A DNA stretch of 64,000 nucleotides, taken from Hyunsoonleella flava. GTDB lineage: Bacteria; Bacteroidota; Bacteroidia; Flavobacteriales; Flavobacteriaceae. The translations under genes were made by a program, and so were the position numbers. The DNA is taken from assembly GCF_004310325.1 (NCBI RefSeq), contig NZ_SIRT01000001.1, positions 558,001 through 622,000 of the forward strand, read 5' to 3'. This document shows positions 1-64,000 of this stretch, piece by piece. The first letter of the stretch is position 1, and each line of letters opens with the position of its first letter. The notes beneath the pieces are model-generated. The model made no database searches, was not told the DNA's origin, and saw only the letters and a program-made list of their open reading frames with translations.

Positions 1-711
1 ATAAACGCGTTCTTTTAAAACACCATCTTTTTTTACCAGTTGAGAGTTTAAGCCAAAGGATAAAGGCTTATCTGGGTTTGGTGATTTTTTCTGCTTGTAG
101 AAATTGATAACATCAGCATTGGTAACGTTTGGTCCGTAAAAATTAACAGCAGAAAGCGCTACGTTATCCACACCTTTAGCCTGATTTACTTTCTTACTAT
201 CTTTATCATTAAAAATCACATCAAACGGCTCACCCTCTAATGATGTATTGGTTTCTGATAATAAGGTTTTTAAATAATCTGCCGAAAATTCTGGTTTTAG
301 CTTATCGTTTGAATAGTGGTGGTGAATACCATTACTAAACCAAACACGCTTTAAATACGTTTCAAATGCTTTCCAATCTTCTGAAGACTTATCGCCTTTA
401 TAATTTTTATATACATTTTCAAGAGCTTTTCTGATTGTAAGGTTATGACGATAATTTTGATCCCACATAATATCCCGACCAGATAATCCTGCTTGTGTAA
501 GATAGTATACTAGTTTTTTCTCTTTTAAGGAGAGTTTATCCCAACCTGGAATTCGGTATCGCAATATTTTAATATCAGCAAATTGCTCAACATTATAGTC
601 AAACTCTTGTTTTACTTCGGTTTTGCTATCATCGTTAGTAGCTTTTTTGTCATTTCCGCAAGACAAAATCATTAGAGCTACCAAAAACAGTAATACAGAT
701 TTTAGTTTCAT
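1..711 (-). CDS. Dipeptidyl peptidase III-like (M49) lipoprotein, N-terminal part
   Basis: The reading frame starts at the ATG at 711 and runs off the left edge after 237 codons, so only the N-terminal part is present. The first residues form a lipoprotein signal peptide ending in LMILSCGN, which suggests export and lipidation. The mature part has the block QFADIKILRYRIPGWD followed by KKLVYYLTQAGLSGRDI, which I recognise from bacterial M49 zinc dipeptidyl peptidase III proteins of Bacteroidota. The zinc-binding motif would lie beyond the window, so catalytic competence cannot be judged. The family removes dipeptides from the N-termini of oligopeptides. It is transcribed away from the gene at 898. 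Confidence 0.8.
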   Translation of the reverse strand, partial: MKLKSVLLFLVALMILSCGNDKKATNDDSKTEVKQEFDYNVEQFADIKILRYRIPGWDKLSLKEKKLVYYLTQAGLSGRDIMWDQNYRHNLTIRKALENVYKNYKGDKSSEDWKAFETYLKRVWFSNGIHHHYSNDKLKPEFSADYLKTLLSETNTSLEGEPFDVIFNDKDSKKVNQAKGVDNVALSAVNFYGPNVTNADVINFYKQKKSPNPDKPLSFGLNSQLVKKDGVLKERVY

Positions 712-864
712 AAGGTTATTTTGAATTTTAAATTATTTTCAGAATATAGGTCAATTATCCAATTTTGATTATTGATTAACGTAAAATATCGAAATTTTGT
801 TATCGAAAAACTAAATTAGCCTTAACAAATGTAACAATTTCTAAATCTAAATTTCAAAAATAAC

Positions 865-872
865 TATATTTG
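865..872 (+). promoter_or_regulatory. Candidate -7 box TATATTTG
   Basis: Exact match to the Bacteroidota -7 consensus TAnnTTTG, 25 nt before the ATG at 898. It probably drives the SRPBCC gene and the closely following crcB. Confidence 0.5.
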
Positions 873-897
873 TTTTAAACAAACTAAACCTATAAAA

Positions 898-1917
898 ATG
901 AAAGCTTTAAAGTATATTTTCTTTCTGCTGCTTATCGCCATTATTGGGCTTGCTATTTACATAGCGGTACAGCCTAATTCGTTTGAAGTTACCCGAACCA
1001 AAACCATAAATGCACCAGCGCCTGTAGTTTATAATAAGGTTATTGACTATAAGAATTGGGAATCATGGTCTTCTTGGGTTGAGGCAGATCCTGATATGAA
1101 AATTACATATCCCGAAAAGACATCAGGAGTTGGAAGCTCTTACCAATGGGAAGATAAGGATGGTATTGGCACCATGAAAACCACTAAAGCCATACCAAAC
1201 GAGTCGATAAACCAGGAAATGCAATTTGCAGATTTTCCGCCTTCTGATATTACATGGAGTTTTACACCTAACCAAGATGGCACAACTGAAACCACTTGGA
1301 CGATTTCTGGTAAGGATTTACCTTTTGGATTTAAAGCCTTTGCCACTTTTATGGGCGGTATGGAAAAACAAATTGGTCCGCATTACGAGCGCAGTTTAGA
1401 GAAGTTAGATAGTATTTTGGTTGCGGATATGAAAAAATATAGTGTTACTGTAAACGGTGTTACTGAACACAGTGGTGGCTTTTATATTTACAATACGGTA
1501 TCCTGTAAAATTCCAGATATGCCTAAGCACATACAGCAAATGATGCCAAAGCTGGGGGATTATGCTATGAAAAATAACATTAAAATGGCTGGAGCACCTT
1601 TTAATTTATACCATAAATGGGATGAAGCCAACAATACAGTGATGTTTTCTTGTTGTATTCCTACTATAAATAAAGTAATTTCTACAGAGCCAGACATCCT
1701 CACAGGAAAATTACCATCCTTTAAGGCTTTAAAAACTACACTTAAGGGTAATTATGAAAACTTAAAAGAAGCTTGGGAAACTAGTATGAAACATATTGCC
1801 GAAAACAATCTGAAGACCGATGAAAATGGACCAATGCTTGAAGCTTATACTAATGACCCCATGCAATATCCTAATCCGGCAGATTGGTTAACCGAAATTT
1901 ATATTGCTTTAAAGTAG
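898..1917 (+). CDS. Membrane-anchored SRPBCC / GyrI-like domain protein
   Basis: A 339-residue protein. Residues 5-25 form one hydrophobic N-terminal helix, a membrane anchor or uncleaved signal. Residues about 30-170 resemble an SRPBCC (polyketide cyclase/START-like) ligand-binding fold: it opens with VTRTKTINAPAPVVYNKVIDYKNWESWSSW split over two short blocks, as in that family. Residues about 180-335 look like a GyrI-like/AraC effector-binding domain. The combination suggests small-molecule binding at the membrane, but no catalytic residues are recognised and the ligand is unknown. It is followed after 4 nt by the fluoride channel gene, so the two are probably co-transcribed. Confidence 0.7.
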   Translation: MKALKYIFFLLLIAIIGLAIYIAVQPNSFEVTRTKTINAPAPVVYNKVIDYKNWESWSSWVEADPDMKITYPEKTSGVGSSYQWEDKDGIGTMKTTKAIPNESINQEMQFADFPPSDITWSFTPNQDGTTETTWTISGKDLPFGFKAFATFMGGMEKQIGPHYERSLEKLDSILVADMKKYSVTVNGVTEHSGGFYIYNTVSCKIPDMPKHIQQMMPKLGDYAMKNNIKMAGAPFNLYHKWDEANNTVMFSCCIPTINKVISTEPDILTGKLPSFKALKTTLKGNYENLKEAWETSMKHIAENNLKTDENGPMLEAYTNDPMQYPNPADWLTEIYIALK

Positions 1918-1921
1918 ATTT

Positions 1922-2287
1922 ATGAAGCAAGTATTATTGGTGTTTTTAGGTGGTGGTGTCGGCAGTGTGTTGCGATATATAATTGGTAAATTTTTAAATA
2001 GTACTGAAACCAGGATACCTTACGGTACATTTGCTGCTAATATTTTAGGAAGTCTCCTTATTGGTATAATTTTAGGGCTAGCCGCTAAAAATGATGCGCT
2101 TTCACAGAATAACACCTTGTTATTAGCTACAGGGTTTTGCGGTGGTTTTACTACCTTCTCTACTTTTGCTTACGAAAATCATGTGTTTTTAAAATCAGGT
2201 GATTTCATGAGTTTTGCGATTTATACCATTGCGAGTTTTGTAGTTGGGTTTTTGGCTGTTTTTGCTGGGATGTATTTGGTAAAGTAA
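1922..2287 (+). CDS. crcB: Fluoride-specific ion channel FluC/CrcB
   Basis: A 121-residue, four-helix membrane protein of the usual length for CrcB/FluC. It has the N-terminal glycine-rich GGGVGSVLRY segment and the pore signature GFCGGFTTFSTFAYE at about residues 74-88, with the phenylalanines that line the fluoride path in characterised FluC channels. FluC works as a dual-topology homodimer exporting fluoride passively across the inner membrane. Only one copy is present here, as expected for a homodimeric type. No fluoride riboswitch was recognised upstream; the gene sits 4 nt behind the SRPBCC gene. Confidence 0.93.
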   Translation: MKQVLLVFLGGGVGSVLRYIIGKFLNSTETRIPYGTFAANILGSLLIGIILGLAAKNDALSQNNTLLLATGFCGGFTTFSTFAYENHVFLKSGDFMSFAIYTIASFVVGFLAVFAGMYLVK

Positions 2288-2396
2288 ATCCTAGTCTAGT
2301 CTTATTAGAACTAATGCTTCATAATAAAACTTAACTTTCGGGCTATAAACAATTGAAGTCAACTTTATTCTACTAACAAATTAATTTATTTAAACC

Positions 2397-3410
2397 ATGA
2401 AAAAGCTAATAATAACGTTATCTCTAGTAGTAATAGCTGTATGTTTTATAAGTTTAAATAACACCAATGAAACAACTAAGTTTTTGAATACTTTAGATGA
2501 AAAACAGTTAGATCAAGTTCTAATACCTTTTGATGATACTTCTAGAGAAAAATGGCATTATTTACCAGCCGCATCATGGCCAAGAAAAGGTTTAAAAATA
2601 GGTGATTTAAATAAAAGCCAAAAAATAGCTTTTTCTAATATGCTTAAATCTTTTTTAAGTAAGTCTGGTTATAAGAAAACGCAAGACGTTATAGAATTGG
2701 AAAATGTTCTAGTAGAATTAGGTGGCAATCCATCTTATAGAGACACCGGAGCTTATTATTTGTGTATTTATGGACATCCTAAAACAGATAGTTTATGGTC
2801 ATGGTCTTTTGAAGGTCATCATTTATCATTAAACTTTACGGTAGCTAATGGAACATTAGCTACCGCACCCAGATTTTTTGGAGCTAACCCTGGTAATATA
2901 CCAAGTGGCAGTAGAAAGGGTGAAAGAATACTTGATAAAGAAGAAGATTTAGCCTTTGAACTTTTAAATACACTTACAGAAGACCAAAAGAAAGAGGCAA
3001 TTTTCAATAATGTTGCTTTCCCTGATGTTTTAACACGGAATGCGTCTAAAGTAAATCCGTTGGAGCCTTTTGGTATTGAAGTAAGGAATTTGAATTCAAA
3101 CCAAAAGACCTTACTGAAAGAGTTATTAAAAGAATATTTAAGTTCAATACCAAGGGATGTAGCCATTGCACGCGAAAAAAAGATTAACAACGAAGAGTTT
3201 GAATATATAAAATTTGCTTGGGCGGGTGCACAAGTTAAAGGTATTGGGCATTATTATAGAATTCAAGGAAAGTCTTTTTTAATAGAATTTGATAATACGC
3301 AAAATGGTGCAAATCACATTCATACGGTATGGCGAGATTTTGATGGAGATTTTGGAAGAGATTTAATACGGGATCATTATCATAATGCAGAACATCATCA
3401 TAAAAAATAA
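2397..3410 (+). CDS. DUF3500 family secreted protein
   Basis: A 337-residue protein with an N-terminal signal-like hydrophobic stretch (residues 4-20). The body matches the DUF3500 family pattern: a bilobed protein with WHYLPAASWPRKGLKIGDL near the start, a central GAYYLCIYGHP...WSWSFEGHHLSLNFTV region (given here in pieces) and a C-terminal HIHTVWRDFDGDFG block. It ends in a histidine-rich tail (NAEHHHKK). Conserved His and Asp residues hint at metal binding, but no activity is established for the family. It converges on the DUF1684 lipoprotein gene with a 24-nt gap and stands apart from crcB by 109 nt. Confidence 0.8.
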   Translation: MKKLIITLSLVVIAVCFISLNNTNETTKFLNTLDEKQLDQVLIPFDDTSREKWHYLPAASWPRKGLKIGDLNKSQKIAFSNMLKSFLSKSGYKKTQDVIELENVLVELGGNPSYRDTGAYYLCIYGHPKTDSLWSWSFEGHHLSLNFTVANGTLATAPRFFGANPGNIPSGSRKGERILDKEEDLAFELLNTLTEDQKKEAIFNNVAFPDVLTRNASKVNPLEPFGIEVRNLNSNQKTLLKELLKEYLSSIPRDVAIAREKKINNEEFEYIKFAWAGAQVKGIGHYYRIQGKSFLIEFDNTQNGANHIHTVWRDFDGDFGRDLIRDHYHNAEHHHKK

Positions 3411-3434
3411 CAAGTTGTTTATGCTATTTTGATA

Positions 3435-4166
3435 TTAATGCTTTTCAAAAGCTTTAACGCCCGCCTCTACCCTAGTCTTTAAATAATTTTCACGAGGTAC
3501 TATGGGACAGGAATATTTATCATTGTAGGCACAATAAGGATTATAGGCTGAATTAAAGTCTATAATTATGCTATCGCCTTCGGGAATATTCGCATCAATA
3601 TAGCGCCCACCACCATAGCTCTCTAGCCCGTTGGTTTCATCCAAAAAAGGCAGAAATAAATAGTCATCACCTTCTACTACGGCATCCTTACCTTGGTATA
3701 TATTGAGTTGGTGCTGTTTCCCATGGAGCTCAAAGTACAAAATACCGTAAACACGCTCTTCTGAAACACGCTGAGTTGTAGTTTTCATGTTAAACCATTC
3801 AGAGTCTGGAGTTCGCTTTAATTTTGCTGTTACTACATATGACGAATCATATTTGAAGAAATCCAGACCTTCAAACGTCTTAAGGTCTTTCTTTTTTAAT
3901 GGAGATGTTGAAGCATCCTTGTAAAAAGCATTCAGTTCTTTTTGAAATGTTGTCTCTCCTTTTAGTGGACGCTTTTTTTGAGTGCAACTTGTGGCGGTAA
4001 AGACTAATGCAAGTATTATTGAAGCCAGGGTTCTAAACGCTTTTGGCTGGTACGCCCGCGTTAGGGATTGAACGGCGTGTTTGAGCTCCTCGCAGAGAGC
4101 GAGTAGTGAAAGCCCGACCCCTTGTGGGTAACGCCAAAATGCTTGTAATACTTTTGAAACTCTCAT
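3435..4166 (-). CDS. DUF1684 lipoprotein with an in-frame repeat insertion in its signal peptide
   Basis: A 243-residue protein. Residues about 70-243 are a DUF1684 domain, including YGILYFELHGKQ, LFLPFLDETNG, GGRYIDANIPEG and FNSAYNPYCAYNDKYSCP, the conserved C-terminal block. The start is the ATG at 4166; it overlaps the stop of the upstream DUF4252 gene (ATGA), and no ATG, GTG or TTG occurs in frame inside the inserted part. Residues 10-43 are encoded by a copy of the dispersed palindromic repeat. Removing those 34 codons leaves MRVSKVLQA joined to FRTLASIILALVFTATSC, an ordinary lipoprotein signal. Whether the enlarged signal still works is unknown. Confidence 0.8.
   Translation of the reverse strand: MRVSKVLQAFWRYPQGVGLSLLALCEELKHAVQSLTRAYQPKAFRTLASIILALVFTATSCTQKKRPLKGETTFQKELNAFYKDASTSPLKKKDLKTFEGLDFFKYDSSYVVTAKLKRTPDSEWFNMKTTTQRVSEERVYGILYFELHGKQHQLNIYQGKDAVVEGDDYLFLPFLDETNGLESYGGGRYIDANIPEGDSIIIDFNSAYNPYCAYNDKYSCPIVPRENYLKTRVEAGVKAFEKH
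4035..4142 (-). repeat. Palindromic repeat copy A, inside a coding region
   Basis: Read on the minus strand it begins TTTTGGCGTTACCC, carries GGGTCGGGCTTTC, ends CAATCCCTAACGCGGG and then CCAAAA. These blocks recur at 24088, 30302 and 62355. The sequences GCATTT (4142-4137) and GCGTTT (4040-4035) flank it 102 nt apart, a possible imperfect target duplication. It adds exactly 34 sense codons to the DUF1684 gene. Confidence 0.85.
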
Positions 4167-4693
4167 TGGTTTTCTGGGTTGAAGGATGGGTTTATGTTCA
4201 TTTTGTAATGCTGCATTACATCGTTTGAAAAGGCATTAAAAGTATCTTCGTCTGCGAAGGACTTAATTTTTTCTGGATCGAAATTGCCCTGTAAATAATA
4301 TGCGGTGGTTTGGGATGCAGAACTATTGAAAATAATGACATCGGTTACAACAACGCCCGCTTCCCGAACGGAAATAATCCTGGTGTTATCGGGGTCGTTT
4401 TTTCTAAATACATCTAGGTACCCGTTATTGGTTACGGCATTCATTTCTGTGATGAGGCTTTGGCGTTTAACAGCATTTAAGTTGTCGAATTTTATAAACT
4501 TTAGGTCTGAAATATTGCCAATGGAATGTTTTATTTCGGGGGAAAGCGTGCTTAAAACCGATTTCATAAAGTTGGGTACTTGAAACGAGGTAACCCCTAA
4601 ATCTGCTTTGTGGTTATTGTAAAACCCTTGAAAGCTACTGCCGCATGATGTGAGTAAAAACAGTAGGTATATTGCTAAAACTAATCGCTTCAT
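4163..4693 (-). CDS. DUF4252 family lipoprotein
   Basis: A 176-residue protein with a short lipoprotein signal peptide ending LLTSCGSS, so it is expected at a membrane surface. The remainder has the DUF4252 layout: a helical start, then the FIKFDNLNA segment, a central YLDVFRKND strand-turn, and REAGVVVTDVIIFNSS near the end. Function of the family is unknown. It is the first gene of a pair and its stop overlaps the start of the DUF1684 gene, implying translational coupling. Its promoter region contains two copies of AATTTTTATCTAG and lies opposite the leader of the MFS operon. Confidence 0.75.
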   Translation of the reverse strand: MKRLVLAIYLLFLLTSCGSSFQGFYNNHKADLGVTSFQVPNFMKSVLSTLSPEIKHSIGNISDLKFIKFDNLNAVKRQSLITEMNAVTNNGYLDVFRKNDPDNTRIISVREAGVVVTDVIIFNSSASQTTAYYLQGNFDPEKIKSFADEDTFNAFSNDVMQHYKMNINPSFNPENQ

Positions 4694-4697
4694 TTTA

Positions 4698-4742
4698 AAT
4701 TTTTATCTAGGTAAAAATACAATATCCAAAATTTTTATCTAG
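4698..4742. promoter_or_regulatory. Direct repeat AATTTTTATCTAG, possible operator
   Basis: Two identical 13-nt copies at 4698-4710 and 4730-4742, spaced 32 nt start to start, about three helical turns. The second overlaps the candidate -7 box TAGATTTG at 4740-4747. They lie between the divergent DUF4252 and MFS genes. Confidence 0.4.
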
Positions 4743-4747
4743 ATTTG
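4740..4747 (+). promoter_or_regulatory. Candidate -7 box TAGATTTG
   Basis: Match to TAnnTTTG placed so that transcription would begin near 4754, just ahead of the structured leader of the MFS-YpdA-VOC operon. Confidence 0.45.
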
Positions 4748-4776
4748 AACTTTCAAAGTAAATAAAATGCGTAGCA

Positions 4777-4907
4777 ACGTCACAATTTGTAGAAAACAAT
4801 GGACCGTTTCTTTAAAGAAAGGAAGACGGACTTGTGATGTATTGTGATGTTATAGAATAAACGTTTACAGATATATTTAAAAGTCCGGCTTCACAGTCGG
4901 ACTTTTT
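4777..4907 (+). promoter_or_regulatory. Candidate transcription attenuator or riboswitch-like leader
   Basis: A 9-bp stem (ACGTCACAA at 4777-4785 with TTGTGATGT at 4832-4840, one G-U pair) encloses inner pairs CCGT/ACGG and the palindrome TTTCTTTAAAGAAA. Downstream, AAAAGTCCG (4879-4887) and CGGACTTTT (4898-4906) form a terminator hairpin followed by a T-rich run. CGGACTT at 4827-4833 is complementary to AAGTCCG at 4881-4887, so the first structure could compete with the terminator. The MFS start codon is about 50 nt further on. It could also be an independent small RNA with its own terminator. Confidence 0.5.
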
Positions 4908-4960
4908 GTTTTTAGAACATTAAACAAATCAATTATAAATATGTAGCACATTTAGAACTC

Positions 4961-6172
4961 ATGAAAACTCTTTTTAACAATTACCTAAATACCTTTAAAG
5001 GTTTATCAACGGAAGTATGGTGGCTTGCCTTAATTACGCTAATAAATAGGGCTGGTGCAATGGTATTGCCTTTTCTGTCAATTTACCTAAATGAAAGTTT
5101 GCAATTATCATTCAGCGATGTAGGTACAGTATTAGCCTTCTTTGGTTTTGGGGCAGTAACTGGCTCTTGGTTGGGTGGAAAACTAACTGATAAAATTGGG
5201 TACTATAAAGTTATGGTAAGAAGTTTAATGAGTACAGGGGTTCTGTTCATTTTGTTGCAATATTTGAACACGTTTTTTAGTGTTTGTTTGGGTGTTTATT
5301 TAGTCATTACTGTTGCCGACATGTTTCGTCCTGCTATGTTTGTAGCCCTGAGTGCCTATAGTAAACCCGAAAATAAAACGCGTAGTGTAACACTTGTAAG
5401 ATTAGCAATTAATCTAGGTTTTACGGCTGGTCCTGCAGTTGCTGGTTTAATTGTAACACTTTGGAGCTATAGTGGCTTGTTTTGGGTGGATGGCATTACA
5501 TGTATATTAGCTACTTTGTTAATGACGTTAGTTTTAAATCCTAAAAAAGCAAAAATACAAGACGACGTAAAAACTGAAAATCCTCAATCTGTGTTTAAGG
5601 ATAAAGTCTTTCTTGTTTTCCTATTCGCTATGTTTTTATTTGGAGTTATATTTTTACAGTTGCTATCAACAATTCCGTTGTATTATAGAAATGGTCATTA
5701 TCTTTCAGAGCTAGAAATTGGGTTGTTACTTGGAGCTAATGGGTTACTTATTTTCCTTTTAGAAATGCCTCTCATTAACTGGTTAGAAAACTCTAAAGCG
5801 TCAAAGTTAGGGTTGATATTATTTGGTGCTATTTTAACCACTCTTAGCTTTCTTGTATTTAATGTATCAAGTTGGTCTGGAGTTTTAATTATAAGTATGT
5901 TTTTGATAACGGTTGGGGAAATGATAGCTTTTCCCTTTTCTAATTCATTTACATACGCACAAGCGAAAAAGGGTAACTTAGGAGAATACATGGCGTTATA
6001 TACAGTTTCTTTTTCTCTTGCCCATATTTTTAGCCACAAAGTAAGTATGGAAATGATAGTAAGATTTGGCTTTGACAATACTTGGTACATCGTTACGGGA
6101 ATAGGCGGTATTTGTGTATTTTTATTGTTCATTTTGAAAAACTATTTACGCACCAAAAGAAAAATTGCTTAA
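4961..6172 (+). CDS. MFS family efflux transporter
   Basis: A 403-residue inner-membrane protein with about 12 predicted helices in two halves joined by a hydrophilic loop near residues 195-215. The first half carries the major facilitator loop signature GSWLGGKLTDKIGYYKVMVR between helices 2 and 3. This is the drug/metabolite exporter type; the substrate is not predictable. The TAA stop shares one base with the ATG of the YpdA-like gene, so the two are translationally coupled and probably functionally linked, for example in a thiol or oxidant stress operon. A candidate attenuator precedes it. Confidence 0.85.
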   Translation: MKTLFNNYLNTFKGLSTEVWWLALITLINRAGAMVLPFLSIYLNESLQLSFSDVGTVLAFFGFGAVTGSWLGGKLTDKIGYYKVMVRSLMSTGVLFILLQYLNTFFSVCLGVYLVITVADMFRPAMFVALSAYSKPENKTRSVTLVRLAINLGFTAGPAVAGLIVTLWSYSGLFWVDGITCILATLLMTLVLNPKKAKIQDDVKTENPQSVFKDKVFLVFLFAMFLFGVIFLQLLSTIPLYYRNGHYLSELEIGLLLGANGLLIFLLEMPLINWLENSKASKLGLILFGAILTTLSFLVFNVSSWSGVLIISMFLITVGEMIAFPFSNSFTYAQAKKGNLGEYMALYTVSFSLAHIFSHKVSMEMIVRFGFDNTWYIVTGIGGICVFLLFILKNYLRTKRKIA

Positions 6173-7137
6173 TGAAGGATGTCATTATTATAGGAGGTGG
6201 TCCAATTGGAATAGCTTGCGCTTTAGAATGTAAGAAACGTAACTGGAATTATGTAGTAATTGAAAAGGGAGCGCTGACGAACTCCCTTTTCAATTACCCA
6301 AAAAACATGACGTTTTTTTCAACTTCTGAAAAGTTGGAGATTGACAGTATTCCATTTATCAGCAAAAACCCTAAGCCTAATCGCGACGAGGCTTTGGAGT
6401 ATTATCGTCGTGTGGCAACTTCAAATCAAATTAATATCAATCTTTTTGAACAGGTTGGAGCTATTTCAAAAAATAATATTGGTTTTGAAATTAGAACCAA
6501 TAAGGGAGAGCATACAACAAAGAAACTTATTCTTGCTACCGGCTTTTATGATATCCCTAATTTACTTGATGTTCCAGGGGAAGATTTACCAAAAGTCACA
6601 CATTATTATAAAGAGGCGCATCCTTATGCGATGCAAGATATTGTGGTAGTTGGTGCAAGTAACTCTTCTGTAGATGCCGCTTTGGAAATTTATAGAAAGG
6701 GCGGAAATGTTACCATGATTATTCGTGGTGAAGGTATTGGTGAGCGTGTGAAATATTGGGTACGCCCTGATATTATCAATCGGATTGAAGAAGGCAGTAT
6801 AACCGCTTATTTTAATTCTGAAATCATAGAGATTACTGAAAATGAAGTTGTTTTTGAATCACCTGACGGTATAAAAAAGATTCCTAATGACTTTGTAGTG
6901 GCACTTACGGGTTATAAGCCAAATTTTGATTTGCTAAATCAACTTGGTGTATCACAGTCTGATGACGAAAAACGATTACCAACTTATAATACTGAAACTA
7001 TGGAAACCAATATTGAAGGGGTATATCTTGCTGGAGTTATTTGTGGTGGCATGGAGACCCATAAATGGTTTATAGAGAACAGCAGAATACACGCGAAACA
7101 AATAGCAACCCATATTGAAACCGCTTTAGCTGAATAG
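6172..7137 (+). CDS. ypdA: YpdA-like putative bacillithiol disulfide reductase
   Basis: A 321-residue flavoprotein starting at the ATG at 6172, where the Rossmann fold opens with MKDVIIIGGGPIG; a longer upstream frame would only overlap the MFS gene. It has the FAD-binding GGGPIG motif (residues 8-13), the NYPKNMTFFSTSEKLEI block typical of YpdA, a second dinucleotide site VVGASNSSVDAALE, and a C-terminal GVYLAGVICGG FAD segment. No CxxC redox pair is seen, in agreement with YpdA and unlike thioredoxin reductase. YpdA reduces bacillithiol disulfide with NADPH in Firmicutes, and many Bacteroidota make bacillithiol. It is followed after 3 nt by a VOC gene. Confidence 0.82.
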   Translation: MKDVIIIGGGPIGIACALECKKRNWNYVVIEKGALTNSLFNYPKNMTFFSTSEKLEIDSIPFISKNPKPNRDEALEYYRRVATSNQININLFEQVGAISKNNIGFEIRTNKGEHTTKKLILATGFYDIPNLLDVPGEDLPKVTHYYKEAHPYAMQDIVVVGASNSSVDAALEIYRKGGNVTMIIRGEGIGERVKYWVRPDIINRIEEGSITAYFNSEIIEITENEVVFESPDGIKKIPNDFVVALTGYKPNFDLLNQLGVSQSDDEKRLPTYNTETMETNIEGVYLAGVICGGMETHKWFIENSRIHAKQIATHIETALAE

Positions 7138-7140
7138 ATT

Positions 7141-7515
7141 ATGAATTTGAATCAAATAACAGTTCCATCCTTGGATGTTGAAAAAGCTATCGATTTTTAT
7201 GAGACTTTAGGGCTAAAACTTATTGTGAAATCTCTACCAAAATACGTGCGTTTCGAATGTATTGACGGTACTAGTACATTTTCTATTCATGAGGTTGAAG
7301 AATTACCAAAATGTGATGGTATTACTATTTATTTTGAAGATGATAACTTAGATAATTTGGTAGATTCTTTAATTGATAAAGGAATTACATTTGATAGTTT
7401 GCCTGAAGACAAACCATGGCTGTGGCGTGAGGCACATCTAAAGGATTTGGACGGGAATCAAATAATACTTTATAAAGCAGGTGGAAACAGAAAAAATCCG
7501 CCTTGGCGTATTTAG
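7141..7515 (+). CDS. VOC (glyoxalase/bleomycin resistance) family protein
   Basis: A 124-residue single VOC module: two beta-alpha-beta-beta-beta units, opening LNQITVPSLDVEKAIDFYETLGLKLI (in two parts of the usual pattern) and ending HLKDLDGNQIILYKAG, where the metal-coordinating positions normally lie. Such proteins act on or bind small electrophiles, antibiotics or aldehydes, usually as dimers. It is the third gene of the MFS-YpdA operon, 3 nt behind ypdA. With a possible bacillithiol reductase next door, a thiol-dependent detoxification role is reasonable but inferred. Confidence 0.8.
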   Translation: MNLNQITVPSLDVEKAIDFYETLGLKLIVKSLPKYVRFECIDGTSTFSIHEVEELPKCDGITIYFEDDNLDNLVDSLIDKGITFDSLPEDKPWLWREAHLKDLDGNQIILYKAGGNRKNPPWRI

Positions 7516-7520
7516 ATATA

Positions 7521-7964
7521 CTATTTTATTGGGATAATTTCTTTTTGCTTTATAACTCTAGACAATACTATCTGCGTTTTGCATTCACCGTAGATGATTA
7601 AGTTATCAATAAATGCCTCTAAATGCTTATTGTCTTTAAGCACTACTTCCATAACAATGTTTTCGTCGCCGGTAATACGATAACAATTTACGACTTCATC
7701 AAGTGTTTTTACTTTAGCCAAAAATGGTTTTAGTTTACCCATAAAAGCTCTTAGTGTTATAATTGCTTTTAATTGATATCCTATTTCAAAAGGAGAAATT
7801 AATGCTTTATATCCTTCTATGATCCCAACATCTTCCATTTTTTTAATGCGTTCTGAAACGGCAGGAGAACTGATGCCAACTTGCCGTCCAATTTCGGCAT
7901 TAGACTGTCGTGCATTTTGCTGTAAGCATTTTAAAATTTTAGTATTAAGTATGTCAATTTGCAT
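7521..7964 (-). CDS. Lrp/AsnC family transcriptional regulator
   Basis: A 147-residue protein with the standard two-domain layout. An N-terminal helix-turn-helix (LNTKILKCLQQNARQSNAEI, then VGISSPAVSERIKKMEDVGII) is followed by a C-terminal RAM/AsnC ligand-binding domain with YRITGDENIVMEVVLKD. These regulators form octamers and often respond to amino acids. It converges with the VOC gene (5-nt gap) and diverges from the small gene at 8090, its only close candidate target besides itself. The effector is not predictable. Confidence 0.88.
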   Translation of the reverse strand: MQIDILNTKILKCLQQNARQSNAEIGRQVGISSPAVSERIKKMEDVGIIEGYKALISPFEIGYQLKAIITLRAFMGKLKPFLAKVKTLDEVVNCYRITGDENIVMEVVLKDNKHLEAFIDNLIIYGECKTQIVLSRVIKQKEIIPIK

Positions 7965-8001
7965 TTAAAGAGATTAGATTAATAAAACATAATATTTAAA
8001 G

Positions 8002-8009
8002 CAAAAATA
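8002..8009 (-). promoter_or_regulatory. Candidate -7 box for the Lrp gene at 7964
   Basis: The minus strand reads TATTTTTG, a TAnnTTTG match 38 nt before the ATG. Confidence 0.45.
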
Positions 8010-8053
8010 CAATTTTACTTTAAATATTAAGGTTGTATATAAAATTCAGTGCC

Positions 8054-8061
8054 TAATTTTG
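8054..8061 (+). promoter_or_regulatory. Candidate -7 box TAATTTTG
   Basis: A TAnnTTTG match 29 nt upstream of the ATG at 8090. Confidence 0.45.
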
Positions 8062-8089
8062 TTACAATTGCTAATGAAAATATAAAAAA

Positions 8090-8482
8090 ATGCATAATAC
8101 CCCAGTAAATCTATCGGAATTACCGATTTATCAAAAAGCTATCGAGATTTTTGCATTGTCTCAAAGCATCTCTTCATACCTTAGCGAAGATCTTTCTGGA
8201 CTCAAAGAAGACGGTTCTGAAGATACTCATATTTATTTTTCTGGAGATATCGTTCAGCAGTCAGTTTCTTTAGTTCCCGAGATAGAGAATATTGAGCGTG
8301 AACGTCATTCTGATAGAAAGCACAGGCATTTAGCTTCATTACGCAGATTAACCAATACGCTCTACAAAAACTCGTATCGTTTAGAAAAAAGTAATAGTAA
8401 TGGTAAAGACTTTTTACCTGTTTTACGTCGTGAACTAAAGAAGTTTAAAAAGCTACAGCACAATTGGATGTTGACGCTTTAA
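8090..8482 (+). CDS. Diverged four-helix-bundle (IVP/S23-like) protein
   Basis: A 130-residue, mostly helical, soluble protein with no signal peptide. By eye it resembles the 23S rRNA intervening-sequence protein family: LPIYQKAIEIFALSQSISSY parallels the family start (as in LNVWKDSIELVKSVYEVTKE of the gene at 37517). QQSVSLVPEIENIERERHSD then parallels RRCSVSIASNLAEGTSRQTN. Those proteins form pentameric helical barrels, and some partner with diversity-generating reverse transcriptases; no such partner is seen. Divergent from the Lrp gene; its end overlaps the end of the lipocalin gene by 4 nt. Function unknown. Confidence 0.6.
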   Translation: MHNTPVNLSELPIYQKAIEIFALSQSISSYLSEDLSGLKEDGSEDTHIYFSGDIVQQSVSLVPEIENIERERHSDRKHRHLASLRRLTNTLYKNSYRLEKSNSNGKDFLPVLRRELKKFKKLQHNWMLTL

Positions 8483-8916
8483 TCTACTTTTTTAAATTTT
8501 TCGCCGCAAGGTTCTATACAGGGATACCACAATATTAAGTGGCCATCTGCTGATATATCAAAGTATATTTTGTAAAATTCTGAATTGCAATCATCATCAT
8601 CAGGAATAATCTCTCCATCAAATGTTGTATCGGCATTAGGATTACTGGTTATTTCATAGGTACCAGTTTGCTTCTCTCCTATTTCAGTTGTTAAAAAGCA
8701 TAAGTTGCCATTAACCTTCACAGAGCCGTCAAGAAAAAACTCAATAACCCTTTGACTTGTTACAGGTTTAAATGTACCGCTGCCATCACCAGGATCTAAT
8801 AAATGCTCAATTACTTGCCATTTTCCTAACAGTTGGGTTTCTTCATTTGGTTTGCCGTCGTCTGATGCACAATTGAACAACAGAATGATGATTGTGAAGT
8901 ATAATATCTTTTTCAT
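8479..8916 (-). CDS. Lipocalin-like lipoprotein
   Basis: A 145-residue protein when started at the ATG at 8916; a longer frame to 9021 only adds a non-signal-like tail. The N-terminus is a lipoprotein signal ending LLFNCASDD. The mature part opens LLGKWQVIEHL and continues with alternating strands and turns, then closes with LILWYPCIEPCGEKF. This is the pattern of the short lipocalin-like domains common in Flavobacteriaceae. Three to four cysteines in the second half may form disulfides. Probably surface- or periplasm-facing; ligand unknown. Confidence 0.7.
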   Translation of the reverse strand: MKKILYFTIIILLFNCASDDGKPNEETQLLGKWQVIEHLLDPGDGSGTFKPVTSQRVIEFFLDGSVKVNGNLCFLTTEIGEKQTGTYEITSNPNADTTFDGEIIPDDDDCNSEFYKIYFDISADGHLILWYPCIEPCGEKFKKVD

Positions 8917-9048
8917 TAGAGGTAAGCTTTTCTTATAGATGAAAAAATTTGAAAATGGTTGCTTAAAGATTTTAGATAATTTTGATGATCCTGCTTTTAG
9001 CAGCATAAGCGATTCACACATCTTTACAGCATAAATCTGGTTCTCTGA

Positions 9049-12000
9049 TTACATATTTCTGCGATACTGCCCTCCTACTTCAAACAGTGCTTTTGTAATT
9101 TGCCCTAAGGAACAGACTTTACAAACTTCCATCAAAGCTTGAAAAATATTTTGGTTATTGATGGCCGTTTCCTGAAGTTGTTTCAAAAACTCTTTTGTAT
9201 CATTAGCTTTATGCAGATTTTCTAAAGTTTTAATTTGAGATTGTTTTTCCTCCTCAGTAGCCCTAATTACCTCAGCAGGTAAAATAGTTGGCGAACCTTT
9301 ACTACTTAAAAATGTGTTAACGCCTATTATTGGGAACTTGCCATTATGTTTCAAGGTTTCATAATACAAACTCTCCTCTTGGATTTTGCTACGCTGATAC
9401 ATGGTTTCCATAGCACCAAGAACTCCACCGCGTTCGGTAATTCTGTCAAATTCCAACAATACCGCTTCTTCTACCAAATCGGTTAATTCTTCAATAATGA
9501 AAGCACCTTGAATAGGATTTTCATTTTTAGCTAATCCCAATTCTTTGTTTATGATTAGTTGAATTGCCATGGCACGACGCACCGATTCTTCGGTAGGTGT
9601 CGTTATCGCTTCGTCATACGCATTTGTATGTAGGGAATTACAATTATCATAAATAGCGTAGAGTGCTTGAAGCGTGGTTCTAATGTCGTTAAAATCAATT
9701 TCTTGAGCATGTAAACTTCGTCCTGAGGTTTGAATATGATATTTCAACATTTGGGCCCTGGCATTGGCTCCATATTTTTCCTTCATCGCTTTTGCCCATA
9801 TTCTGCGCGCTACCCTTCCGATAACTGCATATTCTGGATCTATCCCGTTTGAAAAGAAAAATGAAAGGTTAGGACCAAATTTATCGATGTCCATGCCTCT
9901 GCTCAAATAATATTCTACGTATGTAAAACCATTAGATAAAGTTAAAGCTAATTGCGTAATTGGGTTTGCACCAGCCTCAGCGATATGATAACCTGAAATT
10001 GATACTGAATAAAAATTTCTAATATTGTTGTCAATAAAATATTCCTGCACATCGCCCATTAAGCGCAACGCAAATTCAGTAGAAAAAATACAGGTATTTT
10101 GTGCTTGATCTTCCTTAAGAATATCTGCTTGAACCGTACCTCTAACTTGCGCAATGGTGTCTTTTTTAATGTTTTGATAAATTTCCTTCGGTAACACTTG
10201 ATCGCCAGTAACACCCAAAAGCATTAGCCCTAAGCCATTATTTCCCTCTGGTAATGTTCCATTATATGTTGGTCGCTCCTTGTTTTTATATAGCTTTTCA
10301 ATTTTGGAAATAACTTCTTTTTCAAGGTTGTTTTCTTTAATATAAATCTCACATTGCTGATCTATCGCAGCGTTCATAAAAAAACCTAAAAGCATTGGCG
10401 CAGGCCCGTTTATCGTCATACTTACCGAGGTCATGGAATCTGCAAGATTAAAGCCAGAGTACAACTTTTTAGCATCGTCCAAACAACAGATAGAAACACC
10501 GGCATTACCAATCTTACCATAAATATCTGGACGATAATCAGGGTCGTTGCCATAAAGTGTCACACTATCAAAAGCAGTGGACAATCGTTTAGCTGGCATG
10601 CCTGCACTTACATAGTGAAAACGTTTGTTTGTACGTTCTGGACCACCTTCACCTGCAAACATACGTGCTGGATCCTCGCCAGTTCGTTTAAATGGGTAGA
10701 GCCCAGAAGTATAAGGAAATTGCCCTGGAACATTTTCTTGCAAGCACCATCTTAAAATATCTCCCCAAGCTTTGTATTTTGGAAGCGCAACTTTTGGGAT
10801 TTGAGTGCGGGATAACGATTCAGTATGCGTTTCAATTTTAATTTCTTTATCTCTTACTTTAAAAGCATAGATTGGATTTTTGTAACGATTTACGGTTTCA
10901 CTCCAACCACAAATAGTTTCCCAATTGTACGGACTTAAATCTTTTTTTACTTTATTAAATTCTGCGATTAATAATTTAATGAATTCTTTTTTGTCATTCT
11001 TCCCAGAGACTTCAGGACTATTAAGAATTTCATCTTCATTTAAACCTAATTCCCCAAGACATAATCTTTCTACTTCAGTTAAGGAGACATTTAAAACAGA
11101 ACAAATTGTTTGAAATATGCCATATAGTTTTTGAGCAATATCAACTTGTTCTGCACACAATGTATCATAAGAGCGATTACTTTCAGCAATTTCAGATAAG
11201 TAGCGCGTTCTAGAAGGTGGGATTATAAATATCTTTTCACTAGATGCTCCAGTTGTATTAAATGATGATTTTAACTTCGCCCCAACTTTATCTACCAAAA
11301 CATCCATAACTGCTTTATAAAGCCTATTCATCCCTGGGTCGTTAAACTGCGACGCGATAGTACCAAAAACAGGTAATTGTTCCTGTGGCGTATCCCAAAG
11401 ATTATTGTTACGCATGTATTGCTTTTTTACATCGCGTAAGGCATCTTGGGCACCCCGTTTATCAAATTTGTTAATGGCAACGATATCTGCAAAATCTAGC
11501 ATATCAATTTTTTCCAACTGTGTAGCTGCACCAAATTCTGGTGTCATCACATACAACGACACATCAGAATGCTCTATTATCTCCGTATCGCTCTGCCCTA
11601 TTCCAGAAGTTTCTAAGATTATCAAATCATATTCAGCAGCTTTTAAAACTGCAATAGCTTCATTTACATGTTTTGAAAGTGCAAGATTTGATTGTCGTGT
11701 TGCCAAACTACGCATGTAAACCCTATCATTATTAATAGAGTTCATCCTAATTCTATCACCTAGTAATGCACCACCAGTTTTTCGCTTGGAAGGGTCTACA
11801 GAAATAATACCGACCGTTTTTTTAGGAAAGTCCAGTAAAAAACGTCGTACAAGTTCATCTACCAAACTGGATTTTCCAGCACCACCTGTGCCTGTAATAC
11901 CTAAAACGGGAATGGTTGTATTTTTATTTTTAGTAGTAATATCATCTAAAATGCCTTTTGCCACATTAGGGAAATTTTCAGCAGAAGAAATTATTCTGGC

Positions 12001-12498
12001 AATGGTTTTTGCACTTTTCGTTGTCACGTCTTTTAAAGAAACGTCTAAACTATCTCCAATGGCGAAATCTGATTTTTCAACTAAGTCGTTAATCATTCCC
12101 TGCAACCCCATTTCCCTGCCGTCATCTGGAGAATAAATGCGTGTAATTCCATAATCCATCAAATTTTTAATTTCTGAAGGGAGAATTACGCCACCGCCAC
12201 CTCCAAAGATTTTGATGTGATTTGCACCTTTCTCTTTCAAAAGGTCATACATATACTTAAAATACTCGTTGTGCCCACCTTGATAAGACGTTAAACATAT
12301 AGCATTAACATCTTCTTGAATCGCCGTATTTACAACCTCCTCCACACTTCTGTCATGCCCTAGATGAATGACTTCTACACCCGTAGCTTGAATAATGCGC
12401 CGCATAATATTTATTGAGGCATCATGTCCGTCAAAAAGCGATGCTGCGGTAACTATTCTAATTTTATGCTCAGGTTTGTAAGGGGTATGTTGATTCAT
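9049..12498 (-). CDS. icmF: Fused isobutyryl-CoA mutase IcmF (B12-dependent)
   Basis: A 1149-residue fusion of three modules. First is an N-terminal cobalamin-binding domain (residues about 13-145) with DGHDAS at 23-28 supplying the base-off histidine. Second is a MeaB-like GTPase chaperone domain (about 195-410) with the P-loop GTGGAGKS at 203-210 and NKFDKRG as the base-recognition motif. Third is a C-terminal acyl-CoA mutase barrel (about 560-1149). The substrate pocket has [17 protein letters not shown], typical of IcmF rather than methylmalonyl-CoA mutase. IcmF interconverts isobutyryl- and n-butyryl-CoA, and some members also take isovaleryl-CoA. It is monocistronic, with no meaB nearby, as expected for a fusion. 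Confidence 0.88.
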
Positions 12499-12613
12499 TA
12501 TTGAAAAATAACTAGTTTACGGGTTGCAATTTACGAATAATTCAAAAAAAATTAACTTTTAAAGCACATTTTGCAAAATTCACTCAATTTTTAGCCTCAA
12601 CACCCTTTTTAAT

Positions 12614-12621
12614 TATTTTTG
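12614..12621 (+). promoter_or_regulatory. Candidate -7 box TATTTTTG
   Basis: A TAnnTTTG match 20 nt upstream of the purU ATG at 12641, implying a very short leader. Confidence 0.45.
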
Positions 12622-12640
12622 AGGCTTCAAAAGAAAACTC

Positions 12641-13495
12641 ATGAAAAAAATCACGGTTTTAATTCATTGTAAAGATCGTTCAAATATCATTGCAACTGTG
12701 ACAAACTTCATTGCTAAAAAAAATGGCAATATTGTTTACTTAGATCAGCATGTTGATAGACAACAGGATATATTTTTCATGAGGTTGGAAAGTGAGTTTA
12801 TTGACGATAATTTTTCCACAGAAACTTTTAAAGCGTGCTTTAAGAATGAATTGGCTGATGCGTTTGATATGAAATGGCGTATTTATTCTTCTGAAAGAAA
12901 ACCAAAAATGGCTTTATTCATATCTAAATATGATCATTGTTTGTATGATATTTTAGGACGCTATAATTCAGGAGAACTTCATCTGGAAATTCCCTTTATT
13001 GTTAGTAACCATGTGGATTTAAAACCGATAGCAGACAGTTTTAAAATCCCTTTTTATCATGTACCAGTAACAAAAGACACAAAATCTGAAGCGGAGGATA
13101 AACAACTGGAATTGCTTGAGTCGAATGACATAGACTTTATAGTACTCGCCAGATATATGCAAATTGTATCTCCAAAACTGATTAATAAGTACCCTAATAA
13201 AATTATAAATATTCATCATTCATTTTTACCAGCTTTTGTTGGTGCAAAGCCATACCATTCGGCATATAAACGTGGTGTGAAAATTATTGGAGCAACAAGC
13301 CATTATGTTACTGAAGAGTTGGACGCTGGACCAATCATTGAGCAAGATGTTTCAAGAGTAACACATGCCTACACAATTAAAGACTTGATTGCAAAAGGTA
13401 GAGACCTTGAAAAAATAGTTTTGGCCAATGCTATAAAACTACATTCTGAAAGGAAAGTAATGGTTTATAATAATAAGACCGTCATTTTTTCTTAA
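12641..13495 (+). CDS. purU: Formyltetrahydrofolate deformylase
   Basis: A 284-residue protein of normal PurU length. The N-terminal ACT domain (residues 1-85, starting KKITVLIHCKDRSNIIATVT) is followed by a formyltransferase-like hydrolase domain. The catalytic region reads NIHHSFLPAFVGAKPYHSAY, with the Asn and His of the family, then ATSHYVTEELDAGPIIEQD with the catalytic Asp. PurU hydrolyses 10-formyl-tetrahydrofolate to formate and tetrahydrofolate, balancing one-carbon pools; in E. coli it responds to methionine and glycine through the ACT domain. It is divergent from icmF, with its own promoter. Confidence 0.93.
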   Translation: MKKITVLIHCKDRSNIIATVTNFIAKKNGNIVYLDQHVDRQQDIFFMRLESEFIDDNFSTETFKACFKNELADAFDMKWRIYSSERKPKMALFISKYDHCLYDILGRYNSGELHLEIPFIVSNHVDLKPIADSFKIPFYHVPVTKDTKSEAEDKQLELLESNDIDFIVLARYMQIVSPKLINKYPNKIINIHHSFLPAFVGAKPYHSAYKRGVKIIGATSHYVTEELDAGPIIEQDVSRVTHAYTIKDLIAKGRDLEKIVLANAIKLHSERKVMVYNNKTVIFS

Positions 13496-13645
13496 TTATT
13501 CCACTGATTTTCAATGGATTTCAATCATGTTTTTGAAAAAAGTTAAAATTTGTTAAAATTAACAAATGTTAATTGTGACTTATTTGATATATTGGTGTCT
13601 TAATTATCGAATAGATAAAAACCATTAACTAATTTCTTAATTTTT

Positions 13646-14743
13646 ATGAAATCAAATTTTATTTTATGCCTAACTTTTTTATTAGGCTTCGGAATGTCCC
13701 AAGCACAAAACCTACCTGCAAATCCTGATCCAGGTAAATGCTACGTAAAGTGTATTACAAAAGATGAGTTTAAGACTGTTGAAGAAACTATCCAAACCTA
13801 TCCTGCATACACTAAGTTAGAAGTTGTTCCTGCAACTTACAGAACCGTTGAAGAGCGCGTGTTAGTTAAGGAAGCTTCTAAAAAGTTTGTTTATGTACCT
13901 GCTACTTATGAAACTGTTGAAGTACCTTACGTAAGTAAAGAAGGAAGATCTGATTTAAGCATTATTCCTGCTTCTTTTGGTTCTGATTCAAGAACGTTTG
14001 AAACATATCCTAAAACTTCTGGTTGGGAATACAGAGAAACAGCTTGTGATTCTCCTAATAAAGAGGATTGTATGGTAGCATGTTTTGTTGAGTATCCTGC
14101 GCAATTTAGAGATGTAAGTTTCACAACATTAGAAAGAGATGCTGCTACAAGTAGTGTTCCTGTACCAGAGCAAGGTGCTACCTACAAAAAGCGTGTAGTA
14201 AAAACTCCTGCTAGAATGGATCAAATTGATATTCCTGCAGAGTACAAAACTATCAAGCGTCAGGTGCTAGCTACTCCAGCTACAACAAGAAGTGTAACTG
14301 TGCCTGCACAGTCTAAAACCGTTACTAGAACTGTTTTGGCTAAAAAAGGAGGTTTAACTACTTGGGAAGAAGTGGATTGTGGATTATTAAATGCTAATGT
14401 ATTACCAATTTTTTACGAACTAGGTAGTGCTCGTATTACACCTGCGTCTAAAAAGATTATTGACGAAACGTTATTACCATTATTAAATAGCAAGCCTGTA
14501 AGCATTGAATTAATGTCTCATACAGATTCTAGAGGTAACGATGATTTCAACATGTCATTATCACAACAACGTGCTAACTCTGTTGTAAACTATTTAGTAT
14601 CTAAAGGTATTTCTAGAAGTAGATTATCTGCTAAAGGTTACGGAGAATCTAGATTGGTAAACCGTTGCTCTAATGGTGTTGATTGTTCTGAAGCAGAACA
14701 CAGAAAGAACAGAAGAACTGAGTTTAGAGTTATAGGAAACTAG
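13646..14743 (+). CDS. OmpA-family outer-membrane protein with repeated VPATY motifs
   Basis: A 365-residue exported protein with a signal peptide ending SQAQN. Residues about 45-235 hold a degenerate repeat in which a Pro-Ala-x-Tyr/Thr turn alternates with Thr-Val-x-x-x-Val strands (VPATYRTVEERVLVKE, VPATYETVEVPYVSKE, IPAEYKTIKRQVLATPA, VPAQSKTVTRTVLAK). The C-terminal 115 residues are an OmpA peptidoglycan-binding domain with MSHTDSRGNDDFNMSLSQQRA and the final RKNRRTEFRV. It probably tethers the outer membrane to the cell wall; the repeat region has no assigned role. A strong terminator follows. Confidence 0.85.
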   Translation: MKSNFILCLTFLLGFGMSQAQNLPANPDPGKCYVKCITKDEFKTVEETIQTYPAYTKLEVVPATYRTVEERVLVKEASKKFVYVPATYETVEVPYVSKEGRSDLSIIPASFGSDSRTFETYPKTSGWEYRETACDSPNKEDCMVACFVEYPAQFRDVSFTTLERDAATSSVPVPEQGATYKKRVVKTPARMDQIDIPAEYKTIKRQVLATPATTRSVTVPAQSKTVTRTVLAKKGGLTTWEEVDCGLLNANVLPIFYELGSARITPASKKIIDETLLPLLNSKPVSIELMSHTDSRGNDDFNMSLSQQRANSVVNYLVSKGISRSRLSAKGYGESRLVNRCSNGVDCSEAEHRKNRRTEFRVIGN

Positions 14744-14762
14744 AACTTTACAGTATAGTATT

Positions 14763-14791
14763 AAAAAGACGCCTGTTGGGCGTCTTTTTTT
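14763..14791. terminator. Rho-independent terminator after the OmpA-family gene
   Basis: Stem AAAAAGACGCC / GGCGTCTTTTT with a 5-nt spacer and an 8-T run. The symmetric A and T tracts allow it to serve the converging TlpA-like gene as well. Confidence 0.85.
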
Positions 14792-14815
14792 TGTTATCAT
14801 ATTTTGTAGAAAAGA

Positions 14816-15925
14816 TTATCGCCTAGAAATAATATAGTTGGGATAATCAAGAACCTTTTTTTCTATTTTTACACCATATGTATCACTAAGGTTTGAGGCC
14901 ATTAAGTCGAAGTATTTGTAATGTAACTCCCAATCGTGTAACGTATTGGCCATTTCTTCATCACTCGTAACTATAGGTAGTTCTAATAAGTTTGCCAACT
15001 GAAAAGTAACTTGGTTTAGAGATACATTATCTGCCTTTAGGTCAGAATCTCCAATTAAAAAATGTGGTGTATCATTTCCCCAATTAATTTGGTTAATATC
15101 CCAAAATTGAGCGTCAGATATATTTAAAAAAAGTACCTCGCCATTTACAGTGCTATACTTTTGTTTTAACTTTAGTTGTTTAAAAATTATGCGCTCCATG
15201 TTTTTTAGTGCCTTTGTATCATACTTAAAGCGCATACGATACATTTTATTTAAATCATCCGATATACTTATTTGATTTCTATAGGCATTATTAATATATG
15301 CTATAATATCTTTTAAGCTTCCTGTTAACTGCAAAAAATCTGGCTTTTCAATTATTTCTAATGTTTCGTAAGAATCAGTAATTTCAGTAATATCAAAATC
15401 AGTTTTTGGACCAGTTTCCTTTACAACATCTATTGGTTTATAAGATTGTAGTTGATACATATCACCAATATTCATAGTTGTTTTATTGGTGCTCAAATAA
15501 CCATCTAAATGGTAGTTTTTAAATTCTGCAGGATGGCCTTCCCAAAGTTTTTCTCCTTTCGCATTTAACAAAACTCCATACGGCAAACTCGATATATTAT
15601 ATTTTGAAAACGTTTCACCTTGATAATCAATGGCCACTGCAAGTTCTAAAACATGCTTTGTCATAAAACGCTTTACGATATCAGGGTTTTCCTGACTTAA
15701 AGACATAATATGGAATTTCTCGGGATACTGACGCTGTAAAGAGGTTAAATATTTGGATGCATGTATACAAGGCCCGCACCAAGTTGCCCAAAAATCCACA
15801 AAATAGAGTGCATTGTCCTCAGACGTATTAATTTGAGAGTTTTGAATGTTTTCAGAAATTCTAATTTGCCCGAAAAATAGAGTCGGAAAAAGTATGATGA
15901 TAGCAAGAAGAACGAAGTGTTTCAT
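14816..15925 (-). CDS. TlpA-like redoxin with a TIGR03435-like C-terminal region
   Basis: A 369-residue protein started at the ATG at 15925, where a clean signal peptide (MKHFVLLAIIILFPTLFFGQ) begins; a longer frame adds only a second hydrophobic tract. Residues about 30-135 are a thioredoxin fold with the active site FWATWCGPC and the cis-proline region SSLPYGVLL. Residues about 190-369 form an additional domain, with GSLKDIIAYINNAYRNQIS near its start, resembling the TIGR03435 family seen in Bacteroidota redoxins. It probably acts as a periplasmic thiol oxidoreductase; its partner is unknown. Confidence 0.72.
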   Translation of the reverse strand: MKHFVLLAIIILFPTLFFGQIRISENIQNSQINTSEDNALYFVDFWATWCGPCIHASKYLTSLQRQYPEKFHIMSLSQENPDIVKRFMTKHVLELAVAIDYQGETFSKYNISSLPYGVLLNAKGEKLWEGHPAEFKNYHLDGYLSTNKTTMNIGDMYQLQSYKPIDVVKETGPKTDFDITEITDSYETLEIIEKPDFLQLTGSLKDIIAYINNAYRNQISISDDLNKMYRMRFKYDTKALKNMERIIFKQLKLKQKYSTVNGEVLFLNISDAQFWDINQINWGNDTPHFLIGDSDLKADNVSLNQVTFQLANLLELPIVTSDEEMANTLHDWELHYKYFDLMASNLSDTYGVKIEKKVLDYPNYIISRR

Positions 15926-16118
15926 TTTTAATTTCAAATACATAAAATAAGTATATAACAGTAATAACAATAATTATGCTAGAATAGTATTTGGTTGGGA
16001 TTACCGTGCAAAATAAATAAAAAATTATAATTTCATGTGACCTTTTTAATTTTACCGTGTCTTATTAATATGAAATGAAGCCTAGTTAATTGAGGGATTA
16101 ATCTGGTTTACATATATA

Positions 16119-16158
16119 AAGACACCCAAATACTTGTTTTTTGGGTGTCTTATTTTTT
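16119..16158 (+). terminator. Strong terminator without an upstream gene
   Basis: Perfect 12-bp stem AAGACACCCAAA / TTTGGGTGTCTT with a 9-nt loop and a T run. No plus-strand coding region lies between the divergent TlpA gene and this site, so it may end a small RNA starting within 15930-16100 or act in the leader of the DUF4197 gene at 16195. Confidence 0.7.
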
Positions 16159-16194
16159 AGTATTCATTACTTTTGAAAACAAAACCCAATTACC

Positions 16195-16899
16195 ATGATA
16201 CGTAAAATTCTTTCAGTATTTATAATTTTTAATTTAGTGGCCTGTGCCGAATTACAAGGTGTGATTGACCAGTTACCACAAGGAGGTGTAGTTACCAATA
16301 CCGAAATAGCTTCAGGATTGCGACAGGCTTTAGATTTTGGAATTGACGAACAGGTAACTAAACTTACCCAAAAAGATGGATTTTTTAAAAATGAATTGGT
16401 AAAAATACTACTCCCCGAAGAGTTACAAAAAGTTGATAAGGCACTTAGGGATATTGGCTTAAGTAAGTTGGCTGATGAGGGGCTAAAAGTTTTAAATAGA
16501 GCCGCTGAAGATGCTGTAAAAGAAGCCACTCCTATCTTTGTTAACGCTGTAAAGGATATCACTTTTACTGACGCTAAAAATATTTTACTAGGTAATGATG
16601 ATGCAGCAACGCAATATCTAACTTCAAAAACGCAAACTGCTTTATATGATAAGTTTAATCCTGTGATTAAAAATTCTTTTAGTAAAGTTGGTGCTGATGA
16701 TATTTGGAATAATCTTATAAATAAATACAACACACTTCCTTTTACTAATGATGTAAATCCAGATTTAACAGACTATGTAACTAATGAAGCATTAAAAGGC
16801 GTGTACACCATGATTGCTGTTGAAGAAAAGGAAATAAGGAACAAAATAGGTTCAAGAACAACAGATTTGTTGAAGAAGGTGTTCGCTTTACAAGATTAA
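16195..16899 (+). CDS. DUF4197 family lipoprotein
   Basis: A 234-residue protein with a lipoprotein-type signal (FNLVACAEL). It matches DUF4197: mostly helical, with EIASGLRQALDFGIDEQVTKL near the N-terminus (read in two parts), ILLPEELQKVDKALRDIGL, then a central FTDAKNILLGNDDAATQYL segment and the final VYTMIAVEEKEIR. The family is widespread in Gram-negative bacteria and has no proven function. A TTG-started small membrane protein follows after 3 nt. Confidence 0.83.
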   Translation: MIRKILSVFIIFNLVACAELQGVIDQLPQGGVVTNTEIASGLRQALDFGIDEQVTKLTQKDGFFKNELVKILLPEELQKVDKALRDIGLSKLADEGLKVLNRAAEDAVKEATPIFVNAVKDITFTDAKNILLGNDDAATQYLTSKTQTALYDKFNPVIKNSFSKVGADDIWNNLINKYNTLPFTNDVNPDLTDYVTNEALKGVYTMIAVEEKEIRNKIGSRTTDLLKKVFALQD

Positions 16900-16902
16900 A
16901 AC

Positions 16903-17124
16903 TTGAAAGAGTTCAATGAAGAATTTAAAAGGAAAGGACTTCCAAAAAAAGAGAAAGTTAAAATTTTCTTTTTTGGAGTTTTTATTGTTCTAATAATGGG
17001 AACAAAAGTTTTTTATAATCTTGATAATTCTCCTAAGGCTAAAATTCAAACTCTTATTTTTTATTTATCAGGTTTTCTTTTTTGGATAACTATGGTATTT
17101 TTAGTTTTCTGCTTTCTTATATAG
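16903..17124 (+). CDS. Small two-helix membrane protein
   Basis: A 73-residue frame starting with TTG, 3 nt after the DUF4197 stop. It has a basic N-terminus (KEFNEEFKRKGLPKKEKVK) followed by two hydrophobic helices (about 22-38 and 50-72), consistent with a small inner-membrane protein. No family was recognised. Its last 24 nt overlap the end of the converging gene at 17101. The regular charge pattern and placement favour a real gene, but the TTG start and the absence of homologues I know leave doubt. Confidence 0.5.
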   Translation: MKEFNEEFKRKGLPKKEKVKIFFFGVFIVLIMGTKVFYNLDNSPKAKIQTLIFYLSGFLFWITMVFLVFCFLI

Positions 17125-17610
17125 CCCGTCAAAAGCAATAGTAACATCTTTGTCATTAGTAATAGTTTCCCAATATTGCCTCACTGAACCGTCTTCATTC
17201 AGCGTCCAAGTTACTTTATGATAGTAAGGCTGTCCATCTTTATTTTTAGCTACATCGGTTTTTAAAATCATTTGGTTGCCAACCCTATTGCCTCTTAAGT
17301 GCAAATTGCCACCCTGGTTATCAATCCAAATTTGCTCCCACTGTTTTTTTGTAGAGTTGTAAAAATTATTACTAGTTCCTGTAAAATTACCTTTAGCACT
17401 TGTCCAATTCTCTCTTAAAATACAATTATCCTGAATTTTGTCAATAATATTTTTTCCCGCTAAAGTGCCGTCTGGATTTGTAACTGTCCATGACCCAATC
17501 CAAAAATCAAACTCCGAATGCTTTTCAGTGCAGCAATTGCAGTTACTTTCTTGTGCTGTAAGACCGATTGAAAACACAAACAAAAGGAAGTATAAAAATT
17601 TTATTCGCAT
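17101..17610 (-). CDS. Secreted DUF1579-like protein
   Basis: A 169-residue exported protein with a signal peptide ending GLTAQES. The mature part opens with a cysteine cluster (NCNCC), then HSEFDFWIGSWTVTNPDGT, a pattern of small lipocalin-like or DUF1579-type barrels, and INKxQDNCILRENW-like and YYHKVTWTLNEDGSVRQYWE strands. It probably binds a small ligand outside the cytoplasm. The gene converges with the small membrane protein gene and overlaps it by 24 nt. Function unknown. Confidence 0.65.
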   Translation of the reverse strand: MRIKFLYFLLFVFSIGLTAQESNCNCCTEKHSEFDFWIGSWTVTNPDGTLAGKNIIDKIQDNCILRENWTSAKGNFTGTSNNFYNSTKKQWEQIWIDNQGGNLHLRGNRVGNQMILKTDVAKNKDGQPYYHKVTWTLNEDGSVRQYWETITNDKDVTIAFDGLYKKAEN

Positions 17611-17784
17611 AAGTATCAGACTTTTAAAATAATTATTTAAATTTAAAGATGTTTAGATTTCTTTAAGTGTTAATTAACATAACATTATAAAATACGCTTA
17701 ACACGGTCTATCCATATTATTGAAATGTAAGTCTGTTGGAAGTAATTTGATTTGCCAACTACTTTTTTTAATACTTTCAAAAAA

Positions 17785-17991
17785 ATGAAAAAATACAAAA
17801 AGGATGATTCTATCCAGCAAAGCCAAATTGAACTCATAAAAAAGTACAAAACCCTTATAGAACAAGCTTACAATCTTAGACAAACTGATGCTCCATTAAG
17901 TGATTTTTCTGAATATAAAGCGATTAAATTACTGAACAAACTGAACAAACTAGGATACCTCACCAGAAACCATCAAAGACCAGCTGTATAA
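17785..17991 (+). CDS. Small Lacal_2735-like protein
   Basis: A 68-residue basic, helical protein started at the ATG at 17785 (MKKYKKDDS); an upstream ATG at 17752 would add 11 residues. The centre, LIKKYKTLIEQAYNLRQTDA followed by PLSDFSEYKAIKLLNKLNKL, resembles the short Lacal_2735/DUF6435 proteins of Flavobacteriaceae in which a YKKLLEEAY-like helix precedes an SD-containing helix. The match is weak and the role of that family is unknown. It stands alone, with no operon partner on its strand. Confidence 0.5.
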   Translation: MKKYKKDDSIQQSQIELIKKYKTLIEQAYNLRQTDAPLSDFSEYKAIKLLNKLNKLGYLTRNHQRPAV

Positions 17992-18067
17992 AGTTTAGCG
18001 TTTCTTTAACGTTCGCATTACATCCAAATCGGCAAAATGCTCGTAATTTATAGTAAAAGAGAAAATT

Positions 18068-18214
18068 ATGAGTCCCCATTTTTGTAAAGTAGGCAAAATT
18101 AAAGCAAACACTAACAAATTGGTTAGTGTAAAAGAATTAGAGCGAAGAATAAAAAACTTTGTAGATGATATCAGCAAGGTTGAGTTTTCTAAAGATGCTC
18201 GCGGAGCCATTTGA
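18068..18214 (+). CDS. Possible 48-residue protein
   Basis: An ATG-started frame of 48 codons: MSPHFCKVGKIKANTNKLVS, then KELERRIKNFVDDISKVEFS and a short tail. It is lysine-rich with one amphipathic helix. Its 3' end overlaps the end of the converging gene at 18189 by 26 nt. No family was recognised. Chance occurrence is quite possible at this length. Confidence 0.28.
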   Translation: MSPHFCKVGKIKANTNKLVSVKELERRIKNFVDDISKVEFSKDARGAI

Positions 18215-18977
18215 AGTAGCGAAATGCTTTAATTAGTCTAGAGCCGTACCAAGAAAACATTTCTCCATCTACCAAAAGTATTTCCGCTTTTGGATAGAAT
18301 TTTTTTATCTCTTTTTTGTGAGACGCTTTAAAAGGAAAAGGTTCGCTAGATAACATCACAAGTTCTGCATTATTCTCTTCTTTTAGCTCTATTTCCGGAT
18401 AACGTTTCTTGTTTTTATAAATATTTTCAAATTTATTTAGCTGCATCATGTAGTTGATAAACGTACTGTTAGCAGCAACTGTCCAAGGGTTTCTCCATAT
18501 AAAATATACTGATTTCAGATTGGGCTTATTTTCAATGTAAAGCTTAAAATCTTTTGCTTCTTTTCTTATTTCAGATATGATTTCTTCTGCTTTGTTTTCT
18601 TTCTGAAAAAGAATACCATAGTGACGTATCAATTCATAACTATCCTCTAAATCAAAAATATCCGAAATATGAACGTTACAAATTTGTTCGCACTCATCTA
18701 CAATCGCTTTGTTATTTTCTTCTTTGTTACATAGAATGATATCAGGTTGCAGTGGTTTTATTTTAGCAGTATTGATTTGCTTTGTCCCTCCAACTATAGT
18801 GGTTTTGGTCTTAATATGTTGTGGATGGACACAAAATTTTGTCACACCAACAATGTAACCTTCCAAACCCAAATCGCATAGTAATTCTGTTTGGCTAGGC
18901 ACTAAAGACACAATTCGCTTTGGTGTGTCTTCAAAGCGAATTACTCTTTGTAATTGATCTTTAATTTCAATTCTCAT
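18189..18977 (-). CDS. BtuF-like helical-backbone receptor without signal peptide
   Basis: A 262-residue protein resembling cobalamin/iron-siderophore ABC binding proteins. It has the start PKRIVSLVPSQTELLCDLGL, a VGVTKFCVHP segment, IKPLQPDIILCNKEEN and a late SSEPFPFKASH loop, the usual two lobes joined by a long helix. Unlike true periplasmic receptors it starts directly at the domain, with no signal peptide or lipobox, so it may be cytoplasmic. There are no ABC permease or ATPase genes nearby. It lies 3 nt downstream of a MATE exporter gene, so the two are co-transcribed. The ligand is unknown. Confidence 0.75.
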   Translation of the reverse strand: MRIEIKDQLQRVIRFEDTPKRIVSLVPSQTELLCDLGLEGYIVGVTKFCVHPQHIKTKTTIVGGTKQINTAKIKPLQPDIILCNKEENNKAIVDECEQICNVHISDIFDLEDSYELIRHYGILFQKENKAEEIISEIRKEAKDFKLYIENKPNLKSVYFIWRNPWTVAANSTFINYMMQLNKFENIYKNKKRYPEIELKEENNAELVMLSSEPFPFKASHKKEIKKFYPKAEILLVDGEMFSWYGSRLIKAFRYFKWLREHL

Positions 18978-18980
18978 AAA

Positions 18981-20387
18981 TTAGACTTGCACCTTTTTCC
19001 AGTTGCCCTTTTTAAACCAAACTATAGCAATAACTGCGATAAGCACTTCGGCTAAAGTAATTGCCCAAAACACACCAGAAGGACCAAAATCTAAAGTTAT
19101 GGCCATAACATAGGCAAACGGCAGTTGTAGCAACCAAAAACACACAAAGTTGATGTAAGTAGGCGTTTTAGTGTCTCCCGCTCCATTAAAAGCGTTTACC
19201 ACTACCATACCATAGGCATAAAAAATATAACCTGCCGCTAGTACTCTTAAACATAAGCTGCCATAATTCACAACATCCGGAGTTTGGTTAAAAAGTACAA
19301 TAATTTGCGGTGCAAACACTAAATATGCTATAGAGACAAATCCCATAAAAATAGCGCAATACTTTCCAGTTTTCCAGACAGATTGTTCTGCTCTGTCTGG
19401 TTTTTGAGCTCCCAAGTTTTGTCCCACTAACGTCGCCGCTGCATTGCTCATACCCCATGCGGGCATTAAAGTAAACATCATAACACGAATGGCGATAGTA
19501 TAACCTGCTAAAACTTCACTACCAAATTCACTCATAATTCGCATTAAAAATACCCAGGAAGAGGTTCCGATTAAAAACTGTCCAATACCACCGAGCGACA
19601 CTTTTATTAAATTTAGCATAACCCCTACCTGTAACACAAGATCCTTGATGCCAATTTTAATTTTACTGAATCCAAAAAACAAGACTGCCAATTGAAATAG
19701 TACAGCAGTTCCCCTTCCAATAGTTGTAGCGATTGCAGCACCTTCAACACCAAACGCAGGAATAGGCCCTAAACCAAAAATAAAAATAGGGTCTAAAATA
19801 ATGTTTAATCCATTCGATAAGACTAAAGTCCACATGGCAACTGAAGCGTTCCCCGCCCCACGAAAAATAGCGTTGATTAAAAACAAAAGCATGATGGTAA
19901 CATTACCGCCCATCAATATTTTAGTGTAACCATAGCCTTCTTCAATTAAATCGGTCTCGCCACCCATCAATCCAAGAATTTCTTTTGGGTACAATATTCC
20001 TATAACGCTAATAATCGCTGATACGGCTATTCCTAAAAAAATGACTTGTACTGCAGCATTAGAAGCACCTTTTATGTCTTTTTCCCCTACTCTACGTGCA
20101 ACTATCGCCGTAGCTGCCATACTTAAACCTATGGCAACCGCATAAACCAGGGTAATGACCGATTCGGTTAAGCCTATTGTAGCCACTGCATTGACACTTA
20201 CTTTTGACACGAACATGATATCAACGAGGGCGAAAATAGACTCCATGAGCATCTCGAGAATCATGGGGATTGAGAGCATAAAAACCGCTCGTCTTATACT
20301 GCCAGAAGTAAATTCTTGTTCCTTACCTGAAACGGCAATTTTAAAATAATTAAGAAATTGTTTAAATGTGATTTTATTTGATTGCAT
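18981..20387 (-). CDS. MATE family efflux transporter
   Basis: A 468-residue, 12-helix inner-membrane antiporter started at the ATG at 20387 (MQSNKITFKQFL); an upstream frame adds a weak 12-residue extension. The two pseudo-symmetric MatE domains show SIPMILEMLMESIFALVDIM in helix 1 and AWGMSNAAATLVGQNLGAQKP in the second half, which are family hallmarks. MATE proteins export cationic drugs or metabolites using sodium or proton gradients. The gene precedes the receptor-like gene at 18977 by 3 nt. The substrate cannot be inferred. Confidence 0.92.
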   Translation of the reverse strand: MQSNKITFKQFLNYFKIAVSGKEQEFTSGSIRRAVFMLSIPMILEMLMESIFALVDIMFVSKVSVNAVATIGLTESVITLVYAVAIGLSMAATAIVARRVGEKDIKGASNAAVQVIFLGIAVSAIISVIGILYPKEILGLMGGETDLIEEGYGYTKILMGGNVTIMLLFLINAIFRGAGNASVAMWTLVLSNGLNIILDPIFIFGLGPIPAFGVEGAAIATTIGRGTAVLFQLAVLFFGFSKIKIGIKDLVLQVGVMLNLIKVSLGGIGQFLIGTSSWVFLMRIMSEFGSEVLAGYTIAIRVMMFTLMPAWGMSNAAATLVGQNLGAQKPDRAEQSVWKTGKYCAIFMGFVSIAYLVFAPQIIVLFNQTPDVVNYGSLCLRVLAAGYIFYAYGMVVVNAFNGAGDTKTPTYINFVCFWLLQLPFAYVMAITLDFGPSGVFWAITLAEVLIAVIAIVWFKKGNWKKVQV

Positions 20388-20579
20388 TGTGAAAATATTG
20401 TAATGAATACTTGCCAAACACAAAACGTGCTTGGTTTTTTAATTCGAGAGAACCTCGATAACGTCTGAAGTCAACTTATACAATCATAAGATACAAATAT
20501 GTTGAATAAATTTCAATTAACAAAATGATTTGTCTAGGCGATTTTAATAGGTTGATATATCTTCGCAAAAAATTTTAAA

Positions 20580-21245
20580 ATGTTAAAAGCTGTTATTTTT
20601 GATATGGATGGGGTAATTATTGATAGTGAGCCCATGCACCATAAAGCTTATCATGATATGTTCGATGAAGTTGGTATTGATGTTTCAACAGACCTTTATG
20701 AATCATTTACTGGACAGTCTACCCTTAACATTTGTAGACGCCTTTGTGATCAATTTCATTTAGATGAAACCCCAGAAGCATTAGTTTCTTTAAAACGTAA
20801 GCACTACAAACAGTTTTTTGATACCGATTCTAATTTGGGATTAATTGATGGCGTTCTAGATCTCATCAAAAATTATTACGATAATGGATTAACCCTTGTT
20901 TTGGGATCTTCAGCTTCTATGAGTGGTATAAACATGATATTTGAACAATTTGACTTAAACAAGTACTTTAAGGCTAAATTGAGCGGTGCTGATTTGAAGC
21001 AGTCCAAGCCGCATCCTGAAATTTTTGAAAAAGCGGCAGATGCTACAGGTTGTTTAAGAGAGGAATGTATCGTAATTGAAGATTCTACCAATGGTATCAA
21101 AGCGGCCAAATCAGCAGGAATCTACTGTGTGGGTTATGATAGTTTTCATTCTAAAAATCAGGACTATTCTAATGCAGATAAAGTCATATCAAATTTTGAA
21201 GATATTTATTACCATAAGATTTCCGAAGAATTTAATGCTAAGTAG
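20580..21245 (+). CDS. HAD-family phosphatase / beta-phosphoglucomutase-like
   Basis: A 221-residue HAD hydrolase with all four motifs. DMDGVIIDSEP (Asp nucleophile and acid/base Asp) is at residues 8-18, SSA lies in motif II, the lysine of LKQSKPHPEIF is motif III, and EDSTNGIKAAKSAG is motif IV. A helical cap follows motif I. The IDSEP and HxxY arrangement places it in the beta-phosphoglucomutase/phosphoglycolate-type subgroup, which acts on small sugar phosphates. The exact substrate is open. It is a single gene on the plus strand, facing the Lrp gene that ends at 21294. Confidence 0.87.
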   Translation: MLKAVIFDMDGVIIDSEPMHHKAYHDMFDEVGIDVSTDLYESFTGQSTLNICRRLCDQFHLDETPEALVSLKRKHYKQFFDTDSNLGLIDGVLDLIKNYYDNGLTLVLGSSASMSGINMIFEQFDLNKYFKAKLSGADLKQSKPHPEIFEKAADATGCLREECIVIEDSTNGIKAAKSAGIYCVGYDSFHSKNQDYSNADKVISNFEDIYYHKISEEFNAK

Positions 21246-21293
21246 ATTAAGTGCTTTATTGGTCAGCAAAAATCAACTAATTAAGGTATCATC

Positions 21294-21755
21294 TTAAAAA
21301 TGATATTCGGTGGTGGCCTTTATCTCCTTCAAAACAAAATAACTTTCTAGCACCCCAATATTCTCTATTTTGGAGAGTTTCAATCTTACAAATTCATGAT
21401 ACTCTTCAAGACTTCTCAGATGTATTTTTAAGAAAAAATCTACTTTCCCAGCCATATGATAGCATTCCTGAACTTCGGGCAATGCCTTTATTTGTCTATC
21501 AAACTTGTCGATAAACCCTTCGTCGTGATAGCGTAAAGACACCATACAAATAGCCGTTACTATACAATCCACTAATTTCTTATCAACTAAAGCGACGTAC
21601 TTTTTTATAAACCCTTTTTTCTCCAAACGCCTAATGCGTTCATAAACAGGTGATGGCGTAAGATGCAACAGTTTTGCTATATCTTTAGTAGTTTTTTTAG
21701 AATCTTTTTGAAGAATTCTCAATATTTTAAGATCAATATCATCTAATCGTTCCAT
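21294..21755 (-). CDS. Lrp/AsnC family regulator, likely of threonine catabolism
   Basis: A 153-residue protein started at the ATG at 21755 (MERLDDIDLKILRILQ); a TTG at 21776 would add seven residues. The helix-turn-helix (TTKDIAKLLHLTPSPVYERI) is followed by a basic KKGFIKKYVALVDKK linker and the RAM domain with HMAGKVDFFLKIHLRS. It is divergent from the threonine dehydrogenase/Kbl operon, the arrangement usual for a local Lrp-type regulator. The regulatory link is inferred from position. Confidence 0.88.
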   Translation of the reverse strand: MERLDDIDLKILRILQKDSKKTTKDIAKLLHLTPSPVYERIRRLEKKGFIKKYVALVDKKLVDCIVTAICMVSLRYHDEGFIDKFDRQIKALPEVQECYHMAGKVDFFLKIHLRSLEEYHEFVRLKLSKIENIGVLESYFVLKEIKATTEYHF

Positions 21756-21893
21756 TTCAGTAAAATTTACTTTCAATACATTAAAATATATATTAAAAAA
21801 GAAAATATGAATTCAAATTTATAGAATTTCAGAATAAAACGCTTAATAATTATCAATTAACAATTTTTTTAACTGTGATGTTTATCTAAACTT

Positions 21894-21901
21894 TAATTTT
21901 G
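21894..21901 (+). promoter_or_regulatory. Candidate -7 box TAATTTTG
   Basis: A TAnnTTTG match 23 nt upstream of the threonine dehydrogenase ATG, inside the 168-nt divergent region shared with the Lrp gene. Confidence 0.5.
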
Positions 21902-21923
21902 TATTGGTAGTATTACAAGTAAA

Positions 21924-22877
21924 ATGAAAGACAAAATTTTAATTACTGGTGCAAATGGGCAATTAGGTTCTGTATTAACTACAAAACTTCAAGGAATATA
22001 TGGCACTGATGCAGTTATCGCTACCGACATAAAATTCAGTGCTTCGTTTAAAGGAAATTTCGAGTTTTTAGATGCAACGGATTTTAATAGTATTGAAGGT
22101 ATCATTAAAGAGCATAACATCACCCAGATATATCACATGGCTGCTATTTTATCAGCTAATGGCGAACAACAACCGCTCCGTACCTGGGACATTAACAATA
22201 AAACGTTTCTCAATGTTTTGGAAGCTGCTCGTTTAAACGGAGTTGATCGCGTGTTTTTCCCTAGTTCAATTGCGGTTTATGGTGAAAATGCCCCAAAAGA
22301 CGAAACTCCTCAGGATTTTTTCTTAGTACCGACAACAGTTTATGGCATGAGTAAAGCCTCCGGAGAACATTGGGCAAATTATTATTTTTCGAGATATGGT
22401 TTAGACGTGCGTTCCTTAAGATATCCCGGTGTTATAGGGCATCAAACCTCTCCAGGCGGCGGCACAACGGACTATGCAGTAGATGCTTACCATTATGCTG
22501 TAAAAGGAGAAGATTACACTTGTTTTTTAAATGAAACGGCAAGCCTACCCATGATATACATGGACGATGCTATTAGAGCCACTATAGAATTAATGGAAGC
22601 CCAACCTGAAACTATTAAAACCAGAACGTCTTATAATATAGCAAGTATGAGCTTTAATCCAGCAGAACTGCAACAGGCTATATGTGAAATATTCCCTAAT
22701 TTTAAGATGATATATAAACCCGATTTTAGACAGAATATTGCAGATTCTTGGCCAAATAGCATTGATGATTCCGAAGCTAGAAAAGATTGGGGATGGCAAC
22801 CTAACTATGATCTAAAGGCCATGACCAAAGATATGATAAAACACTTAAACAAAAAATATAAAACTGAAAACGCATAA
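21924..22877 (+). CDS. L-threonine 3-dehydrogenase, SDR type
   Basis: A 317-residue NAD-dependent epimerase/dehydratase-fold enzyme. The nucleotide site GANGQLG occupies residues 9-15. The catalytic YGMSK (YxxxK) lies near residue 140, preceded by FFPSSIAVYGENAPKDETPQ in two parts, as in short-chain threonine dehydrogenases. It oxidises L-threonine to 2-amino-3-ketobutyrate. This class differs from the zinc-dependent E. coli Tdh. The next gene, 4 nt on, is glycine C-acetyltransferase, which uses the unstable product, and this confirms the assignment over a sugar epimerase. Confidence 0.9.
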   Translation: MKDKILITGANGQLGSVLTTKLQGIYGTDAVIATDIKFSASFKGNFEFLDATDFNSIEGIIKEHNITQIYHMAAILSANGEQQPLRTWDINNKTFLNVLEAARLNGVDRVFFPSSIAVYGENAPKDETPQDFFLVPTTVYGMSKASGEHWANYYFSRYGLDVRSLRYPGVIGHQTSPGGGTTDYAVDAYHYAVKGEDYTCFLNETASLPMIYMDDAIRATIELMEAQPETIKTRTSYNIASMSFNPAELQQAICEIFPNFKMIYKPDFRQNIADSWPNSIDDSEARKDWGWQPNYDLKAMTKDMIKHLNKKYKTENA

Positions 22878-22880
22878 GAT

Positions 22881-24068
22881 ATGTACGGAGATATAAAACA
22901 ACAATTTCAGGCTGACTTAGATGAAATTAAAGCAAGTGGATTGTATAAGAATGAACGTATAATCACTTCAAAACAAGGTGCGGAAATTGATACGCAATCA
23001 AATCCTGATGTTTTGAATTTTTGTGCAAACAACTATTTAGGACTATCATCAAATGAAACGGTTATTCAGGCAGGAATTGACACTTTAAAATCACATGGTT
23101 TTGGATTATCCTCCGTACGTTTTATCTGTGGTACGCAGGACATTCATAAGGAGCTGGAACGAAAGACAGCCGAATTTCTGGGAATGGAAGATTGTATTCT
23201 TTACGCAGCTGCCTTTGATGCCAACGGTGGGTTGTTTGAACCTCTACTGTCAAAAGAAGATGCAATTATATCAGATGAATTAAACCATGCTTCAATAATT
23301 GATGGTGTTCGCCTATGTAAAGCGCAGCGTTTCAGATATAAAAATTGCGATATGGGCGACTTAGAGACGCAACTAAAAGCTGCGGCTTCGGCTAGAAGAA
23401 AATTGATTGTTACTGATGGCTCGTTTTCAATGGATGGAAAAATTGCACCATTAGATAAAATATGTGATCTGGCTGATAAATATGACGCCCTTGTAATGAT
23501 TGACGAGTGTCATTCCACAGGCTTTATTGGAAAAACTGGAAGAGGTGTACATGAGTATCACGGCGTTATGGATCGCGTTGATATTATTACTGGTACCTAC
23601 GGAAAAGCCCTTGGCGGTGCCTCTGGCGGTTTTACGGCCGCTAGAAAAGAAATCGTTGACATCCTACGTCAACATTCTAGACCGTATTTATTCTCCAACA
23701 CCCTCGCCCCTGCTATTGTTGGCGCTACCTTAAAGGTATTTGACATTATTTCAGAGGATACGTCTTTAAGGGATAAGCTAGAGGCGAATACTACGTTTTT
23801 CAGAACTGAAATGACAAAAGCTGGTTTTGATATTATTCCCGGTGTGCATCCCATAGTCCCCATAATGCTTTACGATGCAAAACTATCGCAACAATTTGCA
23901 AAAATGTTGTTAGACGAAGGTATTTATGTTATTGGCTTCTTCTACCCTGTTGTTCCCAAAGAAAAAGCCAGAATACGCGTGCAGCTATCAGCTGCGCATG
24001 ACAAAGCGCATTTACAAAAGGCCATCGATGCCTTTATTAAAGTTGGTAAAAAACTGGAAGTTATATAA
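22881..24068 (+). CDS. kbl: Glycine C-acetyltransferase (2-amino-3-ketobutyrate CoA ligase)
   Basis: A 395-residue PLP enzyme of the alpha-oxoamine synthase family, at the usual length. It has [20 protein letters not shown] near the N-terminus, the [18 protein letters not shown] segment with the PLP-contacting Asp and His, and the Schiff-base lysine in [13 protein letters not shown]. It cleaves 2-amino-3-ketobutyrate with CoA to glycine and acetyl-CoA. Together with the preceding dehydrogenase it forms a complete threonine degradation operon, probably under the divergent Lrp regulator. Confidence 0.95.
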
Positions 24069-24087
24069 GATAAGTGCAATATTTCTA

Positions 24088-24190
24088 TTTGGGCGTTCCC
24101 CTGCGGGTCAGGCTTTCGGCAGTCGCTCTCTCCTGCGTCGAGGAGCTTCAACAAATGCCTCAATCCCTAACGCGGGTCTCATCCGCTAAA
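24088..24190 (+). repeat. Palindromic repeat copy B
   Basis: It opens TTTGGGCGTTCCCCTGCGGG, has TCAGGCTTTCGG, CGAGGAGCTTCAAC and ends CAATCCCTAACGCGGG. It lies between the convergent kbl and mscL genes. It shares the CGCTCTCT/GAGGAGCT inner part with copy A, so A and B form one subtype. Confidence 0.8.
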
Positions 24191-24242
24191 GTCACTATAT
24201 AATTTTGTAGCAAAGTGCTTGTTTGTAAAAACCACTAAAGCA

Positions 24243-24683
24243 TTACTTCGCTTTTAGAAGCGCGTTCTGCTCTTCCATTAATTTGGTAAGCTTGTCCAGT
24301 AGTTCAATATCCTTTGGGGTTTCAACGGTAACATCTTTTGTGTCTTGCGCTTTTCGTTTCAAACGATTCATAAATTTCACAACGATAAACACGGTAAACC
24401 CGATAATTAAAAAATCTAGCATTACCTCGCCTAAAGCGCCATAGCCAATAGCTACTTCATCCTTTAAAGTGGTGCCATCAGGGTTTAAAACGGCATCTCG
24501 TAAGATAACTTTTTTGTTTTGGAAGTTGACACCGCCTGTCAATAAAGACAAAGGCGGAAGCATTACCTGCTTTACCAAAACATCAATTACTTTATTAAAT
24601 GCTGCACCAATGATAATACCAATGGCCATGTCCATCATATTGCCTTTTACAGCAAACTCCTTAAATTCTTTGAATAGTTTCAT
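24243..24683 (-). CDS. mscL: Large-conductance mechanosensitive channel
   Basis: A 146-residue protein with the MscL N-terminal amphipathic helix and pore helix (FAVKGNMMDMAIGIIIGAAF), a periplasmic loop, a second helix (VMLDFLIIGFTVFIVVKFMN) and a charged cytoplasmic C-terminal helix. The pentameric channel opens under membrane tension and releases solutes during hypo-osmotic shock. The periplasmic loop is somewhat longer than in E. coli. It is a single gene with its own candidate promoter. Confidence 0.95.
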   Translation of the reverse strand: MKLFKEFKEFAVKGNMMDMAIGIIIGAAFNKVIDVLVKQVMLPPLSLLTGGVNFQNKKVILRDAVLNPDGTTLKDEVAIGYGALGEVMLDFLIIGFTVFIVVKFMNRLKRKAQDTKDVTVETPKDIELLDKLTKLMEEQNALLKAK

Positions 24684-24704
24684 AGTTCTTCTAATTTACA
24701 ATTG

Positions 24705-24712
24705 CAAAATTA
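24705..24712 (-). promoter_or_regulatory. Candidate -7 box for mscL
   Basis: The minus strand reads TAATTTTG, 22 nt before the mscL ATG. Confidence 0.45.
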
Positions 24713-24752
24713 GAAGATAAATACAAAAGCGCTAACTCAATCTGCAGAAATA

Positions 24753-27700
24753 CTATTTCTTATAATATCTGGCATAGCCACGATACCCAAAAAATCCGAG
24801 AATAGCAATACATACACAAGCAATGGCAATAAACTTCAAACTTACAATTTGATCGCCACTAGCGTATGAATGCAAACCGGCGAGATAAAAGTTAACCCCA
24901 AAATAGGTCATTAAAATACTTCCGAAAGCAACAATTGACATAAGGTTATAAAACCAACGTCCACGAAGTCCAGGGACCAATCGCATATGTATCACAAACG
25001 CATACACCATGATACTAATCAGCGCCCAGGTTTCTTTAGGATCCCAGCCCCAATAGCGTCCCCAGCTTTCATTAGCCCACATACCTCCAAGAAAGTTTCC
25101 AATGGTCAACATGACCAAACCTACGGTTAAAGCCATTTCATTAATAATAGTTAACTCTTGGATATTTAAAACCATTTTAGCTTTATTTTTTTTAGTTGTA
25201 AAAGCCATTAGAAACAATGATACAGCACCTAGAATCATACCCAAAGCAAAAGGTCCGTAGCTTGCTACAATTACTGCCACATGGATCATTAGCCAATAAC
25301 TATTAAGTACAGGTTGTAAATTTGCAATAGCCGGATCCATCCAATTCCAATGTGCAATCATTAAAATCATTGCTGTAACGAAGGCTCCAGCCGCTATGGT
25401 CAAGTTTGAAGACTTAATTTCAAACATTGAAGGCGTTGGAATTAATGGCCTAAATTTTAATCCTAAAACAGATTTATTCTGTTGGTTTTTTGTTCTGCTA
25501 ATTCCAGTTATTAATCCAAACAACATGGTTGACCAAGCTACATAAATCATCGATTCATAGGCATCACTCCATGGCGCATGACCGGAAATATACCAGCGCA
25601 CAATCAATCCTGCTGTATGCAAGAAAAACAGCCCAACAATTATCCATTTAAAAATATTGACAGTAATGTTCAGGGCTTTACTCCTATCATTAAATATTTG
25701 AACTATCAAGAGAATAAAGAACAAAGTGCCCGCATACATATACCAGCTGAAGAGCTTCTTAAAAATGTCGTAGCGATTATAAAGTACCTCCATTTTAATT
25801 TTATCATCATTCAACATAACTTCCGAACCATATTTTTGCTGCGTCTTTTTAAAGGCTTCCAGCAACTTATTGGCTTGTGCGTAATCCCCAGATTGCTTCG
25901 CATTATTTAAAGTGAATAAATAGGTTGAAAATCCATTTTTGACAAAATTGTTATATAACGAATCTTTAATTACAGTAGGATCCAAACGATATTCGTAATT
26001 AGAAATCCATTTGTTATTTTCATCATCAGGAATAGGAAATATTTTTAAGGACAAGCCTTCTATTGTATTAGATAACAATGAAACACGTTCGTGTGTTTCC
26101 TTCAATTTCTTTTGATAGCCATTAGGAACTTGGGTATTATATGCATCTTGTAAATATGGCGAAAGTTTGTAAGAGCCATCCTCATTCAAAAAGTCCACCA
26201 ATGCAAAAAGTTTCCCTTCCTTAGAAACGCCTATGATATTTCTTAGGGAATCTGTTTCCATAGGACGCAGATAAATAATTGGTACGTTGTACCATAATCT
26301 TGGACTCTCCTGCATAGATAGAAATACCTGATTAGCATCAAAATCTTCATAAGTGTCATGCTTACTTAGTTTTCTTAAAAGTTCAGAAGCATAAGTGTTT
26401 ACAGGCATCATACGTCCACTGATGTCTTGTATTACTAAATGTCCAAATTTATCAGCGTGCACTTTTGGTGCTATGTTAGCACTCAACACAGAATCTACTT
26501 GAGCTTTTGTAGGCTTTTCAAATTGATGACCGTGGTCATGTCCGTCATCAGGTGAATGTTGTGTGTTTTGTGTAAAACCGAACAAGCCAAAACATAGTAA
26601 CACAGCAGTCAACAGTTTTGCTTTTTTAGCTTTTACTTTTTCAAGATATATTTTTAAATCACTAAAACGAGAGCCTCTGCTAAACATAATGGCCATAAGT
26701 CCGAAATACAACATAATATATCCGATATAAGTAATCAGTGTACCCCAATAATCATGGTTTACAGATAGGATAGTTCCTTTTTCATCCGGGTCGTAACTCG
26801 CTTGAAAAAATCGGTAACCGCGATGATCTAAAATATTATTCATAAAGATTTTATAATCAAAACTGCCCTCTTGCTCATCAACAACGGTAACTTCACTGGA
26901 ATAGGCAGAATTTACCTCAGAACCAGGATATTTTTCAGCTTCAAAGTCATTCAATTTTAGTGCAAAAGGCAACTCCAAAACTTTAGAACCATATTTTAAG
27001 GCTATATCTAAACCTCCTACTTTTATCTCTTTAAAGTTTCTGTCGGTACCCTTTCCGCCCAAAACACCAACACGTTTGGTTTCACCATTACTGGTTACTT
27101 TTAAGACTAGGCCATCATCGTCGTTTTTTAAAATTTTAGACTTTTTTACAATATCAAAAACACCTTTAACCACAGGTTTTGGAAAAACCAATTGCATATT
27201 ACCAATAACGTAACGGGAGCGTAAGTACAATGGCTGCAAACTATCTTTAACCAACTTACCCTGCGCTCTTGTAGCCATCGTCATGTATTCGCCTTCAAAA
27301 GGTGATTTGATAGTTAAGGAATCACCCTGAAATGTAATATTTACAGCACCATCGGTTGGTTTATTTAGAGCAAATAATATATTATGAATGTTAGCAACCT
27401 GCCCTACTTTTAAAAAGTGATTGTGCGGTCCGTTAGTGCCCGCCTCTACTAATTTTAAATAAGACTCTCCGTTCTCATCGGGAATAATATCCTCTTCCGC
27501 ACCCTCAATAAACTTTTCAAGTTCAATAGTTACATCTTGTCCGCCATAATCCGTTTCAATTTTTAAACTGTTGTTTAGCCTTGGAGAAAAATCAACTTCT
27601 TCTTCAATAGTACGCATTTGGCTAACACCATTGATTTTGAAATCACCAAAAATTCTACCAGTAACATAGGTTTTTTGAGATAAAAACTGATTTTCAGTAG

Positions 27701-28040
27701 CACCTTCGCGAATAGCCATCATGCCCTCATAGCCAATATAACGTGTAATAAATGCACCCAACAGAATAAAAATGAAAGAGATATGAAGTATAAAAGTGGC
27801 CCACTTTTCTTTTTTGTATAGCCTAAATCTAAATATGTTACCCACAAAATTGATAATGAACATGCCCATAATGGCCTCAAACCACCATGCGTTATAAATT
27901 AAATTTCTTGTGTATGGTGTAGGCGATGTATCCTGTCCTGCATCCATAAAAGTTCCTGCAGCCATGGCAACAGCAAAAGCAACAAATAAAATAGCGGTAA
28001 GACGAGTAGAAAATAGAATTTTGGCGAGTTTATCTAACAT
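24753..28040 (-). CDS. ccsBA: Fused cytochrome c assembly protein CcsBA (ResB-ResC)
   Basis: A 1095-residue membrane protein started at the ATG at 28040 (MLDKLAKILFSTRLTAIL). The N-terminal half is ResB/CcsB-like, with four transmembrane helices and a long periplasmic domain (about residues 120-420). A histidine-rich stretch (DDGHDHGHQF) and a second extracytoplasmic region (about 510-770) follow. The C-terminal half is CcsA/ResC-like, with the haem-handling motif WGRYWGWDPKE and flanking conserved histidines. Such fusions export haem and attach it to c-type cytochromes (system II). No thioredoxin partner gene adjoins it. Confidence 0.92.
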   Translation of the reverse strand: MLDKLAKILFSTRLTAILFVAFAVAMAAGTFMDAGQDTSPTPYTRNLIYNAWWFEAIMGMFIINFVGNIFRFRLYKKEKWATFILHISFIFILLGAFITRYIGYEGMMAIREGATENQFLSQKTYVTGRIFGDFKINGVSQMRTIEEEVDFSPRLNNSLKIETDYGGQDVTIELEKFIEGAEEDIIPDENGESYLKLVEAGTNGPHNHFLKVGQVANIHNILFALNKPTDGAVNITFQGDSLTIKSPFEGEYMTMATRAQGKLVKDSLQPLYLRSRYVIGNMQLVFPKPVVKGVFDIVKKSKILKNDDDGLVLKVTSNGETKRVGVLGGKGTDRNFKEIKVGGLDIALKYGSKVLELPFALKLNDFEAEKYPGSEVNSAYSSEVTVVDEQEGSFDYKIFMNNILDHRGYRFFQASYDPDEKGTILSVNHDYWGTLITYIGYIMLYFGLMAIMFSRGSRFSDLKIYLEKVKAKKAKLLTAVLLCFGLFGFTQNTQHSPDDGHDHGHQFEKPTKAQVDSVLSANIAPKVHADKFGHLVIQDISGRMMPVNTYASELLRKLSKHDTYEDFDANQVFLSMQESPRLWYNVPIIYLRPMETDSLRNIIGVSKEGKLFALVDFLNEDGSYKLSPYLQDAYNTQVPNGYQKKLKETHERVSLLSNTIEGLSLKIFPIPDDENNKWISNYEYRLDPTVIKDSLYNNFVKNGFSTYLFTLNNAKQSGDYAQANKLLEAFKKTQQKYGSEVMLNDDKIKMEVLYNRYDIFKKLFSWYMYAGTLFFILLIVQIFNDRSKALNITVNIFKWIIVGLFFLHTAGLIVRWYISGHAPWSDAYESMIYVAWSTMLFGLITGISRTKNQQNKSVLGLKFRPLIPTPSMFEIKSSNLTIAAGAFVTAMILMIAHWNWMDPAIANLQPVLNSYWLMIHVAVIVASYGPFALGMILGAVSLFLMAFTTKKNKAKMVLNIQELTIINEMALTVGLVMLTIGNFLGGMWANESWGRYWGWDPKETWALISIMVYAFVIHMRLVPGLRGRWFYNLMSIVAFGSILMTYFGVNFYLAGLHSYASGDQIVSLKFIAIACVCIAILGFFGYRGYARYYKK

Positions 28041-28066
28041 AATAATTTGCACTTTTTTTGCTCGTG

Positions 28067-28074
28067 CAAAAATA
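28067..28074 (-). promoter_or_regulatory. Candidate -7 box for ccsBA
   Basis: The minus strand reads TATTTTTG, 27 nt before the ATG at 28040. Confidence 0.45.
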
Positions 28075-28157
28075 CGGATAAATCATAATTTAATCCCGTA
28101 TTTTAACAGCCTTTAAGTAGTTTTTAATTGTTTAAACTAATTCTAGATTGAATTCAC

Positions 28158-28240
28158 CTTGTCATTCAGAGTGTAGCGAAGAATCTTAAGTAAAAACAGA
28201 GATTCTTCAGTCGTTCCTCCCTATGAATTGCAAGCTTCGA
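28158..28240. repeat. Imperfect inverted repeat of the GTCATTC...GAATCTT type
   Basis: TTGTCATTCAGAGTGTAGCG then AAGAATCTT is mirrored by AGATTCTTCAGTCGTTCC and ATGAATTGCAA. Similar units are scattered through many Bacteroidota genomes. It lies between ccsBA and the DUF4268 gene. Confidence 0.6.
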
Positions 28241-28245
28241 CGTTG

Positions 28246-28674
28246 TCACCCCTCAATCACCTCTTTATATTCCAAGAAGAATGCTTCAAATTGATGCATG
28301 GTGTCATTAAAAAACACCATAACATCACGCCATGAGTTTTTGTTATGAATGGATACTTTTTGCTCCAAAGGCACGTAAATTCTGGAGATTTCTTTATGGT
28401 TTTCTAAAAAGTATTCCTCTTCATAAATAGCTTCAGGCAAGTAGTCATCTATCAAAATAGACTTTAAGGCTTCCAACTTCTCCCAATATTTTATGCGATG
28501 CTCCAAATCGTCCTCCAAGTCAAGAGCTACCAGTGCTTTTTTGGTATCAAAATGAAATTTAAAACTCAGACCTTTCAGTTTTGTATTGTACAGAATCCAT
28601 TTTCTTGGGAAAGACTTCCCAAAACTGGTCCAAAACTCTTGTCGTAATATGCGCGATTCTTCTTTGCTAAACAT
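28246..28674 (-). CDS. DUF4268 family protein
   Basis: A 142-residue cytoplasmic protein started at the ATG at 28674 (MFSKEESRILRQEFWTSFGK); the longer frame begins in a GC-rich palindrome and adds a non-conserved 14 residues. It matches the compact, single-domain DUF4268 proteins of Flavobacteriaceae: PRKWILYNTKLKGLSFKFHF, then a helical part with HRIKYWEKLEALKSIL, and a final aromatic-rich helix. In other lineages the domain accompanies nuclease-like proteins, but here it stands alone. Function unknown. Confidence 0.75.
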   Translation of the reverse strand: MFSKEESRILRQEFWTSFGKSFPRKWILYNTKLKGLSFKFHFDTKKALVALDLEDDLEHRIKYWEKLEALKSILIDDYLPEAIYEEEYFLENHKEISRIYVPLEQKVSIHNKNSWRDVMVFFNDTMHQFEAFFLEYKEVIEG

Positions 28675-28692
28675 AGAGAGGTCCCTTCTTAA

Positions 28693-28808
28693 TCTTCCCC
28701 AAAGGGGAAGAAACACTCAAACTTTATATTTATATCTAATTTCATAAAAACTTTAGAAGGACTTTGCGAGATACATTTCCGTAATAGTTCCCTTTCCTTT
28801 GGAAAGGG
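28693..28808. repeat. Two short perfect palindromes
   Basis: TCTTCCCC-AAA-GGGGAAGA at 28693-28711 and CCCTTTCC-TTT-GGAAAGGG at 28790-28808 have the same design (8-bp arms, 3-nt loop) but different arms. They flank the gap between the ZIP and DUF4268 genes. The second could aid termination of the ZIP transcript, but has no T run. Confidence 0.6.
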
Positions 28809-28822
28809 TTAGGAAAAGGCTT

Positions 28823-29497
28823 CTATATAAAATAAGCAATCCCAACACCTAATATTATGGCTACAAACTTACTCAAGTTAAACTTATGGCCTTCGCCGCT
28901 TTCAAAAAGGATTGTAGTTGAAATATGGAAAAATATACCAATAACAATTGCATTTATACTGTGCGCCAATGGCTCACTGATTTCTGTCGTATTCGAAATT
29001 AAGGTACCCAAAGGCGTCATTGCCGTAAAAACGACTAAAAAAAGAACAATTTGCGCAGTGCTAAATTTCGATTTAAACAAAAACATACTCACCAAAGCCG
29101 CAATAGGAATTTTGTGTACCAAAACGCCATATACCATATCATTATGCTCATGAATAGGAAATCCCTCTAAAAAACTATGAATACATAAACTGATAAATAA
29201 CAGCCACGGAAACGCTGTAGAATCTTTGTGGATATGTACATGCCCATGTTCTGCACCTTTAGAGAACAATTCCAAAACAATTTGCAGTAAAATACCGCAC
29301 ATAATAAACAGTCCAGTAAGTTTTGTATCTAAATGGCTGTAAACTTCAGGCAATAACTCAAAAAGCGTCAATGCTAATAAAAATGCACCACTAAAGGATA
29401 ATAATAACTTAGTATTCCACGTATTTTTATTCTTGGTAAGTTTAGCAATAACCAACCCAATAATAACAGCGTAAACAGGAAAAAGAAATTTATTCAT
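28823..29497 (-). CDS. ZIP family metal transporter
   Basis: A 224-residue protein with about eight hydrophobic helices. The ZIP signature in helix 4 reads HSFLEGFPIHEH, with the His and Glu residues that bind the metal; helix 5 contributes HKIPIAALVS. A histidine cluster, HGHVHIHKDS, lies in the loop before helix 4 as in many ZIP proteins. These proteins import zinc or other divalent metals. The metal is not decided by sequence. It is downstream of the methyltransferase gene by 66 nt on the same strand. Confidence 0.9.
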   Translation of the reverse strand: MNKFLFPVYAVIIGLVIAKLTKNKNTWNTKLLLSFSGAFLLALTLFELLPEVYSHLDTKLTGLFIMCGILLQIVLELFSKGAEHGHVHIHKDSTAFPWLLFISLCIHSFLEGFPIHEHNDMVYGVLVHKIPIAALVSMFLFKSKFSTAQIVLFLVVFTAMTPLGTLISNTTEISEPLAHSINAIVIGIFFHISTTILFESGEGHKFNLSKFVAIILGVGIAYFI

Positions 29498-29563
29498 TTA
29501 AAATTTTAGTTCAACCTAATTTTGGTTTATACATGAATGAGATAATAAAACACCGATTATCAG

Positions 29564-30295
29564 TTATTTAAAAATCATGACCAAGCGTTCCGATGTCTTA
29601 GTACTAAACTTCCGCAATTTATAGTCTCCAAAAATATCCAACAAATGTACACCAGCGGCAGCAAATAACGCCTCAAAATCTGCTAAAGTAAACGCCTTTA
29701 CACGCTCAGTAAAATTAAAAGCCCTACCATCAGTCTCAAAACTAATATCCTTTACGATATAGCCGTTAGCCACATAACGCTTTTGGTAAAACGTAATGCC
29801 ATCCACGGTCTTACTATCTTCAGGCACCAAATTGTCAATTACGTAATCCACATTCATAAAATCAATAACACCAAATCCCGTGGCGTTCAAATCTGCCTTA
29901 ATCGATTTTATGGTATTTAAATTATCCGCGTCATCCTCAAAGTACCCAAAACTCGTAAACAAATTAAACACGGCATCAAACCGCTTTGGGTACGGTTTAC
30001 ACATATCATGCACCTCAAAACGCAACCTATGGTTTTCAAATTGTTTCGCATGCGCAATACTATTCACACTCAAATCAATCCCAGTGACATCATAACCCAA
30101 CTTGTTCAAGTATCGCGAATGGCGCCCCTTACCACAAGCCAAGTCTAAAATAGTGCCACCCTCAGGCAAATTCAAATAGTTGGTTAGGTTATCCATAAAC
30201 ACTTGTGCCTCGGTAGCATCCCTATCTCTATATAAAATGTGGTAATACCGCGTATCAAACCACGATTTAAACCAACTCGATGTATCTTCCGTCAT
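29564..30295 (-). CDS. Class I SAM-dependent methyltransferase
   Basis: A 243-residue cytoplasmic enzyme with Rossmann motif I ILDLACGKGRHSRYL, motif II GYDVTGIDLSV and the acidic post-I loop, and FDAVFNLFTSFGYFED as motif IV. It resembles the group of small-molecule or protein methyltransferases frequently next to other genes without a fixed partner. The substrate is not predictable. A palindromic repeat (copy C) occupies its upstream region, shared with the divergent RNA methyltransferase gene. Confidence 0.85.
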   Translation of the reverse strand: MTEDTSSWFKSWFDTRYYHILYRDRDATEAQVFMDNLTNYLNLPEGGTILDLACGKGRHSRYLNKLGYDVTGIDLSVNSIAHAKQFENHRLRFEVHDMCKPYPKRFDAVFNLFTSFGYFEDDADNLNTIKSIKADLNATGFGVIDFMNVDYVIDNLVPEDSKTVDGITFYQKRYVANGYIVKDISFETDGRAFNFTERVKAFTLADFEALFAAAGVHLLDIFGDYKLRKFSTKTSERLVMIFK

Positions 30296-30301
30296 ATATT
30301 A

Positions 30302-30420
30302 TTTTGGGGGTTACCACGCCTTTGGGCGTGGTCGGGCTTTCCGCTATATCTTTTTGCTATTGTGGCTTCGAGAATCTCAGCCACCGATAACAAAAAGGAT
30401 GCCGCTGCAATCCCTAACCC
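30302..30420 (+). repeat. Palindromic repeat copy C
   Basis: It has a first hairpin CCACGCC-TTTG-GGCGTGG (30314-30331), then GTCGGGCTTTCCGCTATATC. A second long hairpin centres on GTGGCT/AGCCAC with TTTTTG/CAAAAA outer arms, and the element ends GGATGCCGCTGCAATCCC and TAACC. It sits between the divergent methyltransferase genes. Confidence 0.85.
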
Positions 30421-30568
30421 ACTTATTTGCTATGGTCATTTATTTGCCGCAAAATTACACTATTTTTGCAATCTAATAGCTCCACCCGCAATTTCTGAAA
30501 AAAAAGAAATTACGACCTCCCCAAAAGGAAGGTAAAACGGAGCACTTATTAAGACTTGGACGAAAAAT

Positions 30569-31726
30569 ATGGCCGAAAATTTCAACATGGTAGCCAAAAC
30601 CCTATTTGGTTTTGAAGACATTTTAGAAAAAGAACTCACACAACTCGGGGCGATGCACGTTAAAAAAGGCGTGCGCGTTGTAGAATTTGTGGGAGACCAA
30701 GGGTTCATGTACAAAGCCAATTTAGCGTTGCGTACTGCCATAAAAATTCTAAAGCCTATAAAAAGTTTTAGAGTACATAATGAAGCCGATTTGTACGAAC
30801 AAATTAAAAAAATGCCTTGGGAAGACTATTTAAAACCTACTGGCTCTTTGGCGGTTGATGCCACTATACATTCTGATTTGTTTAAACACTCGCTATTTAT
30901 CGCGCAAAAAACAAAAGATGCCATTGTGGATCGTTTTCGTGACAACTCTGGCCAACGCCCTAATGTAGATTTAAAATTTCCCGATTTAAAAATAAATGTG
31001 CGCATTGCCAGAAACGAGTGCACGGTGTCCTTAGATTCTTCTGGTGAATCCTTACACAAACGTGGTTATAAATTAGCTACCAATATTGCACCGATTAATG
31101 AAGTATTAGCAGCAGGGTTAATACTATTGTCGGGTTGGGACGGACAATCCGATTTTATGGACCCCATGTGTGGCTCGGGAACCATCCCTATTGAAGCAGC
31201 CATGATTGCCTGTAACATCCCTCCTAACCTGATGCGCAAGGAATTTGCCTTTGAGCGTTGGCAAGATTGGGACGTAGACCTATTTGAAAAAATTGAAGAA
31301 TCCCTATTAAAGAAAACCAGAGACTTTCACCATCAAATTATAGGCTACGATAAAGCACCAAGTGCGGTACGTAAAGCACAGCAAAATGTTGAGAATGCAC
31401 AGTTAGATGATTTTATTACCATAAAACACGAGGACTTTTTTAAAACCCAAAAAGGCGGACAAAACAAATTACATATGGTATTTAACCCACCATACGGGGA
31501 ACGTTTAAACCTAGATATGGAAGCCTTTTACAAAAGCATTGGCGATACCCTAAAACAAAACTATCCAGGCACCGATGCATGGTTTATCACCTCAAACCTG
31601 GATGCGTTAAAACATGTAGGCCTACGGCCTTCTAGAAAAATACAGCTTTACAATGCCAAACTAGAATCGCGTTTGGTAAAGTATGTGATGTATGAAGGGA
31701 GCAAGAAAGGGAAGTATATAAAGTAG
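30569..31726 (+). CDS. THUMP-domain RNA guanine-N2 methyltransferase (RlmL N-part/Trm14 type)
   Basis: A 385-residue enzyme. The N-terminal ferredoxin-like and THUMP domains (residues about 5-155) include the start KTLFGFEDILEKELTQLGA. The C-terminal Rossmann methyltransferase has DPMCGSGTIPIEAA as motif I and FNPPYGERL as the N6/N2 methylation motif (NPPY). It matches the stand-alone YcbY/RlmL-N-like proteins of Bacteroidota, which modify guanine in rRNA or tRNA. No fused RlmK part is present, unlike E. coli RlmKL. Plus-strand start at 30569. Confidence 0.9.
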   Translation: MAENFNMVAKTLFGFEDILEKELTQLGAMHVKKGVRVVEFVGDQGFMYKANLALRTAIKILKPIKSFRVHNEADLYEQIKKMPWEDYLKPTGSLAVDATIHSDLFKHSLFIAQKTKDAIVDRFRDNSGQRPNVDLKFPDLKINVRIARNECTVSLDSSGESLHKRGYKLATNIAPINEVLAAGLILLSGWDGQSDFMDPMCGSGTIPIEAAMIACNIPPNLMRKEFAFERWQDWDVDLFEKIEESLLKKTRDFHHQIIGYDKAPSAVRKAQQNVENAQLDDFITIKHEDFFKTQKGGQNKLHMVFNPPYGERLNLDMEAFYKSIGDTLKQNYPGTDAWFITSNLDALKHVGLRPSRKIQLYNAKLESRLVKYVMYEGSKKGKYIK

Positions 31727-31752
31727 AGATTTTTGGTTCGGCTTATCGGTCT

Positions 31753-31865
31753 TGTATAACCGTCAGTTACAGTTTAATGAACACAGACTTTTCGGTTTGG
31801 TACTAGCTTTAGCAATTCCGACTGAATTCGGACGTAGTCGAATCCGCCGTAATTGTGGTTATACA
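31753..31865. repeat. attC-like imperfect inverted repeat
   Basis: The ends TGTATAACC (31753-31761) and GGTTATACA (31857-31865) are perfect inverted copies. Inside, ATTCCGACT pairs with AGTCGAAT around GAATTCGGACGT, and GCTTTAGC is a small inner palindrome. The size (113 nt) and imperfect arms resemble integron attC sites. The terminal GTTATAC differs from the attC core GTTRRRY at one position. It begins 12 nt after the stop of the minus-strand gene at 31878. Confidence 0.5.
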
Positions 31866-31877
31866 TTGTTTACTTAT

Positions 31878-32390
31878 TTATTTAAAGTTATTTCTTAATT
31901 CAATTCCAATGTCAGTCATTAATTTTTCAAACTTATTTCCTAACTCTTCAATGTAAACATTATCTCTTGGGTCTGTATCAGAAATAGAAAAACTTGCCAT
32001 ATCCATTCTAATTTCAATAATTTTCATTCTTAACTTGTCATCATTGACTCTTTCAGTTAATTTCATAAGATTTTGAAATGACTTATTTATTCCTGCATCA
32101 ATATCATCACTTACTCTAAAACCTTTTAACGTACTATTTTTTTTAAAGTAAGCAAAAGCTTCAGTGTGCAGTTTTCCAATCAATCTCATTCCGACAGAGA
32201 ATTCATCTTGTAGTTTTAGAAGATTATTTCTTTGGAATTCCCTAAACAATTCTTCACGTTTATATTTCTCTGTGCTTTTCTGAATATTTATGGTATTCTT
32301 ACCATTCAAATATGTGGCAAAAATACTCGCAGAAGTTCCAACGATAGTTCCTAAAATCGTTCCTATAAATCCCCAAGTTGCTGGTTCCAT
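31878..32390 (-). CDS. Orphan single-pass membrane protein, possible cassette gene
   Basis: A 170-residue protein. Residues 8-28 form one hydrophobic helix (GFIGTILGTIVGTSASIFAT); the rest is a charged, largely helical domain with a QKSTEKYKREELFREFQRNN coiled-coil-like segment. The C-terminal DPRDNVYIEELGNKFEKLMT helix is likewise charged. No family was recognised. Topology suggests an inner-membrane anchor with a cytoplasmic domain. It is directly followed by the attC-like inverted repeat, the order found in integron gene cassettes, and lies between unrelated genes. Confidence 0.65.
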   Translation of the reverse strand: MEPATWGFIGTILGTIVGTSASIFATYLNGKNTINIQKSTEKYKREELFREFQRNNLLKLQDEFSVGMRLIGKLHTEAFAYFKKNSTLKGFRVSDDIDAGINKSFQNLMKLTERVNDDKLRMKIIEIRMDMASFSISDTDPRDNVYIEELGNKFEKLMTDIGIELRNNFK

Positions 32391-32522
32391 TTGAGTTTTT
32401 TTTAATTAAGCCCAAGGTTAGATATGGTTCCGTTCTGATGAACTATATCGTTCAATCAACGAAGTTAGAATTTTCGCACTAAAAAATCAATAAGTACTTA
32501 TGCGTAATTATCAACAATTATG

Positions 32523-33188
32523 CTATGTCGCCAAACCAAAGTATACACAAATAATAGCAATAGTGTCTACAAAACCATGCACCGCAATAACAAACCATAA
32601 ATCGTACTTTCGCCAATAAAATATCAAGGCTAAAATGGCACCAACTATAGCTGTAACTATTTGCCCCGTAATGCCTTGATAACTATGCATAAAACCAAAA
32701 AAGCAAGCCAATAGGATAATATTAAGCGCCATAGCCACTTTGGTTTCGCCAAAAAACTTTACAAATTGACGCATCAAATACCCACGAAAGATAATTTCCT
32801 CCCCAAACCCTGCTGAAGCCCATACCAATGCCAAGGCCACTAAACAAGCAGGAATGTTACCTACCAAAGGCTTAAAAGCAGTATAATCTATAGGTACTCC
32901 TGTGAGTTTGGTAACACCGGGCACCAAAATAAATATATAAAACGCAAAGATTACTGCGGCTACTAATGGTGCCAACACAAAGAAGTTTTTAAAGGTTAAT
33001 TTTTCTCGTTGAAACCCGAGTGCTGCAAATGGCTTCCTATCGTATTCTATATAGTTTGCTAAAAAAATCAATAAAGAAATAATGATATTTACGATGTAGG
33101 GAATTTGCAAAGGCCCAAACCATAAAAAGAGCATAATAGCAATAGTAATTAATGGAATGGCGATTTGTTTTAAACTAAGATTATTCAT
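32523..33188 (-). CDS. CPBP family intramembrane metalloprotease
   Basis: A 221-residue inner-membrane protein with about seven helices. The Abi/CPBP motifs are intact: FGEEIIFRGYLMRQF (EExxxR), FFGFMHSYQG (FxxxH) and the last helix VHGFVDTIAI (HxxxD/N). Related glutamic intramembrane proteases include Rce1, and others act in bacteriocin self-protection. No bacteriocin-like gene is near, so its substrate is open. A candidate -7 box (minus strand TAAATTTG, 33275-33282) lies 87 nt upstream. Confidence 0.88.
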   Translation of the reverse strand: MNNLSLKQIAIPLITIAIMLFLWFGPLQIPYIVNIIISLLIFLANYIEYDRKPFAALGFQREKLTFKNFFVLAPLVAAVIFAFYIFILVPGVTKLTGVPIDYTAFKPLVGNIPACLVALALVWASAGFGEEIIFRGYLMRQFVKFFGETKVAMALNIILLACFFGFMHSYQGITGQIVTAIVGAILALIFYWRKYDLWFVIAVHGFVDTIAIICVYFGLAT

Positions 33189-33314
33189 TGTATTTTGATT
33201 TTAAATTCAAAACGAAATAATGAACAAAATCTCTGAAAACCCTTTTAAATAGTAATGGTTTTACTGAATGGTAGCAAATTTATAACTGAATAGTCGGTTG
33301 GTTTTATGGTTTTG

Positions 33315-34109
33315 TTATTCAAACCAATCCATAAAAGCAGTTCTCTTATAGCGACTTATTGTGATTTCGGCTGTCGCATTGTTCTGAATTACTGCTTTTA
33401 ACCGAATGCGCAACTTGCCGTTTTCAATTTTTTCAATTTCGTCTACGGCATCCTTGTGAATAATAATTTGTCGATTCGCTCTAAAAAATAACTGATCGTT
33501 TATTTTTTCTTCAAGTTCATTCAAGGTAAAATCGGTGGTAATTGTAGAACCATCATTACGCACTGTATACACCACTTTATTTTCGCTATAAAAGCAAGCA
33601 ATATTTTCGTAAGTAAGCTTTGTTGTTTTTGCACCACTTTCAATGGTAATTTGAGCATCTTTTATGGATCGTTTGTATAAATTGTAGATATCTTGGGCAT
33701 AAGCTAAACCTATAAGTACAAAACTTACCAATAAGGTAAGCAGTAAACCGATTAACAAATAATAAAACTCCATATCTGCTCCAGCAACCATAACTAATAC
33801 AATACCTAAAGGAACGTACATAATGGCAATGTAACCAAGTGTGGATACCATATACCACGAGACAGAGCGAATTTCTACCTTTTTAGAGAAATACTTTTTG
33901 GTGTAATATTTAAAATTGAGTTCTGCTATAATTGCAATAAGAATGCATAAAATAATTGAAGATAAAAAGCCTTCAAGGGGAAATCTGTACGAGTCTCCAA
34001 CAGAAAAACTCTCAGGTGACGATAAATGGTTTATCACCAAAGAAAAAATAATGAATAGCATTAATTTTTTTAACCATCGCCATGCGGCACCATTCGTAAA
34101 TGAATCCAT
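33315..34109 (-). CDS. Membrane LytTR-type transcriptional regulator
   Basis: A 264-residue protein started at the ATG at 34109 (MDSFTNGAAWRWLKKLMLF); the longer frame adds 24 poorly conserved residues. Residues about 10-160 carry four hydrophobic helices. Residues about 170-264 form a LytTR DNA-binding domain with the hallmark FFRANRQIIIHKDAVDEIEK and a final RYKRTAFMDWF. It is therefore a membrane-tethered DNA-binding protein, as found in LytTR regulatory systems where a small membrane partner modulates activity. No partner is adjacent; the next gene upstream is 530 nt away. Confidence 0.85.
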   Translation of the reverse strand: MDSFTNGAAWRWLKKLMLFIIFSLVINHLSSPESFSVGDSYRFPLEGFLSSIILCILIAIIAELNFKYYTKKYFSKKVEIRSVSWYMVSTLGYIAIMYVPLGIVLVMVAGADMEFYYLLIGLLLTLLVSFVLIGLAYAQDIYNLYKRSIKDAQITIESGAKTTKLTYENIACFYSENKVVYTVRNDGSTITTDFTLNELEEKINDQLFFRANRQIIIHKDAVDEIEKIENGKLRIRLKAVIQNNATAEITISRYKRTAFMDWFE

Positions 34110-34315
34110 TTTGTTTTTGAAGTATTTTTGGTTGGTTGAGTAGTATTCACAAATTAGAAGCGCTTTCTTTTTCAGATTCAAAAATAAAAAATAATTATCT
34201 ACAGGGTTTTGGTTTAATCAAGAGAACACAGCTTTTGCGATTTACACAAGCTTACTGAGCGCAGTCGATATGAAGTAAACCAACAAAAGAAAAGCGAATC
34301 CAATATTCCATTAAG

Positions 34316-34640
34316 GAGATTGCTTCGTCCTGCGTACTCGCAATGACGTCTATTTTTTAAACTTCAAAAATATAAATACCAAAACGTTATTACGAGAAGT
34401 GAGGCTCGAACGCCGAATAATCTTATAAGTCTTTTGCCTAATTTTCAAACACTATATCCGCCAATAAAAGAAACAGATTGCTGCACTGCGTTCGCTATGA
34501 CGTTTATTTTTTAAAATTCCAAAATATAAACATCCATGCGTCATTACGAAAGAGACACGACTGAAGTAATCTCATCCCATAAAAAGACAAATTCATAATA
34601 ACACTAGTCAGATTGCTTCGATATCACTCGCAATGACGGG
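34316..34640. repeat. Tandem GATTGCT...ATGACGT / CGTCATTACGA palindromic repeats
   Basis: Two diverged tandem units (34316-34430 and 34471-34578), each of the form AGATTGCT...GCAATGACGT, TATTTTTTAAA, then CGTTATTACGA or CGTCATTACGA and a final AATCT. A third half-unit sits at 34608-34640, ending just before the MBL gene stop. This fills most of the 533-nt gap between the LytTR and MBL genes; nothing else is seen there apart from AT-rich sequence. Confidence 0.75.
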
Positions 34641-34642
34641 AA

Positions 34643-36130
34643 TCAAAACCGCGACGTAAAACTTTTTACTTCCCATTTACGCTTACCTTCATTAAGTGTA
34701 GCACAAAGTATTTTATTACCATCAGTCCTTACATTTACCAAACCGTACACGATACCATCCACAACTTTTAAGCGGTTCATGCTTTTTATTTTCTTTGAAG
34801 GGCGCAATGCTCCGGATGCGGTGCGATAATAGCGTACTTTGGTTTTGGCTTCATCGGTAAGTACTATATCAATATCACCGTTGGGTGTTTCATAATCATC
34901 TTGTTTTACTTCGTAGGGGTCGCCCATGCGTAAACTTCTAGAAATTTCAGTACTATAAATTAATGGCGTTACCATTTCGTCGTTTTCAATCTTTTTAAAA
35001 CCTGTAGCTCCAGAGGCCGCTACAATATTGGGACGGGGATGTGCATGGGTTTCATCATCACCTGAAGAAATCACAGTGGCTGCGGCATTCACATATTGCA
35101 AAAATTCATAGGAACAGTCATCACTCCCATGGTGACAGGATTTTGCCACATCGGCAGCCAATTCAATTAAATCGCCTTGCAAAGAAGCTATGATATGTTG
35201 CATACTTTTTTTGTTTAAATCGCCTGTAAGTAAGATTCTTGCTCTACCATAATCTAGTCGAAGTAAAATAGAATTTCCGTTAGTATTGGTACTGTAACTT
35301 CCCAAATCTTTTAATGTTGGCTTCCCATTAACCCTAGTTTCAATAGGTCCTAATATTTTGATGGACGTAGCTTTATCTTCCTCAAAACCCTTTAAATACT
35401 TAAAATCTTTTGAGGGGTTGTGCGCTATGCGTTTCACGGAAGCACCACTATCGATAATGGTCTTCAAGAAATCAGCCCACTCCCCTTGTAAGCGTAAATC
35501 TGCATTTTTCTTTAGTCCATATTTTATGGAGGTTTTTCCTGTAAGCAAATCATGCAACATACCATCAGATTCATCACCTAAAAAACGTCGCTTCTCATCT
35601 GTTTTCCACCAAGATACCCCAGCATGATAAAACGTATCTACTTTAGTGGCTTTGGTATCTAATTCTTTTCTGTCATCTTCATCATTACTCAATAAATCCC
35701 ATAAACCTCCGTAATGATCGGCATCACAATGCGAGCAAATCATGGCGTCCAACTCTATATTTTCCTTTTTGTATTCCTTGAAGAACTTCCAATCCACAAA
35801 ATCAGCAGCACTTTTGCCGTGTGGTTGTTTGGAACGTTTATAACCGCCATCAATTAAAATGTGTTTCCGCTCTGGCGTTACAATTAAAACGCCATCACCT
35901 TGCCCAACATCAATAAAATAGAGTTCTAGCAGAGGTTCGTCACCAATATCTTCAGCTTTGATATACACGTTTTTTGCCCACCGTACATTGACTTTATAAC
36001 GTCCGTTGACTTTAGTATTTGAAACCAGCTCTATACGATCACCCCAAAGTGCTTCCAGCAACACGGTGTTTTCGTTACTTTTCTTATAGACTTTCGCAGT
36101 TTCGGATTTAAGATATTTAATAATAGCCAT
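34643..36130 (-). CDS. MBL-fold hydrolase with N-terminal SH3-like domain
   Basis: A 495-residue protein. Residues about 1-65 resemble an SH3b-type beta domain (AKVYKKSNENTVLLEALWGD and VNGRYKVNVRWAKNVYI). Residues about 68-400 are a ComEC/Rec2-like metallo-beta-lactamase domain with IDVGQGDGVLIV, HILIDGGY, the metal motif SHCDADHYGG, a GDLNKKSM loop and KSCHHGSDD. There is no ComEC permease part and no signal peptide, so it is a soluble enzyme of unknown substrate, probably a nucleotide or nucleic acid hydrolase. It is monocistronic, beside a repeat array. Confidence 0.82.
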   Translation of the reverse strand: MAIIKYLKSETAKVYKKSNENTVLLEALWGDRIELVSNTKVNGRYKVNVRWAKNVYIKAEDIGDEPLLELYFIDVGQGDGVLIVTPERKHILIDGGYKRSKQPHGKSAADFVDWKFFKEYKKENIELDAMICSHCDADHYGGLWDLLSNDEDDRKELDTKATKVDTFYHAGVSWWKTDEKRRFLGDESDGMLHDLLTGKTSIKYGLKKNADLRLQGEWADFLKTIIDSGASVKRIAHNPSKDFKYLKGFEEDKATSIKILGPIETRVNGKPTLKDLGSYSTNTNGNSILLRLDYGRARILLTGDLNKKSMQHIIASLQGDLIELAADVAKSCHHGSDDCSYEFLQYVNAAATVISSGDDETHAHPRPNIVAASGATGFKKIENDEMVTPLIYSTEISRSLRMGDPYEVKQDDYETPNGDIDIVLTDEAKTKVRYYRTASGALRPSKKIKSMNRLKVVDGIVYGLVNVRTDGNKILCATLNEGKRKWEVKSFTSRF

Positions 36131-36212
36131 TTAATGAAGTATTAAGTACCTTGAAATTTAGGTATAATCCCTCATACAAACAATACGTATATCTACTTAA
36201 AATATTGAATGT

Positions 36213-36962
36213 TTACTTAGCAGGACCAATAATCTTATCCTTTTTATAAAGCGGGATTCTATAGGCCAAAGTATATCCGTAGCCTACGCCAATGCGCGTA
36301 CTATCATAGGTTTTATTAAACCCAGGGATATAAATATTCTGGAAGTTGTCTGGTTTAGTTTCAGTAAGTAGTACCTTAAGTTGTACGTTTAAACCAAAAT
36401 ATAAATTGTTAAATAGTTCTGCTTTGAGACCTAAAATAAGTTCGGTCCAAATAGCGGATAATCCATCTATTTCATAGCTATCTGCCAAAGTTTTTTGTGG
36501 TGTCCAATATTGGTCTGTGCTGTATATTTGATATTCGTTTATAGTATGGCTGAACGAACTAAACGCTAAACGCGATCCAAAATAGACCATATTGTCCATA
36601 TCCAACCAGTTTTGATAGGTGTTAAAATCTATCCCAGCTTTAAAGTAACTTCCTTTTGTAGTAGTATTTAAAAAATCGGTGGTTATAATGCGCTCTTCAT
36701 TTCCCAATTCTCCAGCGATATACAACCTTTTGGTAAGTCGATAGTCTGCAACTAATTCAATAGCTTGAAACTCGTCATCTAAAAACGACCGGATTAGCTT
36801 TCCAGTATCCACACCAAAACGTAAGCCATATTTTAACTTCACTACCGTAGAATCACTTTCTACTTTTGGAATACTATCGTTTTGGGCTTGCAGACTACCC
36901 GAACAAACCAAAACTATCAGTATGGCATTAATGCAATAATATAAAATGCGCTTCTGCTTCAT
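36213..36962 (-). CDS. DUF6048 family outer-membrane beta-barrel-like protein
   Basis: A 249-residue exported protein with a signal peptide ending GSLQAQND. The body alternates short amphipathic strands (LYIAGELGNEERII, LYFGLNVQLKVLL, GVGYGYTLAYRIPLY), the look of a small outer-membrane barrel. I recognise the DUF6048 pattern of Flavobacteriaceae, where the gene follows a DUF6452 gene and rlmD, as here. Its start overlaps the DUF6452 gene end by 35 nt, implying coupling. Function unknown. Confidence 0.8.
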   Translation of the reverse strand: MKQKRILYYCINAILIVLVCSGSLQAQNDSIPKVESDSTVVKLKYGLRFGVDTGKLIRSFLDDEFQAIELVADYRLTKRLYIAGELGNEERIITTDFLNTTTKGSYFKAGIDFNTYQNWLDMDNMVYFGSRLAFSSFSHTINEYQIYSTDQYWTPQKTLADSYEIDGLSAIWTELILGLKAELFNNLYFGLNVQLKVLLTETKPDNFQNIYIPGFNKTYDSTRIGVGYGYTLAYRIPLYKKDKIIGPAK

Positions 36963-37485
36963 TCTCTACAATTTGGTTATCATTTTCGGTTGTTATTGAT
37001 CGTATCCATTCGTCATCATCAACATCATCAACATCAATTCTTATTTGGACATTATTAAATACGGTTTTAAACCCACAGGCTCTGGACACAAAAACATCTT
37101 CAGGGATATATGTTATGGTAATAATGTCTTCATTACCCTCTTCAAAATCGTCGCTCGTATCATCTGGCGTGCCATTATCATTGATAGCATAGTCCCGATG
37201 TAGTTTGTACTGCGTTACCTCGGCATCAGTTCTTAGTGGTAAAATCAATTCACTAGAGGTTACCACATTATAATTCTCTAAAACGCCGTTACCTTCTCCG
37301 TTCTCGTTAATACCTTCAATTCTTAAACCAAAAATATTCTTGCTATCTTCTGGTAGCGAAACATCAAATGCTTCAATCACTAGTCTCGCAGTAGTTTGTG
37401 TAGCTTCTGGGCATAAATCATCACGTTCGCAACTATAGTTGCCAACAACGACGAGCATCAAAATGAGTAAACTTACTTTTTTCAT
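36928..37485 (-). CDS. DUF6452 family lipoprotein
   Basis: A 185-residue protein with a lipoprotein signal ending VVGNYSCERDD. The mature part has the conserved opening DLCPEATQTTARLVIEAFD, the FGLRIEGINENG segment and a late RACGFKTVFNNVQI strand; an acidic VDDVDDDEW stretch follows. It belongs to the DUF6452/DUF6048 pair characteristic of Flavobacteriaceae and precedes the DUF6048 gene with a 35-nt overlap. It probably acts in the periplasm or at the outer membrane; role unknown. Confidence 0.8.
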   Translation of the reverse strand: MKKVSLLILMLVVVGNYSCERDDLCPEATQTTARLVIEAFDVSLPEDSKNIFGLRIEGINENGEGNGVLENYNVVTSSELILPLRTDAEVTQYKLHRDYAINDNGTPDDTSDDFEEGNEDIITITYIPEDVFVSRACGFKTVFNNVQIRIDVDDVDDDEWIRSITTENDNQIVENEAEAHFILLH

Positions 37486-37516
37486 TAATATAACTAATGT
37501 TTATTAGTTGATTCGT

Positions 37517-37879
37517 TTATCCGTTGATTTGTGATTTACGTAAAGCATTTAACATATTTGTTATCTTTTCGATTTTCGTTCTCAATATTACGTATTCATT
37601 TTCATCTAAAAAATTCAGTTCTTTAGAAATTATAATTTGATTTAATAATTCCATTGAAGAACTGAAGGCCATGGTAGTAAAATGCGCTTTATCTTTATTA
37701 GTTTGCCGAGAAGTTCCTTCTGCTAAATTTGAAGCTATAGAGACAGAACATCTTCTCAATTGACTGATTAAACCAAATTTTTCATCACTAGGGAATTCTT
37801 TTGTCACTTCATAAACAGATTTAACCAGTTCTATTGAATCTTTCCATACATTTAATTTTTCAAACGAATATAATCTCAC
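37517..37879 (-). CDS. Four-helix-bundle protein (23S rRNA IVP/S23 family)
   Basis: A 120-residue helical protein starting with GTG at 37879. It shows the family pattern clearly: FEKLNVWKDSIELVKSVYEV, FGLISQLRRCSVSIASNLAEG, then FTTMAFSSSMELLNQIIISK. Members occur inside rRNA intervening sequences, as accessory Avd proteins of diversity-generating retroelements, and commonly alone, as here. Neither an rRNA gene nor a reverse transcriptase is in the window. It is inserted between rlmD and the DUF6452 gene on the same strand. Confidence 0.88.
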   Translation of the reverse strand: MRLYSFEKLNVWKDSIELVKSVYEVTKEFPSDEKFGLISQLRRCSVSIASNLAEGTSRQTNKDKAHFTTMAFSSSMELLNQIIISKELNFLDENEYVILRTKIEKITNMLNALRKSQING

Positions 37880-37916
37880 TTAACTATAGCTTTAAACGAA
37901 TAAACACATAAACCTA

Positions 37917-39332
37917 TTAACGTTTTTCCAACAACACTACGTTTTCCACATGAAATGTTTGTGGAAACATATCTACAGGTTGCACTTTAGTAACTTTATA
38001 CATATCATTTAACAATGCCAAATCTCTGGCTTGTGTTGCACTATTGCAACTTACATACACAATTTTTTCAGCTGCTATATTAAGCAATTGCGCGACAACA
38101 TCCTTATGCATGCCATCACGAGGTGGATCGGTTATAACAACATCTGGATGCCCGTGTGCTTCGATAAAGGCATCATTAAATACCTGTTTCATGTCACCAA
38201 CATAGAAGTCAACGTTAGTAATGTTATTTAATTGTGCATTTTCTTTTGCAGCAGCAATGGCATCTGGAACAGACTCTACCCCTACTACTTTTTTTGCTTT
38301 TTTTGAGACAAATTGTGCAATAGTTCCTGTACCTGTATATAAATCGTAAACAAGTTCGTTGCCAGATAATCCTGCAAAATCCCTTGTGATTTTATAGAGT
38401 TCGTAAGCCTGTTCTGAATTGGTTTGGTAAAAGGATTTTGCATTTATTTTGAATCTCAACCCTTCCATTTCTTCAAAAATATGATCATCGCCCTTGTAAC
38501 AAATTACCTTTTGATCGTAAATGGTATCATTGCCTTTGCCATTGATGACATATTGTAATGATGTAATTTCAGGAAATTCTTCAGCAATAAAATCCAAAAG
38601 TAATGTCCGTTTCTCTATATCTTCTTTAAAGAATTGAATCAACACCATGATATCGCCAGTACTAGAGGTGCGAATCATCATGGTTCTTAGAAATCCGTTC
38701 TGCTGTCTTGTATTGAAAAACTCCAAAGCATTTTCAACAGCGAATTGTTTTACCGCATTTCTTATGGCATTTGAAGGATCAGCTTGTAAATGACACTTGT
38801 TGATATCTAAAATCTTATCCCACATGCCAGGGATATGAAATCCTAATGCATTTCTATCTCCTAAATCTTCGTTAGATTGAATTTCCTCTTTAGTTAACCA
38901 TCGGCTATCACTAAAAGAAAACTCCATCTTGTTACGATAAAAATATTGCTTATCCGAACCTAATATTGGGGTGATTTCTGGTAAATCAATATGCCCAATT
39001 CTAGTCAAATTATTAACAACTTCCTTCTGTTTATAATACAACTGGTGTTCATAGCCCATGTCTTGCCATTTACAGCCACCGCAAGTCCCAAAATAATCAC
39101 ATTTAGGTGTCACACGTTTTTCAGAAAGTTTATGAAAATTGGTGGCTTTACCTTCATAATAAGCTTTTCGCTTTTTAAAGGTCTGCACATCCACAACATC
39201 CCCAGGAACTGTATTGGATAAAAACACCACTTTTCCATCAGGTGCTTTAGCCACAGTTTTCCCTTTGGCACCAGCATCAATAACTTCTAGTTGCTCAAAT
39301 AGTTTTCTTTTAGAATTTCTTCTTCTAGACAT
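37917..39332 (-). CDS. rlmD: 23S rRNA (uracil-1939-C5)-methyltransferase
   Basis: A 471-residue enzyme. An N-terminal TRAM domain (residues about 10-65) precedes the iron-sulfur motif CDYFGTCGGCKWQDMGYEHQ (C-x5-C-x2-C). The SAM-binding domain has DLYTGTGTIAQFVSKKAKK and TDPPRDGMH, and the catalytic cysteine is in YVSCNSATQARDL. This is the TrmA/RlmD class, which methylates uracil in 23S rRNA. It heads a same-strand group with IVP, DUF6452 and DUF6048 genes. A candidate -7 box (minus strand TATTTTTG, 39337-39344) lies only 5 nt before the ATG, so the mRNA may be nearly leaderless. Confidence 0.93.
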   Translation of the reverse strand: MSRRRNSKRKLFEQLEVIDAGAKGKTVAKAPDGKVVFLSNTVPGDVVDVQTFKKRKAYYEGKATNFHKLSEKRVTPKCDYFGTCGGCKWQDMGYEHQLYYKQKEVVNNLTRIGHIDLPEITPILGSDKQYFYRNKMEFSFSDSRWLTKEEIQSNEDLGDRNALGFHIPGMWDKILDINKCHLQADPSNAIRNAVKQFAVENALEFFNTRQQNGFLRTMMIRTSSTGDIMVLIQFFKEDIEKRTLLLDFIAEEFPEITSLQYVINGKGNDTIYDQKVICYKGDDHIFEEMEGLRFKINAKSFYQTNSEQAYELYKITRDFAGLSGNELVYDLYTGTGTIAQFVSKKAKKVVGVESVPDAIAAAKENAQLNNITNVDFYVGDMKQVFNDAFIEAHGHPDVVITDPPRDGMHKDVVAQLLNIAAEKIVYVSCNSATQARDLALLNDMYKVTKVQPVDMFPQTFHVENVVLLEKR

Positions 39333-39446
39333 GCTGCAAAAATAACAATAGCGAGAAATAAATGTTGGTTTATTTCCATTAACTTTAAGAGATTTTCACT
39401 TTTGCTAAAATAAAATGAACCTTTCGATTATTTTTTCGTCTTTAGT

Positions 39447-39941
39447 ATGAATATGGATATTACAAACATACATAAGCGAATTATAAATGCGCCAAAGGAA
39501 AAGATATCACCTTTGCTAAAAACACTTGCTACAAAGCACGATAAAGTATGGCCACATCGACACTGGCCTGCTATTAAGTTTAAAGATGGACTTTCCGTAG
39601 GCTCTAAAGGCGGTCATGGTATTATCAAATATGTTATTGAGGAATATAAGGAAGGCGATACCATCACATTTCGGTTTTTAGAACCAAAGGGTTTTGATGG
39701 TATTCATAGATTTGACATCAGTATATTGGATAAATACAAAACGGAAATAAAACATAGCATTATTATGCAAGCCAAAGGAACTGCTGCTATACAATGGGTA
39801 ATCGCCATTAGGTGGCTTCATGATGCCTTGATTGAAAATGCCTTTGACTGTATTGAGAACAATGTTTCTAATACCAAAACATTCACAAAATGGAATGTTT
39901 GGGTGCGTTTATGGCGTTTCATATTTAAACGATTAAGGTGA
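39447..39941 (+). CDS. SRPBCC-like protein preceding an ECF sigma gene
   Basis: A 164-residue soluble protein. It shows an SRPBCC/START-like outline: ITNIHKRIINAPKEKISPLL at the N-terminus, central strands ending ITFRFLEPKGFDGIHRFDIS, and a long C-terminal helix (WVIAIRWLHDALIENAFDCI) that would close a ligand pocket. No catalytic residues are recognised. Its stop codon overlaps the GTG start of the sigma factor gene, so translation is coupled. A ligand-sensing role linked to the sigma factor is possible but inferred. Confidence 0.65.
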   Translation: MNMDITNIHKRIINAPKEKISPLLKTLATKHDKVWPHRHWPAIKFKDGLSVGSKGGHGIIKYVIEEYKEGDTITFRFLEPKGFDGIHRFDISILDKYKTEIKHSIIMQAKGTAAIQWVIAIRWLHDALIENAFDCIENNVSNTKTFTKWNVWVRLWRFIFKRLR

Positions 39942-40483
39942 AAACGGATAAAGATTTAGTTTTAGAATTTCAATCTGGAAACCCCAAAGCTTTAAACCAA
40001 TTGGTAAGGCACTGGCACAAACCCTTTTGTGAAAAAGCGTATTGGTTAGTTAAGGATGCTGATGCTGCAAAGGATATAGCCCAAGATAGCTGGCGGGTTA
40101 TTATTAATAAAATTGACAAGTTAGAAAAACCTGAGAGTTTTGGTAGTTGGGGTTTGCGTATTGTTTGCAATAAGTCTATCGATTGGCTAAATAAAAACAG
40201 CAGAATCAGGAAGCATTTAGAACAGATAAAACAAGAACAAAGTAAGCAAATTGACATTGAAGAACCACAAAATAACGTCACATTAAAAGCAAAACTATTA
40301 GACGCTTTTAAAATGCTACCATCGCATCAACAAACTGTAATAAAACTGTTTTATACTGAAGATTACAGCCTTAAAGAAATAAGTGAAACGCTCAATATTT
40401 CAGTTGGTACTGCTAAATCTAGACTGTTTCATGCAAGAGAAAAATTAAAACAACTTTTAAAAAATTATAATTATGAAGACTAA
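39938..40483 (+). CDS. ECF-type RNA polymerase sigma factor
   Basis: A 181-residue sigma-70 family protein starting with GTG (39938). Region 2 (FCEKAYWLVKDADAAKDIAQ, then DSWRVIINK) recognises the -10 element and region 4 (LPSHQQTVIKLFYTEDYSLK, then EISETLNISVGTAKSRLFHA) binds the -35 element. Region 3 is short, typical of the extracytoplasmic-function class. It is translationally coupled to the SRPBCC gene before it, and its stop overlaps the DUF6768 gene after it. No classical transmembrane anti-sigma factor with a zinc motif is present. Confidence 0.92.
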   Translation: MKTDKDLVLEFQSGNPKALNQLVRHWHKPFCEKAYWLVKDADAAKDIAQDSWRVIINKIDKLEKPESFGSWGLRIVCNKSIDWLNKNSRIRKHLEQIKQEQSKQIDIEEPQNNVTLKAKLLDAFKMLPSHQQTVIKLFYTEDYSLKEISETLNISVGTAKSRLFHAREKLKQLLKNYNYED

Positions 40484-40856
40484 TATGGAAGATATTGATA
40501 AATTAATAAAGGAAACCTTATCAGAAGAAGAAAGCAAATTCTATGATGAGTTAGAAGAGCAAAATGTACTGGAAATGGTATGGGGCTTGTTTAGAGGGAA
40601 AAACAAATGGATTATGTATATGATGAACTTTATGACCTTAGTGTTTTTTGGGCTTTTCATCTATTGTGTAGTGCAATTTTTCAATGTAGAAAGTACATTT
40701 GAGTTAATTAAGTGGGCAACGGGAAGTCTTGTATTTCTTATTGGTGTTAGCATGCTTAAAGTATTCGCGTGGATGCAAATGGACAAAAATGCTATTCTGC
40801 GGGAGTTGAAACGGTTGGAGCTGCAAGTATCCTCTCTTACTAGCCGATTATCTTAA
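40473..40856 (+). CDS. DUF6768 membrane protein, candidate anti-sigma partner
   Basis: A 127-residue protein with an acidic N-terminus (MEDIDKLIKETLSEEESKFY), two hydrophobic helices (about 50-70 and 79-98) and a C-terminal coiled coil (LRELKRLELQVSSLTSRLS). It matches DUF6768, found after ECF sigma genes in Bacteroidota. The N-terminal part in the cytoplasm could hold the sigma factor, but no anti-sigma domain is recognised. The start overlaps the sigma gene by 11 nt; an alternative ATG at 40485 would remove four residues and the overlap. Confidence 0.75.
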   Translation: MKTNMEDIDKLIKETLSEEESKFYDELEEQNVLEMVWGLFRGKNKWIMYMMNFMTLVFFGLFIYCVVQFFNVESTFELIKWATGSLVFLIGVSMLKVFAWMQMDKNAILRELKRLELQVSSLTSRLS

Positions 40857-40899
40857 TAATTTTAGCAAACAGTTTTTATTTATTAAATTGCACACCTAT

Positions 40900-41030
40900 C
40901 CAGGGATGATTTCTCTCCCACGCTGCTTTTTCGTCTCGATTGCTATCGGGATCTCCGAAAGAATAAAGGTACAGAAGGAATGGTTATTTTACTCGCTTAG
41001 CGAGATTAATTATGAATGTTTGAATGCTCA
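40900..41030. repeat. Short palindromes in the rocD upstream region
   Basis: TCTCGAT-TGCT-ATCGGGA (one wobble) and CTCGCT-T-AGCGAG lie in the 213-nt gap before rocD, in a patch less AT-rich than its surroundings. The first resembles units scattered in Bacteroidota genomes. No clear promoter was seen here. Confidence 0.4.
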
Positions 41031-41069
41031 AATATTCAATAGTTAAGAATTTTTTAAACTATTTTTAAA

Positions 41070-42347
41070 ATGGCTGTTTTAGAACAATTAACATCTCAAA
41101 GAGCAATTGAGTTAGAAAACAAGTATGGTGCACATAATTACCATCCACTCCCCGTAGTGCTTAGTCGTGGAGAAGGTGTTTATATGTGGGACATAGAAGG
41201 TAAACGGTATTATGATTTTTTATCTGCATATTCTGCTGTAAATCAAGGGCACTGTCATCCAAAAATTGTTAATGCTATGGTGGAGCAAGCCAAAACATTA
41301 ACACTTACGTCCAGAGCATTTTATAACGATATGCTAGGAAAATACGAGAAGTATGCTACGGAACTTTTTGGATTTGATAAGCTTTTACCAATGAATACGG
41401 GAGCGGAAGCGGTAGAAACGGCTTTAAAGTTGGCACGTAAATGGGCCTATGAGGTAAAAGGTATTGATGAAAACGAGGCTGAAATTGTGGTTTGTAAAAA
41501 TAACTTCCATGGAAGAACTACCACTATAATTTCATTTTCAAATGATCCAGTGGCACGTGAAAATTTTGGTCCTTACACCAAAGGGTTCATCAAAATTGAG
41601 TATGATAATTTAGAAGCTTTGGAGGAAGTTTTAAAAACCAACTCAAATATTGCAGGTTTTCTAGTGGAGCCTATACAAGGTGAAGCAGGTGTTTATGTGC
41701 CGAGTGATGGCTATTTAATTGCCGCGAAGGCACTCTGCGAAACCTATAATGTTTTGTTTATTGCTGATGAAGTACAAACAGGCATTGCGCGAACCGGACG
41801 CCTTTTGGCAACCTGTGGGAATTGTTCTTGTGAAAACAAAACTTGTAGTGGTACACCAGATGTAAAACCAGATGTTTTAATTCTGGGAAAAGCACTTAGT
41901 GGTGGTGCTTATCCTGTAAGTGCAGTACTCGCTAATAACGACATTATGAATGTTATTAAACCAGGAAATCACGGTAGCACTTTTGGAGGTAATCCCGTTG
42001 CTGCAGCAGTTGCTATTGCAGCTTTAGAAGTAGTTAAAGAGGAAAATTTAGCAGAAAATGCAGATACTTTAGGCGAGCTTTTTAGAAGTGAATTGAATGC
42101 CTACATTAAAACCAGTAATGTGGTTAAGCTAGTAAGAGGTAAAGGTTTATTAAATGCCATAGTAATTAACGATGAAGAAAAAAATAATAAGGCTTGGGAT
42201 ATTTGTTTAGCTTTAAGAGACAACGGTTTGTTGGCTAAGCCTACTCATGGTAATATTATTCGTTTTGCACCTCCCTTAGTCATGACAAAAGAACAACTAT
42301 TGGATTGCATTTCGATTATCACGAACACATTAAAAGCTTTCGAATGA
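41070..42347 (+). CDS. rocD: Ornithine-oxo-acid aminotransferase
   Basis: A 425-residue fold-type I PLP enzyme. Landmarks are [20 protein letters not shown], the PLP-contact [30 protein letters not shown], and the Schiff-base lysine in [17 protein letters not shown]. It converts ornithine and 2-oxoglutarate to glutamate semialdehyde and glutamate, linking arginine and proline metabolism. Between the Asp motif and the lysine lies a cysteine-rich insertion ([13 protein letters not shown]), which to my knowledge is common in Bacteroidota versions and absent from mitochondrial ones. Monocistronic, with a strong terminator. Confidence 0.93.
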
Positions 42348-42371
42348 TAGCTTTTGTAAAAATATAAGCAT

Positions 42372-42404
42372 AAAAAAACCAGAGGTTGTCCTCTGGTTTT
42401 TTTA
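42372..42404. terminator. Bidirectional terminator between rocD and the TPR gene
   Basis: Stem AAAAAACCAGAGG / CCTCTGGTTTTTT with a TTGT loop; symmetric A and T tracts serve both converging genes. Confidence 0.88.
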
Positions 42405-42420
42405 TATTATACCACTTAGT

Positions 42421-43671
42421 CTATTGTGCGCCCATAGATTCTACTTTAGCTTTCATCGCTTTGTATTTATCTGTTTCACCAAGAACACTATAAATGTTCA
42501 TTAAGGTTTTAGCAGCACTCTCGCTCTTTGGGTTTATTTCTAAAGCTTTTGATAAATAAGGAATAGCTTTCCTGTACAAGTTTTGACGTTCTTCACGTAA
42601 TTCTTCGTAACGTTTATCATCTGCGGCTGAGGTTCCTAACCCATTCATTTCCTCAATAAGATCTTTTTCTCTGCCTAAAACTACAGCAGCACTGTTTATA
42701 TAAGCATTTAAATAATTTGGATCTAATTCAATAGTTTTCTTATAATATTCGAGTGCTTCATCTGGTTGGTCTGAATCCGCAGAAATAACGCCTAAATTAT
42801 ATTGTAGTTCTGGATTATCAGGGTCCAATGTTGTAGCAGTTTCCATTAATTCCTTAAACTTTTCAGTATCACCCATTTTATAATAAATGTTTGCTTCTGA
42901 CAGAATCAAATTAATATCATTTGGAGCTTCTGCTTTTGCATCCTTTATAGCTTGTATGGCTTTTTCATTATCACCTTTAGATATATATATAAGCGCTACA
43001 TTTTTAACAATTTCACCACGTTTAGAATCACTTGTTCCTTGTGAAGGGTCCTTATGGGTCTTTGATTTTACCGATAAATCCCTCATGTTTTTATCATTAA
43101 AAGTTTCTTTTTGGTTTGTTTCTACATTAACAGCATAGTACTGTTTTTGAATTCCAGTATAGTTCAAATCTTTTAGTTTCTGATATAGCTGTAATGCTCT
43201 ATCATAGTCAGGAACGTTCACTGCTGTTGCAGCTGCATAATAAAGATATGTAGTGTCCTGACTTCTTAAATTATAAGCCTGTTCAAAGTATTCTGAGGCT
43301 ACATCATATTTTTTGGTCTCATATGCTTTATTACCTTTTTCCAGCGTTTTATTGAGCATTGATGCTTCAAGTTCTGTAACTTCAGTTTTGTAGTCATCTT
43401 TGGCCTTATTTAAAAACTCCATTGCTTTAGCCATATCGGCATTGGTTCCAGCGCCATTTGCATATAAAGCAACACCTTTTAAATAATTATATTTGGCCAT
43501 TAGTTTATCATCTAATGCACCTAACATTGGCTCAACGACCGCCAGAGCAGATTTTGCTTCAGCAAAATTATTGGCCTTAATTGCTTTTTCGACAGCTTTT
43601 AACTCTTTCTTCTGAGCAAAAGAAAATGTGCTTATGGAAATAGCTAAAGCTATAATTAATTGTTTTTTCAT
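42421..43671 (-). CDS. Secreted tetratricopeptide repeat protein
   Basis: A 416-residue exported protein with a signal peptide (MKKQLIIALAISISTFSFAQ). It holds at least eight TPR-like helical hairpins; the clearest are KALEKGNKAYETKKYDVASE-like (residues about 105-140) and PELQYNLGVISADSDQPDEA followed by LEYYKKTIELDPNY. TPR arrays mediate protein contacts in the periplasm or at the outer membrane. It lies 17 nt downstream of gyrA on the same strand and is probably co-transcribed, an arrangement I recall from other Flavobacteriaceae. Confidence 0.85.
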   Translation of the reverse strand: MKKQLIIALAISISTFSFAQKKELKAVEKAIKANNFAEAKSALAVVEPMLGALDDKLMAKYNYLKGVALYANGAGTNADMAKAMEFLNKAKDDYKTEVTELEASMLNKTLEKGNKAYETKKYDVASEYFEQAYNLRSQDTTYLYYAAATAVNVPDYDRALQLYQKLKDLNYTGIQKQYYAVNVETNQKETFNDKNMRDLSVKSKTHKDPSQGTSDSKRGEIVKNVALIYISKGDNEKAIQAIKDAKAEAPNDINLILSEANIYYKMGDTEKFKELMETATTLDPDNPELQYNLGVISADSDQPDEALEYYKKTIELDPNYLNAYINSAAVVLGREKDLIEEMNGLGTSAADDKRYEELREERQNLYRKAIPYLSKALEINPKSESAAKTLMNIYSVLGETDKYKAMKAKVESMGAQ

Positions 43672-43688
43672 TTTTAATTTAATTTGTG

Positions 43689-46226
43689 TTATTCGTTATT
43701 ATTGTTTTCTGTATCATTATTATCAACAGTTGTGCCATCATTTGAAACATCAGTGTTTTCAGTCGTTTCATCTACATCTACATCGTCTTCATCATGCCTA
43801 ACTTTAGCAACTGCAGCAATGGAGTCTTTACCTTTAAGGTTTATCAATTTTACACCCTGTGTAGCACGCCCCATAACACGTAAATCTTCAACCGCCATTC
43901 TGATGGCGATACCAGATTTATTGATAATCATTAAATCATCATTATCTGTAACGTTTTTGATAGACACTAAGTTACCAGTTTTTTCGGTAATAGAGATGGT
44001 TTTTACACCTTTTCCACCTCTGTTGGTAATTCGGTAATCATCTAGACTAGAGCGTTTTCCATACCCATTCTCTGATACCACAAGTATGTTGCTCTCCATA
44101 TCATCCACTGCAATCATACCAATAACCTCATCTTTATCGTTCGCTAGTTTAATGCCTCTAACACCAGATGCATTTCTGCCCATTGGTCTTGTTTTGGCTT
44201 CTTCAAAACGAATGGCTTTTCCAGATTTAAGCGCAAGCATTACTTGACTTTCTCCGGTTGTCAATTTAGCCTCAAGTAGTTCGTCGTCTTCTTTGATGGT
44301 AATGGCATTGATACCATTAGTTCTTGGCCTTGAATATTGCTCTAAAGACGTCTTTTTAACTTGTCCTTTTTTAGTAGCCATTATAACATAATGCTTATTG
44401 ATATAATCCTCATCTTTTAAATCTTGAGTACAGATAAACGCCATTACCTTATCATCTTGCTCAATATTTATTAAGTTTTGAATCGCCCTTCCCTTTGAAG
44501 TTTTTGTACCTTCTGGAATTTCATAAACACGCATCCAGAAACATTTACCTTTTTGGGTAAAGAAGAGCATATACTGATGATTAGTACCTACAAATAGATG
44601 CTCTAGGAAATCCTCGTTTCTGGTAGTTGATGCCTTCTGTCCAACACCTCCTCTATTTTGTGTTTTATATTCAGTAAGCGATGTACGCTTGATGTAGCCA
44701 GCATGAGAAATGGTGATTACTACTTTCTCATTTGGAATCATATCCTCTATACTTAAGTCGCCTCCTGCATATTCAATTACAGAGCGTCTTTCATCTCCAT
44801 ATTTATCGCGAATAACTTCTAACTCTTCCTTAATGATATTCATTCTGCGGTCTTTCTTATCAAGAATATCCTTTAAATCGGCTATAGTCTTGATAATTTC
44901 ATCATATTCTGAACGCAGCTTGTCTTGCTCCAGTCCCGTTAATTGACGTAGACGCATTTCAACAATGGCACGAGCTTGAATTTCAGAAAGTTCAAAACGT
45001 TTAATCAAATTATTACGCGCTTCATCAGCATTGGAGGATGCTCTAATAATTTTGATAACTTCATCTATATTATCAGAAGCAATTATTAAACCTTCTAAAA
45101 TGTGCGCTCTTTCTTCCGCTTTGCGCAATTCATATTGGGTTCTTCTAACTACAACTTCATGTCTGTGTTCAACAAAATAATGGATTAAATCTTTTAAGTT
45201 TAGAAGCTGTGGCCTACCATTAACCAATGCAATGTTATTCACACTAAATGAGGACTGTAACGCGGTATACTTATACAATTTGTTTAATACAATATTTGGT
45301 ATAGCATCACGCTTTAAAACGTAAACAATACGCATTCCTTTTCTATCAGATTCATCACGGATTGTAGAAATGCCTTCAAGCTTTTTCTCATTCACTAAGT
45401 CGGCAGTTTTCTTAATCATATCTGCCTTATTTACCTGATATGGAATTTCGTCAACTATAATGCATTCACGCCCATTAACTTCTTCAATATTTGCTTTTCC
45501 ACGAAGTACAATTCTACCACGCCCAGTTTGGAATGCATCCCTAACACCATCATAACCATAAATAGTCCCCCCAGTTGGAAAATCGGGAGCCTTTATATGC
45601 GTCATTAATTCGTCAATCTCGATATCAGTGTTATCTATATAAGCAATAGTGCCATTTACAACTTCAGTTAAATTATGAGGAGGCATGTTTGTGGCCATAC
45701 CCACGGCAATTCCTGAAGCACCGTTTACCAACAATCCAGGAATCCTGGTTGGCAAAACGGTAGGCTCTTGCAACGTATCATCAAAATTCAATTTATGGTC
45801 TACCGTTTCTTTGTCAATGTCTGCAAGCATTTCCTCGGAAATTTTTTGCATTCTTGCCTCTGTATAACGCATAGCTGCTGGACTATCACCATCCACAGAA
45901 CCGAAGTTGCCTTGTCCATCTACTAACATGTATCGTAAGCTCCATTCTTGCGCCATACGCACCATGGTATCGTAAACCGAAGTATCACCATGTGGGTGAT
46001 ATTTACCTAAAACTTCCCCAACTATTCTAGCTGATTTCTTGTGTGCCGAATTCGCTCTAACTCCCAATTCGTGCATACCGTAAAGTACGCGTCTGTGAAC
46101 TGGCTTTAAGCCATCCCTTACATCTGGTAATGCACGTGACACAATGACCGACATTGAGTAATCAATGTACGCAGATTTCATCTCATCTTCAATGTTGATA
46201 GGTATCAGTTTTTCTCCTTCTGCCAT
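43689..46226 (-). CDS. gyrA: DNA gyrase subunit A
   Basis: An 845-residue type IIA topoisomerase subunit. The N-terminal breakage-reunion domain has [20 protein letters not shown] and the catalytic tyrosine in [10 protein letters not shown] (about residue 120), and [17 protein letters not shown] in the quinolone-resistance region. The C-terminal beta-pinwheel carries the GyrA box as QNRGGVG rather than the canonical QRRGGKG. The tail (after residue 810) is strongly acidic and Asn-rich. With GyrB it introduces negative supercoils. It is upstream of the TPR gene and divergent from clpC. Confidence 0.97.
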
Positions 46227-46488
46227 ATATAATTTAATTTAATTTTTACGAATTTTTCAAAACATGCTAATATACGAATTTCATTAGTGAGAATAAGAGA
46301 TTTACACTTCCAATTTAGGACTTTTTATTAACAATTTTGTACCTGTTTTTCGTTAATAACTATAAGCGAATATGCTTTGATTTTCTGATTAATTTTTCGT
46401 CAATTAGCATGGCGTATAGATTTTAAGGTATAGTTTTTGCTTTGAGTAAAACTATTTTAGTATTTTTAATGCAGAAAGGAACTTAGTT

Positions 46489-49041
46489 ATGGATGATAAT
46501 TTTTCCCCCAGAGTAAAGGATGTAATAGCATATAGTAAGGAAGAAGCGTTGCGTTTGGGCCATGATTTTATTGGTACCGAACATTTAATGCTTGGGCTTT
46601 TACGCGATGGCAATGGTAAGGCTATTGATATATTGAACGCATTGGATGTAGACTTGAACCACTTAAGACGAAAGGTGGAGATTTTAAGTCCTGCAAACCC
46701 TAATATTAACATTGCTTCAAACCAAAAGAAAAACCTGCACTTAACGCGACAAGCAGAACGCGCTTTAAAAACCACTTTTTTAGAGGCAAAACTATTTCAA
46801 AGTACTTCGATAAATACTGCGCATTTGCTATTGTGTATTTTAAGAAATGAAAACGACCCAACTACCAAACTACTGAACAAGTTAAAAGTTGACTATGATA
46901 ATGTTAAAGAACAATTTAAACAAATGATTACAAACGAAAACGACGATTATATAGAGCCTAAATCAGAGTCTTTTCAAGATGATGATTCTAATTTAGGAGA
47001 TGAATCTCAAAAGGATAATATTTTTAATTCCCCTTCGGGTAAGTCAAATAAGAAGTCTAAAACACCTGTTTTGGATAACTTTGGACGGGATTTAACGGCT
47101 TTAGCCGAAGAAGGGAAGCTAGACCCTGTTGTAGGGAGAGAAGCTGAAATACAGCGTGTTTCACAGATTTTAAGTAGAAGAAAGAAAAACAATCCGCTTT
47201 TAATTGGAGAACCTGGTGTTGGTAAATCTGCCATTGCTGAAGGTTTAGCGCTTAGAATTGTAAAACGAAAAGTGTCTAGAATCCTATTTAATAAAAGGGT
47301 TGTAACGCTTGATTTGGCAAGCTTAGTGGCTGGCACGAAATATAGAGGTCAGTTTGAGGAGCGTATGAAGGCGGTAATGAACGAGCTGGAAAAAAATGAT
47401 GATGTTATTTTATTCATTGATGAAATTCATACCATAGTTGGTGCGGGTGGTGCCACAGGAAGTTTAGATGCGTCTAACATGTTTAAACCAGCATTGGCAC
47501 GAGGCGAAATTCAATGTATTGGTGCTACAACTTTAGATGAATACAGACAATATATAGAGAAAGACGGTGCCTTAGAGCGTCGTTTTCAAAAAGTTATTGT
47601 GCAGCCTACTACTGTTGAGGAAACCATAGAAATTCTCAATAATATTAAAGGTAAGTATGAGGAACATCACAATGTTGATTTTACAGATGAAGCCATACAG
47701 GCTTGTGTAAAATTAACCAACAGATATATGACAGACAGGTTTTTACCGGACAAAGCCATTGATGCTTTGGATGAAGCAGGTTCTCGAGTTCATATTACAA
47801 ATATTGATGTACCCCAGCAGATTTTAGAGTTGGAGAGACAATTAGAACAAGTAAGGGAAACTAAAAACTCAGTTGTTAAAAAGCAAAAGTATGAAGAAGC
47901 CGCTAAATTAAGAGATGATGAAAAACGCTTAGAAAAGGATTTAGCTGTTGCACAGGAAAAATGGGAAGAAGAAACCAAACAACATCGTGAAATTGTTACA
48001 GAAGAGAATGTTGCTGACGTTGTATCTATGATGACGGGTATTCCAGTAAATAGAATCGCGCAAACTGAGATTAACAAATTAGCTGAATTACCGAATTTGA
48101 TAAAAGGAAAAGTAATTGGGCAAGACCAAGCGGTAGCCAAAGTGGTTAAAGCTATTCAACGTAACCGCGCAGGATTGAAAGATCCTAATAAACCCATTGG
48201 ATCATTTATTTTCCTAGGGCAAACAGGTGTTGGTAAAACCCAATTGGCAAAAGTGTTATCTCGCGAATTGTTTGACAGTGAAGATTCTTTGATAAGAATT
48301 GATATGAGTGAGTACATGGAGAAGTTCGCTATTTCTCGTTTAGTTGGTGCACCTCCAGGATATGTTGGTTATGAAGAAGGTGGGCAATTGACTGAAAAAG
48401 TACGTCGTAAACCTTATTCTGTGATTCTATTGGATGAAATTGAAAAAGCACATCCTGATGTGTTCAACATGTTACTGCAGGTACTTGATGATGGCCATTT
48501 AACAGATAGCTTGGGCAGAAAAATCGATTTTAGAAATACTATAATCATCATGACATCAAATATTGGAGCAAGAAAGCTTCAAGATTTTGGATCAGGTATT
48601 GGTTTTGGTACATCGGCTCAAAAAGCGCAAGAAGATTCAAATGCTCAAAAAGTAATTGAAAATGCACTTAAAAAATCCTTCGCACCAGAGTTCTTGAATA
48701 GAATTGATGACGTAGTGGTGTTTAATCCTCTTGAAAGAGAAGATATCAATCAGATTATAGATATTGAATTAGAGAAGCTTCTTGCAAGAATTAAAGGTTT
48801 GGGCTATAACCTAAAGTTAACCAAGACGGCAAAAGATTATATTGCCGACAAAGGTTTTGACAAGCAATATGGCGCAAGACCACTAAAGCGTGCCATTCAA
48901 AAGTATATTGAAGACGCATTAGCTGAAGAGATTGTTGCTTCCAACCTGCAAGAAGGTGATAAAATTATTATCGATTTAGATAAGAAAACAGATGAATTGA
49001 GTATTAAGATTGAAAAGGCTGAAAAGTCAACAGAATCTTAA
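46489..49041 (+). CDS. clpC: ATP-dependent Clp protease ATP-binding subunit ClpC
   Basis: An 850-residue AAA+ unfoldase. It has two N-terminal Clp repeats (residues about 4-145), the first AAA domain with Walker A GEPGVGKSAIAEG and Walker B VILFIDEIHT, and a UVR-type coiled linker (YEEAAKLRDDEKRLEKDL). The second AAA domain has GQTGVGKTQLAKVL and VILLDEIEKAHPDVF, and a C-terminal small domain follows. The linker marks ClpC rather than ClpA or ClpB. It unfolds substrates for ClpP. It is divergent from gyrA across a 262-nt gap in which only a weak TTTG/TATTTTTA promoter-like pair (46441 and 46461) is seen. Confidence 0.95.
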   Translation: MDDNFSPRVKDVIAYSKEEALRLGHDFIGTEHLMLGLLRDGNGKAIDILNALDVDLNHLRRKVEILSPANPNINIASNQKKNLHLTRQAERALKTTFLEAKLFQSTSINTAHLLLCILRNENDPTTKLLNKLKVDYDNVKEQFKQMITNENDDYIEPKSESFQDDDSNLGDESQKDNIFNSPSGKSNKKSKTPVLDNFGRDLTALAEEGKLDPVVGREAEIQRVSQILSRRKKNNPLLIGEPGVGKSAIAEGLALRIVKRKVSRILFNKRVVTLDLASLVAGTKYRGQFEERMKAVMNELEKNDDVILFIDEIHTIVGAGGATGSLDASNMFKPALARGEIQCIGATTLDEYRQYIEKDGALERRFQKVIVQPTTVEETIEILNNIKGKYEEHHNVDFTDEAIQACVKLTNRYMTDRFLPDKAIDALDEAGSRVHITNIDVPQQILELERQLEQVRETKNSVVKKQKYEEAAKLRDDEKRLEKDLAVAQEKWEEETKQHREIVTEENVADVVSMMTGIPVNRIAQTEINKLAELPNLIKGKVIGQDQAVAKVVKAIQRNRAGLKDPNKPIGSFIFLGQTGVGKTQLAKVLSRELFDSEDSLIRIDMSEYMEKFAISRLVGAPPGYVGYEEGGQLTEKVRRKPYSVILLDEIEKAHPDVFNMLLQVLDDGHLTDSLGRKIDFRNTIIIMTSNIGARKLQDFGSGIGFGTSAQKAQEDSNAQKVIENALKKSFAPEFLNRIDDVVVFNPLEREDINQIIDIELEKLLARIKGLGYNLKLTKTAKDYIADKGFDKQYGARPLKRAIQKYIEDALAEEIVASNLQEGDKIIIDLDKKTDELSIKIEKAEKSTES

Positions 49042-49060
49042 TTATTAAGAATTTAATTTT

Positions 49061-49101
49061 AAAAAAGTCCTTTAGGAATTATTCCTGAAGGATTTTTTTT
49101 A
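49061..49101 (+). terminator. Terminator after clpC
   Basis: Stem AAAAAGTCCTTTAGGAAT with ATTCCTGAAGGATTTTTT, few mismatches, and an 8-T run. It may also serve the converging transporter gene that ends at 49099. Confidence 0.82.
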
Positions 49102-50478
49102 TGATGCTTTTTTGGGTACTCTAAACAATAAGATAATACCAATTAAAAAGAAGACGAATAAAAACAAAATAGCAGATCGCATAGTATATAATTGATCCAC
49201 CACTGCAAATATGGACATACCAATTACAATACCTATTTTTTCTGCAACATCGTAAAAACTAAAGTACGAGGTAGTATCCTCAGTTTCTGGTAAAAATTTG
49301 GAATAGGTAGAGCGGGCCAAAGACTGGACACCTCCCATGACAAATCCAACCAATGTCGCTGCAATATAAAACTCCATTGGCATCTTCATGAAATAAGCAT
49401 AGAAACATAAGCCCATCCAAATGATATTGATGCCGATTAGTGTTTTGATGTTCCCATATTTATTTGACATCTTAGAAGTAACGAACGCTCCTAAAACTGC
49501 GACCAGCTGTATTAACAAAATACTTCCAATAAGTCCTGTTGTTTTGTGTTCTTCATCATTCCAAAGTATTTCTTTTTCACCAAAATACACTGCCATTAAC
49601 ATTATCGTTTGTACGGCCATACTAAAAACAAAAAATGCATTTAGATAGCGTTTTAACCTCAAATTATTTTTCAATTCTCTCCAAACTGATTTCAATTCCT
49701 TAAAACCATTAAACACCACATCTTTGGTGACTTTACGACCTTTTGAACTTCCTTTAGGTAAGTGATAAAATGTATATTGACTAAATAAAACCCACCATAG
49801 TCCCACAGTAATAAATGAAATTTTCATGGCTTCAAAAGATGCCGAATTCTTTGCCTTTTCCAAAGCTTCAGCTATTTCAATTTCACTTCCGTTAAGTTTG
49901 ATATCTTCAGAAATACTAATATCAAAACCAAACCAATTTGGAAACATAACCATTAATAAATTCAAAATAAGTAGTAGAACACTTCCAATATACCCCCAAG
50001 AAAAGCCTTTGGCGCTAATACTGTCTTGTTGTTCTGGATATGCTATATCTGGCAGATAAGAATTATAAAACACCAGACTTCCCCAATAACCTAATAGCCC
50101 CATAAAATAAAATAGAATACTGGTGTGTATATAATCCAGGTTGAAAAAATAAAGACCGATACAACCTACACCTCCAATATAACAAAAGAATTTCATGAAA
50201 TTCTTCTTGTTCCCTACATAATCTGCAATACCTGATAATAAAGGGGAAAGAAACGCTACAACCAAAAATGTAAATCCTGTTACTATTTCAATTAAAACTG
50301 TTTGTTTCATTTCAAAACCAAAAGCAGAAACCAGTTGTTCTTTGGTGTCAAATAAATTTGAGTAAAAAAGTGGAAAAATAGAAGAGGCTATGGTAAGTGT
50401 ATACACAGAATTTGCCCAATCATAAAAAGCCCAAGCATTCAAGAGTTTTTTACTGCCCTTTTGTAATGGTTCTTTCAT
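49099..50478 (-). CDS. UMF1/Atg22-like MFS transporter
   Basis: A 459-residue, 12-helix inner-membrane protein started at the ATG at 50478 (MKEPLQKGSKKLLNAWAFYD); a GTG at 50490 gives four more residues. The start NAWAFYDWANSVYTLTIASS and the late VGGVQSLARSTYSKFLPETE-like motif (read here as MGGVQSLARSTYSKF) are the marks of the UMF1 family related to yeast Atg22. Substrates are not established in bacteria; amino acid or peptide efflux has been suggested for Atg22. Monocistronic. Confidence 0.85.
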   Translation of the reverse strand: MKEPLQKGSKKLLNAWAFYDWANSVYTLTIASSIFPLFYSNLFDTKEQLVSAFGFEMKQTVLIEIVTGFTFLVVAFLSPLLSGIADYVGNKKNFMKFFCYIGGVGCIGLYFFNLDYIHTSILFYFMGLLGYWGSLVFYNSYLPDIAYPEQQDSISAKGFSWGYIGSVLLLILNLLMVMFPNWFGFDISISEDIKLNGSEIEIAEALEKAKNSASFEAMKISFITVGLWWVLFSQYTFYHLPKGSSKGRKVTKDVVFNGFKELKSVWRELKNNLRLKRYLNAFFVFSMAVQTIMLMAVYFGEKEILWNDEEHKTTGLIGSILLIQLVAVLGAFVTSKMSNKYGNIKTLIGINIIWMGLCFYAYFMKMPMEFYIAATLVGFVMGGVQSLARSTYSKFLPETEDTTSYFSFYDVAEKIGIVIGMSIFAVVDQLYTMRSAILFLFVFFLIGIILLFRVPKKAS

Positions 50479-50544
50479 AAAAAAAGTCACGCTTTAATTG
50501 CGTGACTTCTAAAATAAACAAATAATTTGTTCTATGTGTGTTTT

Positions 50545-51363
50545 TTAATTTCTAAAGGTTGTTACGCCATACTTTTTTGCTTCAGCCTTGGCTTGTGGCG
50601 CCCATTTGGTAAGGTTGGCAATTCTCGTATCATTTGATGGATGTGTACTCATAAACTCTGGCGGTGCTTGTCCTCCACTTTTAGCTTTCATACGCTTCCA
50701 CAAGCCTGCTGCTTCATCTGGATTATAACCTGCAATTGCCATTAAATATATACCGATTAAATCAGACTCCGTTTCATGACTTCTACTAAATGGTAACATT
50801 ACTCCTAGTTGAGATCCAATACCATATGCTTGATTAAAAATCGCCCTTGTTTGATCATCTTTAATTGCAACGTTTCCGGCTACTGCACCTAATTGTTGCA
50901 AAATACCGGCACTCATACGTTGTTGACCATGATTAGCTAATGCATGTGCCACCTCATGACCCATAATTGCCGCAACACCAGCTTCATTTTGCGCTATAGG
51001 TAAAATACCAGTATAAAACACAATCTTGCCTCCTGGCATACACCAAGCATTTACGGTTTCATCTTTTACTAGGTTGTATTCCCATTTATAGTCATTTAAA
51101 TATCCTTGATGACCATTAGCATTTAAATAACGTTCTGCTGCAACAGCAATACGCTGCCCAACACGCTGAATCATTTCGGCATCTTTGGTGCCGGTCACTA
51201 CGTTATTTTCATTTAAAAACTGATTGTATTGTGCAAAAGCCGTTGGGAATAATTGTGAATTTGGCACCAAAGCTATGGTTTTCTTACCTGTAAATGGATT
51301 GGTAGCACATGCAACTAAAAGTAATGCCAGTGCAAAACCAAGTATAACTTTATTTCGTTTCAT
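50545..51363 (-). CDS. M48 family metalloprotease lipoprotein
   Basis: A 272-residue protein with a lipoprotein signal ending LLLVACATNPF, followed by the TGKKTIALVPNSQLF segment usual in this LoiP/YggG-like group. The zinc site is HEVAHALANHG (HExxH) with the third ligand in RSHETESDLIGIYLM, and the late STHPSNDTRIANL is the family's C-terminal signature. It is a periplasm-facing protease, probably in outer-membrane protein quality control. Monocistronic between the UMF1 transporter and divergent msrB. Confidence 0.92.
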   Translation of the reverse strand: MKRNKVILGFALALLLVACATNPFTGKKTIALVPNSQLFPTAFAQYNQFLNENNVVTGTKDAEMIQRVGQRIAVAAERYLNANGHQGYLNDYKWEYNLVKDETVNAWCMPGGKIVFYTGILPIAQNEAGVAAIMGHEVAHALANHGQQRMSAGILQQLGAVAGNVAIKDDQTRAIFNQAYGIGSQLGVMLPFSRSHETESDLIGIYLMAIAGYNPDEAAGLWKRMKAKSGGQAPPEFMSTHPSNDTRIANLTKWAPQAKAEAKKYGVTTFRN

Positions 51364-51535
51364 ATTAACGTTAAATTTAGAGTTAAAAATACAAAATCAA
51401 TGTATATTAATGAGACACTTTTTATTTTTATTGGTCACATTTTACTTTTTTAAGTTAAGAAAAATAAATGCAAGAATTTCTAAAGCGATGTTATTTTTAT
51501 TTAAAACAAACGACTGACTACTAAAAATTAGTATT

Positions 51536-52024
51536 ATGAAGAATTTCCTTGCTCTAGTAGCTTTTACTGTATTGTTTAGTTGCAATTCCACCGCTCAAAA
51601 AAAATCGGAAAGTAAAACCGAAAAAAAGAATTTTAAAGTCACCAAAACAGATGCCGAATGGAAAAAGCAGCTTACCGACCTGGAGTATTATGTGCTGCGA
51701 AAAGCTGGCACAGAACGTGCCTTTACTAGTCCATTAAATAAAAACTATAAAGAAGGCACATATGTATGCAAAGGCTGTGATACACCGCTTTTTAAAAGCC
51801 AACATAAATTTGATTCTGGTACAGGGTGGCCTAGTTTTGACAGAGAAATCAAAGGTAATGTCGAGTTTTCAACCGATTATAATTTAGGATATGCCAGAAC
51901 GGAAGAGCATTGTGCCACTTGTGGCGGACATCTAGGACATGTATTTAATGACGGCCCTAGGGATACTACTGGAAAACGCCATTGTATAAACGGTGCTGCC
52001 TTAAAATTTATTCCAAAGGAATAA
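51536..52024 (+). CDS. msrB: Peptide-methionine (R)-S-oxide reductase, lipoprotein
   Basis: A 162-residue enzyme with a lipoprotein-like signal (LVAFTVLFSCNSTAQ), so it protects exported proteins. The catalytic domain has both zinc CxxC pairs (VCKGCD, CATCGG), the substrate site FDSGTGWPSFD, and the catalytic cysteine in RHCINGAALKF. It reduces methionine-R-sulfoxide with a thiol donor. The next gene, DUF1572, starts 16 nt later and may be co-transcribed. Confidence 0.95.
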   Translation: MKNFLALVAFTVLFSCNSTAQKKSESKTEKKNFKVTKTDAEWKKQLTDLEYYVLRKAGTERAFTSPLNKNYKEGTYVCKGCDTPLFKSQHKFDSGTGWPSFDREIKGNVEFSTDYNLGYARTEEHCATCGGHLGHVFNDGPRDTTGKRHCINGAALKFIPKE

Positions 52025-52040
52025 TTCGTATTTTTAAAAT

Positions 52041-52592
52041 ATGGAAAGCTACCTAACCAGTATTAAAAAGCAATTTGAATATTATAAATCCTTGGGAGAT
52101 AAAACTTTTAAGGATTTAACTTTTGCTGAATTGCAAAAAGAGTTCGCTCAGGATTCTAATTCAATTTCAATTATTGTAAAACATATGGCTGGTAACATGT
52201 TGAGTAGGTGGACTAACTTTTTAACCGAGGATGGCGAAAAAGAATGGCGCCATCGCGACCAAGAGTTCATAGACACCTATACCTCAAAAGATGATTTAAT
52301 TGCAGATTGGAAAAAAGGTTGGGAATGTCTTTTTGATGCTATTACTCCTCTGGAAGAAAAAGATTTGGAGCAAATTATTTATATAAGAAATCAAGGGCAC
52401 ACGGTGATTGAAGCCATCAATAGACAACTAGCACATTATGCTTATCATATAGGGCAAATTGTGTTTTTGGGTAAGTTGCTAAAAGGTAAGAACTGGATTT
52501 CCCTCTCAATTCCGAAAGGAGATTCTTCAAAATACAATAAGGATAAGTTTAGTAAAGAAAAAAGTAGAACACATTTTACTGATGATGTATAA
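52041..52592 (+). CDS. DUF1572 (DinB-like) family protein
   Basis: A 183-residue soluble four-helix protein matching DUF1572, part of the DinB/YfiT superfamily. It has the N-terminal helix SYLTSIKKQFEYYKSLGDKT, ISIIVKHMAGNMLSRWTNFL with a metal-ligand-like histidine, and INRQLAHYAYHIGQIVFLGK supplying the two other histidines. These three histidines may bind a metal, as in bacillithiol- or mycothiol-dependent DinB enzymes; activity here is unproven. It follows msrB by 16 nt and is closed by a strong terminator. Confidence 0.85.
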   Translation: MESYLTSIKKQFEYYKSLGDKTFKDLTFAELQKEFAQDSNSISIIVKHMAGNMLSRWTNFLTEDGEKEWRHRDQEFIDTYTSKDDLIADWKKGWECLFDAITPLEEKDLEQIIYIRNQGHTVIEAINRQLAHYAYHIGQIVFLGKLLKGKNWISLSIPKGDSSKYNKDKFSKEKSRTHFTDDV

Positions 52593-52623
52593 AAAACTTC
52601 TCAATTTTTTTGAGAAGTTTTTT
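52591..52623. terminator. Bidirectional terminator
   Basis: Stem AAAAAACTTCTCA / TGAGAAGTTTTTT with a T-rich loop, between the converging DUF1572 and NTF2-like genes. Confidence 0.86.
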
Positions 52624-52639
52624 AGTATTGCTACATTAT

Positions 52640-53584
52640 TTATTTTGCTTCTAAAGTTTTGGAGCTAAAATAACCTATTGATCTAGCGATTTTGCCATCA
52701 TCGTTAAAATCATGTGTATACATAGCAGGCATTGTTAGCCTCTTCTTGTCAGATTTTCTAATAACTCGAAAGTTCCACCAAGATTGAACGGTGGTTCCCC
52801 CACCTCCTATTTCATAATCTAAAGCATCTGGATAACCCACAACATCAATACTTACAATTTCAAAATTTTCATAAAAATCTTTATGCATCTCTTTTATTTC
52901 ATCTAAGTTCATACGCTCATCTATGGGCATTTCTAAATTACTAAACTGCGCTTTTTCATCAAAATAGCTATATGCCTTCTCCAAATCCATATTTTCAAAT
53001 GCAGCCATCATTCTTCTTACTTTATTGATGTAATCATGCTGATTGTAGATAGTACCGTTGGTTCTCTCAGAAAACCCCTCTCTTAGAGTTTGAAACACTG
53101 TTCCATCATCATAGGTTATCATCGTTTTAATTTTATTGTCTTTATTAATAACGAAAAGCCTGTGAAGTGGCATGTTTAGTTTTACACCTGTTTCGTTATG
53201 TACTCCTTTAAGCATATCCCAGGTTTGCACCCATACATCACCTTCTTTGTTGTCTTTCTTATACTCCAGTGCATCTGGATAAGCCCCAGGATATCTTTCT
53301 ATATTTAGATAAGACGCATTGTTTACCCAGAAAATAGATTGACGTAAAAGGGTAGCCTTATCAACACCTTTATTTTGTGGATTCGTATTCATGCCATTAA
53401 AAGATTTAAAATCATCTGCTAAGAGACTCTTTAGTTTTGTGGTGTCACCCTTTATAAAAGCTTGCTGCGCCTGTTCTGCAACTTCAATAGCTGGATGCTC
53501 GAGGTAGATAGTTCCGTTTTTTTTGGTTTGAGAATAGATGATACCAGTAAGCAGTATCATAGTGATAATGGTTAGATTTTTCAT
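52640..53584 (-). CDS. Secreted protein with two NTF2/SnoaL-like domains
   Basis: A 314-residue exported protein (signal peptide MKNLTIITMILLTGIIYSQT). Two similar halves each follow the NTF2-like pattern. Residues about 30-165 include EVAEQAQQAFIKGDTTKLKS and LLADDFKSFNG; residues about 185-310 include YINKVRRMMAAFENMDLEKA and YSYFDEKAQFSN. Both halves share a YPDALxY/GYPDALDY motif, which supports internal duplication. Possible ligand-binding or hydratase-like activity outside the cytoplasm; nothing more specific can be said. Confidence 0.78.
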   Translation of the reverse strand: MKNLTIITMILLTGIIYSQTKKNGTIYLEHPAIEVAEQAQQAFIKGDTTKLKSLLADDFKSFNGMNTNPQNKGVDKATLLRQSIFWVNNASYLNIERYPGAYPDALEYKKDNKEGDVWVQTWDMLKGVHNETGVKLNMPLHRLFVINKDNKIKTMITYDDGTVFQTLREGFSERTNGTIYNQHDYINKVRRMMAAFENMDLEKAYSYFDEKAQFSNLEMPIDERMNLDEIKEMHKDFYENFEIVSIDVVGYPDALDYEIGGGGTTVQSWWNFRVIRKSDKKRLTMPAMYTHDFNDDGKIARSIGYFSSKTLEAK

Positions 53585-53677
53585 TTAAAATAAAATTTGA
53601 TTGTTAATAGTTTTTCAATGTAGCTAAAAAACTGACAACAAATCTTATACTATGTTAAGAGCGCAGAAATAAGGGAA

Positions 53678-54952
53678 TCAATTTCTTTTAAACGGACGAA
53701 TAATTAGGCGTGCTTCTCTATCAAATCTCACATAATTGTATACCCAATTTACAAATACTACCATGCGGTTTCGAAAACCAATTAAGAAAAAAAGATGGAC
53801 AAACATCCAGACATACCAAGCAAAAACACCTTGGAACTTCCAATTCTTCAAGTCTACAACGGCTTTGTTTCTACCGATGGTTGCCATAGCGCCTTTATCT
53901 TTATAAACAAAAGGTTTCAAAGGTTTTTCTTCAATAATTTTAAGTAAATTATCGCCTAGTTGATCTCCTTGCTGGATGGCAGGTTGCGCCATCATTGGAA
54001 ATCCGTATGGATGCTCATCAGTAGCCATACATGCAATATCTCCAATGGCAAAAATGTGTTCAAACCCTTTTACTTGATTGAATTCATTAACCATAATACG
54101 ATTACCGCGTGTAATAAAATCTTCAGCATCCAATCCTTTAATTGTGGCCCCTTTAACACCAGCAGCCCATACTACAGTGGACGTTTCAAAAGTTAAATCA
54201 GAATCGGTTGTGACCATTTTACCATCATAATTGGTAACACGTACGTTTTTCCATACGTGTACACCAAGTTTTTCTAGAAAATCCTCAGCTTTTTGCGAAG
54301 CTTTAGCACTCATACCTTTGAGTATGCAATCCCCCGATTGTACGATATGTATTTGTGCCGAGCGTGTATCCAAATCTGGATAATCCTTTGGGAGTATTCC
54401 TTTTTTTATTTCTGCTAAAGCGCCAGCGAGCTCCACACCAGTTGGCCCACCTCCTACTATAACAAAATTCATTAATGCATTGCGCTCGTTCAAATCTGAG
54501 GTTAGCAGCGCATCCTCGAAATTTTCCAAAATTAAACTTCTCAGGTTTAAAGATTGTGGTATGGTTTTCATAGCCATACTGTGTTTTTCAATCTCAGTAT
54601 TACCAAAAAAGTTTGTTTTTGAACCTGAGGCTACCACCAAGTAGTCAAACTTTAAGTCTCCTATGTTAGTTCTGACTTTATTTTTCTTCGTATCAATTTC
54701 CTCTACAGAAGCGAGCCTAAAATAGAAATTGGGAAAATCCTTTAATATTTTGCGAATTGGATATGCTATGGAATCTGGCTCTAATCCACCTGTGGATACC
54801 TGATACAATAATGGCTGAAATGTGTGATAATTATGCTTATCCATAAGCACTACCTGAACTTCCTGTTTAGAGAGTTTTTTAGCTAAAGCTACGCCAGCAA
54901 AACCACCACCAATAATTACAATACGCGGAAAACTTGTTCTAGGTATGTTCAT
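53678..54952 (-). CDS. ndh: Type II NADH dehydrogenase (NDH-2)
   Basis: A 424-residue membrane-associated flavoprotein. The FAD site RIVIIGGGFAGVALAKKL opens the protein (residues about 10-28), the NADH site FVIVGGGPTGVELAGALAE lies near residue 165, and HIFAIGDIACM is the second FAD contact. A C-terminal amphipathic/hydrophobic stretch (FAWYVWMFVHLFFLIGFRNR) would attach it to the membrane. NDH-2 passes electrons from NADH to quinone without pumping protons. It is divergent from lpdA across a 106-nt promoter region. Confidence 0.92.
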   Translation of the reverse strand: MNIPRTSFPRIVIIGGGFAGVALAKKLSKQEVQVVLMDKHNYHTFQPLLYQVSTGGLEPDSIAYPIRKILKDFPNFYFRLASVEEIDTKKNKVRTNIGDLKFDYLVVASGSKTNFFGNTEIEKHSMAMKTIPQSLNLRSLILENFEDALLTSDLNERNALMNFVIVGGGPTGVELAGALAEIKKGILPKDYPDLDTRSAQIHIVQSGDCILKGMSAKASQKAEDFLEKLGVHVWKNVRVTNYDGKMVTTDSDLTFETSTVVWAAGVKGATIKGLDAEDFITRGNRIMVNEFNQVKGFEHIFAIGDIACMATDEHPYGFPMMAQPAIQQGDQLGDNLLKIIEEKPLKPFVYKDKGAMATIGRNKAVVDLKNWKFQGVFAWYVWMFVHLFFLIGFRNRMVVFVNWVYNYVRFDREARLIIRPFKRN

Positions 54953-54970
54953 TTCTTAAAAATTGCTTCG

Positions 54971-54978
54971 CAAAGGTA
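54971..54978 (-). promoter_or_regulatory. Candidate -7 box for ndh
   Basis: The minus strand reads TACCTTTG, a TAnnTTTG match 19 nt before the ATG at 54952. Confidence 0.5.
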
Positions 54979-55032
54979 GTAATTAGATGCAAATTAATAG
55001 GGTTCTAAATTCGTTATTCAAACTTCATTTTG

Positions 55033-55040
55033 TAAATTTG
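55033..55040 (+). promoter_or_regulatory. Candidate -7 box for lpdA
   Basis: TAAATTTG, 19 nt before the ATG at 55059. It mirrors the ndh box at the same distance from its own start. Confidence 0.5.
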
Positions 55041-55058
55041 CAGCTTAAATTTTAACAG

Positions 55059-56435
55059 ATGAGTAAATACGATATTATAGTTCTTGGAAGCGGTCCTGGT
55101 GGTTATGTAACAGCCATTAGAGCATCACAATTAGGTTTTAAAACTGCTATTGTTGAAAAGGAAAACCTTGGAGGTGTTTGTTTAAATTGGGGATGTATCC
55201 CAACTAAAGCATTATTAAAATCTGCTCAAGTATTTGAATATCTGAAACATGCGGAAGACTATGGTTTAAAAGTTAAAGATGCTGAACATGATTTTGATGC
55301 TGTTGTAAAACGCAGCCGCGGAGTTGCTGATGGCATGAGTAAGGGTGTTCAGTTTTTAATGAAGAAGAACAAAATTGACGTTATAGAAGGTTACGGTAAA
55401 ATAAAGCCTGGTAAAAAGGTTGATGTTGACGGCACGGAATATTCTGCAGACCATATTATTATTGCAACTGGTGCGCGCTCTAGAGAATTACCAAGTTTGC
55501 CACAAGATGGCGAAAAGGTGATTGGATATCGTCAGGCCATGGTTTTGAAAAAACAGCCTAAGAAAATGATTGTTGTTGGTTCTGGTGCCATTGGCGTTGA
55601 GTTTGCATATTTCTATAACTCTATGGGAACCGAGGTTACTATTGTTGAATATTTACCAAATATTGTTCCTGTTGAAGATGAAGATGTTTCTAAACAATTA
55701 GAACGTTCTTTCAAAAAGAATGGTATAAATATAATGACCTCTGCTGAAGTGACTTCAGTTGATACGGCTGGAAAAGGCGTAAAAGCAACTGTAAAAACTA
55801 AAAAAGGTGAAGAGGTTTTAGAAGCTGACATTATTTTATCAGCTGTAGGTATAAAGACTAATATTGAAAATATTGGTTTAGAAGATGTAGGCATCGTTGT
55901 AGATAGAGATAAAATTTTAGTAAACGATTTCTATCAAACCAATATTCCAGGATATTATGCTATTGGGGATGTTACTCCAGGTCAGGCATTGGCACATGTT
56001 GCTTCTGCAGAAGGTATTTTGTGTGTTGAAAAAATTGCCGACATGCATGTTGAGCCAATTGACTATGGCAATATACCAGGTTGTACCTATTGCACTCCTG
56101 AAATTGCTAGTGTTGGTTTAACTGAAAAACAAGCTAAAGAAAAAGGCTTTGATATCAAAGTTGGAAAATTCCCTTTCTCTGCTTCTGGAAAAGCAAGTGC
56201 CGGTGGAAACAAAGAAGGCTTTGTAAAGGTTATTTTTGATGCCAAATACGGTGAATGGTTAGGATGCCACATGATTGGTGCTGGTGTTACGGATATGATT
56301 GCGGAAGCTGTTTTAGGTAGAAAATTGGAAACTACAGGTCATGAAGTGTTAAAAGCGGTGCACCCGCACCCAACAATGAGTGAGGCTGTTATGGAAGCTG
56401 TTGCCGCAGCTTATGACGAGGTAATCCATATTTAG
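55059..56435 (+). CDS. lpdA: Dihydrolipoyl dehydrogenase
   Basis: A 458-residue flavoenzyme. FAD site IIVLGSGPGGYVTAIRASQL, redox disulfide GGVCLNWGCIPTKALL (CxxxxC), NAD site MIVVGSGAIGVEFAYFYNSM and the C-terminal catalytic HPHPTMSEAVMEA with its His-Glu pair are all present. It reoxidises dihydrolipoamide in the pyruvate and 2-oxo acid dehydrogenase complexes. No E1 or E2 genes are adjacent. Shares a compact divergent promoter region with ndh and ends at a strong terminator. Confidence 0.95.
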   Translation: MSKYDIIVLGSGPGGYVTAIRASQLGFKTAIVEKENLGGVCLNWGCIPTKALLKSAQVFEYLKHAEDYGLKVKDAEHDFDAVVKRSRGVADGMSKGVQFLMKKNKIDVIEGYGKIKPGKKVDVDGTEYSADHIIIATGARSRELPSLPQDGEKVIGYRQAMVLKKQPKKMIVVGSGAIGVEFAYFYNSMGTEVTIVEYLPNIVPVEDEDVSKQLERSFKKNGINIMTSAEVTSVDTAGKGVKATVKTKKGEEVLEADIILSAVGIKTNIENIGLEDVGIVVDRDKILVNDFYQTNIPGYYAIGDVTPGQALAHVASAEGILCVEKIADMHVEPIDYGNIPGCTYCTPEIASVGLTEKQAKEKGFDIKVGKFPFSASGKASAGGNKEGFVKVIFDAKYGEWLGCHMIGAGVTDMIAEAVLGRKLETTGHEVLKAVHPHPTMSEAVMEAVAAAYDEVIHI

Positions 56436-56473
56436 GCAAAATTTCAAATTAATAGAAATATTAGATTTTAAAT

Positions 56474-56504
56474 AAAAAAGTTCCCTAATTAGGGAACTTT
56501 TTTT
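56474..56504. terminator. Bidirectional terminator after lpdA
   Basis: Perfect palindrome AAAAAAGTTCCCTAAT / ATTAGGGAACTTTTTT between lpdA and the converging barrel gene. Confidence 0.86.
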
Positions 56505-56523
56505 ATCTATGTTCGAGGCATTT

Positions 56524-57009
56524 CTACAATTTCATTCCCAATCCAAAGAATAGACCATTTGGTGTAATCTCTTGAAACCCCAAAGTATATTTGATATGAA
56601 TATCTAAGCTATTACTTAATTGATATGAAGTTGCAATATCTCCCCTAACTTTAAATTTATTAGTAAAAAAATCAAAAAAATAATTTAAACTTGGGCCTAC
56701 TAAAAAGTGAAAATTATGTCCTACTTCATATTTCATGTAAATAGGTGCATTTATAAAATTGAAATCATTGAGCACTATATAAAGTACCTCTGGCTGAATC
56801 GAAAAACTTTGATCTACTTCAAAATCTGCAAAGCCTCCAAGGTAAAAACCAGTAGCAGTTTCAGGGTTGGTGCCAAATGAATCTTCTGCAACCTTAAAAA
56901 AAGTGAAGTTGGCTCCTCCTTTGATTCCAAAAGCATTTTCTGATTGTGCCTCTGTATTAGACACAGATACTACTAATAATAAAAGTAAAAGATGAATAAC
57001 GTTCTTCAT
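56524..57009 (-). CDS. Outer-membrane beta-barrel protein (PorT-like)
   Basis: A 161-residue exported protein, signal peptide ending SNTEAQSEN. The mature part starts FGIKGGANFTFF, then has eight or so amphipathic strands (YLGGFADFEVDQSFSIQPEV, FHFLVGPSLNYFFDFFTNKF) and closes with a hydrophobic strand GLFFGLGMKL as required for barrel insertion. This is the small outer_membrane_beta-barrel/PorT-type family; function unknown. It follows aroQ by 19 nt on the same strand. Confidence 0.8.
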   Translation of the reverse strand: MKNVIHLLLLLLVVSVSNTEAQSENAFGIKGGANFTFFKVAEDSFGTNPETATGFYLGGFADFEVDQSFSIQPEVLYIVLNDFNFINAPIYMKYEVGHNFHFLVGPSLNYFFDFFTNKFKVRGDIATSYQLSNSLDIHIKYTLGFQEITPNGLFFGLGMKL

Positions 57010-57028
57010 AATGATATATAAGTAGCTA

Positions 57029-57448
57029 TCAACTTAGAAAACTTTGTATGGCAAGTTCGTAGCTTTGTAGCCCAAAACCAAGTATGACACCCTTAGCATT
57101 TGGTGAAACATAAGATTGATGCCTAAATTCCTCACGCCCAAAAGTGTTAGAAATATGAACTTCCACTACAGGTGTTTCTATACCCTTGATAGCGTCACCT
57201 ATACCTACTGATGTATGCGTGTAAGCCGCTGCATTCAAAATAATGCCATCGTAACTAAACCCAACATCATGTAGTTTATCTATCAACTCACCTTCTATAT
57301 TTGATTGAAAGTAATCCAAATCTACATCAGGGTACTTTTGTTTTACTTCATCTAAAAATTCAGTAAAAGTTAAACTACCGTATATATTAGGTTCTCGCTT
57401 TCCTAAAAGGTTAAGATTTGGTCCGTTGATGATGATAAGTTTCTTCAT
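57029..57448 (-). CDS. aroQ: Type II 3-dehydroquinate dehydratase
   Basis: A 139-residue enzyme of normal AroQ length. It has IINGPNLNLLGKREPNIYGS with the catalytic tyrosine, the SNIEGELIDKLHD segment, GIILNAAAYTHTSVGIGDAI, and the catalytic histidine in VVEVHISN. It forms dodecamers and catalyses the third step of the shikimate pathway. It lies on the opposite strand from the recombinase gene and ahead of the barrel gene at 57009. Other aro genes are not in the window. Confidence 0.95.
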   Translation of the reverse strand: MKKLIIINGPNLNLLGKREPNIYGSLTFTEFLDEVKQKYPDVDLDYFQSNIEGELIDKLHDVGFSYDGIILNAAAYTHTSVGIGDAIKGIETPVVEVHISNTFGREEFRHQSYVSPNAKGVILGFGLQSYELAIQSFLS

Positions 57449-57476
57449 GAGCTAAAAATACAAAAGTTATTGCATA

Positions 57477-57507
57477 AAAAAACCGAAGTATGTTACTTCG
57501 GTTTTTT
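57477..57507. terminator. Terminator for the barrel gene at 57529
   Basis: Stem AAAAAACCGAAGTA / TACTTCGGTTTTTT with a TGT loop, located 22 nt beyond the stop of the minus-strand gene and just upstream of aroQ. Confidence 0.84.
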
Positions 57508-57528
57508 CAAATATTAAATTTTTATGTT

Positions 57529-58008
57529 TTACCAAGCATATCCTATAGAAACACCTAAAGATACAGCGGCAGAACTCAATGAAACTGCTAAATCATCAGA
57601 ATTTCCAGCTATATAACCAAGACCTGCAAATACGTCTAATGCAAAATGCTCTCCAAACACCCATTGATGACCTACTTCACCTCCAATTGAAAAGAAACCA
57701 GCAGAATTATCAAAATCATCGCTAAGCGAAAAATAACCTACTGAAGGTCCAGCATGCCAACCTCTTATAGCTTCACCATCAAAATAAAATCTATATTCTC
57801 CACCTGCTCCAAAACCAGAGACATCTGAGATGTTGTAGTATAGACCAGAGATAGTGACCGTTTGACCATCCTTTACAGTAAACTCATAACCAGCGTTGGC
57901 AATACCAAATGCCAAACCGATTGGGTTTGCTTTTATAACTTGCTCTTGAGCAAAAGAATTAAACATTCCAAATAAAACGAGTGGAACTACTAAAAATAAT
58001 TTTTTCAT
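57529..58008 (-). CDS. Small outer-membrane protein
   Basis: A 159-residue exported protein with signal MKKLFLVVPLVLFGMFNSFA. Strands are short and glycine-rich (LAFGIANAGYEFTVKDGQTV, GFFSIGGEVGHQWVFGEHFA) and the protein ends AVSLGVSIGYAW with a terminal aromatic, the usual barrel C-terminus. No specific family beyond outer-membrane barrel is assigned. Its leader shares an 18-nt sequence with the neighbouring barrel gene at 58170, and both have a similar signal-peptide start. Confidence 0.75.
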   Translation of the reverse strand: MKKLFLVVPLVLFGMFNSFAQEQVIKANPIGLAFGIANAGYEFTVKDGQTVTISGLYYNISDVSGFGAGGEYRFYFDGEAIRGWHAGPSVGYFSLSDDFDNSAGFFSIGGEVGHQWVFGEHFALDVFAGLGYIAGNSDDLAVSLSSAAVSLGVSIGYAW

Positions 58009-58017
58009 GTTTTAATA

Positions 58018-58035
58018 AAGTTTATAGTTTGATAA
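58018..58035 (-). promoter_or_regulatory. Shared leader sequence, copy 1
   Basis: AAAGTTTATAGTTTGATA (plus strand) lies 10 nt before the ATG of the gene ending at 57529. It is identical to 58654-58671. Confidence 0.5.
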
Positions 58036-58123
58036 ACTACTAATGTAAAAAGAATAATGTCAAGAAAAGAAATTTTTTGTACTTTTTTTCTTAACTATAT
58101 TAGTGTCAATATATTACAAAAAT

Positions 58124-58147
58124 AAAGGAGGTCAATTGACCTCCTTT
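58124..58147 (-). terminator. Terminator for the barrel gene at 58170
   Basis: The perfect 24-nt palindrome with arms AAAGGAGGTCAA / TTGACCTCCTTT is followed, on the minus strand, by a T-rich run. Confidence 0.78.
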
Positions 58148-58169
58148 AAATATTTTTTTAAAAAAAATA

Positions 58170-58646
58170 CTAAAACCTTCTTCGGTATCCCAAATATATG
58201 GCATCAATAGAAAAGCCGTTTCCTCCTGATACAGAACGGTAAGATAGCCCAATATCACTATCTTCGTCAATAGCATAGGCCCCTCCTATTTTCCAATAGA
58301 AATCTCCTCCGCCACCGGACTCTAAAGAAATAGCATACCCAGCTCCCCCTTCAATCTCAATTTCTTCAGATAAGTCATAGTTTATTAATCCATTAATGGG
58401 AATAAAGCTAAATCCATCGAAGCCGTCTTTTCCAAAAAAGTTGGTGTAGCCAGTTTCTATTCCTGCATCAAGATCATCAGATAAATCAAATAGATAACCC
58501 AAGTCTACCGCAATAGCAAAGGTGGAAAGATCCCCAAAGTCTCCAACAGGTAAACCAGCGTTAACTCCTGCTCTAAACTGTCCCTGAGCATTAACTCCTT
58601 GAAATGCGAAAATCGCAATAATCGAAAGAAAAAATAATTTTTTCAT
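58170..58646 (-). CDS. Small outer-membrane beta-barrel protein
   Basis: A 158-residue exported protein (signal MKKLFFLSIIAIFAFQGVNA, cleavage before QGQ). It has an acidic, glycine-rich barrel pattern: FRAGVNAGLPVGDFGDLSTF, AVDLGYLFDLSDDLDAGIET, and the closing IDAIYLGYRRRF with a terminal Phe for BAM recognition. It resembles the neighbouring protein only in the signal region. The repeated Asp-rich loops may bind divalent ions, though this is speculative. Function unknown. Confidence 0.78.
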   Translation of the reverse strand: MKKLFFLSIIAIFAFQGVNAQGQFRAGVNAGLPVGDFGDLSTFAIAVDLGYLFDLSDDLDAGIETGYTNFFGKDGFDGFSFIPINGLINYDLSEEIEIEGGAGYAISLESGGGGDFYWKIGGAYAIDEDSDIGLSYRSVSGGNGFSIDAIYLGYRRRF

Positions 58647-58653
58647 AATTTTT

Positions 58654-58671
58654 AAAGTTTATAGTTTGATA
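58654..58671 (-). promoter_or_regulatory. Shared leader sequence, copy 2
   Basis: Identical 18-nt sequence to 58018-58035, located 8 nt before the ATG of the gene ending at 58170. Confidence 0.5.
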
Positions 58672-58868
58672 TTATTAAAATTAAATAAAATTTTATTGCG
58701 AAAAACATATTTTTACTACTTTATTAACACGGATATTAACATTTTAATTTAAAAATCTGTATTTCAGCACTTTAAAAATTAAGTTATTAACAATTATTAT
58801 TTTGAATATGTTGATACAGCCAATAAACTTGGCTTATATTAGGTAGATTTTTCTTTACTTTTACACTA

Positions 58869-59765
58869 ATGAAATGGCAAAACGCTTTAAAGGATTTTCA
58901 GCTTTATTTAAAGATAGAACGCGGTCTATCAGATAACTCAATTGAAAGTTATTGTCGTGACATTCAAAGGTTGATGTCTTATTTGGAAGAAAATAACATA
59001 TCTAACTCTCCCATTTCAATTTCCTCTGAAACAATTCAACATTTCATATATGAAGCTGCCAAATCATTAAATGCCCGATCGCAATCGCGGTTAATCTCTG
59101 GCCTTCGTAGCTTCTTCAATTATCTAGTATTTGAGGATTACAGAAGTGATAACCCTTTGGAGCTGATAGAATCCCCTAAAATTGGGCGAAAACTTCCGGA
59201 TACGCTCTCGGAAGAGGAAATAGACCAAATTATTCAAGCCATAGATTTAAGCAAACCTGAAGGCGAACGAAACAGAGCCATGTTAGAAACACTCTATGGT
59301 TGCGGCTTAAGAGTAAGTGAGCTCATCAATTTAAAATTATCCGATTTATTCTTTGACGAAGGTTTTATAAAAGTAACAGGGAAAGGCGATAAACAGCGCT
59401 TTGTTCCTATTGTAGCGTCTACAATAAAATATATCAACATTTATAGAAACGAAATTAGAAATCATCAAAGTATTCAAGCTGGATTTGAGGATACTTTATT
59501 TTTGAACCGAAGAGGCAAACAATTAACACGTGCAATGATATTTACTATCATTAAGCAATTGGTTGAAAAAATTGGACTTAAAAAAAATGTGTCCCCTCAT
59601 ACCTTTCGTCATTCTTTTGCGACACACTTGCTACAAAACGATGCAGATTTAAGAGCTATTCAATTAATGCTAGGACATGAAAGCATTACCACTACAGAAA
59701 TATATGTCCACTTGGATAAAAGTCATCTTACCAAGGTTGTAGAGAAGTATCATCCTAGGAAATAG
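58869..59765 (+). CDS. xerD: Site-specific tyrosine recombinase XerC/XerD
   Basis: A 298-residue recombinase of the usual length. The N-terminal SAM-like domain (residues about 5-90) is followed by the catalytic domain: YGCGLRVSELINLKLSDL with the first Arg, KVTGKGDKQRFVPI with the Lys, HTFRHSFATHLL (HxxR), LGHESITTTEIYVHL with the His and nucleophile Tyr. It resolves chromosome dimers at dif. Stand-alone housekeeping position opposite aroQ argues against a phage integrase. Whether it is the C or D type cannot be told from this window. Confidence 0.92.
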   Translation: MKWQNALKDFQLYLKIERGLSDNSIESYCRDIQRLMSYLEENNISNSPISISSETIQHFIYEAAKSLNARSQSRLISGLRSFFNYLVFEDYRSDNPLELIESPKIGRKLPDTLSEEEIDQIIQAIDLSKPEGERNRAMLETLYGCGLRVSELINLKLSDLFFDEGFIKVTGKGDKQRFVPIVASTIKYINIYRNEIRNHQSIQAGFEDTLFLNRRGKQLTRAMIFTIIKQLVEKIGLKKNVSPHTFRHSFATHLLQNDADLRAIQLMLGHESITTTEIYVHLDKSHLTKVVEKYHPRK

Positions 59766-59786
59766 TCGCTAGTCATTAGTCAAATT

Positions 59787-59814
59787 AAAAAATCCAGCTT
59801 AATGCTGGATTTAT
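59787..59814 (+). terminator. Terminator after the recombinase gene
   Basis: Stem AAATCCAGC / GCTGGATTT with a TTAAT loop and following T-rich sequence, between xerD and the converging rny gene. Confidence 0.75.
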
Positions 59815-59845
59815 TTGATAGTACCTGATAACTAACTAATATCGC

Positions 59846-61420
59846 TTATTTTGCAATATTAACTGCTCTAGTTTCTCTAATCACCGTAATCTTTACCTGC
59901 CCTGGATAGGTCATATCCGTTTGGATTTTCTGTGAAATATTAAAAGATAACTCCGCAGCTTTTTCATCATTCACTTTTTCGCTTTCAACAATAACACGTA
60001 GTTCTCTACCTGCTTGAATGGCATAGGCTTTTTTAACGCCGTTGAACCCAAAAGCAATATCTTCTAGATCCTTTAAACGCTGAATATAACTATCCAGTAC
60101 TTGACGACGTGCACCTGGACGTGCACCTGAAATAGCATCACACACCTGAACTATAGGCGCTAATAACGATTTCATTTCTATTTCATCATGGTGTGCTCCA
60201 ACAGCATTACAAACATCATCTTTTTCTCCATATTTCTCAGCCCATTGCATACCTAAAATTGCATGAGGTGTTTCCATATCAGTCTCAGCATCTGGTACCT
60301 TACCAATATCGTGTAATAATCCAGCTCTTTTCGCAAGCTTAGGATTCAAACCTAATTCTGCAGCCATCACGCCACAAAGTTTTGCCACTTCTCTGGAATG
60401 CTGCAATAAGTTTTGTCCGTAAGAGGAACGGTATTTCATTCTTCCAACTGTCTTAATCAATTCTGGATGTAAATTATGGATGCCTAAATCTATCACAGTA
60501 CGCTTACCAACCTCAATAATTTCTTGTTCAATTTGTTTTTTGGTCTTCTTAACAATTTCCTCTATTCTAGCTGGATGAATTCTACCGTCTGTTACCAATT
60601 TATGAAGTGATAACCTTGCAATCTCACGACGGACAGAATCAAAACAAGATAATATAATGGCCTCAGGTGTGTCATCAACAATAATTTCAACACCAGTTGC
60701 AGCCTCTATCGCCCTAATGTTTCTTCCTTCACGCCCAATAATTCTACCCTTTACATCATCTGATTCAATATTGAAAACAGAGACACAATTGTCAACCGCT
60801 TCCTCGGTTCCAACGCGTTGAATGGTATTAATAATAACTTTTTTAGCCTCTTGTTCCGCTGTTAATTTTGCTTCTTCAAGCGCGCCCTGTATGTAAGCCA
60901 TAGCATCATTCTTAGCTTCTCCTTTAAGGGACTCTACAAGCTGCTCCTTGGCCTCTTCGGCTGATAAGCTTGAAATGACTTCTAACTGTTGTACTTGACT
61001 TTTATGAAGTCTGTCAATTTCCGATTGCTTTTTGTCAAGTACATTCAGCCTATGGTTGTAATCCTTAATTTTATTTTCAACCTCGGCATTTAGCTTTTTA
61101 TTTCTAGAGAGTTCATTAGATATTTGAGATTCCTTATCTCTAGTGCGCTTTTCGGCCTCTGCCATTTTTTTATCGCGAGATAAAATTACCTTTTCATGCT
61201 CAGCTTTAAGTTCAATAAATTTCTCTTTAGCCTGAAGTATTTTATCTTTCTTTATCGTTTCGCCTTCACTCTTAGCTTCTTTTAATATTGATGCTGCATT
61301 CTTTTTTGCACTTTTTATAAGCTTTGATGCATTATTCTTTTCCATTGTTTTGGCTATAATAAATCCTATTATTAGCCCTACAATTACGCCTACTACAATT
61401 AATATAATTGGGTTGTCCAT
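59846..61420 (-). CDS. rny: Ribonuclease Y
   Basis: A 524-residue membrane-anchored endoribonuclease. The N-terminal helix ([20 protein letters not shown]) is followed by a long coiled coil (residues about 30-200), a KH RNA-binding domain with the [20 protein letters not shown] block, and an HD metal-binding domain with [12 protein letters not shown]. It initiates mRNA decay. The gene ends the zapA-6S-rny series on the minus strand, with 6S RNA just upstream. Confidence 0.95.
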
Positions 61421-61449
61421 TTTTAATTTAGTTGATTTATATATATAAA

Positions 61450-61637
61450 AAAACCTACATCAGTATAGTGTTTTGTATAAACTCCTTAAAAACAAGTTTA
61501 GGGCTAACAAGCTGATCAAGGGTCTGCCCGAGATACTAGAATTAACCAGCACTAGCAGCATGCTTTTACAACTTCAACTCACCCTTTTTAAAGAATTAAC
61601 GTTGAGTTTATCAAAAAAAATAACCGATGTAGGTAGT
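61450..61637 (-). ncRNA. ssrS: 6S RNA
   Basis: On the minus strand this region starts with CTACCTACATCGGTTA and ends with TATACTGATGTAGG followed by a 7-T run. The two ends pair over 11 bp with one G-U, forming the closing stem. The internal sequence folds as a long imperfect rod with opposing AAGGGTGAGTTGAAGTTG and ATCTCGGGCAGACCC strands around a central unpaired region, as in 6S RNA. The position immediately downstream of zapA is the classical location in proteobacteria and, to my knowledge, Bacteroidota. 6S RNA binds housekeeping RNA polymerase by mimicking an open promoter. Confidence 0.75.
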
Positions 61638-61663
61638 AACTTTCTACTTTATTTTAAAGAACG

Positions 61664-61957
61664 TTAAGCACTTAAATGAGCTTCTAACATGTTGCTGATA
61701 GCTTCAAGCTTTTCTTCAACAACCTCATTTCGCACTTCTTTATCTATAGTTTTCTGCTCCACTTGAGATGCAAACTGTAAAGCGCACATGGCCAATACAT
61801 CTTGTTTATCTCTAACGGAATAACTTTGCTCAAATTGTTTAATCATAGTTTCAATGTTCTTAGCCGCCTTTCGCAAACCTTCTTCCTGAGATGTATCAAT
61901 GGTTAAAGGATATACTCTGTTAGCTATAGATAGCTTTATTTTAAGCTTTTCTGACAT
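61664..61957 (-). CDS. zapA: Cell division protein ZapA
   Basis: A 97-residue protein with the ZapA fold. The N-terminal beta part (EKLKIKLSIANRVYPLTIDT, ending in the SQEEGLRKAAKNIETMIKQF helix) precedes a C-terminal coiled coil. ZapA cross-links FtsZ filaments at the division site. It lies 16 nt downstream of a coiled-coil protein gene and is followed by 6S RNA. Confidence 0.9.
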   Translation of the reverse strand: MSEKLKIKLSIANRVYPLTIDTSQEEGLRKAAKNIETMIKQFEQSYSVRDKQDVLAMCALQFASQVEQKTIDKEVRNEVVEEKLEAISNMLEAHLSA

Positions 61958-61973
61958 TGATTCTTATGTTACA

Positions 61974-62264
61974 TTAATCCGATAATTGCGCTATACAATG
62001 GTCAATATCTCTAATTAATGCATTTATTTTAAGCTTAGTTTCTCTTTTATTATCGTCACTACCAAGCATTGAATTTGCAATTTTTAGAGCTTCATATTTT
62101 TCCTCCCAATCAATATTCAATTGTTTTTGGGTTTGAATTTCTTGTCGCGCCGAAGCTAAATCTTTCGATAATTCTAAATTAGCTTGCTTTAAATGGTCTA
62201 CTCTCAGTAGTACTTTGCTAATTTTGTGTTCTAAAGAATCGACAATATCTTCAATCTTACTCAT
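61974..62264 (-). CDS. Coiled-coil protein upstream of ZapA
   Basis: A 96-residue, almost entirely helical protein with heptad pattern over residues about 5-65 (IEDIVDSLEHKISKVLLRVD, LKQANLELSKDLASARQEIQ). It has no signal peptide. Position immediately before zapA and its size suggest a division-associated partner analogous to ZapB, though sequence similarity is limited to coiled coil. A candidate -7 box (minus strand TAACTTTG, 62289-62296) lies 24 nt upstream. Confidence 0.75.
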   Translation of the reverse strand: MSKIEDIVDSLEHKISKVLLRVDHLKQANLELSKDLASARQEIQTQKQLNIDWEEKYEALKIANSMLGSDDNKRETKLKINALIRDIDHCIAQLSD

Positions 62265-62288
62265 TTACAAAAAACAATACTTAGTAAA

Positions 62289-62296
62289 CAAAGTTA
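62289..62296 (-). promoter_or_regulatory. Candidate -7 box for the zapA operon
   Basis: The minus strand reads TAACTTTG, a TAnnTTTG match. Confidence 0.45.
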
Positions 62297-62354
62297 ACAT
62301 ACCTTGGCCTAAATAGCAATAGTTTTTAGTTAATTTTTTAAAACCTCCATTGCG

Positions 62355-62531
62355 TTTTGGGCGTTACCCCAAAGGGGGTCGGGCTTTCCGCTATATCTTT
62401 TCGCGAAGCATCCCAAACTCATTTCAAGATCACATTAATTTTTAAAGCAAATCGTTTCCATTTAAAAATGCATTATTCAAGGTTCGCAAAAAGGATGCCG
62501 CTGCAATCCCTAACGCGGGTCTATCTGCCAA
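62355..62531 (+). repeat. Palindromic repeat copy D
   Basis: It begins TTTTGGGCGTTACCCC, has first hairpin ACCCC-AAAG-GGGGT, then TCGGGCTTTCCGCTATATCT. A roughly 80-nt AT-rich loop insert lies between TTTTCGCGAA and TTCGCAAAAAGGAT, then GCCGCTGCAATCCCTAACGC. It ends CTGCCAA. It fills most of the 419-nt gap between the zapA operon and the M23 gene. Confidence 0.85.
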
Positions 62532-62683
62532 GGCTGTGTCTTGCATCAATACCAAATCACTCCTGCAACGTATAGGCGACAAACAATACGTAATAATTCA
62601 ACCATAAAAACCCATTGGCGTGATTTTTGTTTTCTACTTTGCTAATTCATACTCAAATTAATATTTTAGCCCAATACATCGTT

Positions 62684-64000
62684 ATGCGAATACTTCTTGC
62701 CCTCTTCATCCTACTCTGCGCGCCCATTGGTGCACAAAACATATACCCACAAGATTACTTTGCTAGTCCTTTAGATATACCCCTTGTACTTTCAGGTACC
62801 TTTGCAGAACTACGCTCAAACCATTTCCATTCTGGTATGGATATAAAAACTCAACAGCGCACAGGGCTAAAGGTAAAGGCTTCGGCAGATGGCTATGTTA
62901 GCAGAATAAAAATAGCGCATTACGGCTATGGAAAAGCATTATACATTACCCATAAAAATGGATACACAACGGTTTACGCACACTTAAAAAGCTTTTCTCC
63001 AGAAATTGAAGATTATATTAAAAAAAAGCAGTACTATAAAGAGTCTTATGAGATTGAACTGTTCCCAAAAGTCGATGAGTTATTAGTAACCAAGGGCAAT
63101 TTAGTCGCTTACAGTGGTAACTCCGGAGGTTCTGGCGGCCCACATTTACATTTTGAAATTCGTGATAATGCTGAACGCCCTATAAACCCTATGCTTTTTG
63201 GGATAGAAATTAAGGACAGTAAACTTCCCACGGTAACTTCCATTTATGCGTATCCACTGGATGAAAGCTCCCATGTAAATAATTCCAACACAAAACAGAG
63301 CTTGCGATTAATCCCGTTAAAAAATGGAGATTACACCGTTGAAAACATCAACGCTTTTGGTAAAATAGGGTTCGGAATTACTACTTGGGACAGACAGGAT
63401 TTAGCACCAAATAAAAATGGCGTATACAATATTCAAACCTTTGTAAATGGTAGTAAAAACTTTGAGCTGGATTTTAAAAGATTCTCTTTTGATGAAACTA
63501 AACATATTAAACAATTAATAGACTATAAACAATTCAAAACCAGAAAACAACGACTTCAAAAATTGTTTAGAATAAACAATCCGTTAAGCATTTATAAAGA
63601 CCTTTATAAAGAAGGTATCCTGTCCATTGAAGACAGTACATATTCAGTATATAAAATAAAGGTTAGTGATTTTAAAAACAACACATCTTGGGTTACGATT
63701 TCTATCAAAGGCCAAAAAAGTAAAAGCATCAAATCTCAACCTGAAATCAAAACGCCATATTACATTTATGCGGAAAAAAGTACGACGTTAAAGGAGAAAA
63801 ACATAAGTGTGGATATATTCCCTGATACGTTTTATGAAGATTTTTATATGGATTTTAACGTTAACGCCGATACCTTAACGCTTCACAAGGATATTGTTCC
63901 CTTAAAGAAAAACTTGAAAATATCGTACAACATTAGCAAGTATAGTGCAGAAGACAAGAATAAACTTTTTATAGCTCGATTATCTGGTTATAAGAAAACA
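62684..64000 (+). CDS. M23 family metallopeptidase (LytM-like), N-terminal part
   Basis: The frame starts at the ATG at 62684 and continues open through the right edge for 439 codons. A signal peptide (MRILLALFILLCAPIGAQN) is followed by an early M23 domain (residues about 35-175). This has the zinc ligands in NHFHSGMDIKT (HxxxD) and the GGPHLHFEIRDN motif. A long beta-rich C-terminal region follows, incomplete here. Such proteins cleave peptidoglycan cross-links or act as division-associated regulators; the intact motifs favour an active enzyme. The position near zapA is suggestive of a division role, but inferred. Confidence 0.9.
   Translation, partial: MRILLALFILLCAPIGAQNIYPQDYFASPLDIPLVLSGTFAELRSNHFHSGMDIKTQQRTGLKVKASADGYVSRIKIAHYGYGKALYITHKNGYTTVYAHLKSFSPEIEDYIKKKQYYKESYEIELFPKVDELLVTKGNLVAYSGNSGGSGGPHLHFEIRDNAERPINPMLFGIEIKDSKLPTVTSIYAYPLDESSHVNNSNTKQSLRLIPLKNGDYTVENINAFGKIGFGITTWDRQDLAPNKNGVYNIQTFVNGSKNFELDFKRFSFDETKHIKQLIDYKQFKTRKQRLQKLFRINNPLSIYKDLYKEGILSIEDSTYSVYKIKVSDFKNNTSWVTISIKGQKSKSIKSQPEIKTPYYIYAEKSTTLKEKNISVDIFPDTFYEDFYMDFNVNADTLTLHKDIVPLKKNLKISYNISKYSAEDKNKLFIARLSGYKKT

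Follow-up and report, generated by a model that had tools for sequence, protein, structure and literature searches.

An in-frame, Flavo-1-type palindromic repeat near the start of a DUF1684 lipoprotein gene in Flavobacteriaceae

The DUF1684 gene pair and its element

The window, i.e., the whole stretch of 64,000 nucleotides that we analysed (contig NZ_SIRT01000001.1, positions 558,001 to 622,000), comes from the 3.81 Mb draft genome of Hyunsoonleella flava, here called G000. The other genomes of our genus sample are G001 to G011, and L numbers denote loci; the sample includes Hyunsoonleella aquatilis, H. jejuensis, H. ulvae, Jejuia pallidilutea, and an uncultured Flavobacteriaceae isolate (identical DUF1684 proteins). 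Two lipoprotein genes lie in tandem on the reverse strand, and the downstream one holds a palindromic element just behind its start codon:

3435..4166 (-): DUF1684 lipoprotein gene, 243 codons, with the element inside in frame (open reading frame; Pfam PF07920, E 2.1e-47)
4164..4166 (-): DUF1684 start codon ATG, which overlaps the DUF4252 stop
4041..4139 (-): palindromic element with Flavo-1-type arms, ends TTTTGG...CCAAAA, read F-W-R-Y-P...Q-S-L-T-R-A-Y-Q-P-K
4058..4136 (-): core of the element, 79 nt (1 mod 3), open frame, inverted ends GCGTTA/TAACGC
3987..4034 (-): hydrophobic stretch of the signal peptide (residues 45-60), RTLASIILALVFTATS
3984..3986 (-): lipobox Cys codon (C61), the expected first mature residue; the alignment column is invariant in 12 orthologues
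4163..4693 (-): DUF4252 lipoprotein gene, the upstream partner of DUF1684 (open reading frame; PF14060, E 1.2e-12)
4712..4719 (-): promoter-like box TATTTTTA, 18 nt before the DUF4252 start and near the flavobacterial -7 consensus

The DUF1684 gene is otherwise intact, as its Pfam match indicates, and the mature part of the protein has relatives of solved structure (2lnu and 2lok). A preliminary description of this DNA had reported a repeat copy in frame within the gene, and this is borne out by the open reading frame and by the repeat match at 4041-4139 (-), where TTTTGG (from 4139) and CCAAAA (to 4041) are the element's own ends. Other details of that description had to be revised. It counted 34 added codons and took MRVSKVLQA as the beginning of the old signal peptide; the lipobox Cys is preceded by 60 residues in G000 and by a median of 16 in relatives without the element (76 sequences), so about 44 codons are extra, and the assignment of MRVSKVLQA to the old signal peptide is unsupported. 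Likewise, GCATTT and GCGTTT, the hexamers flanking the repeat, are unsupported as a target duplication, and other carriers lack them. Across carriers the length before the Cys ranges from 57 to 95 residues. As a single strand, the in-gene copy folds somewhat better than its shuffles (z -2.1; 6/200 shuffles equal).

The flavobacterial -7 consensus that the TATTTTTA box approaches is TAnnTTTG, as given in the accessible text of PMC9723704, and the region at the box resembles that upstream of DUF1684 in G008 and G002. A sigma-70 scan of the window returned 5 promoter-like sites against 4.9 expected and is hence uninformative. Elsewhere in the window, a 6S-Flavo RNA (RF01685) was found at 61479-61607 (-) with 99.4 bits.

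A dispersed repeat family with Flavo-1 arms

Three further copies of the repeat are intergenic within the window:

24087..24176 (+): intergenic copy found by BLAST within the window; the orthologous site is empty in G007
30302..30435 (+): intergenic copy with a Flavo-1 hit at 30326-30435 (-); the same site is occupied in G003, G007, and G008
62355..62531 (+): intergenic copy with a Flavo-1 hit at 62373-62526 (-); the site is empty in G008

All three had been named in the preliminary description. BLAST within the window recovers the copies at 24 kb (E 2e-9) and 62 kb (both arms, E 4e-5 and 7e-4), and for the 30 kb copy it aligns only two conserved blocks, each with E 5.5 and not significant alone. 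The copies at 30326-30435 and 62373-62526 exceed the gathering score of Flavo-1 (RF01705). Among in-gene copies, those of L034, L040, and L042 pass this score, L038 reaches 41.6 against the required 42, and L239 reaches 29.1; the in-gene copy of G000 has no Rfam match at E up to 0.1 and is assigned to Flavo-1 by its arms only. Overall, RF01705 was found in 37 of the 60 genomes searched (G000 included), which belong to several families of the order, and in 0/14 control genomes. The family appears in a table row of Weinberg et al. 2010 (PMC2864571), the part of that paper on which we draw, and according to the portion of PMC9723704 that treats it, Flavo-1 hits fall both sense and antisense in transcribed regions, with many outside transcribed regions.

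A DNA search of G000 with the element gave at least 42 matches at E up to 10 (with the best 40 of 118 candidate stretches scored), and the best non-self match among those scored shared 99% identity over 78 nt (E 2.3e-33). Among the matches scored, the copy most similar to the in-gene element adjoins a tmRNA gene (RF00023, L002 1078-1471 (-)). A profile made from the in-gene peptides, searched at E up to 1, matched at least 93 times in G000, at least 102 times in G005, and at least 92 times in G003; counts were 83 in G010, 58 in G007, 49 in G008, 45 in G009, 41 in G002, and 36 in G001, and matches were sparse in G011 (8), G006 (5), and G004 (4).

Two motifs delimit 55 distinct copies in G000 (57 loci scanned, with four Rfam-hit loci that have no motif pair and the three intergenic window copies set aside). 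The preliminary description had proposed searching the genome for copies in other coding regions, and a census of open reading frames in all six frames answers this: 52 of the 55 copies share fewer than 30 nt with any open reading frame of at least 100 aa, and the remaining three overlap DUF1684 and two frames with no Pfam match, which leaves DUF1684 as the one convincing host gene. Open reading frames that overlap copies at L017, L152, and L173 were considered as in-frame fusions and rejected as spurious, since Pfam (E up to 0.01) matches none of the three; NCBIfam likewise gives nothing for L017 and L173, although the same is true of the DUF1684 protein itself. A genus-wide search in one reading frame of the element pointed the same way, with only eight DUF1684 copies having open frames longer than 170 aa among the rows listed. 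At the 49 copies with both neighbouring genes called, the neighbours converge in 15 cases, run in one direction in 28, and diverge in 6.

In a consensus hairpin built from 18 aligned copies, each of the six GCGTTA/TAACGC end pairs forms in at least 17 of the 18 copies, two of these pairs show one compensated double change each, and the inner stem shows double changes in six copies, at two pairs. Paired end changes were also seen at the intergenic site that is occupied in four species (window positions 30285-30445, L072, L078, and L084), where GCGTTA/TAACGC has become GGGTTA or GGGTTC with TAACCC or TAGCCC.

The 24 kb window copy is absent from G007, the 62 kb copy from G008, and one G003 copy from G008, although gain and loss are not separable at these three sites. 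No convincing target site duplication was seen beside the in-gene copies or at the empty sites, where the flanks are too diverged for the junctions to be read. A Y1 transposase (RAYT) was rejected as the mobiliser because PF01797 hit counts do not follow copy number (0 hits against at least 92 repeat matches in G003, and 6 against 4 in G004). With its terminal inverted repeats, the Flavo-1 element looks like a dispersed, mobile palindrome, and we infer its mobility from this distribution.

Carriers, history, and probable exchange of loops

The in-gene element is present in 11 of 87 distinct DUF1684 orthologues, at the same place and always in frame. Carriers comprise 8 of the 12 genus genomes and 3 of 75 further distinct loci, all three labelled Algibacter (80 loci came from named genomes, of which five repeat genus genomes, namely four carriers and G002, leaving 75). 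An alignment of orthologues, which the preliminary description had put forward as a check, thus finds the element missing from 4/12 genus genomes and 72/75 further distinct orthologues. In all 11 species, exactly 19 residues separate the element's QP (QL in G005) from the lipobox Cys, and the QSLTRAYQP end is nearly constant.

The absence in G002 is probably a loss. In the GyrA tree, G002 is the sister of G007, which has the element (100/100), and the 176-nt start region of DUF1684 in G002 matches the DUF4252 promoter and signal region of G000 at 141 of 166 aligned positions. Based on this match, a deletion or exchange probably gave the gene its neighbour's signal peptide; the DUF1684 gene of G002 (L035, 1498-2100 (-)), with a DUF4252-like promoter and signal peptide and no element, has the appearance of a signal-peptide swap.

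Whether the carriers descend from a single insertion is less clear-cut. A tree of the mature domain requires six changes for element presence and does not allow all carriers and G002 to form a single clade (AU p 0.002), a result that argues against simple single descent, and the three Algibacter-labelled carriers sit beside non-carriers in this tree. These results would fit several independent insertions at one hot spot, as opposed to one insertion with later exchange. The constant 19 residues to the Cys speak against such repeated insertion, one clade of the genus carriers plus G002 is not rejected on the same tree (p 0.081), and the mature domain itself looks recombined by eye, so we consider several insertions rather unlikely. 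A DUF4252 tree was unresolved on one descent of all carriers. At alignment columns ~150-200, the mature DUF1684 domain occurs in two middle versions (WFNMKTTTxRVSEER and PFxMKTTTDRxPxYxKYGE), whose distribution, compared by eye, departs from the GyrA tree and suggests within-gene recombination.

The apical part of the element differs strongly among carriers. Four loop types, very different in sequence and length, occur within the one gene position: a hairpin type in G000 and, with a different stem sequence, in L213; a short type in G005, G007, and G009; a long type in G001, G003, G008, and G010; and a further type in L214 and L239. Loops also differ at the orthologous intergenic site near 30.3 kb, where G000, G003, and G007 have a long loop and G008 a hairpin between conserved flanks. 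Here core lengths are 115 nt in G000, 157 in G007, 156 in G003, and 78 in G008, and two of the four are not 1 mod 3. The simplest reading is that the loop was probably replaced by gene conversion from other copies with the arms retained. The loops of L034 and L038 (and, more decayed, of L042) contain a second, nested repeat, GTCATTGCGA...TAATGAC, which is likewise in frame and resembles CGTC repeats. Two copies of GTCATTGCGA, with which this nested repeat begins, were found in the window as well, at ~34338-34347 and 34628-34637 (-).

Reading frame, start codon, and relation to known elements

In-gene copies keep their frame far more often than copies elsewhere. All 10 in-gene cores are 1 mod 3 with an open frame, at lengths that range from 64 to 187 nt, compared with 39 of 86 control copies (Fisher p 7e-4), controls that were partly drawn by the in-gene-peptide profile and are thereby biased toward frame-compatible copies; an earlier control set free of profile-derived copies gave 12/39. 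For cores of at least 120 nt the proportions are 4/4 in genes and 2/16 in controls (p 0.003). These counts exclude L214, whose 5' arm is off pattern and which is in frame by translation. As the in-gene copies share ancestry, 10/10 does not represent ten independent events, and the p values overstate independence.

Codon positions tell a similar story for one arm. Of the 218 pairwise differences in the ungapped 3' arm, 116 (53%) fall at codon position 3; the share is 35% in 24 controls that have this tail too, and none of 5000 control draws was as high. Across the full length of the element, codon differences among the in-gene copies are nonsynonymous in 617 cases and synonymous in 178, an excess that limits the coding pattern to the 3' arm; on this evidence, the middle of the element appears to be preserved as a frame, not as a protein sequence. 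That the family had been filtered for translation, as the preliminary description suggested, accordingly holds for the DUF1684 copies and weakly family-wide, given how few G000 copies overlap open reading frames.

Alternatively, the insertion could be adaptive, with a long n-region or an mRNA palindrome altering export, folding time, or the coupling of the two cistrons. Consistent with this, the element is retained in 11 species with its nearly constant end, the nine carriers scored (all save G009 and G010) have 2-3 net positive charges near the hydrophobic stretch, and a Gln codon CAG has its middle base A in 10/10 in-gene copies compared with 4/24 controls. Shared descent alone could fix the Gln, however, the remaining peptide varies freely, and G002, the GyrA sister of G007, does without the element and with a DUF4252-like signal. 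We judge an adaptive role doubtful.

Another possibility is that the element is a 5' leader, with translation starting behind it and the open frame incidental. According to the sections of PMC3733652 on which we rely, REPs placed at a predicted N-terminus may in many cases be extragenic, and N-terminal REP cases are thought often to be untranslated. Among our carriers, inner starts are possible in the long variants of G001, G003, G008, and G010 (an in-frame ATG 31 residues before the Cys) and in G007 and G009 (TTG or ATG 18 residues before it), where a shorter protein form could be made. In G000, however, no in-frame ATG, GTG, or TTG lies between codon 1 and the hydrophobic stretch, in agreement with the preliminary description, and in L213 the sole inner start is a TTG 13 residues before the Cys. 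The frame is also kept in all ten copies, and the upstream start codon matches that of element-free operons. As already described, and as the open reading frame coordinates bear out, the ATG at 4166 in G000 overlaps the upstream stop.

This homology of start codons is visible in the joint between the two genes. A TAATG joint (gap -1) of DUF4252 and DUF1684 is present in the element-free L220, L230, L235, L254, L257, L259, L266, L283, L285, and L288, and equally in the carriers L213, L214, L231, L239, and L241, likewise in G003 and G007. Other carriers have an ATGA overlap (G000) or small gaps (G005 and G010), and element-free loci with an adjacent DUF4252 gene but another joint are L252 (8 nt), L264 (23 nt), and L292 (2 nt); L228, L272, and L273 are outside this count, as they were not called by the open reading frame rule. 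At the G008 locus (L234) no DUF4252 frame was seen upstream of DUF1684, and a region like the DUF4252 promoter (90/108 nt identical to that of G000) lies immediately upstream of the ATG ahead of the element. Because the TAATG joint is common to carriers and element-free operons, the ATG ahead of the element is most likely the original start codon, behind which the element lies, and we regard an untranslated leader as improbable. That the repeat family arose from the DUF1684 gene, whose copy is complete at both ends, hardly needs consideration, as the stretch occurs in only 11/87 orthologues while RF01705 is spread over 37/60 genomes of several families of the order, and no outgroup orthologue was seen with the stretch in a repeat-free genome.

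The explanation that we hold with good confidence is that a mobile palindrome with Flavo-1 arms inserted just behind the DUF1684 start, in a flavobacterial ancestor or with spread to lineages by exchange, and that the original start codon overlapping the DUF4252 stop was retained. With that upstream start in place, ribosomes would translate the palindrome and so produce a signal peptide extended by ~40-80 residues, whose positive charges would stand next to the hydrophobic stretch. A Sec-exported lipoprotein needs positive charge in its n-region, and signal peptidase II cuts it at the lipobox Cys. Here the peptidase would cut the unchanged lipobox, the peptide encoded by the element would be discarded with the signal, and the mature lipoprotein would be the same as in element-free species. 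Since translation would begin upstream, only frame-keeping, stop-free variants would survive; and because cleavage would remove the whole element-encoded peptide, a frame-keeping insertion would be harmless and only its frame retained, with loops exchanged under this filter. A selfish palindrome may thus persist in a gene at little cost, in the lipoprotein part that is expected to be cut off.

A broader reading, which we offer tentatively, is that Flavo-1 is a modular mobile palindrome and not an sRNA, with loop cassettes swapped within a live DUF1684 frame whose product is discarded. The apical loop would be a cassette, exchanged by gene conversion across the conserved arms throughout the life of a multi-species lineage. 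Any cassette would be tolerated if it kept the frame, because its product would be lost with the signal peptide, and selection would admit only such frame-keeping cassettes. One accepted cassette would be that with the nested second palindromic repeat (G003 and G008; decayed in G001). The question bears on the true nature of Flavo-1, an abundant orphan "RNA family" of Bacteroidota.

Several known systems share features with this element. Flavo-1 itself has the same arms, and both window copies and in-gene copies (L034, L040, and L042) pass its gathering score. Rfam, however, files the family as an sRNA gene, whereas the in-gene copy is part of a coding frame that runs on the other strand from the Rfam model, and in G000 its loop differs to the point of giving no Rfam match; a Flavo-1 annotation can evidently fall within a coding gene, which calls for caution. 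Miniature inverted-repeat elements (MITEs), as characterised in the consulted part of PMC10969869 and in general descriptions, are likewise short, with inverted ends, no transposase, many copies, and empty sites, but for the Flavo-1 element no target duplication was found.

Among REPs, GTAG/CGTC repeats are described in the available sections of PMC3733652 as occurring within open reading frames, some NH2-terminal and sometimes in a single gene per species, and CGTC repeats have been reported from Bacteroidetes too. They resemble our case as small palindromes within a frame, whereas the Flavo-1 element exceeds them in length and, inspected by eye, shows no GTAG/CGTC tag at its ends. For disputed N-terminal REP insertions, the combination of frame, codon position, and start-codon homology provides an evolutionary test, and the present case adds evolutionary evidence, drawn from sequence comparison, of N-terminal read-through.

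Rickettsia palindromic elements (RPE) are a further parallel, one that had been proposed in the preliminary description. In the portion of PMC10969869 at hand, they are palindromes of ~100-150 nt found in frame in many host genes, with 44 integrations in R. conorii. The parallel is supported by orthologues lacking the element, by copies elsewhere in the genome, and by a frame that is always kept within an otherwise intact gene, a likeness of kind only. The difference is that RPE occupy many genes, whereas here a single gene is host and the peptide lies in a stretch expected to be cleaved. A search of titles and abstract openings, with subscription literature mostly outside its scope, found no such in-frame palindrome in a signal peptide. 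In-frame palindromic elements within genes are already known from the Rickettsia elements and the GTAG/CGTC REPs; what is new here is the Flavo-1 family, the site in an N-terminal signal peptide, and the frame-preserving exchange of loops.
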